Source of the DNA: Methanosphaera sp. BMS
GTDB taxonomy: Archaea; Methanobacteriota; Methanobacteria; Methanobacteriales; Methanobacteriaceae
DNA: 64,000 nt
NCBI RefSeq assembly: GCF_003268005.1
Contig: NZ_CP014213.1
Coordinates: 558,001-622,000 of the forward strand
Reading direction: 5' to 3'
This document shows, in pieces, positions 1 through 64,000 of the stretch. The stretch's first letter is position 1. Each line of letters begins with the position of its first letter. The position numbers were made by a program, and so were the translations under genes. The notes under the pieces are model-generated. The model saw only the letters and a program-made list of their open reading frames with translations. It did no database searches and was not told the origin of the DNA.

Positions 1-1
1 A

Positions 2-3000
2 CTTAACCTGGAATATGTCGAAGCTCAGGGAAAAACAGAACAACAGCTATTTGAAATGGCAGCTGAACTCATAAACACGGATCAATTCGGAGTTACCGAT
101 GATTTGTATTCCGTTGGGTTTACATCATTGATACTCATGAAATATAACTCGCTAATCTATGCACAGATGGGTGTAAACATTGATATATCCGTATTATTCA
201 ATGATCCAACAATCAGAAAACTTGCCACGCAAATCGATGGAAGCAGTCAAGATGTTGATTTGGCTGAAACTATCGAACTTGCCAAAACAATGGATTGTTT
301 CCCACTTACAGAAAACCAGTTAGGAGTATACTATGAATGTATGCAAAATCCTGATGAAATAAGATACACCCTACCGGCCGTCATAAGATTTGACAGTCAA
401 ATAGATGCACATAAATTAAAGGATGCTGTAATCCGTACTGTTGAGGCTCATTCATACCTTAAAACGAGGATTATAACTACAGATTCTGGTCTACTAAGAC
501 AAAAAAGAAATGATGACGCTCAAATTGATGAAATAGAAATTGTCAGTGTTGATTCAATAAGTGACAGTCAAATAATAGAAAACGATGTTAGGGTATTCAA
601 GTTTGGTGATGAACAACTATTCAGGTTTAAGATTTATCAGACACCTGATGAGGTAGTATTATTCAGTGATATCCATCATATAATTACCGATGGAGTGTCA
701 CAAATCAACCTATTTGCCGACATAGCAAGAGCCTATGAAGGTAAGCAATTGTCACAGGAAATTGTAGATGGATACGCTTATAGTCTTATCGAGGAGGAAA
801 ATAAAGATAGTGATAGATATCTTAAATCCAAGGAATTCTTTGATGATAAGCTGTCACAGGAGATTGAATCCACAATACTCACACCAAACCTTAACGGAAA
901 TCCGGATGAAGGTCAACTCAAAACGGTCATTGACGATTTTAATTCAGATAAAATCAATGAATTATGTGCAAAGTACTCATTAAGTAAGAATGCAGTCATA
1001 TTATCTGCCCTTACCTTAACGTTAAACAAGTACACGTTCAGTGATAAAACATTCATTACCACCATATTCAATGGAAGATCCAATCCATATTACTATGACA
1101 CACAGGGATTTTTAGTAAAAACACTTCCATTAATATTCAATAATGAAGATAGGCAAGTTCCAATTAAAGAGTTTATCAATGACATCAATGATGTATGGAA
1201 GGATACAATAACCCATACCGAATATCCATACACAAACATTGCAGACAGTTACCAATTAAAACCTGAATTCTTCTTCTCATATCAGGAATTCTATGATACG
1301 GATGGTATAATAATCAATGAAAAAACTTATCATGATTATGATTTGGCCGATGATAACATCGTGACAACTGAATATAAAGTCAATATGGATATATATGTAT
1401 TTGAAAACAAACTTGAATTCCTACTTGGCTATAATGACCAATTATACAGTGAAGATTATATTAAAACATTTATAAATTCAATGAAATTTGTTTTAGAACA
1501 ATACGTTGACATGAATATAGAACAAGAAAGAATTTGTGATGTTGAATTGAATAGTGTTAGTAAGCAACCGACATTTACGCCTGTTGAAACTCCATTTATA
1601 CATAAAAGATTCGAAAAACAAGTTGAAACCAAGCCTGATGACGTTGCAATAGTTTCAAATGGAGACGAATACACTTATAAACAGTTAAATGAATTAAGCA
1701 ATAAGATTGCCAATGGATTAATCAGTCGTGGAGTCAAGCCAAAGCATAATATTCTAATAATGCTTCCACGAACAATTGACCTGATAGCATCAATCATTGG
1801 TGTTTTAAAGGCTGGCTGTGGATTTATCCCACTGGACATGGAATATCCTAAGGAAAGAATAGAATACATATATGAAAACAGTCAAGCTGATTATATAATA
1901 GCTAATGAAAGCTATCAAAATGCATTGGACATCAAGGATTTACTCGAGCAAGAAAATACAGAAAATCCAAATGTGGAATTATCACCATCCGATACTGCAT
2001 ACATGATTTACACCTCGGGTTCTACAGGTAAGCCTAAGGGGGTTATGATTGGTCATGAAAATGCATGTAACCAGGTTGAAGTAAATCCAAAAGCAGAATA
2101 TGACAATCTCTTAAGTATTGCAACCATTGCATTTGACACATCATTGGAGGACATCTTGACCGGTATAACCAATGGTATCAAAATAATCTTTGCCAATGAC
2201 TCTGAAATCAAGAATGTAGTCGATTTAACCAAACTGATCAAGCAAGAAAAACCTGAGGTTATGGAATTTACACCTTCAAGATTACTGTCATACCTTGAAG
2301 TAGAGGAGTTCTGTGAGGTCATATCCTGTGCTAAATGTATCGTAATGGGTGGGGAACAGTTCTCGTCCAAGGCATTTAATGCAGTCAAGGAATACACCGA
2401 TGCTAAGGTATATAACAGTTATGGTCCAACAGAGGCGACAATAGCTTCAAACTATAAGCAAATAACCGATCCAGACAACATTACAATAGGTAAGGCTTTA
2501 CATAACTATGTAACAGAAGTTAGGGATATTGATGGAAAACTTCTTCCACAGGGAGTGATGGGAGAGTTATACATCGGTGGTGTTGGTGTAGGAAAAGGTT
2601 ACTATAACATGCCTGACAAAACTCAAGAAGTATACCTTTGGATAAATGACATTCCATACTACCGTAGCGGTGACTATGCAATAGAACTGCCTGATGGTGA
2701 AATAGACATTAAGGGAAGAATAGACAATCAAATCAAACTAAGAGGTCTTAGAATAGAAATCGGTGAAATAGAATCAAACATTTCCAGATTCCCAAATATC
2801 AAACAGAACATAGTTGTAATCAAGCAAATAAATGGCAGTGAGCATTTATGCACCTACTTTACATCAGAGGTTGATATTGATACAAGACTCTTAAAACGTT
2901 ATCTTGAAAGCAAGCTAACCAAATATATGGTACCATCAGTATTTATGCAAATAGATGAAATGCCACAAACACCTAACGGTAAAACGGACATCAAGGCATT

Positions 3001-6000
3001 ACCTGAACCTTCACTTGGACTTAATTATGTTGAACCTGAAACCGAAACCGAGAAGAAACTCTACAAACTGGTCTCATCAATTACAAACGTGGAACAATTC
3101 GGTATAACAGATGACCTATACACGTTGGGATTCACTTCATTAACATTGATGAAACTGAATTCATTAATATACAATGAAACTGACGTGAACATTGAAATAA
3201 CAGATTTATTCAATAGTCCTAGCATTCAAAGTCTTTCGGATAAGATAGACAATAATATAGATACGCAAATTGATATTCCTGAGATTATTGAAACCGCACG
3301 TTCAATGGATTTATTCCCATTAACAGCTAACCAGTTGGGTATATACTATGAATGTATGCAAACAGAAGAAATCAAGTATACGATGCCTTCTGCCATTAGA
3401 TTTGGTGGTGATATTGATGCAGATAAACTTAAGCAGGCAATCATTGATACAATTGAGGAACATCCATATCTTAAAACAAGAATAATTACGACAGCAGATG
3501 GTCAGCTAAGACAGAAACGATGTGATGATGCTGTAATTGACGAAATTGAAATAGTGGAAATTGATTCAATAACCAATAAAGAGATGATGGAAAATGACAT
3601 CAAATACATTCCATTGGATGATAATCAGCTCTTCAGATTCAAAATCTATAAGACTCCTAGTGAAACTGTTCTCTTCAGTGACATTCATCATATAATTACA
3701 GATGGCGTATCTCAGAATCTTCTATTCGAGGATATAATAAGTGCATATAACGGTGGAAAAATAAGTAAGGAGACGGTTGACGGATATGCTTACAGTCTGA
3801 TTGAAGAAAAACTCAGTGAAAATGAAGTTTCAAAAGAGTATTATAAAAACAAATTTGCACAGGGATTTGAATCCACGGTCTTAACTCCAAACTTAAATGG
3901 TAATCCTGATGAGGCCAAGATTAAACTCATAGAGGAAAGAATCAGTTCCGACTTCGTAAGATTATTCTGTAAGGATCATTCAATAAGTCCAAACGTATTG
4001 TTCATGACTGCTACAATACTTGCCTTAAACAAGTTCACATTCAGCGACAAGACATTGTTGACGACAATATTCAACGGCAGGTCCAATTCCAACTACTACA
4101 ATACTCAGGGAATGCTTGTTAAAACGTTACCAATAATGGTAAGTAGCCATGACAGGGAGATGATGGTTGAGGACTTCATTAAATTGGTTGATAAGACTTG
4201 GAAGAATTCATTGGTTCACAGCAATTATCCATACACTAAGCTTTCAGAACAATATCACCTAAAACCTGAATTCTTCTATGCATATCATGGAAAATTTGAG
4301 ACCGATAATCTTGAACTTGAGGGAAACACTTATGCTATGGAAGAACTTGACGGTACCGTTGCAACAGATTATAAAATCAACCTTGACATATTTGATGATG
4401 GAGATACAATTGGATTGATTCTTGAATATAATGATCAGCTATACACCAAGGATTATGTAGCCGAATTCCTGAATGCGATTAAATACATATTGGTACAGTT
4501 CTTTGTAAATGATATGGATAAGTTAAGAATCAATGAAATTGAACTTGCCGATGATTTTGCATTGCATGAATTTGAAGAGGTGTCAAATCCATTCTTGCAT
4601 AAGCGTTTTGAGGCACATGTTCTAACCAGTCCTGACAAAACGGCCCTTGTTGCAAGTGACGAATCATTAACATACGACCAACTTAATAGAAAGGCAAATC
4701 GTATAGCCAATGGATTGATTGACAGGGGTGTTAAAGCTGGAAGCAATATACTGATTATGCTTCCACGTACAAGTGACCTGATAGCTTCAATTATCGGTGT
4801 ATTAAAAGCAGGTTGTGCATTCATACCTCTTGATTTAAAGTTCCCGAAAGAAAGGATAGAGTACATCTATGAAAACAGTCAAGCGGATTATATAATTAAT
4901 GTAGATGGTATTGAACCAAATTCATTATCTGTCAAACAATTACTCTTGGAAGATAATGAGGAAAATCCAAACGTTGAAATTACACCGGATGACTTATCAT
5001 ACATGATTTATACCTCCGGTTCAACAGGTAATCCTAAAGGTGTAATGATATCACACGAAAATGCATGTAACCAGGTAGCATCAAATCCTAAATGCAGATA
5101 CAATAACCTGTTAAGTATTGCAACAATAGCATTCGACACATCACTTGAGGACATATTGACAGGAATAACAAACGGTATTAAAATAATATTTGCAAATGAT
5201 GATGAAATAAAAAGCATCGTGGAGCTAATCAGACTCATCAAACGTGAAAAACCTGAAGTAATGGAATTTACTCCTTCAAGATTACTGTCCTATCTTGAAT
5301 TTGATGAGTTCTGCGAAGTCATATCATGTGCCAAATGTATAGTAATGGGTGGAGAACAGTTCTCTGCCAAGGCATTTGAGGAAGTTAAAAAATATTGTGA
5401 CGCTGCAATATACAACAGTTATGGTCCAACAGAGGCAACGATAGCATCCAACTACAAAGAAATCACAGATCCAAATTACATCACAGTAGGTCCGGCCTTA
5501 ACAAACTACATAACAGAGGTTAGGGACATCGATGGAAAACTTCTACCAAAAGGAGTTATGGGAGAGTTGTATATCGGTGGAGTTGGTGTAGGAAAAGGTT
5601 ACTACAATATGCCTGAGAAAACAAGAGAGGTATACCTGAGGATAAACAACATCCCATACTACCGTAGCGGAGACTATGCAATAGAGCTACCGGATGGGGA
5701 CATTGACATTAAGGGAAGAATAGACAATCAAATCAAACTCAGGGGACTGAGAATAGAAATCGGTGAAATAGAATCAAACATATCAGACTATCCTAACATT
5801 AAACAAAACACAGTAGTCATCAAGAAAATCAGAAACAATGAACATCTATGTGCATACTACACTGCAGAAGAAGAAATCAACAAGGATGACCTTAAATCAT
5901 ACCTAAGCCAAAGACTAACTCAATATATGGTTCCTACGGTATTTATGCAAATAGATGAAATGCCACAGACACCAAACGGTAAAACAGATACCAAAGCATT

Positions 6001-7474
6001 ACCGGAACCTAAACTGGAATTAAACTATGTTCCACCAAAAAACAAACTTGAGCAAAGCATATGTGCCATATATTCATCCATATTGGATATTGAAGTGGTG
6101 GGAGCAGAAGATAACTTCTTTGAAATAGGTGGAACATCTCTCATAGCATCAAAACTCATCATTGAACTGCTTAAACAGGATTTTGACGTCAAATATGATG
6201 ACATATTCAGAAACCAGACACCAAGAAAACTCGCCAGTTTCCTCTCCGGTGATGAAATATCCGAAGATTTGGATGTTGAGATTATAGAAAACTATGATTA
6301 TACCAAAATCAACGAACTGCTTGCAAACAATACATTTGAAAACTTTGCAAATGGCAGGAATCGCGATATAGGAAACGTATTATTAACCGGAGTTACCGGT
6401 TTTCTAGGTATTCACGTGTTATATGAATACATCAAGAATGAAGATGGAATCATATATTGTATGCTAAGAAAAGGTTACTTTGACAGCTGTGAAGAACGCT
6501 TCATTGACATGATGAACTACTACTTCGAAGAAGACTTCAGTGACCTTATCGGTTCACGCATAATATTGACTGAAGGTGACATAACAAGCTTGGATGACTT
6601 TAAGAAATTAAACGAATGCCCAATCGATACAATCATCAACTGTGCAGCAATAGTAAAACACTACACCCACGATGACTATATCTTCAGGGTAAACGTCGAT
6701 GGAGTAATCAATGGACTTGAATTTGCAGAAGCAAATAATATAGCATATGTTCAAATATCAACTACAAGTGTATTGGACGAATACACAGAAGATATGAATA
6801 TTGATGATGTGCATTGTGATGAAAAAACATTATATTGGGGACAGGACTTGTCAAACAAGTACCTCAACAGTAAATTCCTTGCAGAAAGGTTAGTGCTTGA
6901 AAAGGCATTATCCGGTCTAACGGTAAAAGTCATCAGGGTAGGAAACCTTATGGCAAGATACTCGGATGGAGTATTCCAGAAAAACTATGATACGAACGCT
7001 TTTCTTAATAACATAAAGGCAATCAAAAACCTAAAGGCAACAATTCCAGCCATATCCGGTGAAATTGTTGAACTGAGTCCGATTGATTATGTTGCAAAAG
7101 CCACCCTTTCATTGTCAAAAACTCCAATGGAATCCGTGGTATTCCACGCCGTAAGCGATAAGTTTATTCCTATTAAAAAAATACTGGATGTCTTAAATTC
7201 ATTTGGCTATCCTATCAAAGAGGTTAACATAGATGAATTCAGAAAAATCTATGAACAAAACATGGATGAAAATATTCAGGGAATCATCACGGCTGATTTA
7301 ACCATTGACGACTTTGACTTTGAATATGATGATGAGAACGATGCGGGTAATCTTGTATTGATGGATCAGACACTTGATGTTCTTTATTCATTAGGATTCA
7401 AGTGGCCGGAATGTGATGACGGTTACATTGAGAAATTTATAAAATATTTAAATGAGGTACATTATTTTGATTAA
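2..7474 (+). CDS. Non-ribosomal peptide synthetase, 3' part: T-C-A-T-C-A-T-reductase (5' end outside window)
   Basis: The frame is open from base 2 with adenylation-to-carrier linker sequence, so the ATG at 56 is internal and the gene is cut by the window edge. Numbering from base 56: carrier domain with GFTSL (Ser24); condensation domain about 75-490 with HHIITDG near 207; adenylation domain about 510-1000 with YTSGSTGKPKG near 651, NSYGPTEAT and NGKTD; carrier with GFTSL; second condensation (HHIITDG near 1210) and adenylation (motif near 1651) domains; carrier with GGTSL near 2027; and a C-terminal thioester reductase about 2105-2472 with nucleotide-binding GVTGFLG and an SDR-type Tyr-x-x-x-Lys (YLNSK). 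Established for the family: each module adds one amino acid and the reductase releases the peptide as an aldehyde or alcohol. Both visible adenylation domains carry the pocket segment FDTSLED, so they probably use the same substrate, which I cannot name. It is followed closely by a MATE exporter. Confidence 0.95.
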   Translation, partial: LNLEYVEAQGKTEQQLFEMAAELINTDQFGVTDDLYSVGFTSLILMKYNSLIYAQMGVNIDISVLFNDPTIRKLATQIDGSSQDVDLAETIELAKTMDCFPLTENQLGVYYECMQNPDEIRYTLPAVIRFDSQIDAHKLKDAVIRTVEAHSYLKTRIITTDSGLLRQKRNDDAQIDEIEIVSVDSISDSQIIENDVRVFKFGDEQLFRFKIYQTPDEVVLFSDIHHIITDGVSQINLFADIARAYEGKQLSQEIVDGYAYSLIEEENKDSDRYLKSKEFFDDKLSQEIESTILTPNLNGNPDEGQLKTVIDDFNSDKINELCAKYSLSKNAVILSALTLTLNKYTFSDKTFITTIFNGRSNPYYYDTQGFLVKTLPLIFNNEDRQVPIKEFINDINDVWKDTITHTEYPYTNIADSYQLKPEFFFSYQEFYDTDGIIINEKTYHDYDLADDNIVTTEYKVNMDIYVFENKLEFLLGYNDQLYSEDYIKTFINSMKFVLEQYVDMNIEQERICDVELNSVSKQPTFTPVETPFIHKRFEKQVETKPDDVAIVSNGDEYTYKQLNELSNKIANGLISRGVKPKHNILIMLPRTIDLIASIIGVLKAGCGFIPLDMEYPKERIEYIYENSQADYIIANESYQNALDIKDLLEQENTENPNVELSPSDTAYMIYTSGSTGKPKGVMIGHENACNQVEVNPKAEYDNLLSIATIAFDTSLEDILTGITNGIKIIFANDSEIKNVVDLTKLIKQEKPEVMEFTPSRLLSYLEVEEFCEVISCAKCIVMGGEQFSSKAFNAVKEYTDAKVYNSYGPTEATIASNYKQITDPDNITIGKALHNYVTEVRDIDGKLLPQGVMGELYIGGVGVGKGYYNMPDKTQEVYLWINDIPYYRSGDYAIELPDGEIDIKGRIDNQIKLRGLRIEIGEIESNISRFPNIKQNIVVIKQINGSEHLCTYFTSEVDIDTRLLKRYLESKLTKYMVPSVFMQIDEMPQTPNGKTDIKALPEPSLGLNYVEPETETEKKLYKLVSSITNVEQFGITDDLYTLGFTSLTLMKLNSLIYNETDVNIEITDLFNSPSIQSLSDKIDNNIDTQIDIPEIIETARSMDLFPLTANQLGIYYECMQTEEIKYTMPSAIRFGGDIDADKLKQAIIDTIEEHPYLKTRIITTADGQLRQKRCDDAVIDEIEIVEIDSITNKEMMENDIKYIPLDDNQLFRFKIYKTPSETVLFSDIHHIITDGVSQNLLFEDIISAYNGGKISKETVDGYAYSLIEEKLSENEVSKEYYKNKFAQGFESTVLTPNLNGNPDEAKIKLIEERISSDFVRLFCKDHSISPNVLFMTATILALNKFTFSDKTLLTTIFNGRSNSNYYNTQGMLVKTLPIMVSSHDREMMVEDFIKLVDKTWKNSLVHSNYPYTKLSEQYHLKPEFFYAYHGKFETDNLELEGNTYAMEELDGTVATDYKINLDIFDDGDTIGLILEYNDQLYTKDYVAEFLNAIKYILVQFFVNDMDKLRINEIELADDFALHEFEEVSNPFLHKRFEAHVLTSPDKTALVASDESLTYDQLNRKANRIANGLIDRGVKAGSNILIMLPRTSDLIASIIGVLKAGCAFIPLDLKFPKERIEYIYENSQADYIINVDGIEPNSLSVKQLLLEDNEENPNVEITPDDLSYMIYTSGSTGNPKGVMISHENACNQVASNPKCRYNNLLSIATIAFDTSLEDILTGITNGIKIIFANDDEIKSIVELIRLIKREKPEVMEFTPSRLLSYLEFDEFCEVISCAKCIVMGGEQFSAKAFEEVKKYCDAAIYNSYGPTEATIASNYKEITDPNYITVGPALTNYITEVRDIDGKLLPKGVMGELYIGGVGVGKGYYNMPEKTREVYLRINNIPYYRSGDYAIELPDGDIDIKGRIDNQIKLRGLRIEIGEIESNISDYPNIKQNTVVIKKIRNNEHLCAYYTAEEEINKDDLKSYLSQRLTQYMVPTVFMQIDEMPQTPNGKTDTKALPEPKLELNYVPPKNKLEQSICAIYSSILDIEVVGAEDNFFEIGGTSLIASKLIIELLKQDFDVKYDDIFRNQTPRKLASFLSGDEISEDLDVEIIENYDYTKINELLANNTFENFANGRNRDIGNVLLTGVTGFLGIHVLYEYIKNEDGIIYCMLRKGYFDSCEERFIDMMNYYFEEDFSDLIGSRIILTEGDITSLDDFKKLNECPIDTIINCAAIVKHYTHDDYIFRVNVDGVINGLEFAEANNIAYVQISTTSVLDEYTEDMNIDDVHCDEKTLYWGQDLSNKYLNSKFLAERLVLEKALSGLTVKVIRVGNLMARYSDGVFQKNYDTNAFLNNIKAIKNLKATIPAISGEIVELSPIDYVAKATLSLSKTPMESVVFHAVSDKFIPIKKILDVLNSFGYPIKEVNIDEFRKIYEQNMDENIQGIITADLTIDDFDFEYDDENDAGNLVLMDQTLDVLYSLGFKWPECDDGYIEKFIKYLNEVHYFD
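62..6060 (+). repeat. Tandem module duplication inside the NRPS, period about 3.0 kb
   Basis: The carrier-condensation-adenylation block occurs twice in direct order. The carrier serines lie about 3002 bases apart, the condensation HHIITDG motifs about 1003 residues apart and the adenylation core motifs about 1000 residues apart. The adenylation halves are nearly identical at protein level over the substrate pocket, and at DNA level around 2660-2770 versus 5660-5770, which points to a recent duplication or ongoing gene conversion. Confidence 0.85.
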
Positions 7475-7492
7475 TAAATGGTGGTGAAAAAC

Positions 7493-9175
7493 ATGAATTT
7501 TAAAATAGCTGACAGTAAGTTTAAAGAATTATTATTGCCATCACTACTGATAGTCATGGCATTAAACATTAGTTCGGTAGTGGATTCATTCTTTTTAGGT
7601 ACATTTATCGGACCTAATGCCGTAGCTGCAATAGAATTATTAGAACCATTGGTTTTATTGATGACAGTCTTTGAATGGTTATTTGGATTGGGTGGTCAAA
7701 TATTATCATTGAATAAAAAATCCGAATTTGATGTTGACGGCAGCAACCGATACTTTACAATAGCAATCTTTTTGAGTTTTGTCGCCTCAGTCATAATGGC
7801 TATGGTTTGCATATTCTTTACGGATCCATTATCAAAGATATTAGGTGCATCCAGTGTTACAAAACCTTTGGTAATACAATATTTCACGTTCCTGTATGGA
7901 TGTTTTATAGTGGCAACCGTATCTGGTGTAATAACTCAATATATTCGTGTAGACGGCATGCCAAACTTTGCATCAGTAGTTATTGTTGTAGCTAACGTAA
8001 TAAACATCATATTGGATTATGTGTTCTTGTCATACTTTAAAATGGGCATGTCTTCAGCATCACTGGCATCCCTTATTGGATATACCGTTGCTCTTGCATT
8101 GTGTCTATATTACATCAGGTCTCCTAAAAGAACATTCAGATTTGTTCGTGCAGCATTTGAAATTAAGACCTTTCTTAAGTCCTCTTGGAAAATAATTAAA
8201 ATAGGATTCCCGGGTGCAAGTGTAGGTATCTTCGATGTGATATTTGTATATGTTATAAACTTGTTCCTGGCAGCCACTTTGGGTGATGTAGGTTTAACCA
8301 CTTACATGCTATGTGTGGACTTGCTGGTAATAGCAAGCATAGTTAATGTTGGGGTATCTGAAACACTGACTTCCATAGTTCCAATATACTATTCAAAACA
8401 TGACTATGTGAATTTAAATCATCTGATTAGGACTTCACTCTTAATCAGTATAACCTGTGCGACAGCAATTATATTAATCATATGGATATGGCCTCAAGGA
8501 TTCCTGGCAATGTATAACTTTAACCAGATTGAAATCGCAGATTTCGTCACACATGCTGTTAAGTTATATTCATTTTTCATACTATTGTCCATAGTGCCTA
8601 ACATGTTGGTATTCTATTATGAGGCTATTGAAAGATCTGTCTTATCAACAGTGCTTTCACTGCTGTTTGCATTGGTCTTACCATTAGCTTCAGTTTATGG
8701 ATTATATAATATTATGGGTTCGGATGGAATATGGATTGCTTTTTCAGTGGCATGTATTCTTTCAACTATCTTCATTGTAATAACCGTTAAGGTTATTCAA
8801 AGAAGGGAAGATAAATATGAGGGATTGTTCTTCATCGAAAAAGATTTGGTGCATAAAACCAAGAACTTTGTATTGACAAACAATGATATGGATGCAAGAA
8901 AAGAATGTATAAGTCACTTAAAAAGTTTAGATGCATCAGATGAGTTTTGTGTGAATGTTGAAAAGATTTTCAATGTTATCTTTGATACTAATGGGCCTGG
9001 TACCTACATGGAAATATTGGTTATAGATTATGATGACAACATCCACCTCGACATCAAATACGATGGAAATCTAGAGAATCTTGAACATATAAAAAATGTA
9101 TTTCCTGAGGGAATGCTTAAATATGCTGAAATATTGGGCTTTAACAATATTGAGTATGTGATGGATAAGGTTTAA
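7493..9175 (+). CDS. MATE-family multidrug/peptide efflux transporter with extra C-terminal cytoplasmic domain
   Basis: An inner-membrane antiporter of the MATE family with about twelve hydrophobic segments over roughly residues 10-450. The ORF opens at 7478, but GGTGGTG at 7480-7486 lies just upstream of the in-frame ATG at 7493, so I take 7493 as the start (MNFKIADSKF). It begins 18 bases after the NRPS stop and is almost certainly co-transcribed, so export of the peptide product is the natural role (inference from context; MATE genes next to NRPS genes are known in rumen Methanobrevibacter). The last 110 or so residues are hydrophilic, are not part of the normal MATE fold, and have a faint resemblance to anti-sigma/HATPase-like domains (a spacing such as NVIFDTNGPGTYMEI followed by IKYDG). 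That resemblance is weak and could be coincidental. Confidence 0.9.
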   Translation: MNFKIADSKFKELLLPSLLIVMALNISSVVDSFFLGTFIGPNAVAAIELLEPLVLLMTVFEWLFGLGGQILSLNKKSEFDVDGSNRYFTIAIFLSFVASVIMAMVCIFFTDPLSKILGASSVTKPLVIQYFTFLYGCFIVATVSGVITQYIRVDGMPNFASVVIVVANVINIILDYVFLSYFKMGMSSASLASLIGYTVALALCLYYIRSPKRTFRFVRAAFEIKTFLKSSWKIIKIGFPGASVGIFDVIFVYVINLFLAATLGDVGLTTYMLCVDLLVIASIVNVGVSETLTSIVPIYYSKHDYVNLNHLIRTSLLISITCATAIILIIWIWPQGFLAMYNFNQIEIADFVTHAVKLYSFFILLSIVPNMLVFYYEAIERSVLSTVLSLLFALVLPLASVYGLYNIMGSDGIWIAFSVACILSTIFIVITVKVIQRREDKYEGLFFIEKDLVHKTKNFVLTNNDMDARKECISHLKSLDASDEFCVNVEKIFNVIFDTNGPGTYMEILVIDYDDNIHLDIKYDGNLENLEHIKNVFPEGMLKYAEILGFNNIEYVMDKV

Positions 9176-9401
9176 TTACTTAATTCACCCCATTGTTTTC
9201 TTTTTTTTAAATATTCTTCTTTTTAACAGTTTTTAATATTCAATGAATAAAAAAACCTTTTTATGAAATTAAATATAATTAAGGACACCTGTTGATAAAA
9301 TATTTCAAGTTTTGATTTTTCACTAAAATGGTAAAACATTTATTTCTAAAAATTCATATATAACTAAAAAGGGGTACAAAAAATATGGAGAATTTGATAA
9401 T

Positions 9402-12400
9402 ATGGAATATGGAGTCAGCAATTGGGGTAATGAATGGTTAAACGCCTTAAATGGTGTTGACTTGACCAACCGTTTGCCCCGCGGTAAAAGTTATGCAAAT
9501 ACAGGTAAGGTATATGATATAAAAATCGACGACAACAAGGTAACTTCCAAGGTTAAAGGAAGATACAGTGATCATTATGATACTCGGATAACATTCGACA
9601 CATTTAACGACAAAGAAAAAGAGATAATCCTGGAAACAATCAAGCAATCACCTTCATTATTATCCGCATTGCTTAACCATCAATTGCCATTGGATCTTCA
9701 TGAAATACTTCTTGAAAAGGGCGTCAATCCATTTCCAACATCCGTTGATGACATCCGTTGTCACTGCAGCTGCCCTGATTATGCCTATATCTGCAAGCAC
9801 GTGGCAGGATTGCTCTACATGGTTACCCATGAGGTTGACAAGGATCCGTTTTTGGTTTTTAAGTTACAGGACTGTGACTTGCTTGATCTTCTTGACTATG
9901 ACTCTACCAGCGACAATATCAAATCAATAGATGACCTATTTACATATACTGATAATCAGACAAGTATATTGAAGGATGATATTGACTTTTCATTGATTTC
10001 CGATTTGTCAAACAATATTTTAGCACTTCTTAAAGAAAAGCCATTGTTTTATGAAAAAGATTTTAAGGATATCTTTGAAAACCTCATCAAGACAAAATCC
10101 AGATATGCTAAACGGGAAATAGACAATTATCATAGAAACTTTTACGGATTCAATATATTCAACATTATAGAAGATCCATCCGATAAAAGACCAAAATACG
10201 AGGAGGACTATCCTGAATGGTTCGAACGACAGTTTATTGAAAAATGGAATAAGCCAAATCAATGGGAAGTCTTCAACATAGAAATCAATGACGAATATAA
10301 TATCGACAGCATTTACACGGCAGGTCATAGTCCATTTGATGAGAATCCAACACTTGAATATTTATTATCATTCTTTGTGGAGTTATCAGAAAGTCCCATC
10401 GATAAGTATAATCAGGATATACAATTTTATCACCTGTTATATCAGTTTACAGTTGAACTTATTAAAAAGCATGCATTGACTCCCGAGTTATTTGTCAGTA
10501 ACGGTCAATATCATATACGCTGGATTCCGGCTATATTTGACAAGACAATCAAAGAAGTGATTGACAAGCTGGTACAATTATGTCCATATGATCTATTGTA
10601 TTATAATGATAAAAACCTATCTAAAACCGATCAGATATTGGCCATAGTAAGCTTATTTGCTGCGGCATTTGATGAATACTTCCTCAGGTGGGGTATCACT
10701 AAGAAACTGGAAAAGAATTGTCAATACAATGCATTTAACCTATTTTTGGGCAAACCCCAATACTTTGATAAGTTCTCCGAGCAGGGCTATGAAAAGCTTA
10801 TTAATCAGTGGCTTTCAAGCTTTGTATTATCATATAGGGATTATGACTTGTATCTTGTCATAGAGGAGGAATTTGACAGGTATACAGTTGAAGTAAAGGT
10901 CAGCGTCGATGGTGGAGAAATGATTAACATCAATAGATTTATCGACCAATCAAAGAACACTAACTTAAAGCTTCAATTGATAAGCGATACCTATATCATC
11001 AATGAATTATTCCCCCAGGTCAATCAGTCAATTGATTTAAATGAAAACATGGAGCTTGATATTGATGAGTTCTCCGAATTCTTCCTAAATACGCTGCCAC
11101 TATTTGAAGTAATAGGCATAACAATAATACTGCCTAAAAATCTTCAGAAGATATTCAGGCCAAAACTCAAACTGGACATTGCGGGAAGTAAAAATGAAAA
11201 AGGATACCTTAGATTCACAGACATTGTCAAATTCGACTGGAAGATACATATCGGTGAGAGCATATACGATATCAACGAATTCAAGAAAATGGCCGAAAAG
11301 TCACGTGGACTGGTAAAATTAAACAATCAATATGTAATACTGGATGAAGATGAGACAAAGAAACTAATCAAGGACATTGAAAAGTTACCGGAAAAACTCA
11401 ACAAGCACGAATTAACCAAGGCACTATTATCCGGTGAATACAAGGACGCCGAAGTTGAAATTGATGAAAACCTAACAAGAATGCTCGATAACATAGGCAA
11501 ATATGAAAAATGCGAAATACCGGACAGTGTCACTGCAAATCTAAGAAATTACCAGAAAAACGGTTATTCATGGCTGGTCCAGAACATCAACACGGGCTTC
11601 GGATCCATACTTGCCGATGATATGGGACTTGGTAAAACACTTCAAACGCTCACAGCAATACAACACTTCAAGGATGAAGGATACCTTGACAAACAAAAGG
11701 TACTTGTGGTAGCACCGACAAGCCTTTTGACCAATTGGCAGGAAGAAATCCGGAAATTCACGCCAGATTTGACATCATACATATTCCATGGAACTAAAAG
11801 AAAGTTTCCAAAACAGGAATATGACATCTACCTGACATCCTACGGCGTAATTAGAAAGGATGTCGAGAAGTTCAACAAAAAGAAATGGTTTATCACAATC
11901 ATTGACGAGGCACAAAACATTAAAAACCCTGATACCAAGCAGACAAGGGCAGTCAAGAAGATAAAGGCCAAACATAAAATAGCACTATCCGGTACACCCG
12001 TAGAAAACAGGTTATCAGAGTACTGGAGCATATTTGACTTTATTAACAAGGGATATTTAAGCACATTAAAACAGTTTCGACAAAATTACATACTGCCAAT
12101 AGAAAAGGAAAAAAATCACGACACGCTGGAAAACTTCAAACAAATCACACAGCCATTCATACTCAGAAGACTAAAAAGCGACAAGAATATCATTAAGGAC
12201 TTGCCTGACAAGATAACCAATGACATATACTGTGACCTTTCAAAACAGCAGGTATCATTATACAAGGAAATACTTGACACATCAATGGATGAAGTTGATG
12301 CAAACGAGGGAATAAAGAGAAAAGGACTGGTACTTAAACTGATAACATCACTAAAGCAGGTATGTAATCATCCCTCACAATATAGCAAATCCAAAAGCTA

Positions 12401-12941
12401 CAACGTCGATGACTCAGGTAAGATGCAGGCACTGATGAGCATCCTCGAAAACATACTGGAATCAAATGAAAAGGTACTGATATTCACACAGTATGTACAG
12501 ATGGGCAGTATCATGAAAAAATTGGTGGAGGATAAGTTCAATGAGGAGGTACTCTTCCTGCATGGTTCGCTTTCACGTAAAAAACGTGACGAACTGGTCA
12601 AGAGATTCCAGAAAAACACTCAGAGCAAGATATTCATCATTTCACTTAAGGCCGGTGGTACGGGATTAAATCTGACAGCCGCCAGCAATGTCATACACTA
12701 TGATTTATGGTGGAATCCCGCCGTTGAAAATCAGGCAACCGACAGGGCATATCGTATAGGACAAAAGGATAATGTAATGGTATACCGCTTTATAACGAAG
12801 GGTACCTTTGAGGAAAAAATCAACCAGATGATACATGACAAAAAGGAACTTGCCCAGTTAACCGTTGGTACAGGTGAACAGTTCATTACTGAAATGAATG
12901 ATAAACAGTTAAGGGACATGTTCAAATTAAGAAAAACATAA
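9402..12941 (+). CDS. SNF2-family DNA helicase/translocase with N-terminal SWIM zinc finger
   Basis: An ATP-dependent double-stranded DNA translocase of the SNF2/HepA superfamily, 1179 residues. An N-terminal SWIM zinc-binding motif, C-x-C-x8-C-x-H, is at Cys120, Cys122, Cys131 and His133. A long middle region of SNF2-associated type follows. The helicase core has Walker A MGLGKT (Lys745), DEAQ (Asp835), GTPVENRLSEYWS, AGGTGLNLT and the final arginine motif ATDRAYRIGQ. GGAG at 9387-9390 is 11 bases before the chosen ATG; the ATG at 9385 is in another frame. A paralogue of the same layout lies at 55448-59071. Its role in archaea is not established; chromatin or replication-repair remodelling is likely. 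It appears monocistronic. Confidence 0.93.
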   Translation: MEYGVSNWGNEWLNALNGVDLTNRLPRGKSYANTGKVYDIKIDDNKVTSKVKGRYSDHYDTRITFDTFNDKEKEIILETIKQSPSLLSALLNHQLPLDLHEILLEKGVNPFPTSVDDIRCHCSCPDYAYICKHVAGLLYMVTHEVDKDPFLVFKLQDCDLLDLLDYDSTSDNIKSIDDLFTYTDNQTSILKDDIDFSLISDLSNNILALLKEKPLFYEKDFKDIFENLIKTKSRYAKREIDNYHRNFYGFNIFNIIEDPSDKRPKYEEDYPEWFERQFIEKWNKPNQWEVFNIEINDEYNIDSIYTAGHSPFDENPTLEYLLSFFVELSESPIDKYNQDIQFYHLLYQFTVELIKKHALTPELFVSNGQYHIRWIPAIFDKTIKEVIDKLVQLCPYDLLYYNDKNLSKTDQILAIVSLFAAAFDEYFLRWGITKKLEKNCQYNAFNLFLGKPQYFDKFSEQGYEKLINQWLSSFVLSYRDYDLYLVIEEEFDRYTVEVKVSVDGGEMININRFIDQSKNTNLKLQLISDTYIINELFPQVNQSIDLNENMELDIDEFSEFFLNTLPLFEVIGITIILPKNLQKIFRPKLKLDIAGSKNEKGYLRFTDIVKFDWKIHIGESIYDINEFKKMAEKSRGLVKLNNQYVILDEDETKKLIKDIEKLPEKLNKHELTKALLSGEYKDAEVEIDENLTRMLDNIGKYEKCEIPDSVTANLRNYQKNGYSWLVQNINTGFGSILADDMGLGKTLQTLTAIQHFKDEGYLDKQKVLVVAPTSLLTNWQEEIRKFTPDLTSYIFHGTKRKFPKQEYDIYLTSYGVIRKDVEKFNKKKWFITIIDEAQNIKNPDTKQTRAVKKIKAKHKIALSGTPVENRLSEYWSIFDFINKGYLSTLKQFRQNYILPIEKEKNHDTLENFKQITQPFILRRLKSDKNIIKDLPDKITNDIYCDLSKQQVSLYKEILDTSMDEVDANEGIKRKGLVLKLITSLKQVCNHPSQYSKSKSYNVDDSGKMQALMSILENILESNEKVLIFTQYVQMGSIMKKLVEDKFNEEVLFLHGSLSRKKRDELVKRFQKNTQSKIFIISLKAGGTGLNLTAASNVIHYDLWWNPAVENQATDRAYRIGQKDNVMVYRFITKGTFEEKINQMIHDKKELAQLTVGTGEQFITEMNDKQLRDMFKLRKT

Positions 12942-13734
12942 ACAAAACGGGATATTAATGCAGAAAAGCAATACTCACCATAGAAATTGTAAAGAAAATC
13001 CTGTAACAACACATTCTACCATAACAGACAACGATAAAGTCATTAGTAATGGCAAATGGTCTTAAAGATAAACCATAAAGAGTCCGGGACATTAGGCAAG
13101 ATAATTATTCAAGTAGTTAACAATCAGGTAATGTTAACTACACACATGCTATAAGGATAACTTTTATAACATTACTTTTACGTTCATATCTGGTGATTAC
13201 GACCGTTGGAGGATAGCATCTACATTGACGATATATCAATAAACTAATTTATGAAGGATTATCCTTCATTCTTTCTATCTTTTATATTTATTTCAAAATT
13301 TTCATGACAATATTTCGATATCATTTTTAAAATATTTTTATCAAATTTCCATTAAAATAGTAATCTTTATTAAATACCTTTTAAATATATAATATTAACA
13401 GATTCTCATTTGATAAATAATTGTATATTATTTATTTTTTCCATTATAGTATAAGCGTTTTCTATACTTTGAGAATCATTTAAGGGGTATCTATTATACT
13501 GGTTATGTATATTAGATAAGGTTTTGTATTTAGATTAAATAATTCATGTGTTATGGATATGAAAGAGAAAAGTATTCTATCATATGAACTTAATTTATTA
13601 AAAGGCTTTTTTTATATTCTCATTTAATGCTTTTTTAGTTAATATACAGGTATTTAACTGGAGATTATATTAAAAATATCTTTATTTAAACATCTACTTA
13701 CATTACTTATTCCTATGACTATGGAGAGTAATTA
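12942..13734. other. Non-coding stretch between the SNF2 gene and the mevalonate kinase operon, with two hairpins
   Basis: No ORF of useful length. The part up to about 13270 is less AT-rich than the rest and contains a perfect 10-base inverted repeat at 13113-13122 / 13132-13141 (9-base loop) and a hairpin at 13251-13269 (8-base stem, 3-base loop) followed by a T-rich run, which looks like an RNA 3' end. From 13280 on the sequence is very AT-rich. Arms at 13403-13410 and 13470-13477 are complementary and enclose a second pair at 13448-13453 / 13463-13468. The operon promoter is presumably in the last 60 bases (A/T-rich box around 13683-13692). Confidence 0.5.
13251..13285 (+). terminator. 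Candidate intrinsic terminator (hairpin plus T-rich tail)
   Basis: The stem ATGAAGGA / TCCTTCAT with a 3-base loop is followed by TTCTTTCTATCTTTTA. It could end a small RNA encoded within 12960-13250 or read-through from the SNF2 gene. Confidence 0.4.
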
Positions 13735-14706
13735 ATGAAGATTAAATCATTTGCACCAGGAAAAATAATATTATTCGGTGAACATTCAGTTGTACATAAC
13801 AGGCCCGCCATTGCCGCAGCAATAAACAGGGGTGTTGATGTAGAGCTCACGCCAAGAAATGATAACATTGTTCATGTAATAGTACCGGCTATCGGCTATG
13901 ACGAAAAACATGAATTAACTAATTCTCGATTAAATTACTTAATTGATAGTCATAAAAAGATGATTACTGACTACATTTATGAGGTTATTAACTTATTTGA
14001 ATTTCAAAGCGGTTTTGACATCAAAGTGGATATCAACATGTACCTGGGCGTAGGTCTTGGCTCATCAGCGGCTGTAACGGTTTCAACACTTAAGGCCGTG
14101 TCAATGTATGCCGACAAGGACTACACCAAGGATGAACTGGCAGGTATTGCCCGTTCCATTGAAATTAAAATACAGGGAGCGGCCAGTCCCATAGACACAT
14201 CCATGAGTACATATGGTGGTATAATATATATTGACAACGAATTTAACCTACATAGCGTAAACGTCAATATGAAGTTGCCATTAATAGTTCAAAACTGCCA
14301 GATAAGTGGTAATACAGGAAAATTAGTTGAATCTGTTAGACAAAAATATGAAAAATATCCTAACATTGTAGGAAAAATATTTGATGCAATGGAACAGATA
14401 GCAGTTGATGCAAAAAAGGCATTGGAAGAGGGTAACAATGAGCATTTAAGCAATTATATGAATCTCAATCAGGGATTGCTTGATTCAATCGGCGTAAATA
14501 CTCTTGAATTGTCCGAGATGGTATACACCATTAGAAGTCATGGTGCAAAAGGATCCAAGCTTACTGGCAGTGGCGGTGGAGGATGTATTATAGCATTCTG
14601 TCCGGACAATATCGATGAGGTATATGATTCATTGGATGATAATTATCCAAAGTTCAAGTGTGAATTATCAACTGAAGGAGTAGAAGCATCAATTATCAAA
14701 GATTAA
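13735..14706 (+). CDS. mvk: Mevalonate kinase (GHMP kinase)
   Basis: Phosphorylates mevalonate with ATP in the cytoplasm, the entry to the archaeal mevalonate pathway. It has 323 residues, normal for archaeal enzymes. GHMP signatures are visible in order: PGKIILFGEHSVVH at the N-terminus, the ATP-binding GLGSSAA near residue 107, PIDTS with the catalytic Asp, and the C-terminal KLTGSGGGGC. The start is ATG 13735 with GGAGAG about 7 bases upstream. It is the first gene of a five-gene + strand operon and is separated from the next gene by 9 bases. This identification is very secure. Confidence 0.96.
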   Translation: MKIKSFAPGKIILFGEHSVVHNRPAIAAAINRGVDVELTPRNDNIVHVIVPAIGYDEKHELTNSRLNYLIDSHKKMITDYIYEVINLFEFQSGFDIKVDINMYLGVGLGSSAAVTVSTLKAVSMYADKDYTKDELAGIARSIEIKIQGAASPIDTSMSTYGGIIYIDNEFNLHSVNVNMKLPLIVQNCQISGNTGKLVESVRQKYEKYPNIVGKIFDAMEQIAVDAKKALEEGNNEHLSNYMNLNQGLLDSIGVNTLELSEMVYTIRSHGAKGSKLTGSGGGGCIIAFCPDNIDEVYDSLDDNYPKFKCELSTEGVEASIIKD

Positions 14707-14715
14707 GGGTTTTAT

Positions 14716-15504
14716 ATGATAATACTTAAACTAGGTGGCAGTGCATTAACCATTAAGGATGCGGATAAGCCAACTATAGATGATGTTAACTTAGATAGAA
14801 TAGCTACAGAAGTAGCAAGTTATAATCAGGATATGATTATAGTTCATGGTGCCGGGTCATTCGGACATATCCATGCCAGGAAGTATGCTATTGGTGATAG
14901 GATACTTGGTGATGATGACAAATCCAACAAGACTATGGGATTGTGTCTGACACAGGCATCAGTACAGCTATTGAATTATAAGGTAATAAGTAAACTGCAC
15001 GAAAAGAATATCCCGGCTGTCGGGATAAAACCGTCAACATTTATTGTAAACAAGGATAAAAGAATAGATGAATGTGACACTAATCTAATAAGAAAATATC
15101 TTGATGACGGATTTGTACCGGTATTATATGGGGATGCCGTACTTGATAAGAATGATGAAATTAGATATTCCATATTATCAGGTGATCAGATTATAACATA
15201 TCTGGCAAAAAAACTGAACACGGATCGTGTAATATTATCATCAGATGTCGATGGAATATATACAGACAATCCAAAGACAAATCCTGACGCTAAGTTAATT
15301 GATATAGTAACAAAAGACACGCCTTTGACAACAACCAGTAATGATAATCAGGCAGACGTTACTGGAGGTATGGCAGGTAAGATTAGAGAACTGCTGGAGT
15401 TAGCCGAATATGGCATTGAATCACAGATTATCAACGCTGAAAAGGAAGGTAATATAAAGCTAGCCGTATCCGGCAGACAAGTTAAAGGTACAATAATCAA
15501 ATAA
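14716..15504 (+). CDS. ipk: Isopentenyl phosphate kinase
   Basis: Phosphorylates isopentenyl phosphate to IPP, the defining step of the alternative archaeal mevalonate pathway. The 262-residue protein has the amino-acid-kinase fold: LKLGGSALT at the N-terminus, HGAGSFGH (the His is the family's catalytic residue), a central SGDQI and DVDGIY, and a C-terminal VTGGMAGK. It sits 9 bases behind mevalonate kinase and 52 bases before the isomerase. The pathway also needs a phosphomevalonate decarboxylase or dehydratase route, which is not in the window. Confidence 0.95.
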   Translation: MIILKLGGSALTIKDADKPTIDDVNLDRIATEVASYNQDMIIVHGAGSFGHIHARKYAIGDRILGDDDKSNKTMGLCLTQASVQLLNYKVISKLHEKNIPAVGIKPSTFIVNKDKRIDECDTNLIRKYLDDGFVPVLYGDAVLDKNDEIRYSILSGDQIITYLAKKLNTDRVILSSDVDGIYTDNPKTNPDAKLIDIVTKDTPLTTTSNDNQADVTGGMAGKIRELLELAEYGIESQIINAEKEGNIKLAVSGRQVKGTIIK

Positions 15505-15556
15505 TCATTTTTTTAATTTCATACTCAAATAAATAAACTAAAAAGGGAGGTAGTAT

Positions 15557-16606
15557 ATGATATCTGATAGAAAATTGGAACACTTGGAAATCTGTAAAAA
15601 CTATGATGTCGAACATCACAGGACTACCGGATTTGAAGATGTGGAACTTGTTCACAGATCACTGCCGGAAGTCGATTTTGATGAAATTGATACAAGCATA
15701 GAATTTCTGGGTAAAAAATTGGATTCACCACTGATAATATCAGCAATAACCGGTGGACACTCAGCAAGCAAAGAAATAAATGAAAGTTTAGCTATTGCAT
15801 CCGAGAAAACCAATATTGCTATGGGTGTAGGCAGCCAAAGAGCGGGAATAACAAATCCTGAACTGACAGATACATTCACTGTTGTTAGGGATATGGCACC
15901 ACATGCAACTATCATAGGTAACATCGGAGCACCACAGGTTGAATATGCAGGCAGTGCAATTGACATGCTTGACTGTGACATACTGGCAATACACCTGAAT
16001 CCATTACAGGAGATAATACAGCCTGAAGGGGATATAAACGCCAAGGGGTTTATTGATGACATAAAAGAGATAACGCAAACAGTCGATATTCCAATCATGG
16101 CAAAGGAAACAGGTGCCGGTATATCCAAAAAGGATGCACAGATACTTGAAAAAATAGGAATCGACGCTATAGACATTGAAGGTGTTGGTGGAACCAGCTG
16201 GTCGGCAGTTGAAACATACAGGGCAGAAAATCCTAACTTGGGAAACCTATTCTGGGATTGGGGTATAACCACGGCCGTAAGTACTGTAGAAGTAGTAGAA
16301 AGTACAGACCTGCCGGTAATATCATCCGGTGGTATACGAAACGGATTAGAGGCCGCCAAGGCAATAAGTCTTGGAGCCAGTGGTGTAGGTATGGCATTAC
16401 CGTTTTTAAAGCATGCCTATAATGGACCTGAATATGTGGAAGAGAAAATCAATCAGTTTACCAATGAACTTAAAACGGCAATGTTTCTGGTAGGAGCAGA
16501 AAACATCAAACAATTACAGGAAAAAAGACTGATAATTACCGGAAAAACACGAGAAATATTAACAGAACTCGGTATAGACACTAAAAAATATGCAAGGAGG
16601 ATATAA
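15557..16606 (+). CDS. fni: Type 2 isopentenyl-diphosphate isomerase (FMN-dependent)
   Basis: Interconverts IPP and DMAPP using reduced FMN. The 349-residue protein shows the TIM-barrel FMN family motifs: SAITGGH near residue 60, [22 protein letters not shown] and SGGIRNG followed by ALPFL. GGGAGG at 15545-15550 provides a strong ribosome-binding site. Its stop (16604-16606) is one base before the TTG start of the next gene, and the next gene's Shine-Dalgarno lies inside its last codons, so the two are translationally coupled. Confidence 0.96.
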
Positions 16607-16607
16607 T

Positions 16608-17951
16608 TTGACAATAGAAGTAATAGCAGTTGGAGGATATGAAGAGATAGGAAAGAATATGACTGCAGTAAAAGTAAACGATGACGTGGTCATATTTGAT
16701 ATGGGTATACACCTAGACAGATTACACATACATGAAGATACTGACATAGCAAGAATGCACAGTTTGGATTTAATCGAAAGAGGAGTAATCCCCGATGATA
16801 CATTGATGCGTGATGTTGACGGAAAGGTACGTGCAATCGTATGTACACACGGTCACCTTGACCACATAGGTGCAATTGCAAAACTGGCACACAGATATGA
16901 GGCACCAATTATTGCAAGTCCATATACACTAGCATTAATCGAGAAAACCATCCAGGGCGAACGTAAATTCAAGGTAAACAATCCATTAAAGTCAGTTAAC
17001 CCTGGTGAAAAAATACAGATATCACCAAATCTGACCCTGGAATTTGTAAGGACAACACACAGTATACCACACACAATAACAGCAGCATTACATACCCCTG
17101 AAGGAGTAATAATATATGCAAACGACTTCAAATTCGACAATCATCAGATGGTTTCACCACCACCTGACTATAGAAGATTCAGGGAATTAGGTAAAAAAGG
17201 AGTAAAGGTTGCAATACTTGATACAACCAACATCAAGGAAAAGCAGCAAAGCAAAACATACTCTGAAAGAATAGCAAGAGACTTACTCAAGGACGTTCTA
17301 AAAGGACCACTTGAAGAAAGAAAAGGATTGATTGTCACAACATTCTCCAGTCACATCGAAAGAATACAGGCAATAACAAAAATAGCTGAAAGAAGCAGAA
17401 GAAAAATCATGCTTCTGGGCAGATCAATGGAAAGATACTGTTCAATAGCAGAGTCAATGGGTATACTAAACCTGCCAAGAAACGTAAGCGTATACGGAAA
17501 TTCAAAGTCCATCAACAAGGCATTGGCACGTGCTAATGAAAACAGGACAAAATACATGCTAATAGTAACGGGCCATCAGGGAGAACCTGATGCATTACTA
17601 CCTAGAATAGCAGCCAATAAGACAAACTTTGAAATCAAACCGGGAGATAATGTAATATTCTCAGCTACCACAATTCCTAATCCTATAAACATAGCAAATA
17701 GGAATTTACTTGACAGACGTCTAAAAGAAAGAGGTGCAAGAATATATAATAATGTCCACGTATCCGGTCACGCCGGACCAGAGGATATGAGAGACTTTAT
17801 TAGAATGCTGCAGCCACAACACTTGATACCGGCACACGGTGACTTAAGCCACCTTTCAGCATTCGTAGAATTAGCAGAAGAAGAAGGATATAAATTAGGA
17901 AATGATGTTCACATACTAAGAAATGGACAAGCACAAGTATTTAATAGGTGA
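16608..17951 (+). CDS. rnj: Ribonuclease J (beta-CASP metallo-beta-lactamase family)
   Basis: A 5'-3' exo/endoribonuclease for RNA decay. An ATG at 16590 lies upstream in frame but inside fni. The Shine-Dalgarno AAGGAGG at 16594-16600 is 7 bases before TTG 16608, giving the N-terminus [17 protein letters not shown], so TTG is the start. The zinc motif THGHLDH (His81, His83, Asp85, His86) and beta-CASP elements follow; HVSGHAG and PAHGD are near the C-terminus. The length of 447 residues fits archaeal RNase J. Its place between fni and idsA recurs in Methanobacteriales (from memory of gene order), so it probably reflects co-expression rather than a role in lipid synthesis. Confidence 0.93.
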
Positions 17952-17956
17952 TTATA

Positions 17957-18943
17957 ATGTCAGATGTAATGGAAATATTAAAAAAATATTCAGTAGATGT
18001 AGATAAAGAAATCGAATTAGCATTAAGTACACTAGAACCGGACACTTTAAAGGATTCATCAGCTCATCTAATTAAAGCCGGTGGAAAAAAATTCAGGCCT
18101 GCATTGGTTGTATTAAGCTGTCAGGCAGTCGGTGGTCAAACAGACAAGGCACTTAAGACAGCAGCTGCACTGGAATTAATCCATACTTTCAGTCTCATAC
18201 ATGATGACATAATGGATAATGATGATACACGTCGTGGCATGAAAGCCGTACATAAAATATGGGGAGAACCACTTGCAATACTCGCCGGAGACACATTATT
18301 TGCAAAGGCATATGAAACAATCATCAAAACAGCCGATGATAACATAGCATATGAAAGAGTTATAGATGCACTACGTGTACTGGTTGATTCATGCATTAAA
18401 ATATGTGAAGGTCAAGCACTTGACATGGCATTTGAAGATACCTTCGAGGTAACCAAGGATGAATACATGAACATGATCTATAAGAAAACTGGTGCATTAA
18501 TTACCGGTGCCACAACAGCAGGTGCAATAATCGGTGGAGCAACATCTGACCAAATCAAGGCATTAGATACCTATGGTAGAAAAATCGGCCTTGCATTCCA
18601 AATTCAGGATGACTACATAGACCTTACCGGTGATGAATCAATCGGTAAACCAGTAGGCAGTGACCTGGTAGAGGGTAAAAAAACATTAATGGTTGTATTT
18701 GCATTAGAAAAAGCAAATCAGGAAGACCATGACAGATTAATTGAATTACTTGAAGCTAACGATGAAAGCATTATCCCGGAAGCTATGTCAATACTTGAAA
18801 AATATGATGCAATCAACTATGCTCGTAGCGTAGCATATGATTGTGTAATTGAAGCTAAGGAAGCATTAATGTTCTTACCTGACACTGATGCCAAGGATGC
18901 ACTCAACAAGTTAGCAGACTTTGTATTTACAAGAAATGCATAA
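17957..18943 (+). CDS. idsA: Short-chain prenyltransferase: (farnesyl/)geranylgeranyl diphosphate synthase
   Basis: Builds FPP/GGPP from IPP and allylic diphosphates for archaeal ether lipids. First Asp-rich motif DDIMD at Asp83-Asp87; second motif DDYID at Asp218-Asp222. Phe78 is five residues before the first motif, the position known in archaeal GGPP synthases to limit chain length, which supports a C20 product. The frame is open from a GTG at 17948, but AGGTGA at 17946-17951 is correctly placed for ATG 17957 (MSDVMEIL). This is the last gene of the isoprenoid operon; pyrimidine-rich sequence follows from 18944. Confidence 0.95.
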
Positions 18944-19087
18944 ACTTCTATTATCCCCTCCTCTTCTTTTAAATATTTTTTTATGAAATTTCTCACAATA
19001 TTGCAATTACTACAATATTTTATCTATTTATTTATTGACAGAGTACTTGACATAATTATATTTTTTTATGGTTTGTTAATACTTTTT

Positions 19088-20590
19088 TTATTTTATTGTA
19101 GCTATGAGTTCTGTTTCGAATAATGTTGATAGTTTTTCTAGGAAGTTGTCTATTTCTGTTATTTCGTTGAGTATGTTGTGTTTTATGTTGTATAATCTTT
19201 TTATGTTGTGTGATAGTGCACATAAGTTCATTATGTTTTCTGTTTGTTGTATTCCATGTGTTCTTAGGTTGTTGTAGTTGTAGAATATTTTTAATATTCC
19301 AAATGGTGCTTCGACTGTGTTTCCTCTTTTTTTGTATTCGTTTTGTGCTTCTTTTGTGTCCATGTATTGTTTTATTTTTAGTGTATTTTCGTTTGTGAAT
19401 TCGGATATTATTTTGTGGCTGCTTTTGGTGCATTTTTGTAGTGATGGGCAGTTTTTACATGCTTTGTAGTTTATGTATTTGTGTTCTATTCTGTTGGGTT
19501 TGCCTTCTTTTTGGGTTGGTCGTTCATATTGGTATTTGAAGTATAATGTTTGTTTTTCTGGGTAGGTGTATGTGTCTTCTTTGTAATTATATTGGAAAAG
19601 GGTCTTTATGGTAAGGGTTGGTGCTTATTTTGCCTTGTTCTTTTCGTGTTTGTTTTTTATCTGGTATTATTGGTGTTATTCCTTTTTTATGTAAATATTC
19701 AATTGATGTGGCGTTATGGTATCCTGTATCTGCACTTATCATATTGGGGTCTTGTTTTATGTTTTTTATTGTTTTTTTTACTATTTCTGGTAGTTTATCA
19801 TGGTTTGTGGGGTTTTGTGTGATGTTAACAGTGCATATTAGCTTTGTGGTGGTGTCTACGGTTGATTGTATGTTGTATGATATTTGACTTTGTCCATCCT
19901 TATTTTGCATCCAATGGGCTTCTATATCATTAACAGGTATTGTATCTTGTCCAGACATTGTTAATTGTGTATTCATTTCATATAATAATTCTATTTTTTC
20001 TTCGCATCCTATATCTTCTTTTTCAATGAATCTTTTTGCTGGTTTTCTAAGTTTATTTAACTCTTCAGCCGATAAAAAGTCTCCTTCATAATATTTAATT
20101 AATATTTCTATATTATCTTTATGTATAACATTGAAACGATTGTTATCTGCTTTTTTTAATACTTCCATTAACTGATACATGATTAAAATCTGTTAAATTA
20201 ATCTTATTAGCAAAAATAAGCGAACATCCTAATAATATTTTAAAATAGGCTCCATATTTTTGAATTAATCTTCGAATGGTTCTACTAGGTGGTTTAATAT
20301 CTCTTGAAACATAACGATAGATTTGATGAAACTTGGCCATTTCAGTTAACATTTCAATACTAGTTACGCCCCTATAAAAACCATAATATTACTAATTTAA
20401 ATATTTCACGAGGAGGATATGAAGGACAATCAGGCAATCCTTCCACTTCATCAAGATTCAAAACATGATAAAACATATCAACAAACTGTACAAGAAAACG
20501 AGAATAATCCTCCTCTGGAATTCTTTCATCTAATCTAGTATAGACAAAACGAGTCTGAATATTATCAATAACTTTCTTAACTATAAATAA
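19088..20590 (-). pseudogene. Degraded IS1182-type DDE transposase, at least three frameshifts
   Basis: Conceptual translation on the - strand gives one transposase in pieces. The N-terminal part (about 20590-20390) reads KKVIDNIQTRF and REIFKLVI, and is followed by a shift near 20385 after which the frame resumes as WFYRGVTSIEM. The next piece (to about 20150) has the helix-turn-helix-like PSRTIRRLI. A one-base change in an A-run near 20165 leads into the DDE core (20160-19600; ADTGYHN, NDIEAHWM). A further shift near 19595 leads into the Cys-containing C-terminal part ending TVEAPFGILK (19360-19088). No single frame spans the gene, so it is inactive. I see no clear terminal inverted repeats, so the element's ends are undefined. 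It lies directly behind the isoprenoid operon. Confidence 0.85.
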
Positions 20591-21156
20591 ACACTAAAAT
20601 ATTTTTAAAACTCTATATAAATTTATATAATAACTAGTTTTTAAATATTACGGATAATAGAAGAATAATAAAGCCTATAAAAAATAAATAATGAATTTTA
20701 ATAAAAATAAAGTTAAATGAATGAAAAAATAAAATAGAAAATCAAAAAGAAATTAAAAAGGATCTTAAAAAAAAGTAATACTAAAAAATTCAAAAAAAAA
20801 TAGTTTTGTCAAATTCTCGTTTTATAAAAAAAGAAAATTATAACTGGAGTGTTGGCATAAATTATGTTTTTTCACTTTTGAGTAATACTTTTATACACTT
20901 ACTAATTTATTAGCATCTGTTTTAGTTAAAATTTAAAATAATTATATTATTATTACTTATCATGACTCCCCTTTGAATACTTATCAGATGCTCGCATTTT
21001 ATTTATATAGTATCTATGAATAATATAATAATATAATCATGTAATATGTTATGTCTTTATAATGGGGGACTGTTATGAATGTTTATCATTAAACATTTAA
21101 TTGTTAGATATTATGTGATTATGTTTATTCAGTGATTATAGGGGAGGTGAACTAAG
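20591..21156. other. AT-rich intergenic stretch with presumed left end of the TnpB element
   Basis: No gene is seen. An 8-base inverted repeat lies at 20912-20919 / 20985-20992. A compact hairpin at 21078-21097 (8-base perfect stem, TCAT loop) lies 70-90 bases before tnpB, where IS200/IS605-type elements carry their left-end subterminal hairpin. The 13-mer GAGTAATACTTTT at 20880-20892 recurs at 22758-22770, on the other side of tnpB. Confidence 0.4.
21078..21097 (+). repeat. Hairpin, candidate left-end structure of an IS200/IS605-like element
   Basis: AATGTTTA / TAAACATT with a four-base loop; two further outward positions pair (one G-T, one T-A). Single-stranded end hairpins are the recognition structures of TnpA in this family. 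No tnpA is present, so the element would need help in trans. Confidence 0.4.
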
Positions 21157-21165
21157 ATAGGTATT

Positions 21166-22485
21166 ATGTCAGATGAAAATGTTTTATTAACTCAAAGTAT
21201 TCTTATTCGTGGTCTTACCATGAAACAATATAATGTTTTGGTGGATATTTCCTTGAAACTTAACTTTTTGAGAAATTGTGCGGTGGAAAAGACGCCATTT
21301 GTTAAATCTACTGATAAAAAGCATTTTAAGAAAATAAATTTTAAATCAATAATTAGCAAGGTCAAAGAGGAATTTAAGATGGATTATTCTTTTGTTCAGG
21401 CTCATTTAGCTAATGCTGCTGTAAAGAAGCATGTTGAATCATTCAATGGTTATGTTGAGTTGAAAAATAAAAAAATTGATGGTGAATATGATCGAAAGGT
21501 TAATCCGCCTAAAAAACATGAGAATTATCGATTACATAACATTATAATTCCGAAAGAATCTATTACTTCTTCTAAAAAGAAGCTAAGGGAGGGTTTTATA
21601 GAATTACCCTTAAGTAGGGAGTATAAGAAACTTTTGGAATCAAAGAATTGTAGACCTAGAATAAAAATTCCTGAGAATATACGAGATAAAAAGATTATTC
21701 AAGTGGAAATTATTCCTATAAATAATGGAAAGATGTTTAAGGCAAATTTCACTTATGAAGCTGAAAAAGAGCCATTGGATTTGGATAAGGATAAGATTAT
21801 GGGTATTGATCCTGGTGTAAATAATTTTGCAACAATTGTTACAACCGAAGGGCCTCCATGTATCGTGGACGGGAGAAAATTAAAAAATCAAATATACTTC
21901 AAATGTAAGAAAACAGCACACTACCAATCAATACTTAATAAACAAGGACGTAAAACATCCAATAGAATCCAAAAAATAAACCAAAAATTCAAAAACATAC
22001 AAGACAACTTCCTCAACCAAACAGTAAACTTCATCATAAAAAAATGCAAAGAACAAGATGTAGGTACAATTGTGCTTGGATACAACAATAATTTCCAGCA
22101 CAAGACCAATATGGGAAAAAAACAAAACCAAATATTTTCACACATAGCATTCAAACAATTCAAACAAAAACTAGAAACACGATGCCAAATACACGAAATA
22201 GACCTTATAATACAGGAAGAATCATACACAAGCCAAAGCAGCTTCCTAGATGAAGATATACTACCAGAATACCAAGAAAAAGATGATGAAAAAGAGGAGG
22301 ATAAAGTTAAATATGAATTTAAGGGCAATAGAACAAAACGTGGATTATACGAAACACAAAAAGGAAAAATTATTAACGCAGATGTAAACGCTGCAGCCAA
22401 TATTATAAGAAAATGTAAGCATAGGTTCAATTTTGAGCTATTGTGTAAGTGGGTCCAGACTACTCCAAGTAAAATCAAATTATAA
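21166..22485 (+). CDS. tnpB: TnpB, RNA-guided nuclease-like protein of IS200/IS605 (IS1341-type) elements
   Basis: 439 residues with a RuvC-like catalytic core: GIDPGVNN (Asp215), EESYTS (Glu351/352) and NADVNAA (Asp406). The three acidic residues expected of an active nuclease are present, and the frame is intact. The CxxC zinc finger usual before RuvC-III is missing, as in some IS1341-type members. TnpB proteins are known RNA-guided DNA endonucleases whose guide (omega RNA) is made from the 3' end of the gene and the element's right end. There is no tnpA beside it. Start: ATG 21166 is conventional, but GGAGGTGA (21143-21150) is 15 bases away, and the in-frame ATA at 21157 would be better spaced (6 bases). 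The first half of the gene is G/T-rich and the second half C/A-rich and G-poor. Confidence 0.88.
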   Translation: MSDENVLLTQSILIRGLTMKQYNVLVDISLKLNFLRNCAVEKTPFVKSTDKKHFKKINFKSIISKVKEEFKMDYSFVQAHLANAAVKKHVESFNGYVELKNKKIDGEYDRKVNPPKKHENYRLHNIIIPKESITSSKKKLREGFIELPLSREYKKLLESKNCRPRIKIPENIRDKKIIQVEIIPINNGKMFKANFTYEAEKEPLDLDKDKIMGIDPGVNNFATIVTTEGPPCIVDGRKLKNQIYFKCKKTAHYQSILNKQGRKTSNRIQKINQKFKNIQDNFLNQTVNFIIKKCKEQDVGTIVLGYNNNFQHKTNMGKKQNQIFSHIAFKQFKQKLETRCQIHEIDLIIQEESYTSQSSFLDEDILPEYQEKDDEKEEDKVKYEFKGNRTKRGLYETQKGKIINADVNAAANIIRKCKHRFNFELLCKWVQTTPSKIKL

Positions 22486-22883
22486 CCAAGACATCCAGAT
22501 ATATAATAGATGCGGTATAAAAAAAATGTTTATCCCTTATTGTCATTATTGTTATTATCATATGTTTGTCGTTATTTGATTTGAACAAAGGCAAAAGAGA
22601 GTTCTCCATGCAGTATGATTATTTCTGGGTTTTAAATCTTTTATAATAAAAGAAAGAAAGGTTGTACTGTTTATTGTTTACTTGCTTTAAGGTGAAAAAA
22701 TGGTTGTATTATAAAATATATGTTTATGGAAGTTTTTTTTTTCTTCTTGACTTATATGAGTAATACTTTTTTTTGTTTTAAAATACTTTTGGCCAAGTCT
22801 CTGACATTATAAATAACATAAAAGTATTTTACCAACTTACACTATACTTATATTAACAATAAAATATAGGAGAAAAGATAAAT
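22486..22883. other. Intergenic stretch: presumed tnpB right end / omega RNA region, then ferritin promoter
   Basis: No ORF. The first 60 or so bases after tnpB are where an omega RNA 3' end and the element's right end would lie; AATGTTTATC (about 22528) repeats part of the left hairpin. GAGTAATACTTTT at 22758-22770 repeats 20880-20892. The ferritin promoter must be in the last 100 bases. Confidence 0.35.
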
Positions 22884-23390
22884 ATGTTAGATGCAAAAAT
22901 GGAACAAGCATTAAATGATCAATTAAACGCTGAAATGGCTTCAGGATACTTATACCTATCCATGGCAACTTACTTTGAAGATAAAGACTTACCTGGTTTT
23001 GGACATTCTCTAAGACTCCACGCCGAAGAAGAATTGGAACATGCAATGAGATTCTATGATTACATTTTAAGAAAAGGTGGAAGTGTAAAATTACAGGCAA
23101 TCGAACAACCACAATATGAATGGGACTCTGTAGTAGCTGTATATGAACATATCCAGGAACATGAAGAACTCGTTACATCATTAATCCACAACCTTGTAGA
23201 TTTAAGTTATGAACTTAAGGATCATGCAACCAACCAATTCCTCTTATGGTTTGTAGAAGAACAGGTTGAAGAAGAAGAACTGGCTGCCGAAGATTTAAGA
23301 AAAGTCAGAATGTCTGCTAATTCAACAGAATTACTATACTTACTAGATAAGGAATATGGTGAAGAAACTGATGAGGAAGAAGAAGAATAA
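22884..23390 (+). CDS. ftn: Non-haem ferritin, iron storage
   Basis: A 168-residue four-helix ferritin that oxidises Fe(II) and stores the mineral in a 24-mer shell. All ferroxidase positions of E. coli FtnA are present at the same numbers: Glu17, Glu50, His53, Glu94, Gln127 and Glu130. The C-terminus is a run of acidic residues (DEEEEE), longer than needed for the fold. The start is ATG 22884 with AGGAG about 12 bases upstream. It is a single gene with its own AT-rich promoter region. In an anaerobic methanogen it would buffer iron and protect against oxygen. Confidence 0.95.
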
Positions 23391-23563
23391 CTCTTCATCA
23401 ATACCTTTTTATTAATCTCCAAATTACTTTACTTTTACAAAATTTTATTAACGATAAACGCCAATGTATTAGTGTTATGTATTTTATTTTTAAATTGATT
23501 TTTTTTAAATATTAAATATTATACTTATTTATTTTGATGATTAAATTAAATGGAGGAAAGAGC

Positions 23564-26500
23564 ATTAATAATAAGTCAATCTTCGTTATAACATCTGTCG
23601 TATTATTACTGCTATTAGTTGTAGGTGCAGTATCCGCCCAGTCGGATAACGCTACAGATAGCTATGATACTAGTGATGTTATGACATCAGATTCAAATGC
23701 ACAATCAACCGACTCGACAGATAGTGTAGTTGAAAAAGCTAAATCAAATGATATCAAAAAAGATACGGGCAAAGTAACACCCGAGGTAATAGTTAAAAAT
23801 AAAACAGCCAAGACCAATACATCAGTAACATTGGAGGCACAACTGCCTGAGGATGCAAGCGGACAGGTTTTATTTAAAATAAATGGATTAACCATAGGGG
23901 ATGCATTCAGGACAAATGGTGGACTGGTAAAATATGATTACAATATACCAATCTATTCGAGCAAAAATTATACCATAAACTTTGTATATGGTGGAAACAG
24001 CAAATATGAAGCAACAAGAAGTGAGGGTATATTGTCATTGACAAAACTGAACACACACGCCACAATCAAACTAAACAGGACAAGCCTTGCTCAAGGTGAA
24101 AGTGTACTCTTTAGTGTAAACATTAAAAATGAGTTAAAAAATGGCATTCAGGATGCATTTGTTATTAAGATAAACGGTCAAAGTATCGGCTCAAACAAGA
24201 CGGGAAGCGATGGAAACGGATATCTGTACTATACTATTCCAAGTACGTATAAGATAAATAACTATACCGTCCAACTTGTCTACGGCGATACGAATACTGC
24301 CCTGGGAAAGAGAGTTAACACTACATTAAGAGTAAACAATCCGACGAGAATTACCTTAAACGGCATAGCAAAAACCCAGACATCTGGAGTGTTAAAGCTT
24401 AAATCTAAGGTAGTCGACAAGTTAAGAAACAACGTCACATCAGGTGAGGTGGTATATAAAATCAATGGAATAACCATGGGTGGTTCAAACGTTACAAACG
24501 GTATAAGCGAATTTGAATATCAGCTACCATTATACAGTCCAAGAAACTATACTATAACTGCATTATATGGTGGAAACAGGTACTATAAGCCAAGCAGTAC
24601 AAATAAGACACTGAATTTGATAAAGATGGATAGCAGATTATCAGCCAAGAACAATACAATTGTTATTTCAGCAGACAACAAATTAAACATCAGCCTAAAC
24701 GATAAGTTCAACAAATCCATAGACAACGTAAACGTAAGCTTAGTGGTAAATGGAGAGGAAGTTGCCAAATATCCCGTGATAAATGGAGTGGCAATAATAA
24801 ACAACACCCTAAGGGATGTCAATTCAACCCAGAAAGTAAATGCTTCAGTGGTATTTGAGGCCAACAGGTTCTATGAAAAATCAACGTTGACCTTAAAGGT
24901 TGTAAATCCTACAAAGATTACCGTAAACGCTCAAGATACAAAGACGACAAAACTATTATACATAAATGCCACGGTTCTTGACTCATTAAATAGCAACGTA
25001 ACAAACGGAAAGGTCTACTTCTATCTGGACAATAAATTAATCGCAAACACAACAGTTAATAATGGTGCTGCATCAACAACATACAGGCTTGGTTTAATAA
25101 GCGGCAAAAACCATAACCTCACGGCTAAATATATTGGAGATACATATTATCAGTCATCTAACAGTACAAAAAGTGTGAATATTCTTAAATTAAACACTAG
25201 AATCACACCAGTAAACGTTAACATTACAGCAGGATCATATAATAAGACAGCCGTCAAGGTATTGGATGAATTGAACAATCCTGTCTTAACGGGTATTCTA
25301 AGTTTATCTGTTAACAATAAGCATATAGGAAATTTCTCCGTCAGAAACGGTACTTCCAATGTAACGTTCATATCATCAAACAATGATTCAAACTGTGTGC
25401 AAAACTATAGCCTGCAATACGTTGAAAATAATTACTACAATGCATCAACGGCTACGGGCATATTGAACATTGCACCATTGGCCACTGTATATGTAAGTCC
25501 TAACGGTAATGACAACAGCTTAGGTACCAGTAAAAACCCATACAGGACGATAGCATATGCAACCAGGCACGTAAAGGAGGCTGGTATTGTATACGTTAAT
25601 CCCGGCCAGTATAGTGAGTCAAACATTAACATCAATAAATCCATAAACATCTTTGGAGTAAATTCATCTAATGTAATCATAACCCCAAGCCAAAGTGGAT
25701 TTGTATTTAACAATAGCAATTCAACCGCCAATATGACAATAGTAAACATGACTATCACAAATGCCAGAATCAATACAGCAAACACTTCGGCAATTGTATC
25801 CAGGGGTCCACTGATAGTTCTAAACTGTAACTTTGAAAATAACCAGGCAAACGTTAACTCTTCATCAAGTTCAATATATGCAACCGGTTATCTTGCAGTC
25901 TCATCCAGTACATTCAATAAGAATACCGCCAAATCCAATGGTGGTGCAATAACAGCACTGGGTCATAGGGTTATTATAATAAACTCCAAATTTACAAACA
26001 ACACGGTAAATGCCAATGATGTTGGTGGAGGTGCAATATACTTAAACAGTGCAAACACGACCATTGAATCAACGATATTTACAAATAACAATGTACATGG
26101 TATCAATGTCACGGGTGGAGCTATCAAGAAGGTATCAGGTAACCTGACATTGAATCGCGTGAATCTTGCTTACAACACTCTGACAGGTTCAGGTTATAAT
26201 GTCGGTGGTGCTTTAATAAATCTCAACGGATATTTGTATATCGTTAACTCAACTGTCAATGCCAATAACGTTTCAAGTAGTGATAACTGTGGAGCCGGAG
26301 CATTATACTCTCAAAACAGTGCAACAACCATAGCATCATCAACCATTACAAACAATTACGCTGTAGGAAAAAACGTATTCGGTGGAGCTTTACAGAACTT
26401 CAATTCATATCTGTCTGTATCAAACACTAACTTTACCTATAACAATGCATTAGCAACCAGGGGCCAAGCGGTTGGTGGGGTGATAAACCAGAACAATGGA

Positions 26501-26941
26501 AGCATTAAAATCATAAACAGCAGATTCCATAAGAATAGCATTAAGGGTAATGAGTCATACGCGGCAGCCATATACTTTATCGGTTCAAACATTACGGTTA
26601 ACCATACACAGTTTAATCAGAACGTTGCCAATGCAACGGCTATCGGTGGTGCAGGAGCGTTGTTTGTCAATGCCAACTCAAGCATTACAGGATGTAACTT
26701 TACTTCAAACCAGGCACTCGGTAAAAGCAATGGTGGAGGAGCTATAATCAATGCAGCTAACATGACTGCCAATGAAAATAACTTCATATCCAATGTTGCA
26801 ACTGCCAGTGCTAGTGCCATATCAAATACTGGCAAAACTGTTAACATAAACAACAACTATTGGGGAAGTAGTAGTCCTACATGGACTAAGTTAATAAGGG
26901 GTGTGACAAAGCCTTCAAAATATTATACCAAGGCATTATGA
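23564..26941 (+). CDS. Large secreted adhesin-like protein: Ig-like repeats plus parallel beta-helix
   Basis: About 1125 residues. A signal peptide (KSIFVITSVV then a Leu/Val core ending VGAVSA) is followed by an Asp/Ser/Thr-rich spacer. Six or so repeated Ig-like beta domains of about 95 residues follow (recurring YGGNxxY and FKINGxxIG), to about residue 650. A right-handed beta-helix begins with YVSPNGNDN near residue 650 and contains many GGAI/NNxA rungs, ending with NNYWG near the C-terminus. This is the architecture of methanogen adhesin-like proteins that bind host, bacterial or protozoal surfaces. Start: an in-frame ATG lies at 23537, but the Shine-Dalgarno GGAGG (23552-23556) is downstream of it and 7 bases before ATT 23564. 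I therefore place the start at ATT, tentatively. No C-terminal membrane anchor is visible. Confidence 0.88.
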   Translation: MNNKSIFVITSVVLLLLLVVGAVSAQSDNATDSYDTSDVMTSDSNAQSTDSTDSVVEKAKSNDIKKDTGKVTPEVIVKNKTAKTNTSVTLEAQLPEDASGQVLFKINGLTIGDAFRTNGGLVKYDYNIPIYSSKNYTINFVYGGNSKYEATRSEGILSLTKLNTHATIKLNRTSLAQGESVLFSVNIKNELKNGIQDAFVIKINGQSIGSNKTGSDGNGYLYYTIPSTYKINNYTVQLVYGDTNTALGKRVNTTLRVNNPTRITLNGIAKTQTSGVLKLKSKVVDKLRNNVTSGEVVYKINGITMGGSNVTNGISEFEYQLPLYSPRNYTITALYGGNRYYKPSSTNKTLNLIKMDSRLSAKNNTIVISADNKLNISLNDKFNKSIDNVNVSLVVNGEEVAKYPVINGVAIINNTLRDVNSTQKVNASVVFEANRFYEKSTLTLKVVNPTKITVNAQDTKTTKLLYINATVLDSLNSNVTNGKVYFYLDNKLIANTTVNNGAASTTYRLGLISGKNHNLTAKYIGDTYYQSSNSTKSVNILKLNTRITPVNVNITAGSYNKTAVKVLDELNNPVLTGILSLSVNNKHIGNFSVRNGTSNVTFISSNNDSNCVQNYSLQYVENNYYNASTATGILNIAPLATVYVSPNGNDNSLGTSKNPYRTIAYATRHVKEAGIVYVNPGQYSESNININKSINIFGVNSSNVIITPSQSGFVFNNSNSTANMTIVNMTITNARINTANTSAIVSRGPLIVLNCNFENNQANVNSSSSSIYATGYLAVSSSTFNKNTAKSNGGAITALGHRVIIINSKFTNNTVNANDVGGGAIYLNSANTTIESTIFTNNNVHGINVTGGAIKKVSGNLTLNRVNLAYNTLTGSGYNVGGALINLNGYLYIVNSTVNANNVSSSDNCGAGALYSQNSATTIASSTITNNYAVGKNVFGGALQNFNSYLSVSNTNFTYNNALATRGQAVGGVINQNNGSIKIINSRFHKNSIKGNESYAAAIYFIGSNITVNHTQFNQNVANATAIGGAGALFVNANSSITGCNFTSNQALGKSNGGGAIINAANMTANENNFISNVATASASAISNTGKTVNINNNYWGSSSPTWTKLIRGVTKPSKYYTKAL

Positions 26942-26942
26942 G

Positions 26943-26990
26943 TAATAATTTAACTTATTATTCATATATTTCTCTTTTTTTTAAGCTTTT
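26943..26990 (+). terminator. Candidate terminator after the adhesin-like gene
   Basis: A small inverted repeat TAATAA / TTATTA (26943-26948, 26955-26960) is followed by the T-rich run TCTCTTTTTTTTAAGC. The stem is A/T only and weak. Confidence 0.35.
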
Positions 26991-27104
26991 TTATAAATTT
27001 TTCAAAAAATCAATTTTCAAAGACTCATTAATTTAACACCTAATAATTTTTAAATAATTTGATAAACATAAATCTAATCATAACATATTAAATGGTGTAA
27101 ATTT

Positions 27105-27866
27105 ATGAAGTATAACCCCGAGGCACAAAAGAATATTGAAGATTTGCTTGTTAACTACAAATCCATTTTCACGGATACAGACTGTGAGTTTGATGAGATA
27201 TTCCATAACTTCACGTTTGATGAATGTATCAACAGCTCAGGCTTAACTAAAGAAAGAATATATTTGGTAATTCTTTCCTCATTAATCTCAAACCAGTCAT
27301 TAAGTCAGTTCAAGGTATACCTGGAGTGTGCCATCAGTTATGGCATCAGTCCGGTCAAGATTAAGGAACTGATTTATCAATCGGTACCATATATCGGTAT
27401 GGCCAAAGCCTATGACTTCATCGAAGAATCAAATTATGTCTTTGATGAAATGGGTATAAGCCTACCACTTGCCGGTCAATCAACCACAACCAGTAAAAAC
27501 AGGCATGATGAGGGACTAAGTAAGCAGATTGAATATTTTGGCAGTGACATGATTAATCAGATGCATGAATCAACACCTGATAATCAGAAGCATTTCAATG
27601 ATTTTCTGGCAGGCTATTGTTTTGGAGACTTCTATACGCGTGGCGGACTAAACGATCAGGATAGGGAACTTATCACATTTTGTTTTATTGCATCCCTTCG
27701 TGGTTGTGAAAATCAGTTGCGTGGTCATATCATTGGTAACGTGAATGTCGGTAACACATTTGATGACTTGATTAGTGCTTTGACTATACTTCTACCATTC
27801 AATGGTTTTCCAAGAACATTAAATGCATTAAATATTATAAATGAAGTAAGTGAGATGATGGAATGA
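27105..27866 (+). CDS. Carboxymuconolactone decarboxylase (AhpD-like) family protein, two CMD domains
   Basis: 253 residues made of two all-helical CMD/AhpD domains, the first about 30-115 and the second about 140-245 (CFIASLRGCENQLRGH). The usual CxxC redox pair of AhpD is reduced to a single Cys in the second domain, so peroxidase-type chemistry is doubtful. The substrate is unknown. The stop overlaps the start of the flavodoxin gene (ATGA), and a cupin follows, so the three form one transcript. This combination is common in Firmicutes, which hints at transfer (inference). GGTG about 8 bases before the ATG serves as a ribosome-binding site. Confidence 0.85.
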   Translation: MKYNPEAQKNIEDLLVNYKSIFTDTDCEFDEIFHNFTFDECINSSGLTKERIYLVILSSLISNQSLSQFKVYLECAISYGISPVKIKELIYQSVPYIGMAKAYDFIEESNYVFDEMGISLPLAGQSTTTSKNRHDEGLSKQIEYFGSDMINQMHESTPDNQKHFNDFLAGYCFGDFYTRGGLNDQDRELITFCFIASLRGCENQLRGHIIGNVNVGNTFDDLISALTILLPFNGFPRTLNALNIINEVSEMME

Positions 27867-28378
27867 GTGATGAAAAAAGTTTAATCATATATTATTCAAG
27901 ACGTGGACAAAACTATGTAAACGGAGAGATAGTGGATTTGAAAGTTGGAAATACAGAGGTAATAGTGGATTATATCAGGGAATTTACAGGTGCAGATACA
28001 TTTAAGGTCGAAACTGTCAATGATTATCCTGTAGATTACATGGAAACAACGGAAGTGGCACAGAAGGAATTGGATGATAATTATAGGCCTGAATTAAAAG
28101 AAGAGTTGGATAATATCGATGACTATGATACTGTTTATATAGCAAGTCCTAATTGGTGGGGTACACTGCCGATGGCAATGTTTACACAACTTGAAAAGCT
28201 TGACTTTAGCCAAAAAACAGTCAAGGTTGTAATTACTCATGAAGGCTCCGGATTGGGCGATACCATGAGGGATGTTAAGAAGTTATGTAAAAATGCCAAT
28301 ATCAAGCAGGGCTTGGCCATTCATGGTGCCGAGGTCAAGGATAAAAAATCCAATGTTGAAAGATGGGTTAATCAGTAG
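27863..28378 (+). CDS. Flavodoxin
   Basis: 171 residues of flavodoxin fold: the FMN-phosphate-loop region IIYYSRRGQN at the N-terminus, then ASPNWWGTLPM (second flavin loop) and THEGSGLGD (third loop). It carries one or two electrons at low potential. It overlaps the CMD gene by 4 bases and is followed after 8 bases by a cupin gene, so it is probably the electron donor or acceptor for a reaction involving those two proteins. Confidence 0.9.
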   Translation: MSDEKSLIIYYSRRGQNYVNGEIVDLKVGNTEVIVDYIREFTGADTFKVETVNDYPVDYMETTEVAQKELDDNYRPELKEELDNIDDYDTVYIASPNWWGTLPMAMFTQLEKLDFSQKTVKVVITHEGSGLGDTMRDVKKLCKNANIKQGLAIHGAEVKDKKSNVERWVNQ

Positions 28379-28386
28379 GTGTTAAT

Positions 28387-28791
28387 GTGAGCGTTGATGA
28401 GGTATTATTCGGAAAGGGTGTTGAAAACCCATATGGTGAATTCTTTATTGGTAAAAGTTATTTGAATATGCTTACAACCGAAAGCATTGTTGTTGCTAAC
28501 GTTACCTTTGAGCCTGGCTGCAGAAATAATTGGCACGTTCATCATGCCGATAATGGTGGTGGCCAGATATTGCTTGCCACTAGTGGTACGGGTTGGTATC
28601 AGGAAGAGGGAAAGAAAGCCGTTAAGCTGACACCGGGTAGTGTTGTTGAAATACCTGCGGGTGTTAAGCATTGGCATGGCGCAAGTAGGGACAGTGAGTT
28701 TACACATATTGCTATTGAAGTGCCCGGTGAGAATACGTCTAACGAATGGCTTGAACCTGTCAGTGATGAAGAATATGATAAGCTTGAATAA
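28387..28791 (+). CDS. Cupin-domain protein
   Basis: A 134-residue single-domain cupin. Motif 1 is GCRNNWHVHHADNGGG with His ligands, and motif 2 is PGSVVEIPAGVKHWHG, so a metal site (two or three His and possibly an acid) is present. The start is GTG 28387, 8 bases after the flavodoxin stop; no ATG is available in frame at the conserved N-terminus. It is the third gene of the CMD-flavodoxin-cupin cassette. The exact reaction is unknown. Confidence 0.88.
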   Translation: MSVDEVLFGKGVENPYGEFFIGKSYLNMLTTESIVVANVTFEPGCRNNWHVHHADNGGGQILLATSGTGWYQEEGKKAVKLTPGSVVEIPAGVKHWHGASRDSEFTHIAIEVPGENTSNEWLEPVSDEEYDKLE

Positions 28792-29076
28792 TTTTCTTCA
28801 TAATTTTTCTCTTTTTTTATTTACATATATGCTTAATTAAATAAAAGAATTGACATATATGTTAAAAATTATGTTATCTAATTTTCTTTAAAATACTTAT
28901 TGTTATAAATTTTTATTTTTATCAACACATCATGTATATTCGCAGGGTAATATTTGATTAGTTTGATAAAAATTATTGTCATAATTATTAAATGAATTTA
29001 TTAATGGGAATAAAAAATAGCATAAAAAAATGTGGAATAAAAAGAGTATAATATCCTGAAAATAAAAAGGATATGG

Positions 29077-29346
29077 TTACATGCGTTTTGAATGTATTTC
29101 TACCTGATTAGTTTTTTCATCATAAGCTTCTTTAATAAATGTCCAATCATCATATTCTTCTATTGTTTCTTTTACTTTTTCGCATGCATATTTAACGTTA
29201 TCGTCATATTCTTCAAAATCTTTAATTATAATATCAAAGAAGTCTTCTTTCCATCCACCTGGATATATCAGTAAATTGTTTTCTTTAATTTTTTCATCTG
29301 TGTTAACTTTATCACAAATGTCAAATGCTGTTTCATAACCTTTCAT
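29077..29346 (-). CDS. Small hypothetical protein
   Basis: 89 residues, acidic, rich in Asp, Glu, Lys and Tyr, with predicted helices and no membrane segment, signal or recognised motif. The start MKGYETAFDICDKV is preceded by AT-rich sequence without a strong ribosome-binding site. It lies alone on the - strand, about 150 bases downstream of the nucleotide-sugar dehydrogenase gene, and may be read through from it. The function is unknown. Confidence 0.6.
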   Translation of the reverse strand: MKGYETAFDICDKVNTDEKIKENNLLIYPGGWKEDFFDIIIKDFEEYDDNVKYACEKVKETIEEYDDWTFIKEAYDEKTNQVEIHSKRM

Positions 29347-29497
29347 ATATTATTATTTATCCGATATATTTTAAATAATTTTTATTTGGCAGAATAATTT
29401 AATGAAAAACCATCACAAAAAACAAAGTAAAAAAAGAGGTTAATAAGGGTAGGGTAAGTATAATCTAGTTCAAATTAACTAACAAGTAAAGCGATTG

Positions 29498-30790
29498 CTA
29501 TAGGGACCAGTAACAAACGTCATCCTTGTCAATGACTTTGTTCTTGAATTTTTCCTTCAAATCAACCAATATTACTTTATCTTTAGAAAGTTCTTTGAAG
29601 AATTCATAATCCCAGCTTTCATATTCGCTATGACAGGAGGATATGATTATGGCGTCAAACTTATCATGAAGGTCATTATTGATGTCAAGGTCATAGACAG
29701 CCTTAACCTCATTTTCCATGGCACATGGATCATTTGTTGTAATCTTGACTCCTGAATCCTTTAATTTATTTATTACCTCGATGATTTTGCTGTTTCTAAT
29801 GTCATTGCAGTTTTCCTTAAATGTTATTCCACATACCAATATTTCAGCATTCTTAACTGGAATGTCATTTGATTCAAGCAATCCGATTACGTTTTCATAT
29901 ATGTAATCAACCATTGACTCATTAACTGTCCTTGCAGTACTAATCAGTTGTGTAGGATATTCCAAATCCTGTGACCTGTGGATTAGATAGTATGGATCAA
30001 CTCCTATGCAGTGTCCGCCGACAAGGCCCGGCTCATATTTTACGAAGTTCCACTTGGTACTGGCCGCATCAAGAACATCCTGAACATTTATGCCCATCTG
30101 ATTATATATCTTGGATAATTCATTGACAAGTGCAATGTTAACGTCCCTTTGAATGTTTTCAGTTATTTTAGCTGCCTCAGCTACCTTAATAGTCTGGGCC
30201 TTGTATATTCCCTTGTCAATTATGCTGTCATATACCCTGCTTACAATATCCAATGATTCATCATCTATTGCCGAGACTATCTTGGTAATGTCTGATATCT
30301 TCTTGTTGTTTTTTCCCGAGCTAACTCTTTCAGGTGAATATCCTACCTTGAAGTCAGTGTATAGCTTTAGGCCGGAATATTCTTCAAGTATGGGTACGCA
30401 GACATCCTCGGTTACACCGGGATATACCGTGGATTCATATACGACTATTGAATCCTTTGGCATGTTTTTTGCAACTATTTGTGTTGATGATTTGATATAT
30501 GTTAAATCAGGCGTGTTATCTTCTTTAATAGGTGTTGGAACTGTTATGATGATGAAATTTGCCTCTTTCAGTAACTTTTCATCTTCTGTAAATACAATGT
30601 CGTATTCGTTTAAATTATCTTCTTGGTCGATTAAATCAATACCCTTATTGTACATGTCAATTTTATATGAATTTACATCAAAGCCTATTACATCATACTT
30701 GCAGGACAATAATTTGGCAAGCGGTAAACCCACATAGCCCAATCCAACTACAGCTATTTTCTTTTTTCTATTTATCAAATCATCAAACAT
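29498..30790 (-). CDS. wecC: UDP-sugar 6-dehydrogenase, UDP-N-acetyl-mannosamine/-galactosamine dehydrogenase type
   Basis: A 430-residue NAD-dependent nucleotide-sugar dehydrogenase that oxidises a UDP-N-acetylhexosamine twice to the uronic acid used in cell-surface polysaccharides. The Rossmann motif VVGLGYVGLPLA is at the N-terminus, VPTP near residue 85, and the active-site Cys is in GGHCIGVDPYYL. The family's C-terminal UDP-binding domain is complete. UDP-ManNAc, UDP-GlcNAc and UDP-GalNAc dehydrogenases cannot be separated by eye, so the symbol is provisional. No other polysaccharide gene is adjacent. Confidence 0.88.
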   Translation of the reverse strand: MFDDLINRKKKIAVVGLGYVGLPLAKLLSCKYDVIGFDVNSYKIDMYNKGIDLIDQEDNLNEYDIVFTEDEKLLKEANFIIITVPTPIKEDNTPDLTYIKSSTQIVAKNMPKDSIVVYESTVYPGVTEDVCVPILEEYSGLKLYTDFKVGYSPERVSSGKNNKKISDITKIVSAIDDESLDIVSRVYDSIIDKGIYKAQTIKVAEAAKITENIQRDVNIALVNELSKIYNQMGINVQDVLDAASTKWNFVKYEPGLVGGHCIGVDPYYLIHRSQDLEYPTQLISTARTVNESMVDYIYENVIGLLESNDIPVKNAEILVCGITFKENCNDIRNSKIIEVINKLKDSGVKITTNDPCAMENEVKAVYDLDINNDLHDKFDAIIISSCHSEYESWDYEFFKELSKDKVILVDLKEKFKNKVIDKDDVCYWSL

Positions 30791-31048
30791 TATTAATCTA
30801 ACCTATAATTGAGTTCTCTAAAAAAAATTATCAGAGTATATTTAAATAATTATATAACTATTTATAGTTAATATTTTATTTAAATTTATTTATATGAAAT
30901 CAATCGGGGGACAATGCTTTAATTTAATATCGAATAATAGATTTATCATATGTTCTAATGTTGAATTCTTTCCATAATTTTCTGGCTGTGGTAATGAAAA
31001 TATATTTAAAACCGTATTAATAAACACATATATAAAGAGGCTATAGAA

Positions 31049-31441
31049 ATGTTATTTGAATGTTTGATGGTAGGTTTGGGTGGATTTGTAGGTAGCGTGT
31101 TGCGTTATCTGATGGGTTTTATAAAGGTTCATGAGTCAACTACATTTCCCGTTAACACCTTTTTTATTAATATGCTTGGTGTACTGTTAATCTCATTTAT
31201 AGCTTATTATATCACCAATTCCACCAGTGCAAATGTCGATTCGTCTACTTTGAAATACATAATACTGTTTTTAAAGGTGGGAGTGTGTGGCGGTTTTACA
31301 ACATTTTCCACATTTGCTCTTGAAACCGGTGATCTCTTGAAGACGGGTAACGTGGAAGTTGCATTTGTCTATGTTTTATTGAGTGTAGTAGTTGGGGTAA
31401 GTTTAATTTTCCTGCCTGATTTGCTCATCAAGTCAGTATAA
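31049..31441 (+). CDS. crcB: Fluoride ion channel FluC/CrcB
   Basis: 130 residues with four transmembrane helices: GGFVGSVLRYLMG at the N-terminus, TFFINMLGV, and GVCGGFTTFSTF, the Phe/Thr-rich fluoride pore motif of the family. It functions as a dual-topology homodimer that exports fluoride. Start ATG 31049 is preceded by AGAGG about 9 bases upstream. I looked for a fluoride riboswitch in 30880-31048 and did not see one. It is a single gene, divergent from the sugar dehydrogenase. Confidence 0.94.
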   Translation: MLFECLMVGLGGFVGSVLRYLMGFIKVHESTTFPVNTFFINMLGVLLISFIAYYITNSTSANVDSSTLKYIILFLKVGVCGGFTTFSTFALETGDLLKTGNVEVAFVYVLLSVVVGVSLIFLPDLLIKSV

Positions 31442-31522
31442 TCATTAAAATCACCATTTTAAAAAAAAAGTGGATAAAAAAGAGTAGTTTAAATGTAGTA
31501 GTTTGAAAATAGTTTGAATTAT

Positions 31523-31777
31523 TTAATAATTGTTTTGAGCAAGGTTATCCTGCATTACCTGAATGATGTTTCTGGCAATCTCAGGAGTCATGACTATTTG
31601 TGTTGAAACTTCCTGAATTATTTCCACATCCCCAAATTCATTGTTTGCAAGTTTTTCTTCTATAAATGCTACTCGTATCTGGTTGTTTGAGCCTACACAT
31701 ACGGCTCCGGATACAGGTTGCGTTTTACTTTCTTTTATTACAATTTTTGGCATTTGGTTGTTGTTTAATTCATCCAT
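31523..31777 (-). CDS. Small protein resembling DUF3467
   Basis: 84 residues. The end of the protein (TQIVMTPEIARNIIQVMQDNL) resembles the conserved C-terminal part of DUF3467 proteins, whose function is unknown. The start has AGGATGAT upstream and overlaps the end of the preceding HTH gene by 8 bases, so the two are co-transcribed. It is cytoplasmic with no membrane segment. The family assignment is tentative. Confidence 0.6.
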   Translation of the reverse strand: MDELNNNQMPKIVIKESKTQPVSGAVCVGSNNQIRVAFIEEKLANNEFGDVEIIQEVSTQIVMTPEIARNIIQVMQDNLAQNNY

Positions 31778-32303
31778 AATTGATCATCCTTTTATTTGAT
31801 TTTACCGGATAACATCCATTTATTATAAAATCTGTACATAGATTCTGTGAAGAGTTTATTGATTGTTGTTTATTTTTTAAGATTTCATATTCTTCTTTTG
31901 TAATAGTAATATGTTCATTATTCTCCAGTTTATCCAATTCTTCCTCTAGATTTACATCATATTCTATGCTGTTCATGAATTCTTCAAATTCATCATCGCT
32001 TAATGCTTCACCATAGACAATCTCGGACTTTTCAATTTGATTTGTCATTATTAATTCTGCTATGTTGACCTGTGCGTCAATTAATATTTTTACTATTTTA
32101 GAGTTCAAATTAAGTTTATATTTTGAATTTTCTTTTTCAAGAATATCCAATTTAATCAAATCTGTTATAAATGAATCTAAGGTTACTCTAGATATTTTTG
32201 CTCCAACCGCTATCTGTTTTTTTGTATAATAACGTTTTGGATTAATTAGTATATAATTTATTACTTTTACTTGAGGATAATTTCCAAATATTTTTTCATA
32301 CAT
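31770..32303 (-). CDS. Winged-helix DNA-binding protein
   Basis: The ORF opens at 32357, but the upstream part is unusual for a cytoplasmic protein and GGTGATA precedes the ATG at 32303, so I take MYEKIFGNYPQVKV as the start (177 residues). Residues 10-75 form a winged helix (YYTKKQIAVGAKISRVTLDSFI followed by LDILEKENSKYKLN). The acidic C-terminal half has no recognised domain and ends in a Cys-containing tail. It overlaps the DUF3467-like gene by 8 bases and diverges from the small regulator at 32403, so it may autoregulate both. Confidence 0.7.
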   Translation of the reverse strand: MYEKIFGNYPQVKVINYILINPKRYYTKKQIAVGAKISRVTLDSFITDLIKLDILEKENSKYKLNLNSKIVKILIDAQVNIAELIMTNQIEKSEIVYGEALSDDEFEEFMNSIEYDVNLEEELDKLENNEHITITKEEYEILKNKQQSINSSQNLCTDFIINGCYPVKSNKRMINYG

Positions 32304-32402
32304 ACTATCACCACAAATATGTTTAAAAAATATACTTACACAAATTATGATGTACATTTTTTATACATATAATTATATATGAGGGAGGTTATATTTATAT
32401 AT

Positions 32403-32660
32403 ATGCAAAGTACAGAAGAAATTGAAAAGGACATATTGGCTACACTATTTAAACATGGATGTATTGGAAAGCACCATACTCCCATAATTAACCTATGCAG
32501 AAATTTAAACCAATATTCATGCAAGGAAATTAAAAAGGGAATAAAAGCACTGAGAAAACAGAAATACATAAATTTATACAAGACATACCATGGAATGGAT
32601 GTAAGGATAGTCCCATCAAAATTACAGGAAATAAAGAAAATAATAGCATTAGACCAATAA
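32403..32660 (+). CDS. Small winged-helix-like protein
   Basis: 85 residues; basic, helical, with a pattern typical of a compact winged helix (IEKDILATLFKHG, CKEIKKGIKALRKQKYINLYK). A strong GGAGG at 32384-32388 lies 14 bases before ATG 32403 but only 8 bases before an in-frame ATA at 32397. The ATG at 32379 cannot use that site. It is divergent from the HTH gene at 32303 with about 90 bases between. Its target is unknown. Confidence 0.65.
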   Translation: MQSTEEIEKDILATLFKHGCIGKHHTPIINLCRNLNQYSCKEIKKGIKALRKQKYINLYKTYHGMDVRIVPSKLQEIKKIIALDQ

Positions 32661-33152
32661 CAGTCATTTCAATAACCAATAATGATATAAGTAGTTAAAT
32701 ATTATCTGTTAATCGTTTATCAAATACAATAGAATTTATTGTCATTAAGCAACTAAAAATCAATCATTGATGCTTGATATATTCTATCATATACTATTGT
32801 AATTTATTAATACTCACTTAATAATCATTCAATTAATTGAATCGATAGCGATACACAACTCTTTTAAATTATGAATTGTTACTATTTTTCTTTTATTCAA
32901 TTAAGAAGTCATGACATTTAATAGGCCTCATACTCCATTATCAATAATTAATATTTTTTCTATAAATAATATTAGGTTTATATAATAGATTGAATAATAT
33001 AATAATGTAAACATGAAATATAGCCTAATAAAGACTACTATGTTTACATAATTAGTTATTTTTTATATAATTATGTACGTTTATTTTATAAAAATACTTA
33101 AATTTAATCATTTATTTAAAAAAAATAGGTAATAAAATAATTAGGTGATAAA
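32661..33152. other. AT-rich intergenic stretch with a palindromic site
   Basis: No ORF. A perfect inverted repeat ATGTAAACAT / ATGTTTACAT lies at 33005-33014 / 33040-33049, about 105 bases before the 3-TM gene pair. The pair's Shine-Dalgarno is AGGTGA immediately before ATG 33153. Nothing else is recognised. Confidence 0.45.
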
Positions 33153-33422
33153 ATGTTTTTAGATCCATATATACCCTTTATAGGTTTAATAGTATTTGGT
33201 AATATAGAAAACTTAATCCTATCTTCACATGGGGTAGTTAAAGGTGCAAATCCTATAATATTAGGTATACTGAGTATTATATGTGTTGTATTCTGGTTAT
33301 TCATTGGTACTGCTGGAACGAATATATTGATTGACTATGCGGATATTATAGAATTAATTGGTGCTATTGCAATAATAATCTTGGGATTACAGTCAATGAT
33401 TCAATCCATTAAATATGAATAG
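33153..33422 (+). CDS. Three-TM membrane protein, half-transporter-like (first of a tandem pair)
   Basis: 89 residues with three hydrophobic segments: about 8-24 (containing FGNIENL), about 33-53 (NPIILGILSIICVVFWLF) and about 64-84 (ending LGLQSMIQSI). It is clearly homologous to the next gene, sharing FGNIENL, LGILS, IGT.GT and the final helix pattern. The layout resembles one half of 3+3 TM transporters of the LysE/MntP (DUF204) type, where a short acidic motif in TM1 is followed by two helices ending GxQ. That relation is my inference from pattern, not a database match. AGGTGA precedes the ATG. Confidence 0.7.
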   Translation: MFLDPYIPFIGLIVFGNIENLILSSHGVVKGANPIILGILSIICVVFWLFIGTAGTNILIDYADIIELIGAIAIIILGLQSMIQSIKYE

Positions 33423-33433
33423 CTGGTGAAACG

Positions 33434-33703
33434 ATGTCATTAAGTGATTATAAAGAATTTTTAGGGTTACTGATATTCGGTAACATAGAAAACTTAGTAT
33501 TGGCTTGTCAAGGAGCGGTTGCATGTGTTGATCCAATTATGTTGGGTATTTTAAGTTTAACTGCCGTGATATTATGGTTTATCATAGGTACATATGGAAC
33601 AAAGGTAGCTATCAAATATTCCAGGGTTATTGAATTTATAGGTGGATTTGTAATATTTGTATTAGGTGTACAATCAGTACTTACTGTATTTCATATAATT
33701 TAA
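33434..33703 (+). CDS. Three-TM membrane protein, half-transporter-like (second of a tandem pair)
   Basis: 89 residues, the same length and layout as the preceding gene, 11 bases after it and preceded by GGTGAAACG. It shares FGNIENLVL in TM1, PIMLGILSL in TM2 and IEFIGGFVIFVLGVQSV in TM3, but has diverged elsewhere, so the copies are not a recent duplication. The constant pairing suggests a heteromeric complex in the cytoplasmic membrane. The conserved Glu and Asn in TM1 could line a cation path. The substrate is unknown. Confidence 0.7.
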   Translation: MSLSDYKEFLGLLIFGNIENLVLACQGAVACVDPIMLGILSLTAVILWFIIGTYGTKVAIKYSRVIEFIGGFVIFVLGVQSVLTVFHII

Positions 33704-33782
33704 AGGGGATTCATAATTAGATTTAATTATGGATATTTACTATTTTTTTTTAAAATAAAAAAAGATGAAGAAGAAAAATTAT

Positions 33783-34304
33783 CTACTCGAATTTTTCTTT
33801 AAATATTTGTTTGTTTTCTTCTAGTTTACTTTTAAATTCAGCATAAGCGTCATTGTATTCTTCTTCACTCATGTTTCCGGTAGCATATGCTATTGTGCTG
33901 ACAACTATGTAGAAGAGGTTGTTTATTAACACTCCTATAAATTCCAGGTAATTTTTAAGCATTCCCGTGTCTATTTTTCCATCTTTTGTTAGGTGAGCTT
34001 CAGCATCTATTATTGACTTTTCGATGTTGTCGATGAGTTGGCCTAACATTACCTTTATGTCGTTAATCTCCAGGCTTGTTTTTTCTTCAAATTCTTGGTT
34101 GTTTTTTGAGAAAGTGGTCAAGAATGGGAATACGATTCTTCTGATAAATCCTATTAGCTCATATATTCTTTTTGTTGCCCTACTAAAGTCTTCTGGGGTT
34201 AAATCTCCTTTTGCAATTGCGTTTATTATTTTATCTAGGATCATGTTGAATTTTTCTATTATTATTTCTGTTGATTTAAAACTGTTTTTGTTATTTAGAG
34301 CCAT
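33783..34304 (-). CDS. Hypothetical all-helical protein
   Basis: 173 residues, strongly helical, with a more hydrophobic segment near 125-142 (INNLFYIVVSTIAYATGN) that could be a membrane-associated helix, and heptad-like charged stretches before and after it. It has no signal peptide and no recognised family. The start MALNNKNSF has GGAGAA about 5 bases upstream. It stands alone, with its 3' end facing the 3-TM pair. Confidence 0.6.
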   Translation of the reverse strand: MALNNKNSFKSTEIIIEKFNMILDKIINAIAKGDLTPEDFSRATKRIYELIGFIRRIVFPFLTTFSKNNQEFEEKTSLEINDIKVMLGQLIDNIEKSIIDAEAHLTKDGKIDTGMLKNYLEFIGVLINNLFYIVVSTIAYATGNMSEEEYNDAYAEFKSKLEENKQIFKEKFE

Positions 34305-35024
34305 TTTTATTTCTCCTTTTTATATTGTATTTACTTTTTTGAACTATAATAATATTTAATTTTTATTCTTTACGATAATCATCAGATAAGCTTAAATTCT
34401 TGGAAAGCTTCAAACTTCATGCTTTCCAAAGATACTATTATAACAAGTTACTTAAATACTTATCTGATGCATAAGCATACTTCATAAAAATAAGTTATTT
34501 ACCGTTTACTTACATAAAACTAATTATTTATTCATTTTTTGCTCTGTAAAATTTTTAAAAAAATAATTGAATCAAATAATAATCTAAATTATTCCAAATT
34601 GTCAATTTTCAAGCCTTTTTTTAACAGGATAACTCCAATGGAAATATCATTATAGGCCGGTTATATTCTTGTATCCTCTTTTATGAATATTTAATAATTC
34701 TATATGTAATATGGATAATGAAAAATAAGTCTTTAAGCTATGATAAATTATAATTAATTTTTTTATTGATTTTAAAACTCTTAAAAATGTCATCCATTAA
34801 ATAGTTCTCCGTTTGGCTTTTATAGTTATAAGGCTGACAATAAAAACTAACAGGACACTTAAAAAATTACTAATGTCCATTGATACAAAAACAGTAATCA
34901 TAAAAAAATTTAAAGGTGGATATTAACCCCAATATGTGCTTGGGTCATAAATCTACCCTTATTACATTCGCTTAATAATGGGAAGTATGTGGAAAATACT
35001 ATCTAATATCGTCAAAAATCCTGA
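34305..35024. other. Long AT-rich intergenic stretch, contains a nested inverted-repeat element
   Basis: No gene is seen on either strand. The only strong structure is the nested inverted repeat at 34380-34469 described separately. The rest is low-complexity A/T, with poly-T and poly-A runs. Confidence 0.5.
34380..34469. repeat. Nested inverted-repeat element (outer 11-base, inner 9-base perfect arms)
   Basis: Outer arms CATCAGATAAG (34380-34390) and CTTATCTGATG (34459-34469) are perfectly complementary. Inside them TTGGAAAGC (34400-34408) and GCTTTCCAA (34421-34429) form a second perfect stem with a 12-base loop. The 90-base unit could be a miniature transposable element, a structured RNA or a large regulatory site. 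The outer arm sequence nearly recurs at 20979-20991 (CTTATCAGATGC) upstream of tnpB. Confidence 0.65.
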
Positions 35025-36626
35025 TTATTTTCCAAACTTCATGTTTCCGAATATTCCTCTAACAATCTGCTTGGATACTTCTCTTGCAATGGTGCTGGTG
35101 GCTGTGGTTACGACCTTATCCAATGGACTGCTGGCATTAGACCTTCTTTTAGTACCTGTTTGGGTAGGTATGTTATTTAGTATATCACCCATTGATGGTA
35201 ATTTCATACCCGCCTGATTATTGCCGTTATCTGTTGGCTGATTGTTCTGTGGGATGTTTTGCTGGTTAGCCTGAGGATTGTTTTGCGGATTATAATCCAT
35301 ACCTGATTGCTGCTGGATTACCTCTGTTGCATTAATGTTCATCTTATCCAATAATGATTCATATGCAGATACCCTGTCAAAGCTTTCAGCATATTTTTGC
35401 TTATACACGGAATACATTATTATCTGACTTCTATATTCATCGTCAATTGAACCCAAATAGCTCTGTGGAGGTAGAATGTAAACCTTCTGAACTATTTCCG
35501 GCACTCCCTTTTCATCAAGTAATGATACTAATGCTTCCCCTATTTCCAGATTGGATATGGCATCTATAGTGGAAAATTCGGGATTTTCCCTGAATGATTC
35601 TGCGGCCACTTTTACTCCTTTCTGATCTTTAGGTGTGTATGCCCTCAGGGAATGCTGTATTCTATTACCCAGCTGTGAGAGAATGGAATCCGGTATATCT
35701 GATGGATTTTGTGATATGAAGTATATTCCCACTCCCTTAGAACGAATCAAACGAATAATCTGGTCTATTTTCTGTAGGAATACTGGTGATAAATTATTGA
35801 ATAACAGGTGTGCCTCATCAAAGAAGAATACCAATTTAGGTTTTTCCAAGTCTCCCACTTCTGGCAGTGACTCATACAGCTCTGACATTAACCATAAAAG
35901 GAATGTTGAATATAAGTCGGGATACAATGACAGTTTAACAGCATCCAATATGTTTATCATTCCCTTTCCCTGATCGTCACATTGGATTAAGTCATTTAAA
36001 TCCAATGCAGGTTCTCCGAAGAATTGATTACCTCCCTGATCTTCAAGGTTAAGCAATGCCCTTATAATGGTATTGGCACTTCTTGTATCAATGTTACCAT
36101 ATTGGGATTGGTACTTGTCCTTGTTTTCGGTTACATAGTTTATCATTGACTTCAAGTCCTTGATGTCTATTATCAGTAATCCCTCTTCATCGGCTACCCT
36201 AAATACTACATTCAATACTCCTTGTTGAGCTTCGGTTAAGTTAAGTATTCTTGAGAGTAACATTGGGCCTATTTCGGATATGCTTACCCTTATCGGCAAT
36301 CCTTTTTCTCCCAGTAAATCCCAGAATTCCACTGGATATGATTTATATGTAAATCCTTTCTCTTGCAGGGAGTATTTTTCCACTCTTTCCTGTACTTTAC
36401 CGCTTGCTTCACCCATCTTTGCTAAGCCTGCCACATCACCTTTCATATCTGCCAAGAATACGGGTACGCCCATATCACTAAATGCTTCACTTAATGTTTT
36501 AACGGTTACCGTCTTACCGGTACCTGTTGCCCCGGCTATTACGCCATGTCTATTTGCTAGTTTCGGTAGCAGGTATACTTCCGTATCGTCGTTACATCCA
36601 ACTAATATTTTTCCATCCGTGTACAT
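35025..36626 (-). CDS. HerA-like ATPase of the DUF853 (YjgR) type
   Basis: 533 residues. An FtsK/HerA-type P-loop ATPase: Walker A GATGTGKT near residue 33, Walker B LVFFFDEAH near residue 270, a sensor-like FISQNP, and an arginine-bearing segment SQLGNRIQHSLRA. A Gln/Asn/Pro-rich linker near residue 445-480 precedes a short C-terminal segment ending RGIFGNMKFG, as in DUF853 proteins. HerA-like ATPases move DNA; the role of DUF853 is not settled, and no NurA partner is adjacent. AAGGAAG (36634-36640) is 7 bases before ATG 36626 and only 1 base before ATG 36632, so I use 36626. Confidence 0.87.
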   Translation of the reverse strand: MYTDGKILVGCNDDTEVYLLPKLANRHGVIAGATGTGKTVTVKTLSEAFSDMGVPVFLADMKGDVAGLAKMGEASGKVQERVEKYSLQEKGFTYKSYPVEFWDLLGEKGLPIRVSISEIGPMLLSRILNLTEAQQGVLNVVFRVADEEGLLIIDIKDLKSMINYVTENKDKYQSQYGNIDTRSANTIIRALLNLEDQGGNQFFGEPALDLNDLIQCDDQGKGMINILDAVKLSLYPDLYSTFLLWLMSELYESLPEVGDLEKPKLVFFFDEAHLLFNNLSPVFLQKIDQIIRLIRSKGVGIYFISQNPSDIPDSILSQLGNRIQHSLRAYTPKDQKGVKVAAESFRENPEFSTIDAISNLEIGEALVSLLDEKGVPEIVQKVYILPPQSYLGSIDDEYRSQIIMYSVYKQKYAESFDRVSAYESLLDKMNINATEVIQQQSGMDYNPQNNPQANQQNIPQNNQPTDNGNNQAGMKLPSMGDILNNIPTQTGTKRRSNASSPLDKVVTTATSTIAREVSKQIVRGIFGNMKFGK

Positions 36627-36701
36627 TTTCATACTTCCTTAATTATTTCTACTGATTAGAGATTTATTATATTATAGTTTTATATTTTATTATACTAAAT
36701 T

Positions 36702-37310
36702 CTAATGGATAAAATTCATAAACGTTTTATCTTCACGTATAGGTTTTTTTGTATCCGTTAGATTATTCAGCATCCATATGATTGATTTGGCTAAGTCTCT
36801 CATCTGTTGCATTCCTTCAATGTCCTGTTTTACTTCTTCAGGGGATGTTCCATGTACGCCATTCCAGTACTGGCCAGATGCTATAGGCATTCGTGTAATT
36901 GTAAAATACTTATTTAATCTATCGAATGCACTTCCTGCTCCTCCTCTTCTGCAACTGACGACGCTTGCACCTATTTTATTTTCAAATAGACTTGAGTTTT
37001 GATAGAATGCCTTGTCCAGGGCTGCTCCAAATGAGCCGTTAATGTTTGCATAGTATACGGGACTTCCCAGTACTATTGCATCTGCGTCTTTCATTTTCTG
37101 TGCCAGTACATTTGACACGTCATCATATATGCATCTGCCTAGCTTTGCACATGCGTGGCATGCCTTACAGCCGTATACTGCATCATCTCCTATCCAGAAG
37201 ATTTCGCTTTCAATATTTTCTTCATCATCCAGTACTTTTTTTATTTCACCTAGTGCAGTGTAGGTACATCCTTTTTCTCTTGTACTTCCATTTACCAGTA
37301 ACACTTTCAT
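36702..37310 (-). CDS. NADPH-dependent FMN reductase-like flavoprotein, Cys-rich (iron-sulfur flavoprotein type)
   Basis: 202 residues. The flavodoxin-like FMN site LLVNGSTREKGCT is at the N-terminus, with GSPVYYANI near residue 80. A Cys cluster CKACHACAKLGRC lies at about 48-60. The compact CxxCxxC spacing is typical of iron-sulfur flavoprotein relatives in methanogens that reduce quinones, oxygen or other small acceptors. The frame opens with GTG at 37319, but AGGAG (37322-37326) is correctly spaced for ATG 37310. It is monocistronic. Confidence 0.85.
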   Translation of the reverse strand: MKVLLVNGSTREKGCTYTALGEIKKVLDDEENIESEIFWIGDDAVYGCKACHACAKLGRCIYDDVSNVLAQKMKDADAIVLGSPVYYANINGSFGAALDKAFYQNSSLFENKIGASVVSCRRGGAGSAFDRLNKYFTITRMPIASGQYWNGVHGTSPEEVKQDIEGMQQMRDLAKSIIWMLNNLTDTKKPIREDKTFMNFIH

Positions 37311-37368
37311 TTTAATCACTACTCCTACTGTTTGAATAATTTATTATTTTTTTTCAAAAAATTTTCAC

Positions 37369-38526
37369 TTACTTTAATGACAAGATAGCCTTATTTAAAA
37401 TAGATAATCCTTCAAGTAGTGTACTTTTAGGACAAGCTATATTCACTCTAATAAAGTCACTTCCATTTTTACCAAATTTTATACCGGGTGATACATATAA
37501 TCCATAAGAATTTTTTAAATATTCATATAATTCATATGCATCGATTGATAATCTTGAACAGTCAATCCACAACAAATATGTTGCCTCACAATCAATTACA
37601 TCAACATCCAATTCATTTTCATCAATAAATTCTCTTGCAATCCCTTTGTTTTCATACACATACCTATTCAATGAATCAAGCCATTCATCACCATAATTAA
37701 ATGCCGCCTTCGTGGCACTTATTGCAAATACGTTAGGCATTGAATTAAAGTCAATTGACAATTGCTTTTCAATCTGTTCATATAGTTTCCTGTTTTCACA
37801 ATAAACAGCTGATGTTTGAAGTCCAGCTATGTTAAATGTCTTTGAAGGGGCCATACACATGATAAGATTATCCTTATTTGAACAATCCACAGAATATACA
37901 GGAGTATATTTTTTATCCGGATTTACCAAGTCACAGTGAATGTCATCTGATACCAATATCACATCATACCTGTTGCATAACTCTATAATTCTTTCTATTT
38001 CATCAGGATACCAAATCTTTCCGACAGGATTATGTGGATTGCACAGCAGCATCAGTTTAACATCCTCATCGGATAACTGCTGTTCCAGTTTTTCAAAATC
38101 AATATAATACCGGGAATCCTCATATGTCAATTCATTTTCCACCAGCTGTCTGTTGTTATTCACGACAACATCAAAAAATACGTTGTAAACCGGTGTCTGA
38201 ATCAATACCTTATCGGACGGATTTGTCAGACATCTGATTATGCTGCTAATTGATGGCATTACACCAGTAGAAAACAGCAGACAATCCCTTTTCAATGTAA
38301 GATCGTGCCGTCTTTTCCACCATGAGATGTATGAGTTAAAGTATTCGTCATCAACTACAGAATATGCGTATACTTGATGATTAGCACGTTTTATAATATT
38401 TTCTTTAATTTCATCTACAACCTTAAAATCCATGTCGGCTACCCACATGGGAATTTTGACATCTGTAGAATCCCATTTTAACGAATTTGTATTATGTCTA
38501 TCTATCACTTCATCAAAATCATACAT
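37369..38526 (-). CDS. PLP-dependent aminotransferase, MalY/PatB (cystathionine beta-lyase-like) family
   Basis: A 385-residue fold-type I PLP enzyme. PMWVADMDF near the N-terminus is diagnostic for MalY/PatB. The PLP-binding LCNPHNPVGKIW, SDDIHCDL and the Schiff-base lysine in APSKTFNIAGLQ follow, and the C-terminal RVNIACP holds the substrate-carboxylate Arg. Members cleave cystathionine or act as aminotransferases, so the reaction in methionine/cysteine metabolism is likely but not certain. It is a single gene on the - strand. Confidence 0.9.
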   Translation of the reverse strand: MYDFDEVIDRHNTNSLKWDSTDVKIPMWVADMDFKVVDEIKENIIKRANHQVYAYSVVDDEYFNSYISWWKRRHDLTLKRDCLLFSTGVMPSISSIIRCLTNPSDKVLIQTPVYNVFFDVVVNNNRQLVENELTYEDSRYYIDFEKLEQQLSDEDVKLMLLCNPHNPVGKIWYPDEIERIIELCNRYDVILVSDDIHCDLVNPDKKYTPVYSVDCSNKDNLIMCMAPSKTFNIAGLQTSAVYCENRKLYEQIEKQLSIDFNSMPNVFAISATKAAFNYGDEWLDSLNRYVYENKGIAREFIDENELDVDVIDCEATYLLWIDCSRLSIDAYELYEYLKNSYGLYVSPGIKFGKNGSDFIRVNIACPKSTLLEGLSILNKAILSLK

Positions 38527-38718
38527 GTTATTACCAAATATCTTTTGTTATATTGATATATTTATAAAAACTTAAAATTATAATTTATGATTAAAATTAT
38601 TTGATATAATAGAAATAATCAGATAAAATAAAAATAATTGATAAAAAGAGTTTAAAAAAATAAATGAATGATTTGATGTACTCTATTAGAAAATAGATTA
38701 ATCAAATCGAATCGACAT

Positions 38719-38940
38719 TTAGGTTGAATTCTGACTTTCATGTTCATGACTTTCATGTTCATGACTTTCTTCGTGTTGTTCTTGTCCTTCGTGTGTATGG
38801 TTATGTTCTTCTGAACCATGATCATGGTCATGTTCTTCTAAGGTATAGTTACTATGTTCATATTCATGAAGAGCATTATTTGCAACTATTGCTGTTAGGA
38901 CAATAACTACAATTATTACGATTAGTGCCTTGTAATTCAT
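38719..38940 (-). CDS. Small membrane-anchored His-rich protein, likely accessory to CbiM
   Basis: 73 residues: one N-terminal transmembrane helix (about 5-25, rich in Ile and Val) and then a tail dominated by His, Glu and Asp (repeats HDHDH, HNHTH and HEHES). This is an apparent metal-sequestering or delivery domain outside the membrane. It lies 12 bases after cbiM with GGTGAAAC before its ATG, so it is the second gene of that operon and occupies the place of CbiN or NikL in Co/Ni ECF transporters. It shares no clear CbiN sequence. Ni or Co binding is an inference from composition. Confidence 0.75.
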   Translation of the reverse strand: MNYKALIVIIVVIVLTAIVANNALHEYEHSNYTLEEHDHDHGSEEHNHTHEGQEQHEESHEHESHEHESQNST

Positions 38941-38952
38941 TGTTTCACCATT

Positions 38953-39600
38953 TTATGTGGTCAGTTCAGGTACCAATTCGGGTTTTACTTTAAGTAATGC
39001 ATTCATTACAAATACAGTTACAATACCTTCAAGTACTCCAACAACTGCTTCAATAGGAGTTATAACAGTTAAACCAAATGTTATTGGATAAACACCAGCT
39101 AATGCATATTCAATACTTACAATAACACCGAGTAATGTAATGGTTAAAAAACCGGATAAAAATAAAGCTAGATTTTTATCAAAGGATTTTAAGATATGAT
39201 ATACATGATAAGCTATTAATGGTGCTAATATTCCTAGATTCAATACATTGATACCCATTGTACTTATTCCACCTTCACCAAGGAATGCTTGTATAATAGT
39301 TACAAACGTATATACTATCATGGATGATTCAAGATCATATAGTGCAAGTATGGTTATTAGTGATATATGTACACATGCTGGAACAGGTAAAGGCAGTTCA
39401 ATCATTTGAACAATGACACATGCTACGATAAATAATGCTATTCTAGGTATGTCCTTTTCATTATGGTTTTTTCTAAATTTATTAAATACTAATACTATCA
39501 GGATTATACTAATTATTGCATAGATAATTAATTGATATTCTGGACTGATTAATCCACCGGTAATGTTGGATTTACCAATCAATCCATCAGGGATGTGCAT
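38953..39600 (-). CDS. cbiM: Cobalt/nickel ECF transporter substrate-binding membrane subunit
   Basis: 215 residues. The N-terminus MHIPDG, with His2 as metal ligand, is the hallmark of CbiM/NikM. Six or seven transmembrane helices follow, including the conserved PVPACVH segment near residue 80 and GEGGISTMGINV. A strong GGAGGT is 6 bases before the ATG. It imports Co or Ni for cobamides, coenzyme F430 or hydrogenases. The T and A subunits (CbiQ, CbiO) are not adjacent. They may be elsewhere, or the pair may work alone, as reported for some CbiMN proteins. A dyad at 39681-39713 is a candidate control site. Confidence 0.92.
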   Translation of the reverse strand: MHIPDGLIGKSNITGGLISPEYQLIIYAIISIILIVLVFNKFRKNHNEKDIPRIALFIVACVIVQMIELPLPVPACVHISLITILALYDLESSMIVYTFVTIIQAFLGEGGISTMGINVLNLGILAPLIAYHVYHILKSFDKNLALFLSGFLTITLLGVIVSIEYALAGVYPITFGLTVITPIEAVVGVLEGIVTVFVMNALLKVKPELVPELTT

Positions 39601-39680
39601 ATTTATACCTCCGATGCCTATTATATTCTTTTATTTAAAATATATTCACCTATTTATTTAATATATCTCAAGTTATATAT

Positions 39681-39713
39681 AAGCTAATACCCTATAGAGG
39701 TATAAGGTAGCTT
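39681..39713. promoter_or_regulatory. Dyad-symmetric candidate operator between cbiM and the SpoIIM-like gene
   Basis: AAGCTA (39681-39686) pairs with TAGCTT (39708-39713), and ATACC (39687-39691) with GGTAT (39699-39703). The site lies 81-113 bases before cbiM and 103-135 bases before the divergent gene. A metal-responsive repressor such as NikR is possible but cannot be shown here; the two dyads have centres 2 bases apart. Confidence 0.4.
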
Positions 39714-39815
39714 AAAATTAAATTATAAACGCTAAATTAACTTTAAATGAAAAAGTACTCATATGTTAATATGAAATATTATTCCAACATATAAAGATAT
39801 TATTTATATACTACA

Positions 39816-40451
39816 ATGCAAATAATAGATATAGTGAAAAAGATGAAAAAGTTAACATACTTCTATTATAATGAATTTATAAATTATTTGAATCGGAACA
39901 AGATATTTTATTTGATATCAGTACTCTTATTTGTCCTATCGATGGCTGTAGGTTATAGTTTGGTATCGGTTGAGGATATAGAAAGTATCAATGACCAGAC
40001 TTTTACTCCAATAGAAGACTGGGATAAACCAACACAATTCGTAGACCTGTTTAAGCATAACTTTATCATAGACTTGGGATGTATAATAGGCGGATTGACA
40101 TTTTCCATATATTCAGCAATTGTAAATTTAATCAATGGAATGATGGTGGGTTATGTTCTGCGATTAGCACCAACAGGGATATTCATGCTGGGAATAGTAC
40201 CTCATGGTATATTTGAGATACCCTCCAGTATAGTTGCATTTGTAGGAAGCCTCTCTGTAACAAAAATTGAAATAAACCTAATTAAAGGCGTACTTCAAAA
40301 CGGAAAGACATTTAAAGGTGAGTTATTCAACTCAAGGGACTTATTTAAGGATGTTCTGATATCCCTTTTACTGGTGATGATACTATTGCTAATAGCCGGA
40401 TTTATAGAGGCATTCATCACACCTGACTTACTTAACTGGTATATAGGATAA
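39816..40451 (+). CDS. SpoIIM/DUF95-family membrane protein
   Basis: 211 residues with about five transmembrane segments. The diagnostic GIVPHGIFEIPSS is near residue 130, after a helix with LINGMMVGY. In Bacillus SpoIIM takes part in engulfment; in archaea the family is widespread and its role unknown. Start ATG 39816 has no strong ribosome-binding site, and GTG 39834 is an alternative. It is divergent from cbiM and followed after about 65 bases by a small acidic ORF. Confidence 0.88.
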   Translation: MQIIDIVKKMKKLTYFYYNEFINYLNRNKIFYLISVLLFVLSMAVGYSLVSVEDIESINDQTFTPIEDWDKPTQFVDLFKHNFIIDLGCIIGGLTFSIYSAIVNLINGMMVGYVLRLAPTGIFMLGIVPHGIFEIPSSIVAFVGSLSVTKIEINLIKGVLQNGKTFKGELFNSRDLFKDVLISLLLVMILLLIAGFIEAFITPDLLNWYIG

Positions 40452-40515
40452 TCCCCATAAACCAACTTTTTTTTTTAATTAAAATATTTATTGATAGTTT
40501 TACAAAACTATAATC

Positions 40516-40731
40516 ATGAATCAGACAAATCAATTACTAAATAAAATTAAAGATAACGAAATCAAAAATGAAAAATTGGATGAAAGTATCTCCTTTGATG
40601 ATGAAGAAGAAACTAATGAAGAGTTAAATAATTTAACAGAAGATAACCTTGCTGAATACCTGAAAAATGTTGAATGTGATGCCCACTCCAAAGAACTCTT
40701 AGACAGGTATCTTAAAAATAAGGAAAAATAA
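40516..40731 (+). CDS. Small acidic hypothetical protein
   Basis: 71 residues, highly charged, rich in Glu, Asp, Asn and Lys, probably helical, with no membrane segment. There is no Shine-Dalgarno before the ATG, so it may be leaderless. It converges on the DUF2284 gene, with 15 bases between the stops. No family is recognised; it could be a small regulatory or adaptor protein. Confidence rests only on the open frame and neat spacing. Confidence 0.5.
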   Translation: MNQTNQLLNKIKDNEIKNEKLDESISFDDEEETNEELNNLTEDNLAEYLKNVECDAHSKELLDRYLKNKEK

Positions 40732-40745
40732 GATCATTATTAAAA

Positions 40746-41318
40746 TCAATACAATATGGCATTTAATATGGATAAATATTCCGGTACTTTACCATTATCG
40801 TCGATCCATTTTACTTCAGTATCGAATATTTCCCGTGTTATTTTAACAACCAATCCGCCTATTGATTCAACACTATTTCTTCTCAAATCGGGAAATAAAC
40901 ATTTTTCATTTCTTATTTTTGAACATTTTCTGCAAAGGTTACAATAACCAGATGATAGATAAACGCCATTCTTATTTTTTTCAAGCATTTTAAGTTCTTC
41001 TGTAAGTTTATTTTTCTCTTTAAATAATGTATCATGTAGAAATTTATTCAACTGGGTGCTATCAAGCCTTTGATTTGTAATACTGTCATCAAATAATAAT
41101 CTTACATAGATTAAATCTATCTTCTCATATGGCTTATAGAAACTGCTGATGTCACAATTAAAATCTGGACATGCCCAGTTTTTGTTATAGGATGGACACT
41201 TCTTACAGGCATTCAATGTCCTGTTAAAATCAACGTAATTATCCAGGTAATCATATATACTTAATGTTTTTTGATTTTTTGTTAGATGGTAACAATCATT
41301 AAAATTATAAACAGTCAT
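40746..41318 (-). CDS. DUF2284 Cys-rich metal-binding protein
   Basis: 190 residues with two Cys clusters. The first is CKKCPSYNKNWACPDFNC, typical of DUF2284 (predicted metal or iron-sulfur binding); the second is SGYCNLCRKCSKIRNEKC, near residue 125. The C-terminal part SVESIGGLVV is also family-like. It is soluble and its function is uncharacterised; members are frequent in methanogens and anaerobic Firmicutes. It is a single - strand gene. Confidence 0.88.
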   Translation of the reverse strand: MTVYNFNDCYHLTKNQKTLSIYDYLDNYVDFNRTLNACKKCPSYNKNWACPDFNCDISSFYKPYEKIDLIYVRLLFDDSITNQRLDSTQLNKFLHDTLFKEKNKLTEELKMLEKNKNGVYLSSGYCNLCRKCSKIRNEKCLFPDLRRNSVESIGGLVVKITREIFDTEVKWIDDNGKVPEYLSILNAILY

Positions 41319-41525
41319 AATAATCGGCCTTCTTTAAACCTATAATAGTATATGTCATTAATGATAATTAAATGGTGTCAATAAGCCTTAAATGAATGTT
41401 GTAAAGTATTTATTAAGAATTTTCTAAATAATTATTTATTAGTAAAATGAGTAGTAATCAAATAGTTTAATGTGAAAATTGATTAAATTAAAAAAAATAT
41501 AAAAAAGGATTATAAAAATGATTTT

Positions 41526-42209
41526 TTAATCATAGAATTTACCTAAGAAAGATTTCATTCTTTCATTGTCTGAAGAAAATACTTCTTCTGGTGTTCCTTG
41601 TTCAATAATGTATCCATTATCCATAAATATGATGTTATCTGCAACATTACGTGCAAATGTCATCTCGTGGGTTACGATAACCATAGTCATATGTTCAGCT
41701 GCCAAATCCTTGATAACCTTTAAAATCTCCCCAGTTAATTCAGGATCCAACGCTGATGTAGGTTCATCAAAGAATAATATATCCGGATTCATTGCCAGTG
41801 CTCTTGCAATGGAAACCCTCTGCTGTTGTCCACCGGATAATTCACATGGATAGGCATCTTCCTTATCGGCCAAATCCATTTTTTTAAGTAATTCACGGGC
41901 TTCCTTGTAGACTTCCGTTTTTTCTCTTTTTTGAACCTTTAAAGGTGCATTTGTAATATTTTTCATCACAGAATGATGTGGGAACAAATTGAAATTCTGA
42001 AATACCAATCCGAAGGTACCGTCAAAATTTATTTCTCCACTATCAAATGTTTCAAGCTCTGTAATACATCTAAGAAGTGTGGATTTACCAGAACCTGACG
42101 GTCCAATGATACATAAAACTTCACCCTTATTAACATCAAGAGAAATATCTTTCAAAACCTCGTTATCGCCGAAACTTTTCTTAAGATTCTTAATTTCCAA
42201 TAAAGCCAT
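41526..42209 (-). CDS. Polar amino acid ABC importer, ATP-binding protein (GlnQ/HisP type)
   Basis: 227 residues. Walker [10 protein letters not shown], signature [15 protein letters not shown] and Walker [14 protein letters not shown] are complete, and the switch His is in VTHEMTFA. The frame opens at 42227, but AGGAGAG lies just before ATG 42209 (MALLEIKNL). It is the third gene of an SBP-permease-ATPase operon and starts 11 bases after the permease stop. It energises uptake of an amino acid; the substrate is set by the binding protein. Confidence 0.94.
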
Positions 42210-42219
42210 GATATCTCTC

Positions 42220-42870
42220 CTAATCATAATAACTTAAACGTTTTTCGAAACGTTCCATAATAAATGCAACCAATACATTGAATACATAATAGAATACACC
42301 TGCAACTAATAATGCACTGATTGATGCATCAGCTGCTGCAATCTGTTTTGCAACCGTAAACATTTCCGGTATTGCTAATACGAATGATAATGATGTATCT
42401 TTAACAAGAGTAATTACTTCATTTGTAATTGAAGGTAATACAATTTTTATAACTTGAGGTAAAACTATTATAAAAAAAGTTTCAATCTTATTATATCCTA
42501 ATACTTGAGCTGCTTCGTACTGTCCCTTAGGAATTGATTCAATTCCGCCTCTGAATATTTCGGCAAAGTATGCTGCATAGTTAATTGAAAATGCTATGAT
42601 AACTGCTATCATCCTATATTCAGGTGATAGTGTCATTCCAAAAATATAGTAAGGTCCAAAGAATACTACGATTAACTGTAGCATTAAAGGTGTACCTCTC
42701 ATGATTGAAATATATATTTTCATTAACCATTGAAGAGGCTTAAATTTACTCATTCTTCCTGCGGCAATAGCCAAACCTAGCGGAATAGAGAATAATAGGG
42801 TAAGTAAGAATATCTCTATGGAAGTAACCATTCCTTCACATAATTGGGATATAACTGTACTTAATATCAT
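42220..42870 (-). CDS. Polar amino acid ABC importer, permease
   Basis: 216 residues with five transmembrane helices. The HEAAGQ-like coupling motif [22 protein letters not shown] is near residue 105, and [14 protein letters not shown] near residue 55, both typical of the HisM/GlnP family. The single permease would act as a homodimer. It lies 30 bases behind the binding-protein gene and 10 bases before the ATPase start. Confidence 0.94.
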
Positions 42871-42900
42871 ATATTATTCGCCTATTATTTTTTTTGAAGT

Positions 42901-43701
42901 TTATTCAGAAATTAATGATTCAGGAACTCCATAATCAGCATATTTTTCAGCTAATTTAGCGGTTGTTCCGTCTTTTTGCATTTCATCTAAAGTGGTCTGT
43001 ACTTTGTCTTTCAATGCATCATTACCTAATTTGAAACCGATTCCATATTCTTCAGATGTAATCTGTTCATCTAAGATTTTGTATTGGTCAGCACCATGTT
43101 CTTTTACTTGGAATTTAGCAGTGTTATAGTCCATAGCTACTGCATCACAAGCTCCTGATTGTAAATCATTGAATGCTGTGTTATAATCTGCAATTTGTAC
43201 TAAATCTGTGAAGGTATCAGCGATTGTTTTGTTGTCACCTTGAAGAGCACTTAATGCAGATGAATCTTTTTGAGTTTCAACATGTTTAGCTTTTAAATCT
43301 GCTAATTTGTTAATTCCGGAATCTGATTTTACTACAATGACTTGTTTGTTGTCAATGTAAGGTTTTGACCAGGTGTATTTGTCTTTTCTTTCATCAGTTA
43401 TACTGAATCCGTTCCAAATACAGTCAATTGTTCCAGAACTTAATTCACTGTCCTTTGCATCCCAATCAATTGGTTGAGCTTTGAAAGTCCAGTTGTTTCT
43501 TTTACAAACTTCTTGAGCTAAATCTAAATCAAATCCTGTGTAGGATCCGTTGTCAGCTTTATATCCATAAGGAGGGAATTCTGCATCAAATCCAACGATT
43601 AATGTATTATCATCGTTAGCAGAATTTTCTGCACTTACCATTGAAACTGCTACAATTGCAAGTACTAAAACTCCTAATAAAATTCCTACTTTTTTAATCA
43701 T
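42901..43701 (-). CDS. Amino acid ABC importer, extracellular solute-binding protein (family 3)
   Basis: 266 residues: a signal peptide (MIKKVGILLGVLV, cleavage near VSA) and then a complete family 3 binding fold with GFDAEFPPYGY, GFDLDLAQEV and IWNGFSITDERK. The residues forming the amino-acid carboxylate site are in place. No lipobox Cys follows the signal, so it may keep its signal as an anchor or be released. The specificity (polar versus sulfur amino acid) cannot be read by eye. It is the first gene of the operon. Confidence 0.93.
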   Translation of the reverse strand: MIKKVGILLGVLVLAIVAVSMVSAENSANDDNTLIVGFDAEFPPYGYKADNGSYTGFDLDLAQEVCKRNNWTFKAQPIDWDAKDSELSSGTIDCIWNGFSITDERKDKYTWSKPYIDNKQVIVVKSDSGINKLADLKAKHVETQKDSSALSALQGDNKTIADTFTDLVQIADYNTAFNDLQSGACDAVAMDYNTAKFQVKEHGADQYKILDEQITSEEYGIGFKLGNDALKDKVQTTLDEMQKDGTTAKLAEKYADYGVPESLISE

Positions 43702-43961
43702 AAAAACACCGAATTTTTATTTTTATTTTTTATGTTTTTTTTTATTTAATAATAGAATAAAGATTATTCTATAATATTATATTTATTTATCTGAATATTT
43801 ATGTATTACATTATAGATAGTGATTAATTATTATAAATATCCTATGTCAAATCATTATAAATGATATTTGATGTAAAATATAACTATATTAATCAATCAA
43901 GATAAGCAATAAATTAAATAATTACTTTCAATATATCTAATAATAAAGACAAAAGGTTTAA

Positions 43962-44609
43962 ATGATGAAAAAATTATTTATTTTTGATTTTGATGGTACA
44001 TTATTCAATACAATAGAACAGTTGGTTTATAATATGAATCAGGCATTACATCTTCATGGTTATCCCGTATTGACACTGGATGAATATAAGCTGGCCGTTG
44101 GAGGAAATGTCAACCAGGTCATATCCAACGTATTGGGTTCAAATTCCAGTCCGGAAAATATTGAAAAGGTAAAGAAAACATATCTTGAAATAGTTGAAGA
44201 TTATGAAGATACACTGACACAACCATTCGAGGACATTGAAGAGATATTAACATATCTACAGGAAAATAACATCCAATTGGCCATTAACTCCAACAGATAT
44301 ACATATTCCATTAAGTCATATGTGGATAAATTCCTGAATAATATTAATTTTATAGACATACAGGGACATGAACCACCGAATCCATCAAAACCCGATGCAT
44401 ATGGGCTAAATCAAATATTGCAAAAAAGCAGTATCAATAAAGAGGACGTGGTCTACGTGGGAGATTCACCAACCGATGTACAAACGGCAAAAAATGCCGG
44501 TATTGACTGTGTAATCGTTACATGGGGCTACGCTGATTATGACTTATTGGATGATGACTACATATTGAAAGTAATCTCCAAACCACACGAATTAAAGGAA
44601 TTAATATAG
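43962..44609 (+). CDS. HAD-superfamily phosphatase, phosphoglycolate phosphatase-like
   Basis: 215 residues. Motif I DFDGTLFNT with both Asp, motif II Asn-Ser-Asn (NSNRYT, where Ser or Thr is expected), a conserved Lys in KPDAYGL, and motif IV GDSPTDVQTA. The cap is helical (subclass I). It is typical of Gph/PgmB-like enzymes acting on small phosphate esters; the substrate is unknown. It is followed by the UvrA-like gene after 16 bases, so they may be co-transcribed. Confidence 0.88.
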   Translation: MMKKLFIFDFDGTLFNTIEQLVYNMNQALHLHGYPVLTLDEYKLAVGGNVNQVISNVLGSNSSPENIEKVKKTYLEIVEDYEDTLTQPFEDIEEILTYLQENNIQLAINSNRYTYSIKSYVDKFLNNINFIDIQGHEPPNPSKPDAYGLNQILQKSSINKEDVVYVGDSPTDVQTAKNAGIDCVIVTWGYADYDLLDDDYILKVISKPHELKELI

Positions 44610-44625
44610 AATCATAGTTGATAAT

Positions 44626-47085
44626 ATGGTAGACAATATAAAAGTAAGGGGTGCCAGGGTACATAACCTGAAAAGCATAGATGTGGATATTCCCCTTGGA
44701 AAAATAGTTTCAATAGCCGGAGTATCCGGTAGCGGTAAATCCTCACTGGCATTGGGTGTATTGTATGCCGAGGGCTCACGCAGATACCTGGAGGCACTCT
44801 CCACTTATACCCGACGACGGATAACACAACATTCAAAGGCCAAAGTTGATTCAATTGAACATGTACCTGCCAGTCTTGCACTCAACCAGCGACCCAGCAT
44901 ACCTGGTATAAGAAGTACCTTCGGTACCGGCAGTGAATTATTAAACTCCATACGACTGCTTTTTTCACGCTGCAGCAGACAAGTATGTCCCAATGGACAT
45001 CACGTTAACGAATCCATTAATATAGCAAGGGAATTACCCATTAAATGTCCTGAATGTGGAGTGGAATTCTATGGATTGTCAGCCGAGGAGTATTCATTTA
45101 ACAGTGACGGAGCCTGCTCAAAGTGTTCCGGTACAGGCATTATAAGGGATGTGGATATATCCACATTAGTACCTGATGAAAATTTGACACTAAAGCAGGG
45201 GGCAGTTAAGCCATGGACAATGTTTGGATTATCCTCCATGTACCTGGTAGCCAAAGAATTGGGTGTCAGGGTTGACGTAGCATTCAAGGATTTAACCGAC
45301 AAGGAAAAGGAGATAATCTACCATGGGGACGCCGTAACAAAAAAGGTAATTATACCGACAAACGGCAAGGCATTTGATGTTAACTTCACCTATAGAAATG
45401 CCATAGAAGCCGTACGGATAGCACTTGACAAGGCACAATCAGAAAAGGGATTGACACGCATCAACAAATACCTAAAAACACAGGTATGTGATGAATGTCA
45501 TGGTACAAGACTAAATAAAAGGGCCGATTCAACACTTTTAAATGGATTGACCCTCAGTCAGGTATGTAAGATGAGCCTGGATGAAGCCTTCAAATGGATT
45601 GATAATAGCATAAAGTCATTGCCGGATAATATCAAGAAGATGGCTTGTCCCATCTATGAGGAATTTACAGATAATGCCAATATCCTGCTGGAATTAGGAT
45701 TGGGTTATCTGACCCTGGACAGGCCTAGTTCAACATTATCCACCGGAGAGTTACAAAGAGTTCAGCTGGCACGTACGGTTAGAAATCAGACCACCGGCAT
45801 ATTATATGTACTTGATGAGCCATCAATAGGACTGCATCCGGCAAACATTGACGGATTAATCAAATTGGTACATAGATTAAATGATGATGGAAATTCAGTA
45901 ATCATCGTAGATCATGATACCAGAATACTTAAGATAGCAGATTATCTAATTGAAATCGGACCGGAATCCGGATATAATGGTGGTAATATAATATCCCAGG
46001 GACCGATTGATTCAGTTATCAAGGATGAAAACTCAATCATTGCTCCATATATAACAGGTGATGAAGAAATTATTATTCGAGACAAAACAGCTTCCGAAGA
46101 GATATTTGATGAAGGTACCATAAAATTATCAACTGATATGATACATACGGTCAAAGAATTGGACTTGAAAATTGCAAAATGTAGATTGAATGTTGTAACA
46201 GGTGTCAGTGGCAGCGGTAAAACAACACTAATACTTGAAAGCCTATATCCTGCTATATTAAATACCATAAACAATGAAAAACTTCCAAGCCATATAAAAA
46301 GCATAGATACAAGCGGCATCAATAAGATTTATCTGATAGACTCCGCACCTATAGGTAAGAATGTCAGAAGTACACTAGCCACATACAGCGGAGTTTTAAG
46401 TCATATTAGAAAACTATATTCACAACTGGACAAATCCATTGAAAAAGGATATACCCTGAAGGATTTCTCCTATAATACCGGTAGTTTAAGATGTCCCACA
46501 TGTAACGGTACAGGTCAGATAAATCTTGACGTGCAGTTTTTACCTGATGTGGAGATAACATGTCCTGACTGTGAAGGTCTTAGATTTTCAGACAAAGCCG
46601 ATGATATAATATATAATGACTATTCCATCAAGCAATTGATGGCACTGACTGTTGATGAAGCTATCGAAGTATTTGATGAGGAAAAGAAAATACTCAATAA
46701 GCTAGAGACATTATCTGATATGGGATTAGGATACTTAACATTAGGAGAAGCTACTCCTGCATTAAGTGGTGGTGAAGCACAAAGACTCAAACTGTCATCA
46801 CAGATGAATAAAAAACAGGACTCCTCACTTTTTATATTTGACGAGCCAACCATCGGATTACATCCAAGGGATGTTAAGAAGTTAATATGCATATTTGATA
46901 AGCTCATTGAAAATAATGCCACAATAGTTGTGATTGAACATGACCTGGACTTAATAAGAAATGCCGATTATATCATTGATATGGGTCCTAAAGGTGGAGT
47001 TCTAGGTGGACGTATAGTAGCCGAAGGAACACTTGATGAGATAATAGCTAACAAAAACAGTATAACGGCCAAGTACTTGAAGTAA
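44626..47085 (+). CDS. Short UvrA-like ABC ATPase (UvrA2-type)
   Basis: 819 residues, compared with about 940 for canonical UvrA. Two ABC modules are present: Walker A GVSGSGKSS near residue 33 and GVSGSGKTT near residue 526; signatures STGELQRVQLA and LSGGEAQRLKLS; and FDEPTIGLHP. Zinc-binding Cys pairs (CPECG, CSKCSGTG, CDECHGTR, CPTCNGTG and CPDCEG) are retained. The region after FGTGSELLNSIRLLFSR is much shorter than in true UvrA, so the UvrB-binding domain seems to be missing. Such UvrA2 proteins may act in DNA-damage tolerance or drug resistance. No uvrB or uvrC is nearby. Confidence 0.9.
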   Translation: MVDNIKVRGARVHNLKSIDVDIPLGKIVSIAGVSGSGKSSLALGVLYAEGSRRYLEALSTYTRRRITQHSKAKVDSIEHVPASLALNQRPSIPGIRSTFGTGSELLNSIRLLFSRCSRQVCPNGHHVNESINIARELPIKCPECGVEFYGLSAEEYSFNSDGACSKCSGTGIIRDVDISTLVPDENLTLKQGAVKPWTMFGLSSMYLVAKELGVRVDVAFKDLTDKEKEIIYHGDAVTKKVIIPTNGKAFDVNFTYRNAIEAVRIALDKAQSEKGLTRINKYLKTQVCDECHGTRLNKRADSTLLNGLTLSQVCKMSLDEAFKWIDNSIKSLPDNIKKMACPIYEEFTDNANILLELGLGYLTLDRPSSTLSTGELQRVQLARTVRNQTTGILYVLDEPSIGLHPANIDGLIKLVHRLNDDGNSVIIVDHDTRILKIADYLIEIGPESGYNGGNIISQGPIDSVIKDENSIIAPYITGDEEIIIRDKTASEEIFDEGTIKLSTDMIHTVKELDLKIAKCRLNVVTGVSGSGKTTLILESLYPAILNTINNEKLPSHIKSIDTSGINKIYLIDSAPIGKNVRSTLATYSGVLSHIRKLYSQLDKSIEKGYTLKDFSYNTGSLRCPTCNGTGQINLDVQFLPDVEITCPDCEGLRFSDKADDIIYNDYSIKQLMALTVDEAIEVFDEEKKILNKLETLSDMGLGYLTLGEATPALSGGEAQRLKLSSQMNKKQDSSLFIFDEPTIGLHPRDVKKLICIFDKLIENNATIVVIEHDLDLIRNADYIIDMGPKGGVLGGRIVAEGTLDEIIANKNSITAKYLK

Positions 47086-47181
47086 TATTATTTATCTTTT
47101 TCTTTAGATTAAATATGCTGCAATCACAAATCATAATTAAAATCAGTCACATATACTTACATAACAATAATCAAAAAGAAG

Positions 47182-48099
47182 ATTGACTATGAATATTATA
47201 AAAATACTCCGATAGCCATTAGTGGATTGATGCTGGCCTTGTTTTCTCTGGGTTCACATTTTAACAATTACATGAATAACAGCAATATAATACTGGGATC
47301 TATAGGTGTTATCATTCTATTTTTGCTTGTGTTAAAGATTATACTCTATTCACAAGATTTCTTGATGGAATTTGACAATATAATCGTAGCCAGTACTTCA
47401 GGTACATTCTCCATGGCATTGATGATGTTTAGCACATATATCCTACCATATAACAGCAGGATATCATTTATAATTTGGGCCGTGGCAGTTTTCCTGCATA
47501 TATTGTTGATAATATACTTCACATACAGATACATTCTACATGATTACTCATTGGAAAATGTCTATCCAAGCTACTGGATAGTATATATAGGAATATCAAT
47601 GGCCAGTATAACAGGCGGTGTCTATATGGGCAGTTATAATTATATCTTCTTTTTGTTTGGATTTATTATGATGTTTCCAACATTAATATTGGTAAGCTAT
47701 AGATACATTAAAAAGACCGTAACAAATGATGCATTCAAACCACTGATTTGTATATATGCGGCAATACTTAGCATACTTATAGTAGCATATGTGAATTCAT
47801 TTACTGAGGTGTCATACACCTTTCTGATTATCATATATACAATTGCATGTCTTTTTTACCTGCTGGCATTGTATAAGTTTATCCAATACAGACATATTGC
47901 ATTCTATCCAAGCTATTCGGCCTATTCATTTCCATTTGTAATCAGCCTGGTTGCCACGTATAAAATGTACAATATATTTGATAATGTAATTTTAGGATAT
48001 ATACTCATAATAGAAACAGTTATAGCAATAATCTGTGTAGGCTACGTATTAATTGAATATATAGAAAACATTTACTTAAACAATTGTTTGAAAAAATAG
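47182..48099 (+). CDS. TDT-family membrane transporter (TehA / C4-dicarboxylate / malic acid type)
   Basis: About 305 residues with ten transmembrane helices. It has PSYWIVYIGISMASITGG near the middle and the N-terminal segment NTPIAISGLMLALFSLG typical of the family. That N-terminal segment lies before the first canonical start codon: TTG 47227 and ATG 47230 fall inside it, and the frame is open back to 47137 with no ATG, GTG or TTG. I therefore place the start at ATT 47182, provisionally; the ribosome-binding site there is poor. It may export tellurite-like anions, dicarboxylates or sulfite. It lies 96 bases behind the UvrA-like gene. Confidence 0.8.
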   Translation: MDYEYYKNTPIAISGLMLALFSLGSHFNNYMNNSNIILGSIGVIILFLLVLKIILYSQDFLMEFDNIIVASTSGTFSMALMMFSTYILPYNSRISFIIWAVAVFLHILLIIYFTYRYILHDYSLENVYPSYWIVYIGISMASITGGVYMGSYNYIFFLFGFIMMFPTLILVSYRYIKKTVTNDAFKPLICIYAAILSILIVAYVNSFTEVSYTFLIIIYTIACLFYLLALYKFIQYRHIAFYPSYSAYSFPFVISLVATYKMYNIFDNVILGYILIIETVIAIICVGYVLIEYIENIYLNNCLKK

Positions 48100-48131
48100 A
48101 AATTAAAAATGGGGGTTGAGATTAAACTGTA

Positions 48132-48803
48132 TTATAAAGACCAGTCAATCTCCTCTACACCATTTTCTTTTAGGAATTCATTGGCCAATTTAAAGTGATT
48201 GGAGCCTAAAAATCCACGTCTTGCCGAAAAGGGGCTGGGATGAGATGTGACAAGTACCAAATGATTAGGATTGTTTAACAGTTCCTTCTTTTTTTCTGCC
48301 TGTTTTCCCCATAACATGAATACTATCGGCTGATTTTGCTTATTTATTTTTGTTATCACATTATCAGTAAATCTTTGCCAGCCACACTTGCTATGACTGT
48401 TGGCATTAGCTTCCTCAACAGTCAATACCGTATTCAATAGAAATACTCCCTGTTTTGCCCATTTATCAAGACAACCACTACGTGGTATTTTATATCCATA
48501 CTCCATGCGTATTTCCTTGAATATGTTACTTAATGATCTTGGTATTGGATTACCGTCGGGTGTTGAAAATGCCAGTCCATGTGCCTGATTTTTTTCATGA
48601 TATGGATCCTGACCCAATATTACAACCTTAATGTCTGATAATGGTGTGTACTTGAATGCATTGAATATGTCCTCTTCGGGTGGATAAATTGTTTTATTGG
48701 CATATTCATTCTCTATAAAGACATCCATCTTCTGATAGTACAACTTTGTATATTCCTTCTGGAGAAAATCATCCCAGCTATTACCTACTTCTACATCCAA
48801 CAT
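48132..48803 (-). CDS. ung: Uracil-DNA glycosylase, family 1 (Ung)
   Basis: Removes uracil from DNA to start base-excision repair. 223 residues. Family 1 motifs are present: the water-activating Asp in ILGQDPYHEKNQAHGLAFS, LLNTVLTVE near residue 125, and VLVTSHPSPFSARRGFLG with the catalytic His near residue 190. The frame opens with TTG 48812; ATG 48803 is close to GAGG and matches the usual length. Family 1 Ung is uncommon in archaea, which usually use families 4 to 6, so bacterial origin is likely (inference). The neighbour on the same strand is a flavin reductase with no obvious link. Confidence 0.94.
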   Translation of the reverse strand: MLDVEVGNSWDDFLQKEYTKLYYQKMDVFIENEYANKTIYPPEEDIFNAFKYTPLSDIKVVILGQDPYHEKNQAHGLAFSTPDGNPIPRSLSNIFKEIRMEYGYKIPRSGCLDKWAKQGVFLLNTVLTVEEANANSHSKCGWQRFTDNVITKINKQNQPIVFMLWGKQAEKKKELLNNPNHLVLVTSHPSPFSARRGFLGSNHFKLANEFLKENGVEEIDWSL

Positions 48804-48837
48804 TATCCTCAAACCTTAATTTAATTGTTTTAGCTAT

Positions 48838-49515
48838 CTAAATTTCATTATCCAATATTTCACTTATTAATGTTCTTCCAAGCATATAAGCTTCTTTTAA
48901 ATCCTTTGGAAATTGTTCGTCACGTGTCTTTCTTTTTTTCTCTTCATCAAACATATAATTTTCATATAACGAATAATCCTTAAATTGATACGTGTCATAG
49001 ACCTTGAATGAATGTGTTTTACCAAATGAGTATTCTATGAATCTTTCTATTAGATTAAATACTGATTCGCCATATAATTTTTCGCCCATATCCTTATCGA
49101 CATTCATTGTATAGATGCATGCTGTTGTTTTCTTTTCTGCCAGTGAATCTGCTCCATAAACGTATTTCGGAAATATCAGTCTTTCAAGAAAACTTCTCAT
49201 CTGACCGGTCACGTTACCGAAATAGATTGGACTTGCCATTATAATTGCATCAGATGCCCATAGTTTTGGAAGAAGTTCCAGTAGATCATCCTTTATTGGA
49301 CATTGACCATAGAATTTTCCATCAATCTTTTTACAATGGAAACAGGATTTACATCCCTTATAGTCAAGGTCATATAAATCTATAATTTCAATGTTTATTT
49401 CATCATCATATTGTCTATCTTCCAGTTGGTCATATGCTCCCTCCACCAGAGCATCCAACACTTTTGACGTATTATACTTTTTTCTAGGACTGCCATTTAT
49501 CACATAAAAATCCAT
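48838..49515 (-). CDS. NADPH-dependent FMN reductase-like flavoprotein
   Basis: 225 residues with a flavodoxin-like fold: VINGSPRKKYNTSK at the N-terminus and MASPIYFGNVTGQM near residue 90. A Cys motif CKSCFHCKK with a later Cys in GQCPI suggests iron-sulfur or redox-active cysteines, as in the other reductase at 36702-37310, but the two are only distantly alike. The frame opens with TTG 49521; AGGTGA is 6 bases before ATG 49515, so I use that. Its likely job is electron transfer or detoxification. Confidence 0.85.
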   Translation of the reverse strand: MDFYVINGSPRKKYNTSKVLDALVEGAYDQLEDRQYDDEINIEIIDLYDLDYKGCKSCFHCKKIDGKFYGQCPIKDDLLELLPKLWASDAIIMASPIYFGNVTGQMRSFLERLIFPKYVYGADSLAEKKTTACIYTMNVDKDMGEKLYGESVFNLIERFIEYSFGKTHSFKVYDTYQFKDYSLYENYMFDEEKKRKTRDEQFPKDLKEAYMLGRTLISEILDNEI

Positions 49516-49826
49516 ATTCAATCACCTTTTATAAGTATATTTTTCTATGAATATCCTATTATAGTTATTTAAACTACGATTTTATTATTGTGGGTAAAAT
49601 AATTATAAGTAGAAATCGTTTAGAATAAATAAATTGGAGCACTACTAATTATGTCATATCTACGTTTTATTAAAAATGTTATAATAATAGTTTAAGATAG
49701 GTGATAATTGATTAAAATGATTTAAATAGTTAAATAAATATATGTGTGATTATATAATAAATATTGTTAATATTTAATTAGCAATAATATAGTTATTTGA
49801 ATTAAATTAATAACTGAGGTGTGTAA
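49516..49826. other. AT-rich intergenic stretch between two divergent genes
   Basis: No ORF or convincing structure is visible. It must hold the promoters of the flavin reductase (- strand) and the acidic secreted protein (+ strand; its ATG 49827 is preceded by GAGGTG). Confidence 0.5.
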
Positions 49827-51239
49827 ATGAATAAAAACATCATTTTATTATTAATGTTATTCATCATTTCCATAGGAGTAACCGCTGTATCTGCAGGTGA
49901 GGATATCTCTGATGCAAGTACTTTAACAAGTGACATTGATGATTATGACACTATAAATACATATGATGATTATGAAGAAATGGACGACAACGATGACATT
50001 GACAATTACGATGACTATGATGATTCTGAAGATGAAAACTTGGATGATATGGATGATTCTGAGGATTATGATGATTCTGAAGATGATTACATAGATGATA
50101 TGGACGATTACGAAGACTATGAGGAAATGGATGATTCTGAGGATTATGATGATTCTGAAGATGATTACATAGATGATATGGACGATTACGAAGACTATGA
50201 GGAAATGGATGATTACGAAGATTATGATGATTCTGAAGATGATTACATAGATGATATGGATGATTCTGAGGACTATGATGATTCTGAAGATGATTACATA
50301 GATGATATGGATGATTCTGAAGACTATGAGGACATGGATGATTCTGAGGATTATGATGATTCTGAAGATGAAAACTTGGATGATATGGATGATTCTGAGG
50401 ACTATGATGATTCTGAAGATGATTACATAGAGGATATGGACGATTACGAAGACTACGATGATTCTGAAGATGATTACATAGATGATATGGATGGTTCTGA
50501 AGACTATGGTGACATGGATGATTCTGAGGACTATGATGATTCTGAAGATGATTATATAGATGATATGGATGAATATGATGACAGTGAAAACCAGCAAACA
50601 TATTATGAAGCTATAGAATTAGATTATAATGCTACTAATCTAGGTGGTAATTACAGTATTGCTTCAAAAAATTATACGCAATACTACTCTAAAGATATAG
50701 CTACCAGTAGTTATATGCCTATGCTAAAAGTTTACTCTAATAATGTAGCTACCCCTAACATTGCATCTATATCAAATAACGTTCCATCTCCTACTGAAAA
50801 TATAGTTCCTGAGGTATATTCAACTGGTGTAATAATCAATAAAACAGATAATGTAAAAATAGTTAATTCAACAAGTAAATCCAAATCAACTAAAAACACG
50901 ACAACAAAAAACAATAAGAAAAGTTCAGATAAAAAACCTGTTAAAATAAAATTAACAACAAAAAAGGCTAAGAATAATCCTATTGTAAAAACTACTCAGA
51001 AAAATGGTATCATTAAAAGTACTCAAAAAAATAGTATCATAAAGCAATATAATCCATATCTATATGAGTTATGGTTAAAACTATTAAATGAGGGTAATAT
51101 CACCAATATAACATACTCAGATTTTATCAAACTCTTAAAAGAAAATGGAATAAACATTAATGCAAAAACATTTGATGTTGAAAAAATCATAGAAATATGC
51201 GATAAAAAATTAGAAGATAGTAAAAATAAAACTATCTGA
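49827..51239 (+). CDS. Secreted, extremely acidic Asp/Glu/Tyr repeat protein with basic C-terminal region
   Basis: 470 residues. A signal peptide (NKNIILLLMLFIISIGV, cleavage near VSA) is followed from about residue 35 to 250 by near-pure repeats of DDSEDYDD, DDYIDDMD and DYEDYEEM. About residues 255-350 are Asn/Ser/Thr-rich and look unstructured. About residues 350-400 are Lys/Thr-rich and basic. The last 65 residues look folded (YNPYLYELWLKLLNEGN and YSDFIKLLKENG). The acidic block could bind divalent cations or the cell wall polymer pseudomurein. There is no transmembrane anchor. A strong GAGGTG precedes the ATG. No family is recognised. Confidence 0.75.
   Translation: MNKNIILLLMLFIISIGVTAVSAGEDISDASTLTSDIDDYDTINTYDDYEEMDDNDDIDNYDDYDDSEDENLDDMDDSEDYDDSEDDYIDDMDDYEDYEEMDDSEDYDDSEDDYIDDMDDYEDYEEMDDYEDYDDSEDDYIDDMDDSEDYDDSEDDYIDDMDDSEDYEDMDDSEDYDDSEDENLDDMDDSEDYDDSEDDYIEDMDDYEDYDDSEDDYIDDMDGSEDYGDMDDSEDYDDSEDDYIDDMDEYDDSENQQTYYEAIELDYNATNLGGNYSIASKNYTQYYSKDIATSSYMPMLKVYSNNVATPNIASISNNVPSPTENIVPEVYSTGVIINKTDNVKIVNSTSKSKSTKNTTTKNNKKSSDKKPVKIKLTTKKAKNNPIVKTTQKNGIIKSTQKNSIIKQYNPYLYELWLKLLNEGNITNITYSDFIKLLKENGININAKTFDVEKIIEICDKKLEDSKNKTI
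50030..50580 (+). repeat. Coding tandem repeats (Asp/Glu/Tyr units) inside the acidic secreted protein
   Basis: Imperfect repeats of the cores GATGATTCTGAAGATGATTA and GATGATATGGATGATTCTGA occur many times in mixed order. They keep the reading frame, so the array can expand or contract by slippage. Reverse-strand ORFs over this stretch are artefacts of the repeat. Confidence 0.9.
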
Positions 51240-51245
51240 TTAATG

Positions 51246-51292
51246 GAATATAGTTAATAAGTTAACTATATTCACCCTATTTTTTTTTAAAA
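51246..51292. terminator. Strong hairpin terminator between convergent genes
   Basis: A perfect 12-base stem GAATATAGTTAA / TTAACTATATTC (51246-51257, 51262-51273) with a 4-base loop, followed by ACCCTA and a run of nine or ten T. It ends the acidic-protein transcript; the stem may also serve the - strand gene ending at 51294. Confidence 0.8.
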
Positions 51293-51293
51293 A

Positions 51294-51998
51294 TTATAAG
51301 TGTTGGTTAAGCAATGTGAAAAAGTCCACAGTTTTATCTGAATTAACCCGGTTTAATGTATGATAACATGATGGACAGTATGTTATTACCTTATTTCCAC
51401 TCAATGTCTTAAGCGATACCTTCTTAGCTAATTCTTTATCACCGGTATTAATTCCCACGCCAAATCCACAACATGAATTTGCCCTTTCAAGGGGTACATT
51501 TTTTATAATCTTTCTTGCCTGTGATGCCCTTTCGAGTGCATGACATGGATCATGAATTATATATCCGCTACCATCTACTTCCACATCATTAAATAGGTCC
51601 ATTGCAAATATTATTTCAATATCAAAGTCAGGATGTGTGGAATAATAATCCCTGAAGGATTCATAGCAGCCAGGACATATTGTTATTATTTTCTTGACAC
51701 CATGCCTTTTGAATTTTTTAATGTTATCCTCAACTACCTTATCGCCTTCCTTTTTAAGACCTAACAGGAAGAGCATAATACCACAGCAGGATTCATCACT
51801 TAGGATTGAAAAATCAACGTCAATCTTCTTTAATGATTCGCTTACTGACTCGATTAATTCATTTTCTCGAAACCTGCTTGTACAACCACGATGAAGTATA
51901 ACTTCATGTATCTTACCATCATCAACAAGTTCAACTTCTTCACCATAGGAGTTATTCTTAACCATTATATTGTTCTTTATTCTTTCTTCATAGCTCAT
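51294..51998 (-). CDS. CCG-domain (HdrB/GlpC-like) iron-sulfur protein
   Basis: 234 residues with two Cys-rich CCG motifs. The first has RGC, DESCCGIM and CPGCYE; the second has DPC, NSCCGFG and CPSCYH. These match the CX(n)CCGX(n)CXXC pattern of heterodisulfide reductase subunits B/D and related GlpC/LutA proteins, which hold an unusual [4Fe-4S] centre. No ferredoxin domain is fused. It begins 3 bases after the tag stop codon on the same strand and is co-transcribed with it. The partner subunit and acceptor are unknown, so it need not be a true Hdr. Confidence 0.88.
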   Translation of the reverse strand: MSYEERIKNNIMVKNNSYGEEVELVDDGKIHEVILHRGCTSRFRENELIESVSESLKKIDVDFSILSDESCCGIMLFLLGLKKEGDKVVEDNIKKFKRHGVKKIITICPGCYESFRDYYSTHPDFDIEIIFAMDLFNDVEVDGSGYIIHDPCHALERASQARKIIKNVPLERANSCCGFGVGINTGDKELAKKVSLKTLSGNKVITYCPSCYHTLNRVNSDKTVDFFTLLNQHL

Positions 51999-52001
51999 TT
52001 G

Positions 52002-52565
52002 TCAATCTCCCTTATCATATAAAAAACAGTTTTCCATATGGGAATTGATTATTCCTATTGCCTGTAAATATGAATATATTATGGTAGGACCTACAAATTT
52101 CATGCCCCTTTTCTTTAAATCCTTTGATATACTGTCACCCAGGGGGGATGTTGTTTTATCATTTTCATATATTATCTTCTCACCAGTAAATGTCATTAGA
52201 TATTCATGAAAACTTCCATATTCTTCCTGGATTTTTTTATATATACGGGCGTTATTAATGGCGGCATGTATCTTTAATTTGTTTCTTATTATTCCCTTGT
52301 TATTTTTTAGTTCTTCTATCTTCTCATCATCATATTCACTTATCTTATCAAGATCAAATCCATCAAATGCCTTTCTGAAATTATCCCGTTTATTTAATAT
52401 TGTCTCCCATGATAATCCTGCCTGGAATGATTCTAATATGAGCATTTCAAATAGGTAATCATCATCCAGGTTAAGTATCCCCCATTCTTCGTCATGATAT
52501 TTAATATATAACTCATTTTCTGGGTTGCACCAGAAGCATCGATTCTTTCGGTCATCATATTTCAT
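52002..52565 (-). CDS. tag: DNA-3-methyladenine glycosylase I (Tag)
   Basis: Removes 3-methyladenine from alkylated DNA. 187 residues. Family features are CFWCNPENELYIKYHDEEWG at the N-terminus (Zn-binding Cys and His), FEMLILESFQAGLSW near residue 45, and the C-terminal MKFVGPTIIYSYLQAIGIINSH with the second Zn half-site. It is the first gene of a pair with the CCG protein. This is a bacterial-type enzyme; with Ung in the same region it gives the organism two bacterial-type base-excision glycosylases. Confidence 0.94.
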   Translation of the reverse strand: MKYDDRKNRCFWCNPENELYIKYHDEEWGILNLDDDYLFEMLILESFQAGLSWETILNKRDNFRKAFDGFDLDKISEYDDEKIEELKNNKGIIRNKLKIHAAINNARIYKKIQEEYGSFHEYLMTFTGEKIIYENDKTTSPLGDSISKDLKKRGMKFVGPTIIYSYLQAIGIINSHMENCFLYDKGD

Positions 52566-52683
52566 AGTATCAACATTTTCTATTATACAATAATTTATGT
52601 TTATCTTAATATTTAATGATGAAATATGCTTTGAATAGACTATGAATGATTTAAAAAAAAATTAGATAAAGGTGATGATTTCT

Positions 52684-53151
52684 TTATTTGATAATCCATT
52701 CTTTTATATTGTCCGGATTTTCATTTACCGTTAATCTTTTGGCATCAATCCAGTTGTTGTCTGGATATGCAGTTTTAAGATCATTGAATGAACCTTGAGA
52801 TCCTGTGGATCCTGATGTTGCAAAGATGTAAATGTTTTTATTTTTCACATTGTTTTCTTCAATGAATGTGTTGATTATTGTCGGTGCAGTGTACCACCAT
52901 ATGGGAAATCCTATTATCAACGTATCGTATTCAGTCAAATCTACTATAGAAGATATTTCGGGTCTTGATGATTTGTCTTTCATTTCTATGCTTGAGCGGC
53001 TATTTTCATCATGCCAGTTCAAATCGGCACTTGTATATTTTTCTTTGGGTGTTATTTCATGTATGTCGGCAGATATGGTGTGGCTTATGAGTTCTGCGAC
53101 TTTTTTTGTCTGTCCACTTGCTGAAAAATAAGCTACTAGTCTGTTTGTCAT
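52684..53151 (-). CDS. Flavodoxin
   Basis: 155 residues. The FMN-phosphate loop AYFSASGQTKK is at the N-terminus, with LIIGFPIWWYTAP near residue 78 and ATSGSTGSQG near residue 113. The open frame runs back to 53265, but GTGATA lies just before ATG 53151 and the fold begins there (MTNRLVAYF), so the upstream part is not coding. It is a single gene acting as a low-potential electron carrier. Confidence 0.9.
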   Translation of the reverse strand: MTNRLVAYFSASGQTKKVAELISHTISADIHEITPKEKYTSADLNWHDENSRSSIEMKDKSSRPEISSIVDLTEYDTLIIGFPIWWYTAPTIINTFIEENNVKNKNIYIFATSGSTGSQGSFNDLKTAYPDNNWIDAKRLTVNENPDNIKEWIIK

Positions 53152-53327
53152 ATTATCACATTTATTGTATTGTATTACTTTATATATTATTTGGATGATA
53201 TATAATTTTTGATAAGCTGAATAAAAATATAATTTATAATAAAAATTAGTAAATCGTCTATGCAATAAATTTAAAGTGAATGAATAAAACGATAAAAAAT
53301 CTAAAAAAAGAGAAAATGGTTTGATTA

Positions 53328-54041
53328 TTATATTTCAGAATATAATAATCCCATTGCTCTATTACTAAAGAATAGTAAATAAGCATCTATAATTCCCATA
53401 ATGACTGATGCAATAGTTTTATTGAAAATTGCACCAGTTATTGCACCGAATATTCCTGTAATAATTAATATAACAAGTAAAACTGCTATAAGGGTTAATA
53501 TTACTTTGACAAATCCAATATTAAATATGTCATCGATAGCTGCTTTTATATCTAGAGCAACAGATAAATCCTCTGTTTTTGCCAGTCTACATATACCCAT
53601 TGTATATGCAAGGGAAAATATTAGAATTAAAATAAATCCAACGATGTATACAATCCAATTTTTAAATACCATTGATAATAATAAGATTATAATTACTGGT
53701 ACTATGAAGTAAACTATTGATACAATAACTGATTTAACACCATTTATTGATTGTCTTTGAAAATCTACTTCTGGTGATGCTGTACTTCGTCTGATTCCTG
53801 ATTTAATAATATCTAATCCATAACCTTCTAATAAAAATGAAATTAGTATAGAAATTATAACACCTATAATTGCTAGTAAGAAAGCAAAAAATGAGCCTTC
53901 TCCGGTCATAAGTGCTGTTTCAACACCAGTTACACCTATAACGAGTCCTAATATTAGTCCTAAAATAAGGTATATAAATAATGATTTTAAATTATCAGCA
54001 GGATATGAAATAGAATCTACTATGATATCCATAATTTCCAT
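53328..54041 (-). CDS. DUF4013 membrane protein
   Basis: 237 residues, five to seven hydrophobic segments rich in Ile, Leu and Val, with a cytoplasmic-like loop GYGLDIIKSGIRRS near residue 75 that is characteristic of DUF4013. The family is abundant in methanogens and its function unknown. GGAGAC is 7 bases before the ATG. It is a single gene. Confidence 0.82.
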   Translation of the reverse strand: MEIMDIIVDSISYPADNLKSLFIYLILGLILGLVIGVTGVETALMTGEGSFFAFLLAIIGVIISILISFLLEGYGLDIIKSGIRRSTASPEVDFQRQSINGVKSVIVSIVYFIVPVIIILLLSMVFKNWIVYIVGFILILIFSLAYTMGICRLAKTEDLSVALDIKAAIDDIFNIGFVKVILTLIAVLLVILIITGIFGAITGAIFNKTIASVIMGIIDAYLLFFSNRAMGLLYSEI

Positions 54042-54156
54042 TGTTTATGTCTCCATTTAATTAAAACTCAAAATGAGTCTATAATTAATTATGTATATGA
54101 AATTATTTAAATATTACTTTTAAATTATATTAAAAAGAGTAAAAAGTAGATGAGGA

Positions 54157-54471
54157 TTAAATCAGTGGTACAATGGAATATACGCTGATTAACACTATTA
54201 CAGTTAAAATTACAATAGCACCCAATGGTACTTTTTTCCATGAAAGTGCCGCTGCAACAACAGCACCTATTAAACCTATATACCATAGCTGATTATCCAC
54301 TGTCAATACACCTGGTACAATCAATGCGGCTAAGGCCGTGTAGGGTATTAAATCCAAGAACTTCTCAATTTTTCTGTCAAAGTTTATCTTACCCATAAAT
54401 ACTGCGGGTAATAGTCGTGGAATAAAGGTTACGATGGCACACCCCAATATCATCAAATAAATGGCATCCAT
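54157..54471 (-). CDS. azlD: AzlD-family branched-chain amino acid export subunit
   Basis: 104 residues with four short transmembrane helices. The typical FIPRLLPAVFMG near residue 20 and PYTALAALIVPGVL near residue 45 are present. The frame opens with TTG 54477; the ATG at 54471 overlaps the azlC stop (TGATG), so I use 54471. Together with AzlC it forms a two-component exporter for branched-chain amino acids or analogues. Confidence 0.9.
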   Translation of the reverse strand: MDAIYLMILGCAIVTFIPRLLPAVFMGKINFDRKIEKFLDLIPYTALAALIVPGVLTVDNQLWYIGLIGAVVAAALSWKKVPLGAIVILTVIVLISVYSIVPLI

Positions 54472-55181
54472 CAGCAATCAGCCCCCTGATTATCATTTAC
54501 TAAGTAGACATCATCTATGATTCTCATTCCTATTAAGGCACCAAGTAGTGTAGAAACTATCAGTGACCAGTTACCTATAACAAATTGCAGTAATGTATTG
54601 ATAATGGCGGTTATAGCTACGAGTAATCCTATTTTATGATTTTTCTTGATTGATGGAACCAGTATTGCCACAAACAATGCATACAATGATATGTTAAAGC
54701 TGTTTGTAACTATTAATGGGAGCAGATCCAGGACAAAAACTCCTATCATTGCACCGAAAATCCATGACAGCCAGGAAGTTAATGCTATGCCAATATATAC
54801 CCATATTGATGATTTTTCCATTAATGAAAATAATGCGAATGATTCATCGGTAACCAGATGTGCAGATAAAGCGTTTAATGCAATGGAAGTCTTGGTAGCC
54901 TTATTATATACACATGTATTCATTACCATATATCTCAAGTTTACAACAAAATTAGTCAGAATAATGGCTATGATGGTTGCCTGATTTGCCAACATCGTCA
55001 CGGCAATTATCTCACCGGCACCCGCATATACCAATACGGAAAATGACACGGTTTGAATCGGATCAAGACCTGCTTTAATGGCAAGTGCCGCATAACCGAT
55101 ACCCATTGGAATATATCCCATGGTTATTGGTATTGCCTTTTTAAAACCATAGATAAATTCATCTTTCTTTGATGTGATAAT
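54471..55181 (-). CDS. azlC: AzlC-family branched-chain amino acid exporter, probable ATT start
   Basis: About 237 residues if counted from 55181. The first ATG (55121) lies inside the conserved N-terminal helix: upstream, in frame, the sequence reads DEFIYGFKKAIPITMGYIPMG, as in other AzlC proteins. Back to the stop codon at 55220 there is no ATG, GTG or TTG. GAAGGAG (55187-55193) is 5 bases before ATT 55181 and 8 before ATC 55178. I therefore choose ATT, which is exceptional. The remainder has VYAGAGEIIA near the first third and several transmembrane helices. It overlaps azlD. Confidence 0.85.
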   Translation of the reverse strand: MITSKKDEFIYGFKKAIPITMGYIPMGIGYAALAIKAGLDPIQTVSFSVLVYAGAGEIIAVTMLANQATIIAIILTNFVVNLRYMVMNTCVYNKATKTSIALNALSAHLVTDESFALFSLMEKSSIWVYIGIALTSWLSWIFGAMIGVFVLDLLPLIVTNSFNISLYALFVAILVPSIKKNHKIGLLVAITAIINTLLQFVIGNWSLIVSTLLGALIGMRIIDDVYLVNDNQGADC

Positions 55182-55447
55182 AACGACTCCTTCTTTAAAA
55201 ATAAAGATATGTTTGAATTATTATTTATATTTATAGTATTTATCCCATTATTAATCATTTGCACCTAAACTATGGATAATAATCAATTTATTTAATATTT
55301 AGATGATATGATATTATTATATTCTATATTAACTATATATAATTTAATTATTGTAATTTATTCAATTGTAAATAAATTATTTTTTATAAAGTTAATCAAT
55401 TTTTTAATTTAGAAGATTATTATTAATGAGATGACATATATAAGTAT

Positions 55448-58400
55448 ATGAAAGAAAAAACCTCCTGGCAACAAAGATATTGGTTAAACTGCTTAAAGAA
55501 TATCGTTCCCACTAAACGATTGAATAAGGCAATTGATTATGCAGATACCCATGAAATCATCGATATGAAAGTGGAGGACAATCACTTTACGGCTAAGATT
55601 ATACATGATGAGAATAATGTTTTTGGTTGTGAAATTATTTTAAAAAAGTTTACGGACACTGAAAAAAGCGTTATTAATACCATTAAATCTCAGAGTAAAT
55701 ATATGAAGGATATAGAGGAGAATATATTTACCGAAGAATTTCATAAAGAATTATATAAAAATAGGATAAACATATTTCCATCATCCATAATTAGCATAGA
55801 TATGAATTGTGATTGCAACAAGAACAAAACATTATGTAATCATATCTTATCATTAATGTATAAACTAACATTTGAATTGGAGGATAATCCCTTTTTATTA
55901 TTTGAATTAAAAGGTTATCAGTTATCATCATCTTCATATAAGCAAGGCAGTCAAAACAAATATGATGACAAACAGGAAGAACACGATGATACATATAAAA
56001 ATAATTCAGAAGAAAGTGAAGACACAAAAAATACCATGGATTCACAAGAAACCATTTCTAATGATAACACTATGGGAATTAAAGATATTGAACACCTATT
56101 CTATAACAACTATCTAATCAACAATAACAGTACCAGTCATATATCCTTAGACAACATACCCGATTTATACACCCAAACAGTAAATATGTTGAATAATCAG
56201 GAGTTCATAGATGAAGATATGGAGTTATTCCTGGAAAAATTATTCAATAACTTAGATAAATACATAAATAATGATATAAAATATCATAAATTAAACAAGA
56301 ATTACTATAATGATTTTATCTACACGCCACATCAAAACAGGAATCAGAAACATACCTCAATCTTCTTTGACTATAAATGGGGTCATGTAGATAAATGGAC
56401 AAATTTTTCCATCAACATAAACAGTAACTACAGTATTTCAACAATTGATGTCGGAATAAAAAGTAATTTCAACAAATACAAATCATCAAAACTGCTGTTT
56501 GGATTTCTCGTAGAATACAATAAGGCTATTGACAAACCATTAGGTAATCTGTTTAACTTTTTAGATAAATTATACTTAACAACACTGGAACTGATTAAAA
56601 AACATGCCATAATGCCGGAGATATTTAAGTTCAACGACAAATATAAAATCAGGTGGATTCCGGCAGTATACAATCGATTGATATCCAATCTGATGGGACA
56701 ATTAGCCATGTCATGTCCGGAGTATCTGTTGACATTCAACCGTATGAGAGTAAACAGTGAAAATCAAATCATTACATTCATCAGCATAATAATCGATGGA
56801 CTTATTAAGTCATACATTGACACTCTAAATAAAAAAGAACAAAACAGATTATTATCAAAGCATATTTATGCATTGTTTTTAGGTGAAAGTAAGAAAATAA
56901 ACGTGATACAAAATATCAAAGGTATAAATAATCTTCTTGCATTTAAGGAAGATAAGAAATATAACTATGAACTGTTCATATACATCAGACAACTTGAAGA
57001 CTCATTCAAATTGGATGTTAAAGTAAGCATTGAAGATGATAAGAAAGTAAATATCAATAGGCTATTGAAGGATACAGTTGATGATAAATTAAAAAGGCAA
57101 CTTGAAAATGATCTTAACGTTATAAATCAAATTATCCCATCTGATAATAGAATAAAAAACAATAAAGAGGATATGCTTCTTACAACCAATCAGTTTACAG
57201 AATTCTTTAATAAAAGCATACCCCTACTTGAAAATATGGGCGTGAAAATAATACTTCCAAAGAGTCTTAAACGCTTATGGCATCCAAAACTGGTATTGAA
57301 TATCAATGAAAACAGGAGCGATAATTCTTATCTATCACTGGAGAATATAATGGACTTTGACTGGAAAGTAGCTATCGGGGATGAAAATTATTCATTAAAT
57401 GAATTTAAAAGACTTTCAGAAGAAAATAAAAGCTTGATTAAAGTATCCAATGACTATGTTATCATGGACTATAATGATGTATTGAACATTTTAAAACAGA
57501 TGAACAATCTTCCTGATAAACTTGACAATATGGAGTTAATCAAATCCATGCTTACCGGTCAATTTGATGAGATAACGGTAAACGTTGATAGTCAGTTTAA
57601 AAATAGGTTATTTAACAACCAAATAATACAGGATGATAAGCTTCCAAAACATCTTAATGCCGACCTTAGGGATTATCAGATAACAGGATATAATTGGCTA
57701 AAACAGAATTATATGCTGGGATTTGGTTCAATCCTTGCCGATGATATGGGTCTTGGAAAAACACTACAGGTATTGACATTAATAGAATACTTAAAAGAAG
57801 AGGATGTGCTCAATGATAGTAAAGTATTGGTGGTTGCACCTACAGGTTTACTAATTAACTGGCAGATGGAAATAGAGAAGTTCACGCCAAAATTAAAGTC
57901 ACACATCTATCATGGTAGCGATAGAATTATAGGGGATGATGAATTTGATATTCTCATTACATCATATGGTATCATAAGACAGGACTTGAAAATATTGAAT
58001 AACATTGACTGGAACTTAATAGTCATAGACGAGGCCCAGAAGATTAAAAATCCATCAACTCAACAAACCAGGGCGGTCAAATCACTTAAATCCAAGAATA
58101 AAATCGCTTTAACAGGTACGCCTATTGAAAATAATCTATCGGAATACTGGAGTATATTCGACTTTGTTAACTATGGTTATCTGGGTAAGTTAAATGATTT
58201 TAAGAAATCATATCTAAACCCTATTGAAAAAGATGAAAATCCAGATTCATTAAACAGTCTTAAAACCATTACACAGCCATTTATACTTAGAAGATTAAAG
58301 ACTGATGATGATATCATACAAGATCTTCCTGATAAGATTACTAATGATTTGTATTGTAATTTATCCGCTAAACAGGCGGTTTTATATAATGAAACATTAA

Positions 58401-59071
58401 ATGCATATATGGATAATATTGAAAAACTTGAAAGCATCAATAGAAGAGGTAAAATATTTGAATTGATCAATTCGTTAAAGCAGATTTGTAATCATCCGGC
58501 ACAACTTACAAAATCACGTAATGTAAATATTAATGACTCTGGTAAGATGCAGTTGCTGATAAATACACTTGAATCAATCTTGGATAATGATGAGAAGGTA
58601 TTGATATTTACCCAATATGTTCAGATGGGTAAGATAATCAAGAAAGTCCTGGAGGATAAGTTTGATGAGGATGTTCTATTCCTGCATGGATCATTATCCC
58701 GCTATAAGAGGGATAAGCTAGTTAGAAAATTCCAGTCTGATGATGACTCCAGGATATTTATTTTATCCCTGAAGGCTGGAGGTACCGGCTTAAACCTTAC
58801 CGCTGCATGTAACGTTATTCATTATGACCTTTGGTGGAATCCTGCAGTTGAAAACCAGGCTACCGATAGGGCATATCGTATTGGACAGGATGTTAATGTA
58901 ATGGTGTATAGATTCATTACCACGGGTACATTTGAAGAACGCATCAATGATATGCTTGAAGATAAACAGGAGTTGGCTGATATTACAATAGGCAGTGGAG
59001 GTAAATTCATTACTGAAATGGATGATGATACGTTAAGACAATTGCTTAGATTAAGAAATAGGATAGACTAA
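55448..59071 (+). CDS. SNF2-family DNA helicase/translocase with N-terminal SWIM zinc finger (second copy)
   Basis: 1207 residues, a paralogue of 9402-12941 with the same order: SWIM motif with Cys121 and Cys123 then C-x-H, a long middle region, Walker A MGLGKT (Lys771), DEAQ (Asp861), GTPIENNLSEYWS, AGGTGLNLT and ATDRAYRIGQ. An acidic, Asp/Glu/Ser/Thr-rich insert near residue 165-205 is not in the first copy. The C-terminal 250 residues are closely alike, while the N-terminal third has diverged strongly. Start ATG 55448 lacks a clear ribosome-binding site. It is divergent from azlCD. Confidence 0.93.
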   Translation: MKEKTSWQQRYWLNCLKNIVPTKRLNKAIDYADTHEIIDMKVEDNHFTAKIIHDENNVFGCEIILKKFTDTEKSVINTIKSQSKYMKDIEENIFTEEFHKELYKNRINIFPSSIISIDMNCDCNKNKTLCNHILSLMYKLTFELEDNPFLLFELKGYQLSSSSYKQGSQNKYDDKQEEHDDTYKNNSEESEDTKNTMDSQETISNDNTMGIKDIEHLFYNNYLINNNSTSHISLDNIPDLYTQTVNMLNNQEFIDEDMELFLEKLFNNLDKYINNDIKYHKLNKNYYNDFIYTPHQNRNQKHTSIFFDYKWGHVDKWTNFSININSNYSISTIDVGIKSNFNKYKSSKLLFGFLVEYNKAIDKPLGNLFNFLDKLYLTTLELIKKHAIMPEIFKFNDKYKIRWIPAVYNRLISNLMGQLAMSCPEYLLTFNRMRVNSENQIITFISIIIDGLIKSYIDTLNKKEQNRLLSKHIYALFLGESKKINVIQNIKGINNLLAFKEDKKYNYELFIYIRQLEDSFKLDVKVSIEDDKKVNINRLLKDTVDDKLKRQLENDLNVINQIIPSDNRIKNNKEDMLLTTNQFTEFFNKSIPLLENMGVKIILPKSLKRLWHPKLVLNINENRSDNSYLSLENIMDFDWKVAIGDENYSLNEFKRLSEENKSLIKVSNDYVIMDYNDVLNILKQMNNLPDKLDNMELIKSMLTGQFDEITVNVDSQFKNRLFNNQIIQDDKLPKHLNADLRDYQITGYNWLKQNYMLGFGSILADDMGLGKTLQVLTLIEYLKEEDVLNDSKVLVVAPTGLLINWQMEIEKFTPKLKSHIYHGSDRIIGDDEFDILITSYGIIRQDLKILNNIDWNLIVIDEAQKIKNPSTQQTRAVKSLKSKNKIALTGTPIENNLSEYWSIFDFVNYGYLGKLNDFKKSYLNPIEKDENPDSLNSLKTITQPFILRRLKTDDDIIQDLPDKITNDLYCNLSAKQAVLYNETLNAYMDNIEKLESINRRGKIFELINSLKQICNHPAQLTKSRNVNINDSGKMQLLINTLESILDNDEKVLIFTQYVQMGKIIKKVLEDKFDEDVLFLHGSLSRYKRDKLVRKFQSDDDSRIFILSLKAGGTGLNLTAACNVIHYDLWWNPAVENQATDRAYRIGQDVNVMVYRFITTGTFEERINDMLEDKQELADITIGSGGKFITEMDDDTLRQLLRLRNRID

Positions 59072-59178
59072 ATTATCTTGAAACGGAATAAAATTGATAG
59101 TAATATATGTATTGAATTTATTTGAAAATCAGTTTCTTAGAAAGGGGGTTAGGTTAAAGTTATAAATTAACTTTGTAC

Positions 59179-59352
59179 TTATGTTTGTGAGATAGCATCT
59201 ACAGGACATGCTTCAGCACATAATCCACAGCCTACACATGCTGCTTCATCGATTACGTGTGGGTTTCCTTCTGCGATACAGTTTGTTGGACATGCTTGCA
59301 TACATAATCCACAAGCTACACAATTATCTCCTATTTTGTATGGGTTTGCCAT
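59179..59352 (-). CDS. 2[4Fe-4S] ferredoxin
   Basis: 57 residues. Two full cluster motifs C-x2-C-x2-C-x3-C-P are present: CVACGLCMQACP and CVGCGLCAEACP. The N-terminus is MANPYKIGDN and the C-terminus VDAISQT. The ATG is preceded by AGGTGA 6 bases upstream. It is a clostridial-type low-potential electron carrier used by methanogenic oxidoreductases. It converges with the SNF2 gene (gap about 107 bases). Confidence 0.95.
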   Translation of the reverse strand: MANPYKIGDNCVACGLCMQACPTNCIAEGNPHVIDEAACVGCGLCAEACPVDAISQT

Positions 59353-60178
59353 TATAAATCACCTATTAAATTTTATTTTTTAATATATACGAATTTATTG
59401 CGCAATATTAAAAGTATACTTTTATTGTTATTTAACTATCTAATTTTCATAATATATAAATATCTTTCTTTTTAGGTTTAACTAACTTTTTTAATACTTC
59501 TTTAAATAACTTGATTTGAATATACAACAGGTTCTAAAATTAAATAAGTAAATTAAAGGGTTTAGCAGATAGTGGATTATCGAAATACGCTCAGATAAAA
59601 AAATTAAAAAAAATATGTTTTTTATTTAAGGTATGTAGACATTATAAGAAATATGATTGATAAAATGATAATCCTCAAGTAAATAAAAATATTAACCAGA
59701 TGATAATATTCATCTTATAATGAATGTAAAGCGGATCATGTATGTTGACATTTTACAATTATGTTAAATTATTAATCTTACAGTAATTAACAATGAAAAT
59801 AAGTTGTTATTGATAGGTCCATCAACAATATACTATGATTATTATTGTAATTTCGGTGAATAAAATAATAGATAGGGGAATTAAATATTTAATTTATCTA
59901 TTATATAGAAAACTATATTATAATACCAAATAGTAGTATTTTGTATATTTAATATTGATTATAATATTCATATCAATTTTTATTTGAAATATAAAATCAA
60001 TAATTAATTTATTGGTAATTGAAAACAATCACTATATTTATTAAGAGTTAATTATAAATATTTAAATGATATTATAAAAGTAATATTTGAACAAAATACT
60101 TATTTCATAAGGATATTTCAATATTAGACATGTTTATAATATCATTTCTAAAAAAAAAAATTAAATATCAAAGGTATA
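59353..60178. other. Long AT-rich stretch without genes, contains an imperfect palindrome
   Basis: No ORF or RNA gene is seen. The strongest structure is at 59867-59902: AATAGATA and TATCTATT enclose the 16-base palindrome AATTAAATATTTAATT with an unpaired GGGG on one side. A second, smaller stem AGATGA / TCATCT lies near 59699-59716. Promoter elements of the ferredoxin and of the repeat-protein gene should be at the two ends. Confidence 0.5.
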
Positions 60179-60179
60179 T

Positions 60180-62120
60180 ATGATGAATAGAAAAACTAAA
60201 GGATGTTTGGTTTTTTTAATGCTATTGTTTTTAACAATAGGTGCCGTTAGTGCAGCTGACGTATCTGATGATTCATCAGCCGATACAGTAACCGCTACAG
60301 AACCATCATCCTCAGACAATGTTGTTTCTACAGCATCAGCCAATGATAACTCCAACAGTAAAGTTAGTTCAACGGGTTCACAGAAAAATTTGAAAACTGC
60401 AAATGACGTTACAGATAACATCATTAGTACTTATGATAAGAACATAAATACTACCGGTGTTGATTTAAAAATCACACCAAGTGCAGACTCTAATTCCGTG
60501 AACATCTCAGTTAATGTAGAAAATTTAAACTACTCAGACTATGAAACAACAGCTTTTGAGTTCTCTGACTTGGATTTAAACATTATCCCTAGTAAAGAAC
60601 CACAAACTATTAACTTAACAATAGATATGTCTAGTTTAAATATCACTGACTTTGAGAAGTATAAATTAAATTTAACCGGTCTTGATTTTTCATTACTACC
60701 TAGTGAGGATTCATCAAGTCTTAATTTATCACTTCTACTGTCAACATTAAACTATACTCAGTTCGACACTAGATATTTTGATTTTTCAGACTTGAATTTA
60801 TCAATTATACCTAGTTTGGATTCATCAAGTCTTTACGTATCAGTTTTATTACCTAGCTTAAGGATTATAAACTATGGAGTAGATGCATTGAATCTATCTG
60901 ATCTTGATTTAAAAATCAATATTCCAGATACAAAATCAACAGATCTTACCATAGACATAGTCATGTCTGGTTTAAACTATACCGACTTTAAAGACAAATT
61001 TTTGAATATAACTGATGTTAATGTATCATTAACTCCGATTACAGGTTCATCAAACCTTAATTCATCTGCGTCAATAGCTAATATTAACTACAGTGGATTA
61101 GAATCTGATAAGTTTGACATACCAGCATTTAATATTAGTGGTATAAACTTTACTAACTTTAACGTTACAGGATTAGATTTATCAGATATGAAATTACCTG
61201 ATTTCACATCAAGTTTTGATTTATCAAGTCTTAACTTATCCAGCCTTGTAGACCTTTTAGGTTCTGGATATGATGCAAGCAGTTATAGAATACCTATTAA
61301 TTCCAGTGGTTTAGATTTGGAAAATGTAGACTTTTCTGCTATGAATGTTTCTGGTTTGGACTTTTCAAACTTCAACATAACAGAAATGTTATCTGGTTTA
61401 AATTTAAATTCCAGTACTTTTAACTTAAGCGGAATGAACTTATCTGACATGGATTTATCTAGTTTAAATTTAACAGGTCTTAACTTGTCAAATATTAACT
61501 TATCAAGTTTATTAGATAATCTTAATATGTCAGCTTTAAATTCAAGCTTATTTAACTCAACTGGTATGGATTTATCAAACTTGAATTTATCCGATCTAAA
61601 TATGTCTAATTTATTTAATGAATTAGACCTAGGAAACTTTGATTTAGGTAGTTTAATGGGTGGATTTAACCTTTCAAGCCTTAATTTAACAGATCTTCTC
61701 AAGAACTTTAACTTGACAGATTTATTAAATGGCTTATTCAACAAGGAAAATCAGACAACTCAAGAAAAAATAATAAATCATAAATTAATACCTAAAGCTA
61801 CACCAAAACAAATCAATAAAGTAGCAAAATCAGGCAAAACATTTACTGTAAAAAGAGCTTCAGACAATAAGGTTATCTGTCAATCCAATGTGTTTACTTT
61901 AGGTGACTTGAATACATTATTTGATCTTGATTTCACAAATGGACATTTAAAAGTCTTAATTGATGGTGAAGTAGTATTTGATGGTGATGTAAAAGGAGAC
62001 TTATCACAAGTAATATTTGAAATTATTGAAAAGTTCCTGGGAGAACATGAAATAAAAGTAGAATTTACTGGTGCTGATGGACAATTAAACACTTATAAAG
62101 AAACAATAATAATTGAATAA
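60180..62120 (+). CDS. Secreted repeat protein: about 45-residue repeats, then Leu/Asn/Ser pentapeptide-like repeats, then a conserved C-terminal domain
   Basis: 646 residues. A signal peptide (KGCLVFLMLLFLTIGAVSA) is followed by a Ser/Thr/Asp spacer. About residues 90-320 are repeats of some 45 residues (recurring FSDLDLNIIPS and NLSxxLSSLNYTDF). About residues 320-520 are short repeats of SGLNLSxx/DLSSLN type, related to pentapeptide repeats that form a beta-helix. About residues 535-646 are a folded domain (VKRASDN, FTNGHLKVLIDGEVVFDG, FEIIEKFLGEHEIKVEFTG) also found in the next gene. There is no membrane anchor. The family is unrecognised. An extracellular structural or binding protein is likely. 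Confidence 0.8.
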   Translation: MMNRKTKGCLVFLMLLFLTIGAVSAADVSDDSSADTVTATEPSSSDNVVSTASANDNSNSKVSSTGSQKNLKTANDVTDNIISTYDKNINTTGVDLKITPSADSNSVNISVNVENLNYSDYETTAFEFSDLDLNIIPSKEPQTINLTIDMSSLNITDFEKYKLNLTGLDFSLLPSEDSSSLNLSLLLSTLNYTQFDTRYFDFSDLNLSIIPSLDSSSLYVSVLLPSLRIINYGVDALNLSDLDLKINIPDTKSTDLTIDIVMSGLNYTDFKDKFLNITDVNVSLTPITGSSNLNSSASIANINYSGLESDKFDIPAFNISGINFTNFNVTGLDLSDMKLPDFTSSFDLSSLNLSSLVDLLGSGYDASSYRIPINSSGLDLENVDFSAMNVSGLDFSNFNITEMLSGLNLNSSTFNLSGMNLSDMDLSSLNLTGLNLSNINLSSLLDNLNMSALNSSLFNSTGMDLSNLNLSDLNMSNLFNELDLGNFDLGSLMGGFNLSSLNLTDLLKNFNLTDLLNGLFNKENQTTQEKIINHKLIPKATPKQINKVAKSGKTFTVKRASDNKVICQSNVFTLGDLNTLFDLDFTNGHLKVLIDGEVVFDGDVKGDLSQVIFEIIEKFLGEHEIKVEFTGADGQLNTYKETIIIE

Positions 62121-62578
62121 ATATTTCAATTATTTTTTTTATATTTTTTTTTAAACTATATTCATAACTAATTATTTCTTCTATTGATTTATACTAATAT
62201 AAAACCAATTTTATTTTAATATTAAGATATTGATAACTAATTTTATACTTATTATATATTTTTCAATAATTTAAATTTGTTAATATATTTCTGATTTAAA
62301 TGGAATACTCTCTTTTTGTATAATTATAAAATTGAAAAAGGTGATTTTGACTATGTTTATTAAAAATTACTAGTTTTATCTAAAATTTTACATAAAAACA
62401 TAACGATTAAAATCAAATCTTTATTATATACAACTAAAAATAACACATCTTAATTTTCGTATTTTTATATTTTATACTTTTTTCTAAGTCCTTTTTTATA
62501 TATGAATGCCTATTTTTATTAAATAAAAGTTATAACTTTATATAGTTTTTTAAAGAATATAATAAATGGAGGTATATA
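62121..62578. other. AT-rich intergenic stretch with a short palindrome before the Met-rich gene
   Basis: There are T-runs at 62131-62151 (terminator-like) and otherwise low-complexity A/T. The 14-base palindrome AAAGTTATAACTTT at 62526-62539 is 40 bases before the ATG, where a promoter or operator would be. Nothing else is seen. Confidence 0.45.
62526..62539. promoter_or_regulatory. 14-base palindrome, candidate operator/promoter element
   Basis: A perfect palindrome located 40 bases upstream of ATG 62579, at the expected position of a TATA/start region. A/T palindromes are frequent by chance in such DNA, so the call is weak. Confidence 0.3.
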
Positions 62579-63553
62579 ATGTCAAAAAAATTGTTAATAA
62601 GTGTATTATTATTAATATGTTTCGTAACTCTAGCTAGTGTTAGTGCTGCAGATAACAGTTCAGAAGATTCTGTGGCAACTGATAGCAGTACAGCTGATTC
62701 TAATGCACCTAGTACAGGAAACATTTTTAATACAAATGGAAATGAAAACTCCCAGTCAACTGGTGGTTTTTCAATGGGTAACATGAGTGGTATGAACATG
62801 TCAGATATGATGTCTGGAATGAATATGTCAGATATGATGTCCGGTATGAACATGAGTGGTATGAACTTCTCTGGAATGAATATGTCAGATATGATGTCTG
62901 GTATGAACATGTCTGGAATGAACTTCTCTGGAATGAACATGTCCGGTATGAATATGTCAGATATGATGTCTGGTATGAACATGAGTGGTATGAACTTCTC
63001 TGGTATGAATATGTCAGATATGATGTCTGGTATGAACATGAGTGGTATGAACTTCTCTGGAATGAACATGTCCGATATGATACCAGGTATGAATATGTCT
63101 GATTTAATACCAGGTATGAACACAACCACAAATGATACAACACCAGAAGCTAGTCCAAGTAACGCTGATCAAAGTCAGGGAAATTCCCAACCAGCACCAA
63201 CTGCTCAAAAACAGAAAGTTGTTAAACAAAATCCAACAAAAACAACTAACAACCAACAGAAAGTATATAAAACACATACTATCAAAAAAGCTAGTGACAA
63301 TAGTGTAGTATATCAAGGAAACTCATTGACACTAGATGCAATAAACAAAATATTCGGTCAAAATATAGCTAATGGACATTTAGTAGTCTTCATGGATGGT
63401 CAGGTAGTATTCAATGGTACTGTAACTGATGATTTATCATTTACCATACTACAGTTCATTGAACAATATCTTGGTAATCATAACATTAAAATAGAATTTA
63501 CTGATGCCAACAACAATACCAACACCTATGATGAAAATGTTATAATCGAATAA
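62579..63553 (+). CDS. Secreted Met-rich pentapeptide-repeat protein with conserved C-terminal domain
   Basis: 324 residues. A signal peptide (SKKLLISVLLLICFVTLASVSA) is followed by a spacer of about 40 residues. About residues 65-180 are repeats of the five-residue unit MN[MF]S[GD] (MNMSG, MNFSG, MNMSD), one Met in two or three positions. Then come Asn/Gln/Thr/Pro-rich sequence and, from about residue 225, the domain shared with 60180-62120 (IKKASDN, IANGHLVVFMDGQVVFNG, LQFIEQYLGNHNIKIEFTD). The unit fits the i-2/i/i+1 register of pentapeptide-repeat beta-helices with Met replacing Ala and Leu. The strong GGAGGT before ATG 62579 supports the start. Function is unknown; thioether-metal binding or oxidant quenching is conceivable. 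Confidence 0.85.
   Translation: MSKKLLISVLLLICFVTLASVSAADNSSEDSVATDSSTADSNAPSTGNIFNTNGNENSQSTGGFSMGNMSGMNMSDMMSGMNMSDMMSGMNMSGMNFSGMNMSDMMSGMNMSGMNFSGMNMSGMNMSDMMSGMNMSGMNFSGMNMSDMMSGMNMSGMNFSGMNMSDMIPGMNMSDLIPGMNTTTNDTTPEASPSNADQSQGNSQPAPTAQKQKVVKQNPTKTTNNQQKVYKTHTIKKASDNSVVYQGNSLTLDAINKIFGQNIANGHLVVFMDGQVVFNGTVTDDLSFTILQFIEQYLGNHNIKIEFTDANNNTNTYDENVIIE
62779..63120 (+). repeat. Coding DNA repeats encoding the MN[MF]S[GD] array
   Basis: Blocks built from ATGAACATGAGTGGT, ATGAACTTCTCTGGA and ATGAATATGTCAGATATGATG recur in a higher-order pattern of about 75-105 bases. Copies are nearly identical in sequence, so the array is recent and probably length-variable. Confidence 0.85.
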
Positions 63554-64000
63554 TTTCATCTCCATTTTTCATTTTTTTTAAATATTTTTTTTATTCAATA
63601 TTAAATTTAATAAATATGACTCTTGTTATTTTTCATCATATAAATTATTATTCTCTTTTTTATCATTAATACTTTTGTCCATCTTAATTTAGTATTACTT
63701 TTTTTATTTTAATTAATATTTATGATATTTATTTATATCATGTTGATGATATAATTTTTTGATGTTTCTTAAAAAAGTATTTTGTCAAATTGTCAAAAAG
63801 TGTTCACTTTTATAACACTATTTGTTCTCATACTACGAACAAACCATATGTTTTTACTTCGTTATACGGTAGTATAACGAACTAAAATTGCAACATCTAA
63901 CAATCCAAAAAAGTACCAAAAACAAAACCTTACAAAAACACCAAAAATCAACCACGACATATAGATGTAACATACCCAAAAATGAAAAGTAAAGAAAAAT
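63554..64000. other. AT-rich tail of the window with a cluster of three inverted repeats, then A/C-rich sequence
   Basis: No gene is seen. GTGTT (63800-63804) / AACAC (63814-63818), TTTGTTC (63821-63827) / GAACAAA (63837-63843) and a perfect 10-base stem TTCGTTATAC / GTATAACGAA (63858-63867, 63872-63881, loop GGTA) follow each other within 82 bases. After 63890 the + strand is A/C-rich and almost free of G, like the 3' halves of the transposase genes; this may be the edge of a feature beyond the window. Confidence 0.45.

Follow-up and report, generated by a model that had tools for sequence, protein, structure and literature searches.

Why would a secreted protein of a gut methanogen carry 42 of its 44 methionines within a stretch of 119 residues (aa 66-184, 35% Met)? 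The gene that raises this question lies in a stretch of 64,000 nucleotides from Methanosphaera sp. BMS (hereafter “the window”; contig NZ_CP014213.1, positions 558,001 to 622,000), an archaeon whose genome consists of a single contig of 2.87 Mb. A sequence-only reading of this DNA had proposed a secreted, Met-rich protein in the register of a pentapeptide beta-helix, on whose surface stacked thioethers might bind Cu(I) or Ag(I) or act as a renewable oxidant sink, and had named no described family of this composition. Secretion and richness in Met are borne out by a signal peptide and by the array itself, and most of the remaining picture had to be redrawn: the protein is best read as an unusual, Met-fixed member of a branch of methanogen adhesin-like proteins (ALPs) that is characterized by arrays of N-glycosylation sequons.

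Gene and Protein Architecture

The ORF is a genuine gene, and the signals that precede it, as well as the layout of its product, are given in Table 1. An antisense ORF (62530-63129) was rejected: it is the complement of the repeat and bears no sign of being a gene. Apart from the signal peptide, no hydrophobic helix was found in the 324-aa protein, which contains 44 Asn residues in total, and an NCBIfam search with the protein returned nothing above the cut-off.

Table 1. Features of the Met-array gene and of its neighboring paralog (positions within the window).
Feature	Position	Strand	Details and basis
Whole gene	62579..63553	+	324 aa plus stop; ORF confirmed at exactly these coordinates
TATA-like element CTTTATATAG, archaeal promoter candidate	62536..62545	+	Sequence reading; consensus resemblance only
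Shine-Dalgarno sequence GGAGGT, ATG start 5 nt further on	62568..62573	+	Sequence reading
Signal peptide, aa 1-24 (MSKKLLISVLLLICFVTLASVSAA), AXA-type cleavage site, no lipobox	62579..62650	+	Sequence; single N-terminal helix (aa 3-19) in model
Acidic Ser/Thr/Asn linker, aa 25-65	62651..62773	+	Sequence; pLDDT <50
Met/Asn/Ser/Gly array, aa 66-184	62774..63130	+	MNMSG/MNFSG pentads and MNMSDMMSG nonads, 57-bp super-unit
Gln/Lys/Pro/Asn linker, aa 185-232	63131..63274	+	Sequence; pLDDT mostly low, climbing at the domain boundary
C-terminal Ig-like beta-sandwich domain, aa 233-324, homologous to archaeal big domain (ABD) repeats	63275..63550	+	pLDDT 92-97; matches to internal ABD-like repeats
Neighboring paralog, 646 aa	60180..62120	+	Signal peptide, N-terminal beta region, irregular Leu/Asn/Ser sequon array (~aa 320-520), same C-terminal domain (~aa 555-646)

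A Mosaic of Two Unit Lengths

Besides its 42 Met, the array comprises 18 Asn, 22 Ser, and 18 Gly residues, and neither His nor Cys. Units of five and nine residues are intermixed in it, and a super-period of 19 residues overlies them: the motifs are MNMSG, MNFSG, and MNMSD, and the 16 spacings between MN units amount to five residues in nine cases and to nine in seven, the longer spacing being composed of MNMSD and a four-residue MMSG. Self-identity is strongest at a lag of 19 residues (0.67), reaches 0.49 at a lag of 5, and is 0.07 at a lag of 20. Because period 5 yields 56 matches, compared to a mean of 23 and a maximum of 38 in 10,000 shuffles, the five-residue repeat is not a product of chance.

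The DNA under the array consists of tandem repeats of 57 bp and 129 bp, the copies of which match at 85-94%. These copies have diverged synonymously (AAC/AAT, TCA/TCT/TCC/AGT, GGT/GGA), and the leading Met and Asn are kept in 17 of 17 units. In the stretch that can be aligned with the ortholog of another Methanosphaera genome (G015), 5.5 nonsynonymous changes fall on 71.7 sites and 10.5 synonymous changes on 15.3 sites; the codon alignment is ambiguous and the units are not one-to-one orthologs, so that the direction of this result alone is usable. The protein pattern of the array looks to be under selection rather than merely recently copied.

Orthologs with a Met array occur in three other Methanosphaera genomes (G005, G011, and G015), and the two close relatives among named records are both Methanosphaera metagenome-assembled genomes (MAGs; L031, L032). 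The reading frame is broken in G005 and G015 and the G011 copy ends at a contig edge; these copies may be pseudogenes or contain errors of sequencing. The number of MN units is 17 here and 3 and 5 in the relatives, with the reservation that the ortholog arrays were read from MAGs, whose assembly can collapse repeats. In viral contigs and plasmids, no relatives were found.

Sequons Are the Shared Element of the Arrays

All 18 Asn residues of the array stand in N-x-S/T sequons (shuffle mean 3.7, maximum 10), as do 27 of the 30 array Asn of a paralog in the same genome that is built with Leu (L012), while eight further adhesin-like proteins encoded in the genome reach 13-34% and four long ORFs of the window 8-25%. 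The association between Asn and a Ser or Thr two places on has an odds ratio of 4.3 in secreted array proteins, in contrast to a negative association (0.31) in cytosolic pentapeptide proteins; p-values for this association are overstated, because neither the units of one array nor those of different paralogs count as independent data. The genome encodes one STT3/AglB oligosaccharyltransferase (PF02516, 219 bits, E 8e-65), and the array is probably N-glycosylated. The S-layer glycoproteins of Haloferax, Methanothermus, and Sulfolobus offer a parallel, as exported proteins that are rich in N-x-S/T sites and come from genomes that encode AglB. However, the protein described here is not an S-layer protein, its sequons are arranged in a tandem array, and its glycosylation is predicted from sequence.

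The Leu-type paralogs, L012 in the same genome and L003, L004, and L005 elsewhere, share the architecture, the N-x-S/T array, and a sister C-terminal domain, but have Leu/Phe in place of Met, mostly strict pentads instead of the 9+5+5 arrangement, and a longer array (30 units). The neighboring paralog (Table 1) has relatives of the same architecture in another genus (L102, L104, L105), and its units, like those of the Leu-type proteins, include LNFSS, LNLSG, and LNTSG. What is constant across all of these arrays is a bulky residue, followed by Asn (rarely Asp), any residue, and Ser or Thr; in Leu arrays, a minority of units have Met at that bulky position (4 of 30 in L012). Since every MN unit contains a sequon and the paralogs carry Leu/Phe, the sequon together with the alternation of bulky and polar residues emerges as the conserved design, and Met as lineage-specific.

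In related proteins of 650 aa from another genus of the family, Asp is more frequent than Asn at the sequon position (71 D, 55 N), and the density of sequons therefore looks derived in Methanosphaera. The choice between Asn and Asp may be structural, and pentapeptide-like L[ND]LS units yield sequons as a by-product. Two simple repeats were noted along the way: a (SINIT)n array with 15 sequons in L120 (G021, another genus of the family), which is probably simple-sequence DNA, and an ORF of 211 aa that contains an extended (NNNY)n repeat and lies some 1 kb beyond the Leu-type paralog of the BMS genome (L038:8916-9551).

The C-Terminal Domain

A profile built from 12 sequences of the C-terminal domain matches successive internal Ig-like (ABD-like) repeats (i-Evalue 6e-7), and the domain is most plausibly a terminal form of the archaeal big domain known from ALPs (PMC11532034). 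The same profile finds matches in 48 of 139 genomes of the family, in three genera, with the lower-scoring ones mostly inside large repeat proteins. A fold search with the domain against solved structures produced weak matches to Ig/FnIII-like and carbohydrate-binding proteins, none of them with E <0.001. In the BMS genome, the domain is widespread and closes many other surface proteins; in the 11 further ORFs that were read, mostly large beta-helix-like or papain-like surface proteins, it is represented by the last 58-60 residues from a GHLxVYxDG motif on. A tree of the domain joins Met- and Leu-type proteins as sister clades (support 0.91) and places the neighboring paralog with its relatives from the other genus.

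Of 20 Methanosphaera genomes, 11 (most of them 1.9-2.9 Mb in size) match the terminal domain strongly, and the other nine (mostly 1.6-1.9 Mb) weakly or not at all, which makes the domain a possible marker of a large-genome Methanosphaera clade.

Pentapeptide Beta-Helix or Unfolded Stalk?

Pentapeptide repeat proteins follow the rule [A/C/S/T/V][D/N][L/F][S/T/R][G/R], in which the residues i-2 and i are packed inside the helix; a bulky residue at i-2 is destructive and abolishes the function of Qnr (PMC2964730). With PF00805 proteins such as MfpA and Qnr, the array shares the five-residue period, an N before the hydrophobic residue, and S and G after it, and it differs from them by a bulky i-2, a broken register, secretion, dense sequons, and the absence of a predicted beta-helix. 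The earlier proposal of a beta-helix register thus holds as far as the period and a weak resemblance are concerned (PF00805 profile, 26.9 bits over a curated cut-off of 20.2, with no single stretch passing alone), but not for the register as a whole, given the mixed spacings of 5 and 9.

A genuine right-handed quadrilateral beta-helix with a core of packed Met would agree with the way in which bulky and polar residues alternate, with the PF00805 score, and with a weak alignment to the designed beta-solenoids 5dn0 and 5dns (E ~1e-4). Neither a small residue (A/C/S/T/V) at i-2 nor an unbroken five-residue register with a 20-residue coil is present, however: seven of the 16 spacings are nine residues long, identity at the lag of one coil is the 0.07 given above, and Met occupies i-2 in all 17 MN units. 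The array family as a whole has a bulky i-2 in 181 of 220 units (82%), compared to a small one in 123 of 173 units (71%) from cytosolic controls, i.e., seven pentapeptide proteins from related genomes. Shifting the register, with S at i-2 and Met at i, leaves no N/D at i-1, and Pro is present in the last two nonads. AlphaFold2 places no strands in the array (pLDDT 32-43, compared to 92-97 for the C-terminal domain), an outcome that the sequence-only reading had itself named beforehand as speaking against a helix, and the Leu-rich array of the neighbor is likewise unfolded; as both predictions were made from alignments of three sequences, without a positive control, this structural negative amounts to moderate evidence and leaves some room for a beta-solenoid. 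Spacing, bulky i-2 residues, lag-20 identity, and the model together rule out the helix as the best reading, and we consider it improbable.

Roles for Methionine

Why Met was fixed where the paralogs use Leu is a question of its own. One possible answer is a soft-metal site: the thioethers of MxM and MxxM motifs on a flexible stalk might bind Cu(I) or Ag(I), keeping these ions off the cell or feeding an importer, as Met-rich ectodomains of the Ctr type do. There are 12 MxM and 18 MxxM motifs in the 119 residues, and the only three loci outside Methanosphaera that a genome scan confirmed, all bacterial, look like copper handlers (L033-L035, named here from a reading of their sequences): one reads as a multicopper oxidase into which MNMSGMNMGGMDM is inserted, one as an outer-membrane protein of the CopB type, and one as a cytochrome oxidase subunit II whose tail is MNMSGMNMSGMNMSGMDMSGMDM. 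It is because MNMSGMNM-like stretches adjoin copper in these three proteins that the metal reading is kept alive. Moreover, Met codons are kept while synonymous sites vary, and Met seems to be held by selection, subject to the ambiguity of the codon alignment. The similarity to Met-rich copper proteins extends to MNMSGMNMSGM, which is common to the array and L035; yet such proteins, including Ctr ectodomains with their Mets motifs, carry the repeats on copper transport or redox domains, often together with His, whereas Pfam and NCBIfam searches found no such domain in the target protein and the array has neither His nor Cys. Also, sister paralogs of the same design carry Leu/Phe, copper-ATPase-like genes sit elsewhere in the genome, and a copper operon is ruled out, as no recognizable copper gene lies beside the locus in any of four genomes. 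Copper in the rumen is for the most part bound as sulfide. On balance, a soft-metal function is unlikely, and its more specific form, a glycan-coated, Met-lined stalk that would serve as a Cu(I)/Ag(I) buffer on an adhesin-like scaffold after replacement of Leu by Met in the sequon array, is less probable again. The statement that no family of this composition is described is correct insofar as no named Met-rich family matches the protein over its full length, but needs qualification in view of copper Mets motifs and of the Met-rich bacterial copper proteins.

Could the array scavenge oxidants on the outside of the cell, as a sacrificial and renewable sink? In favor of this are its many Met residues, which the unfolded model leaves exposed, and two genes about 3-4 kb downstream that, by the look of their sequences, encode a ferritin-like protein and a MarR-like regulator; in G005 and G015, however, the ferritin-like gene is not close to the locus. 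Searches for MsrA and MsrB found neither in the genome, which is 99.96% complete; in 12 and 10 of 14 control genomes, respectively, they score. Lacking a Met sulfoxide reductase, such a sink would be single-use, and we reject it as a candidate, with hardly any probability left for it. Alternatively, Met might have no role of its own, having been fixed by concerted evolution of the 57-bp unit and tolerated in place of Leu. The closely matching 57-bp and 129-bp copies and the presence of Met as a minor variant in Leu arrays agree with this. On the other hand, three synonymously diverged unit types all keep Met, in each of the 17 MN positions, and Met is retained in three other genomes. A lack of function is tentatively entertained as a possibility below even odds; it is compatible, and partly merged, with the explanation of the array as a glycan stalk.

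As a separate observation, the MNMSGMNMSGMNMSGMDMSGMDM tail of L035 ends a cytochrome oxidase subunit II-like protein of Neobacillus fumarioli (L035, ~6030-6126), and its occurrence on this copper protein is convergent.

A Probable Sequon Stalk on an Adhesin-Like Protein

With a probability of roughly 0.6, we regard the protein as a short surface protein of the adhesin-like kind: its stalk would consist of sequon repeats that probably carry N-glycans, and Met has become fixed at the site taken by Leu in the paralogs. ALPs constitute over a tenth of the genomes of M. smithii and M. stadtmanae and have no clear definition, and some of the groups described lack a right-handed beta-helix domain (PMC11532034). 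The target resembles these proteins of gut Methanobacteriales in its export signal or N-terminal membrane segment, its Asn-rich repetitive sequence, and its Ig-like ABD-type domain. It differs in that it is short (324 aa, where ALPs are characterized by a length far above the mean), has no right-handed beta-helix domain in the model, and contains a Met-rich array; neither pentapeptides nor methionine are mentioned in the main text of the ALP paper (Gupta and Seedorf, 2024; PMC11532034).

According to the sequon-stalk reading, the protein would be exported via its signal peptide, whereupon many of the array's 18 sequons could receive N-glycans from the single AglB. The resulting glycan-coated, mostly unfolded stalk might place the Ig-like domain relative to the cell wall, and unequal crossing-over might alter the length of the array and, hence, the reach of the stalk. 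By analogy with the family, the protein may be attached to the surface and have a role in adhesion or surface coating. With a sequon in nearly every unit, the array would offer a ready test for N-glycan-coated surface stalks in gut methanogens, and the pair of Met- and Leu-type paralogs in one genome allows the direct question whether Met adds metal binding.

Other Genes in the Window

Nonribosomal peptide synthetase genes are rare in archaea. The window begins with one such candidate (56-7474, + strand), which encodes a 2472-aa protein with a condensation domain, two AMP-binding domains, three carrier domains, and a terminal reductase-like domain. Another adhesin-like protein, of 1135 aa and with Big_3_5 Ig-like repeats, is encoded at 23534-26941 (+ strand).
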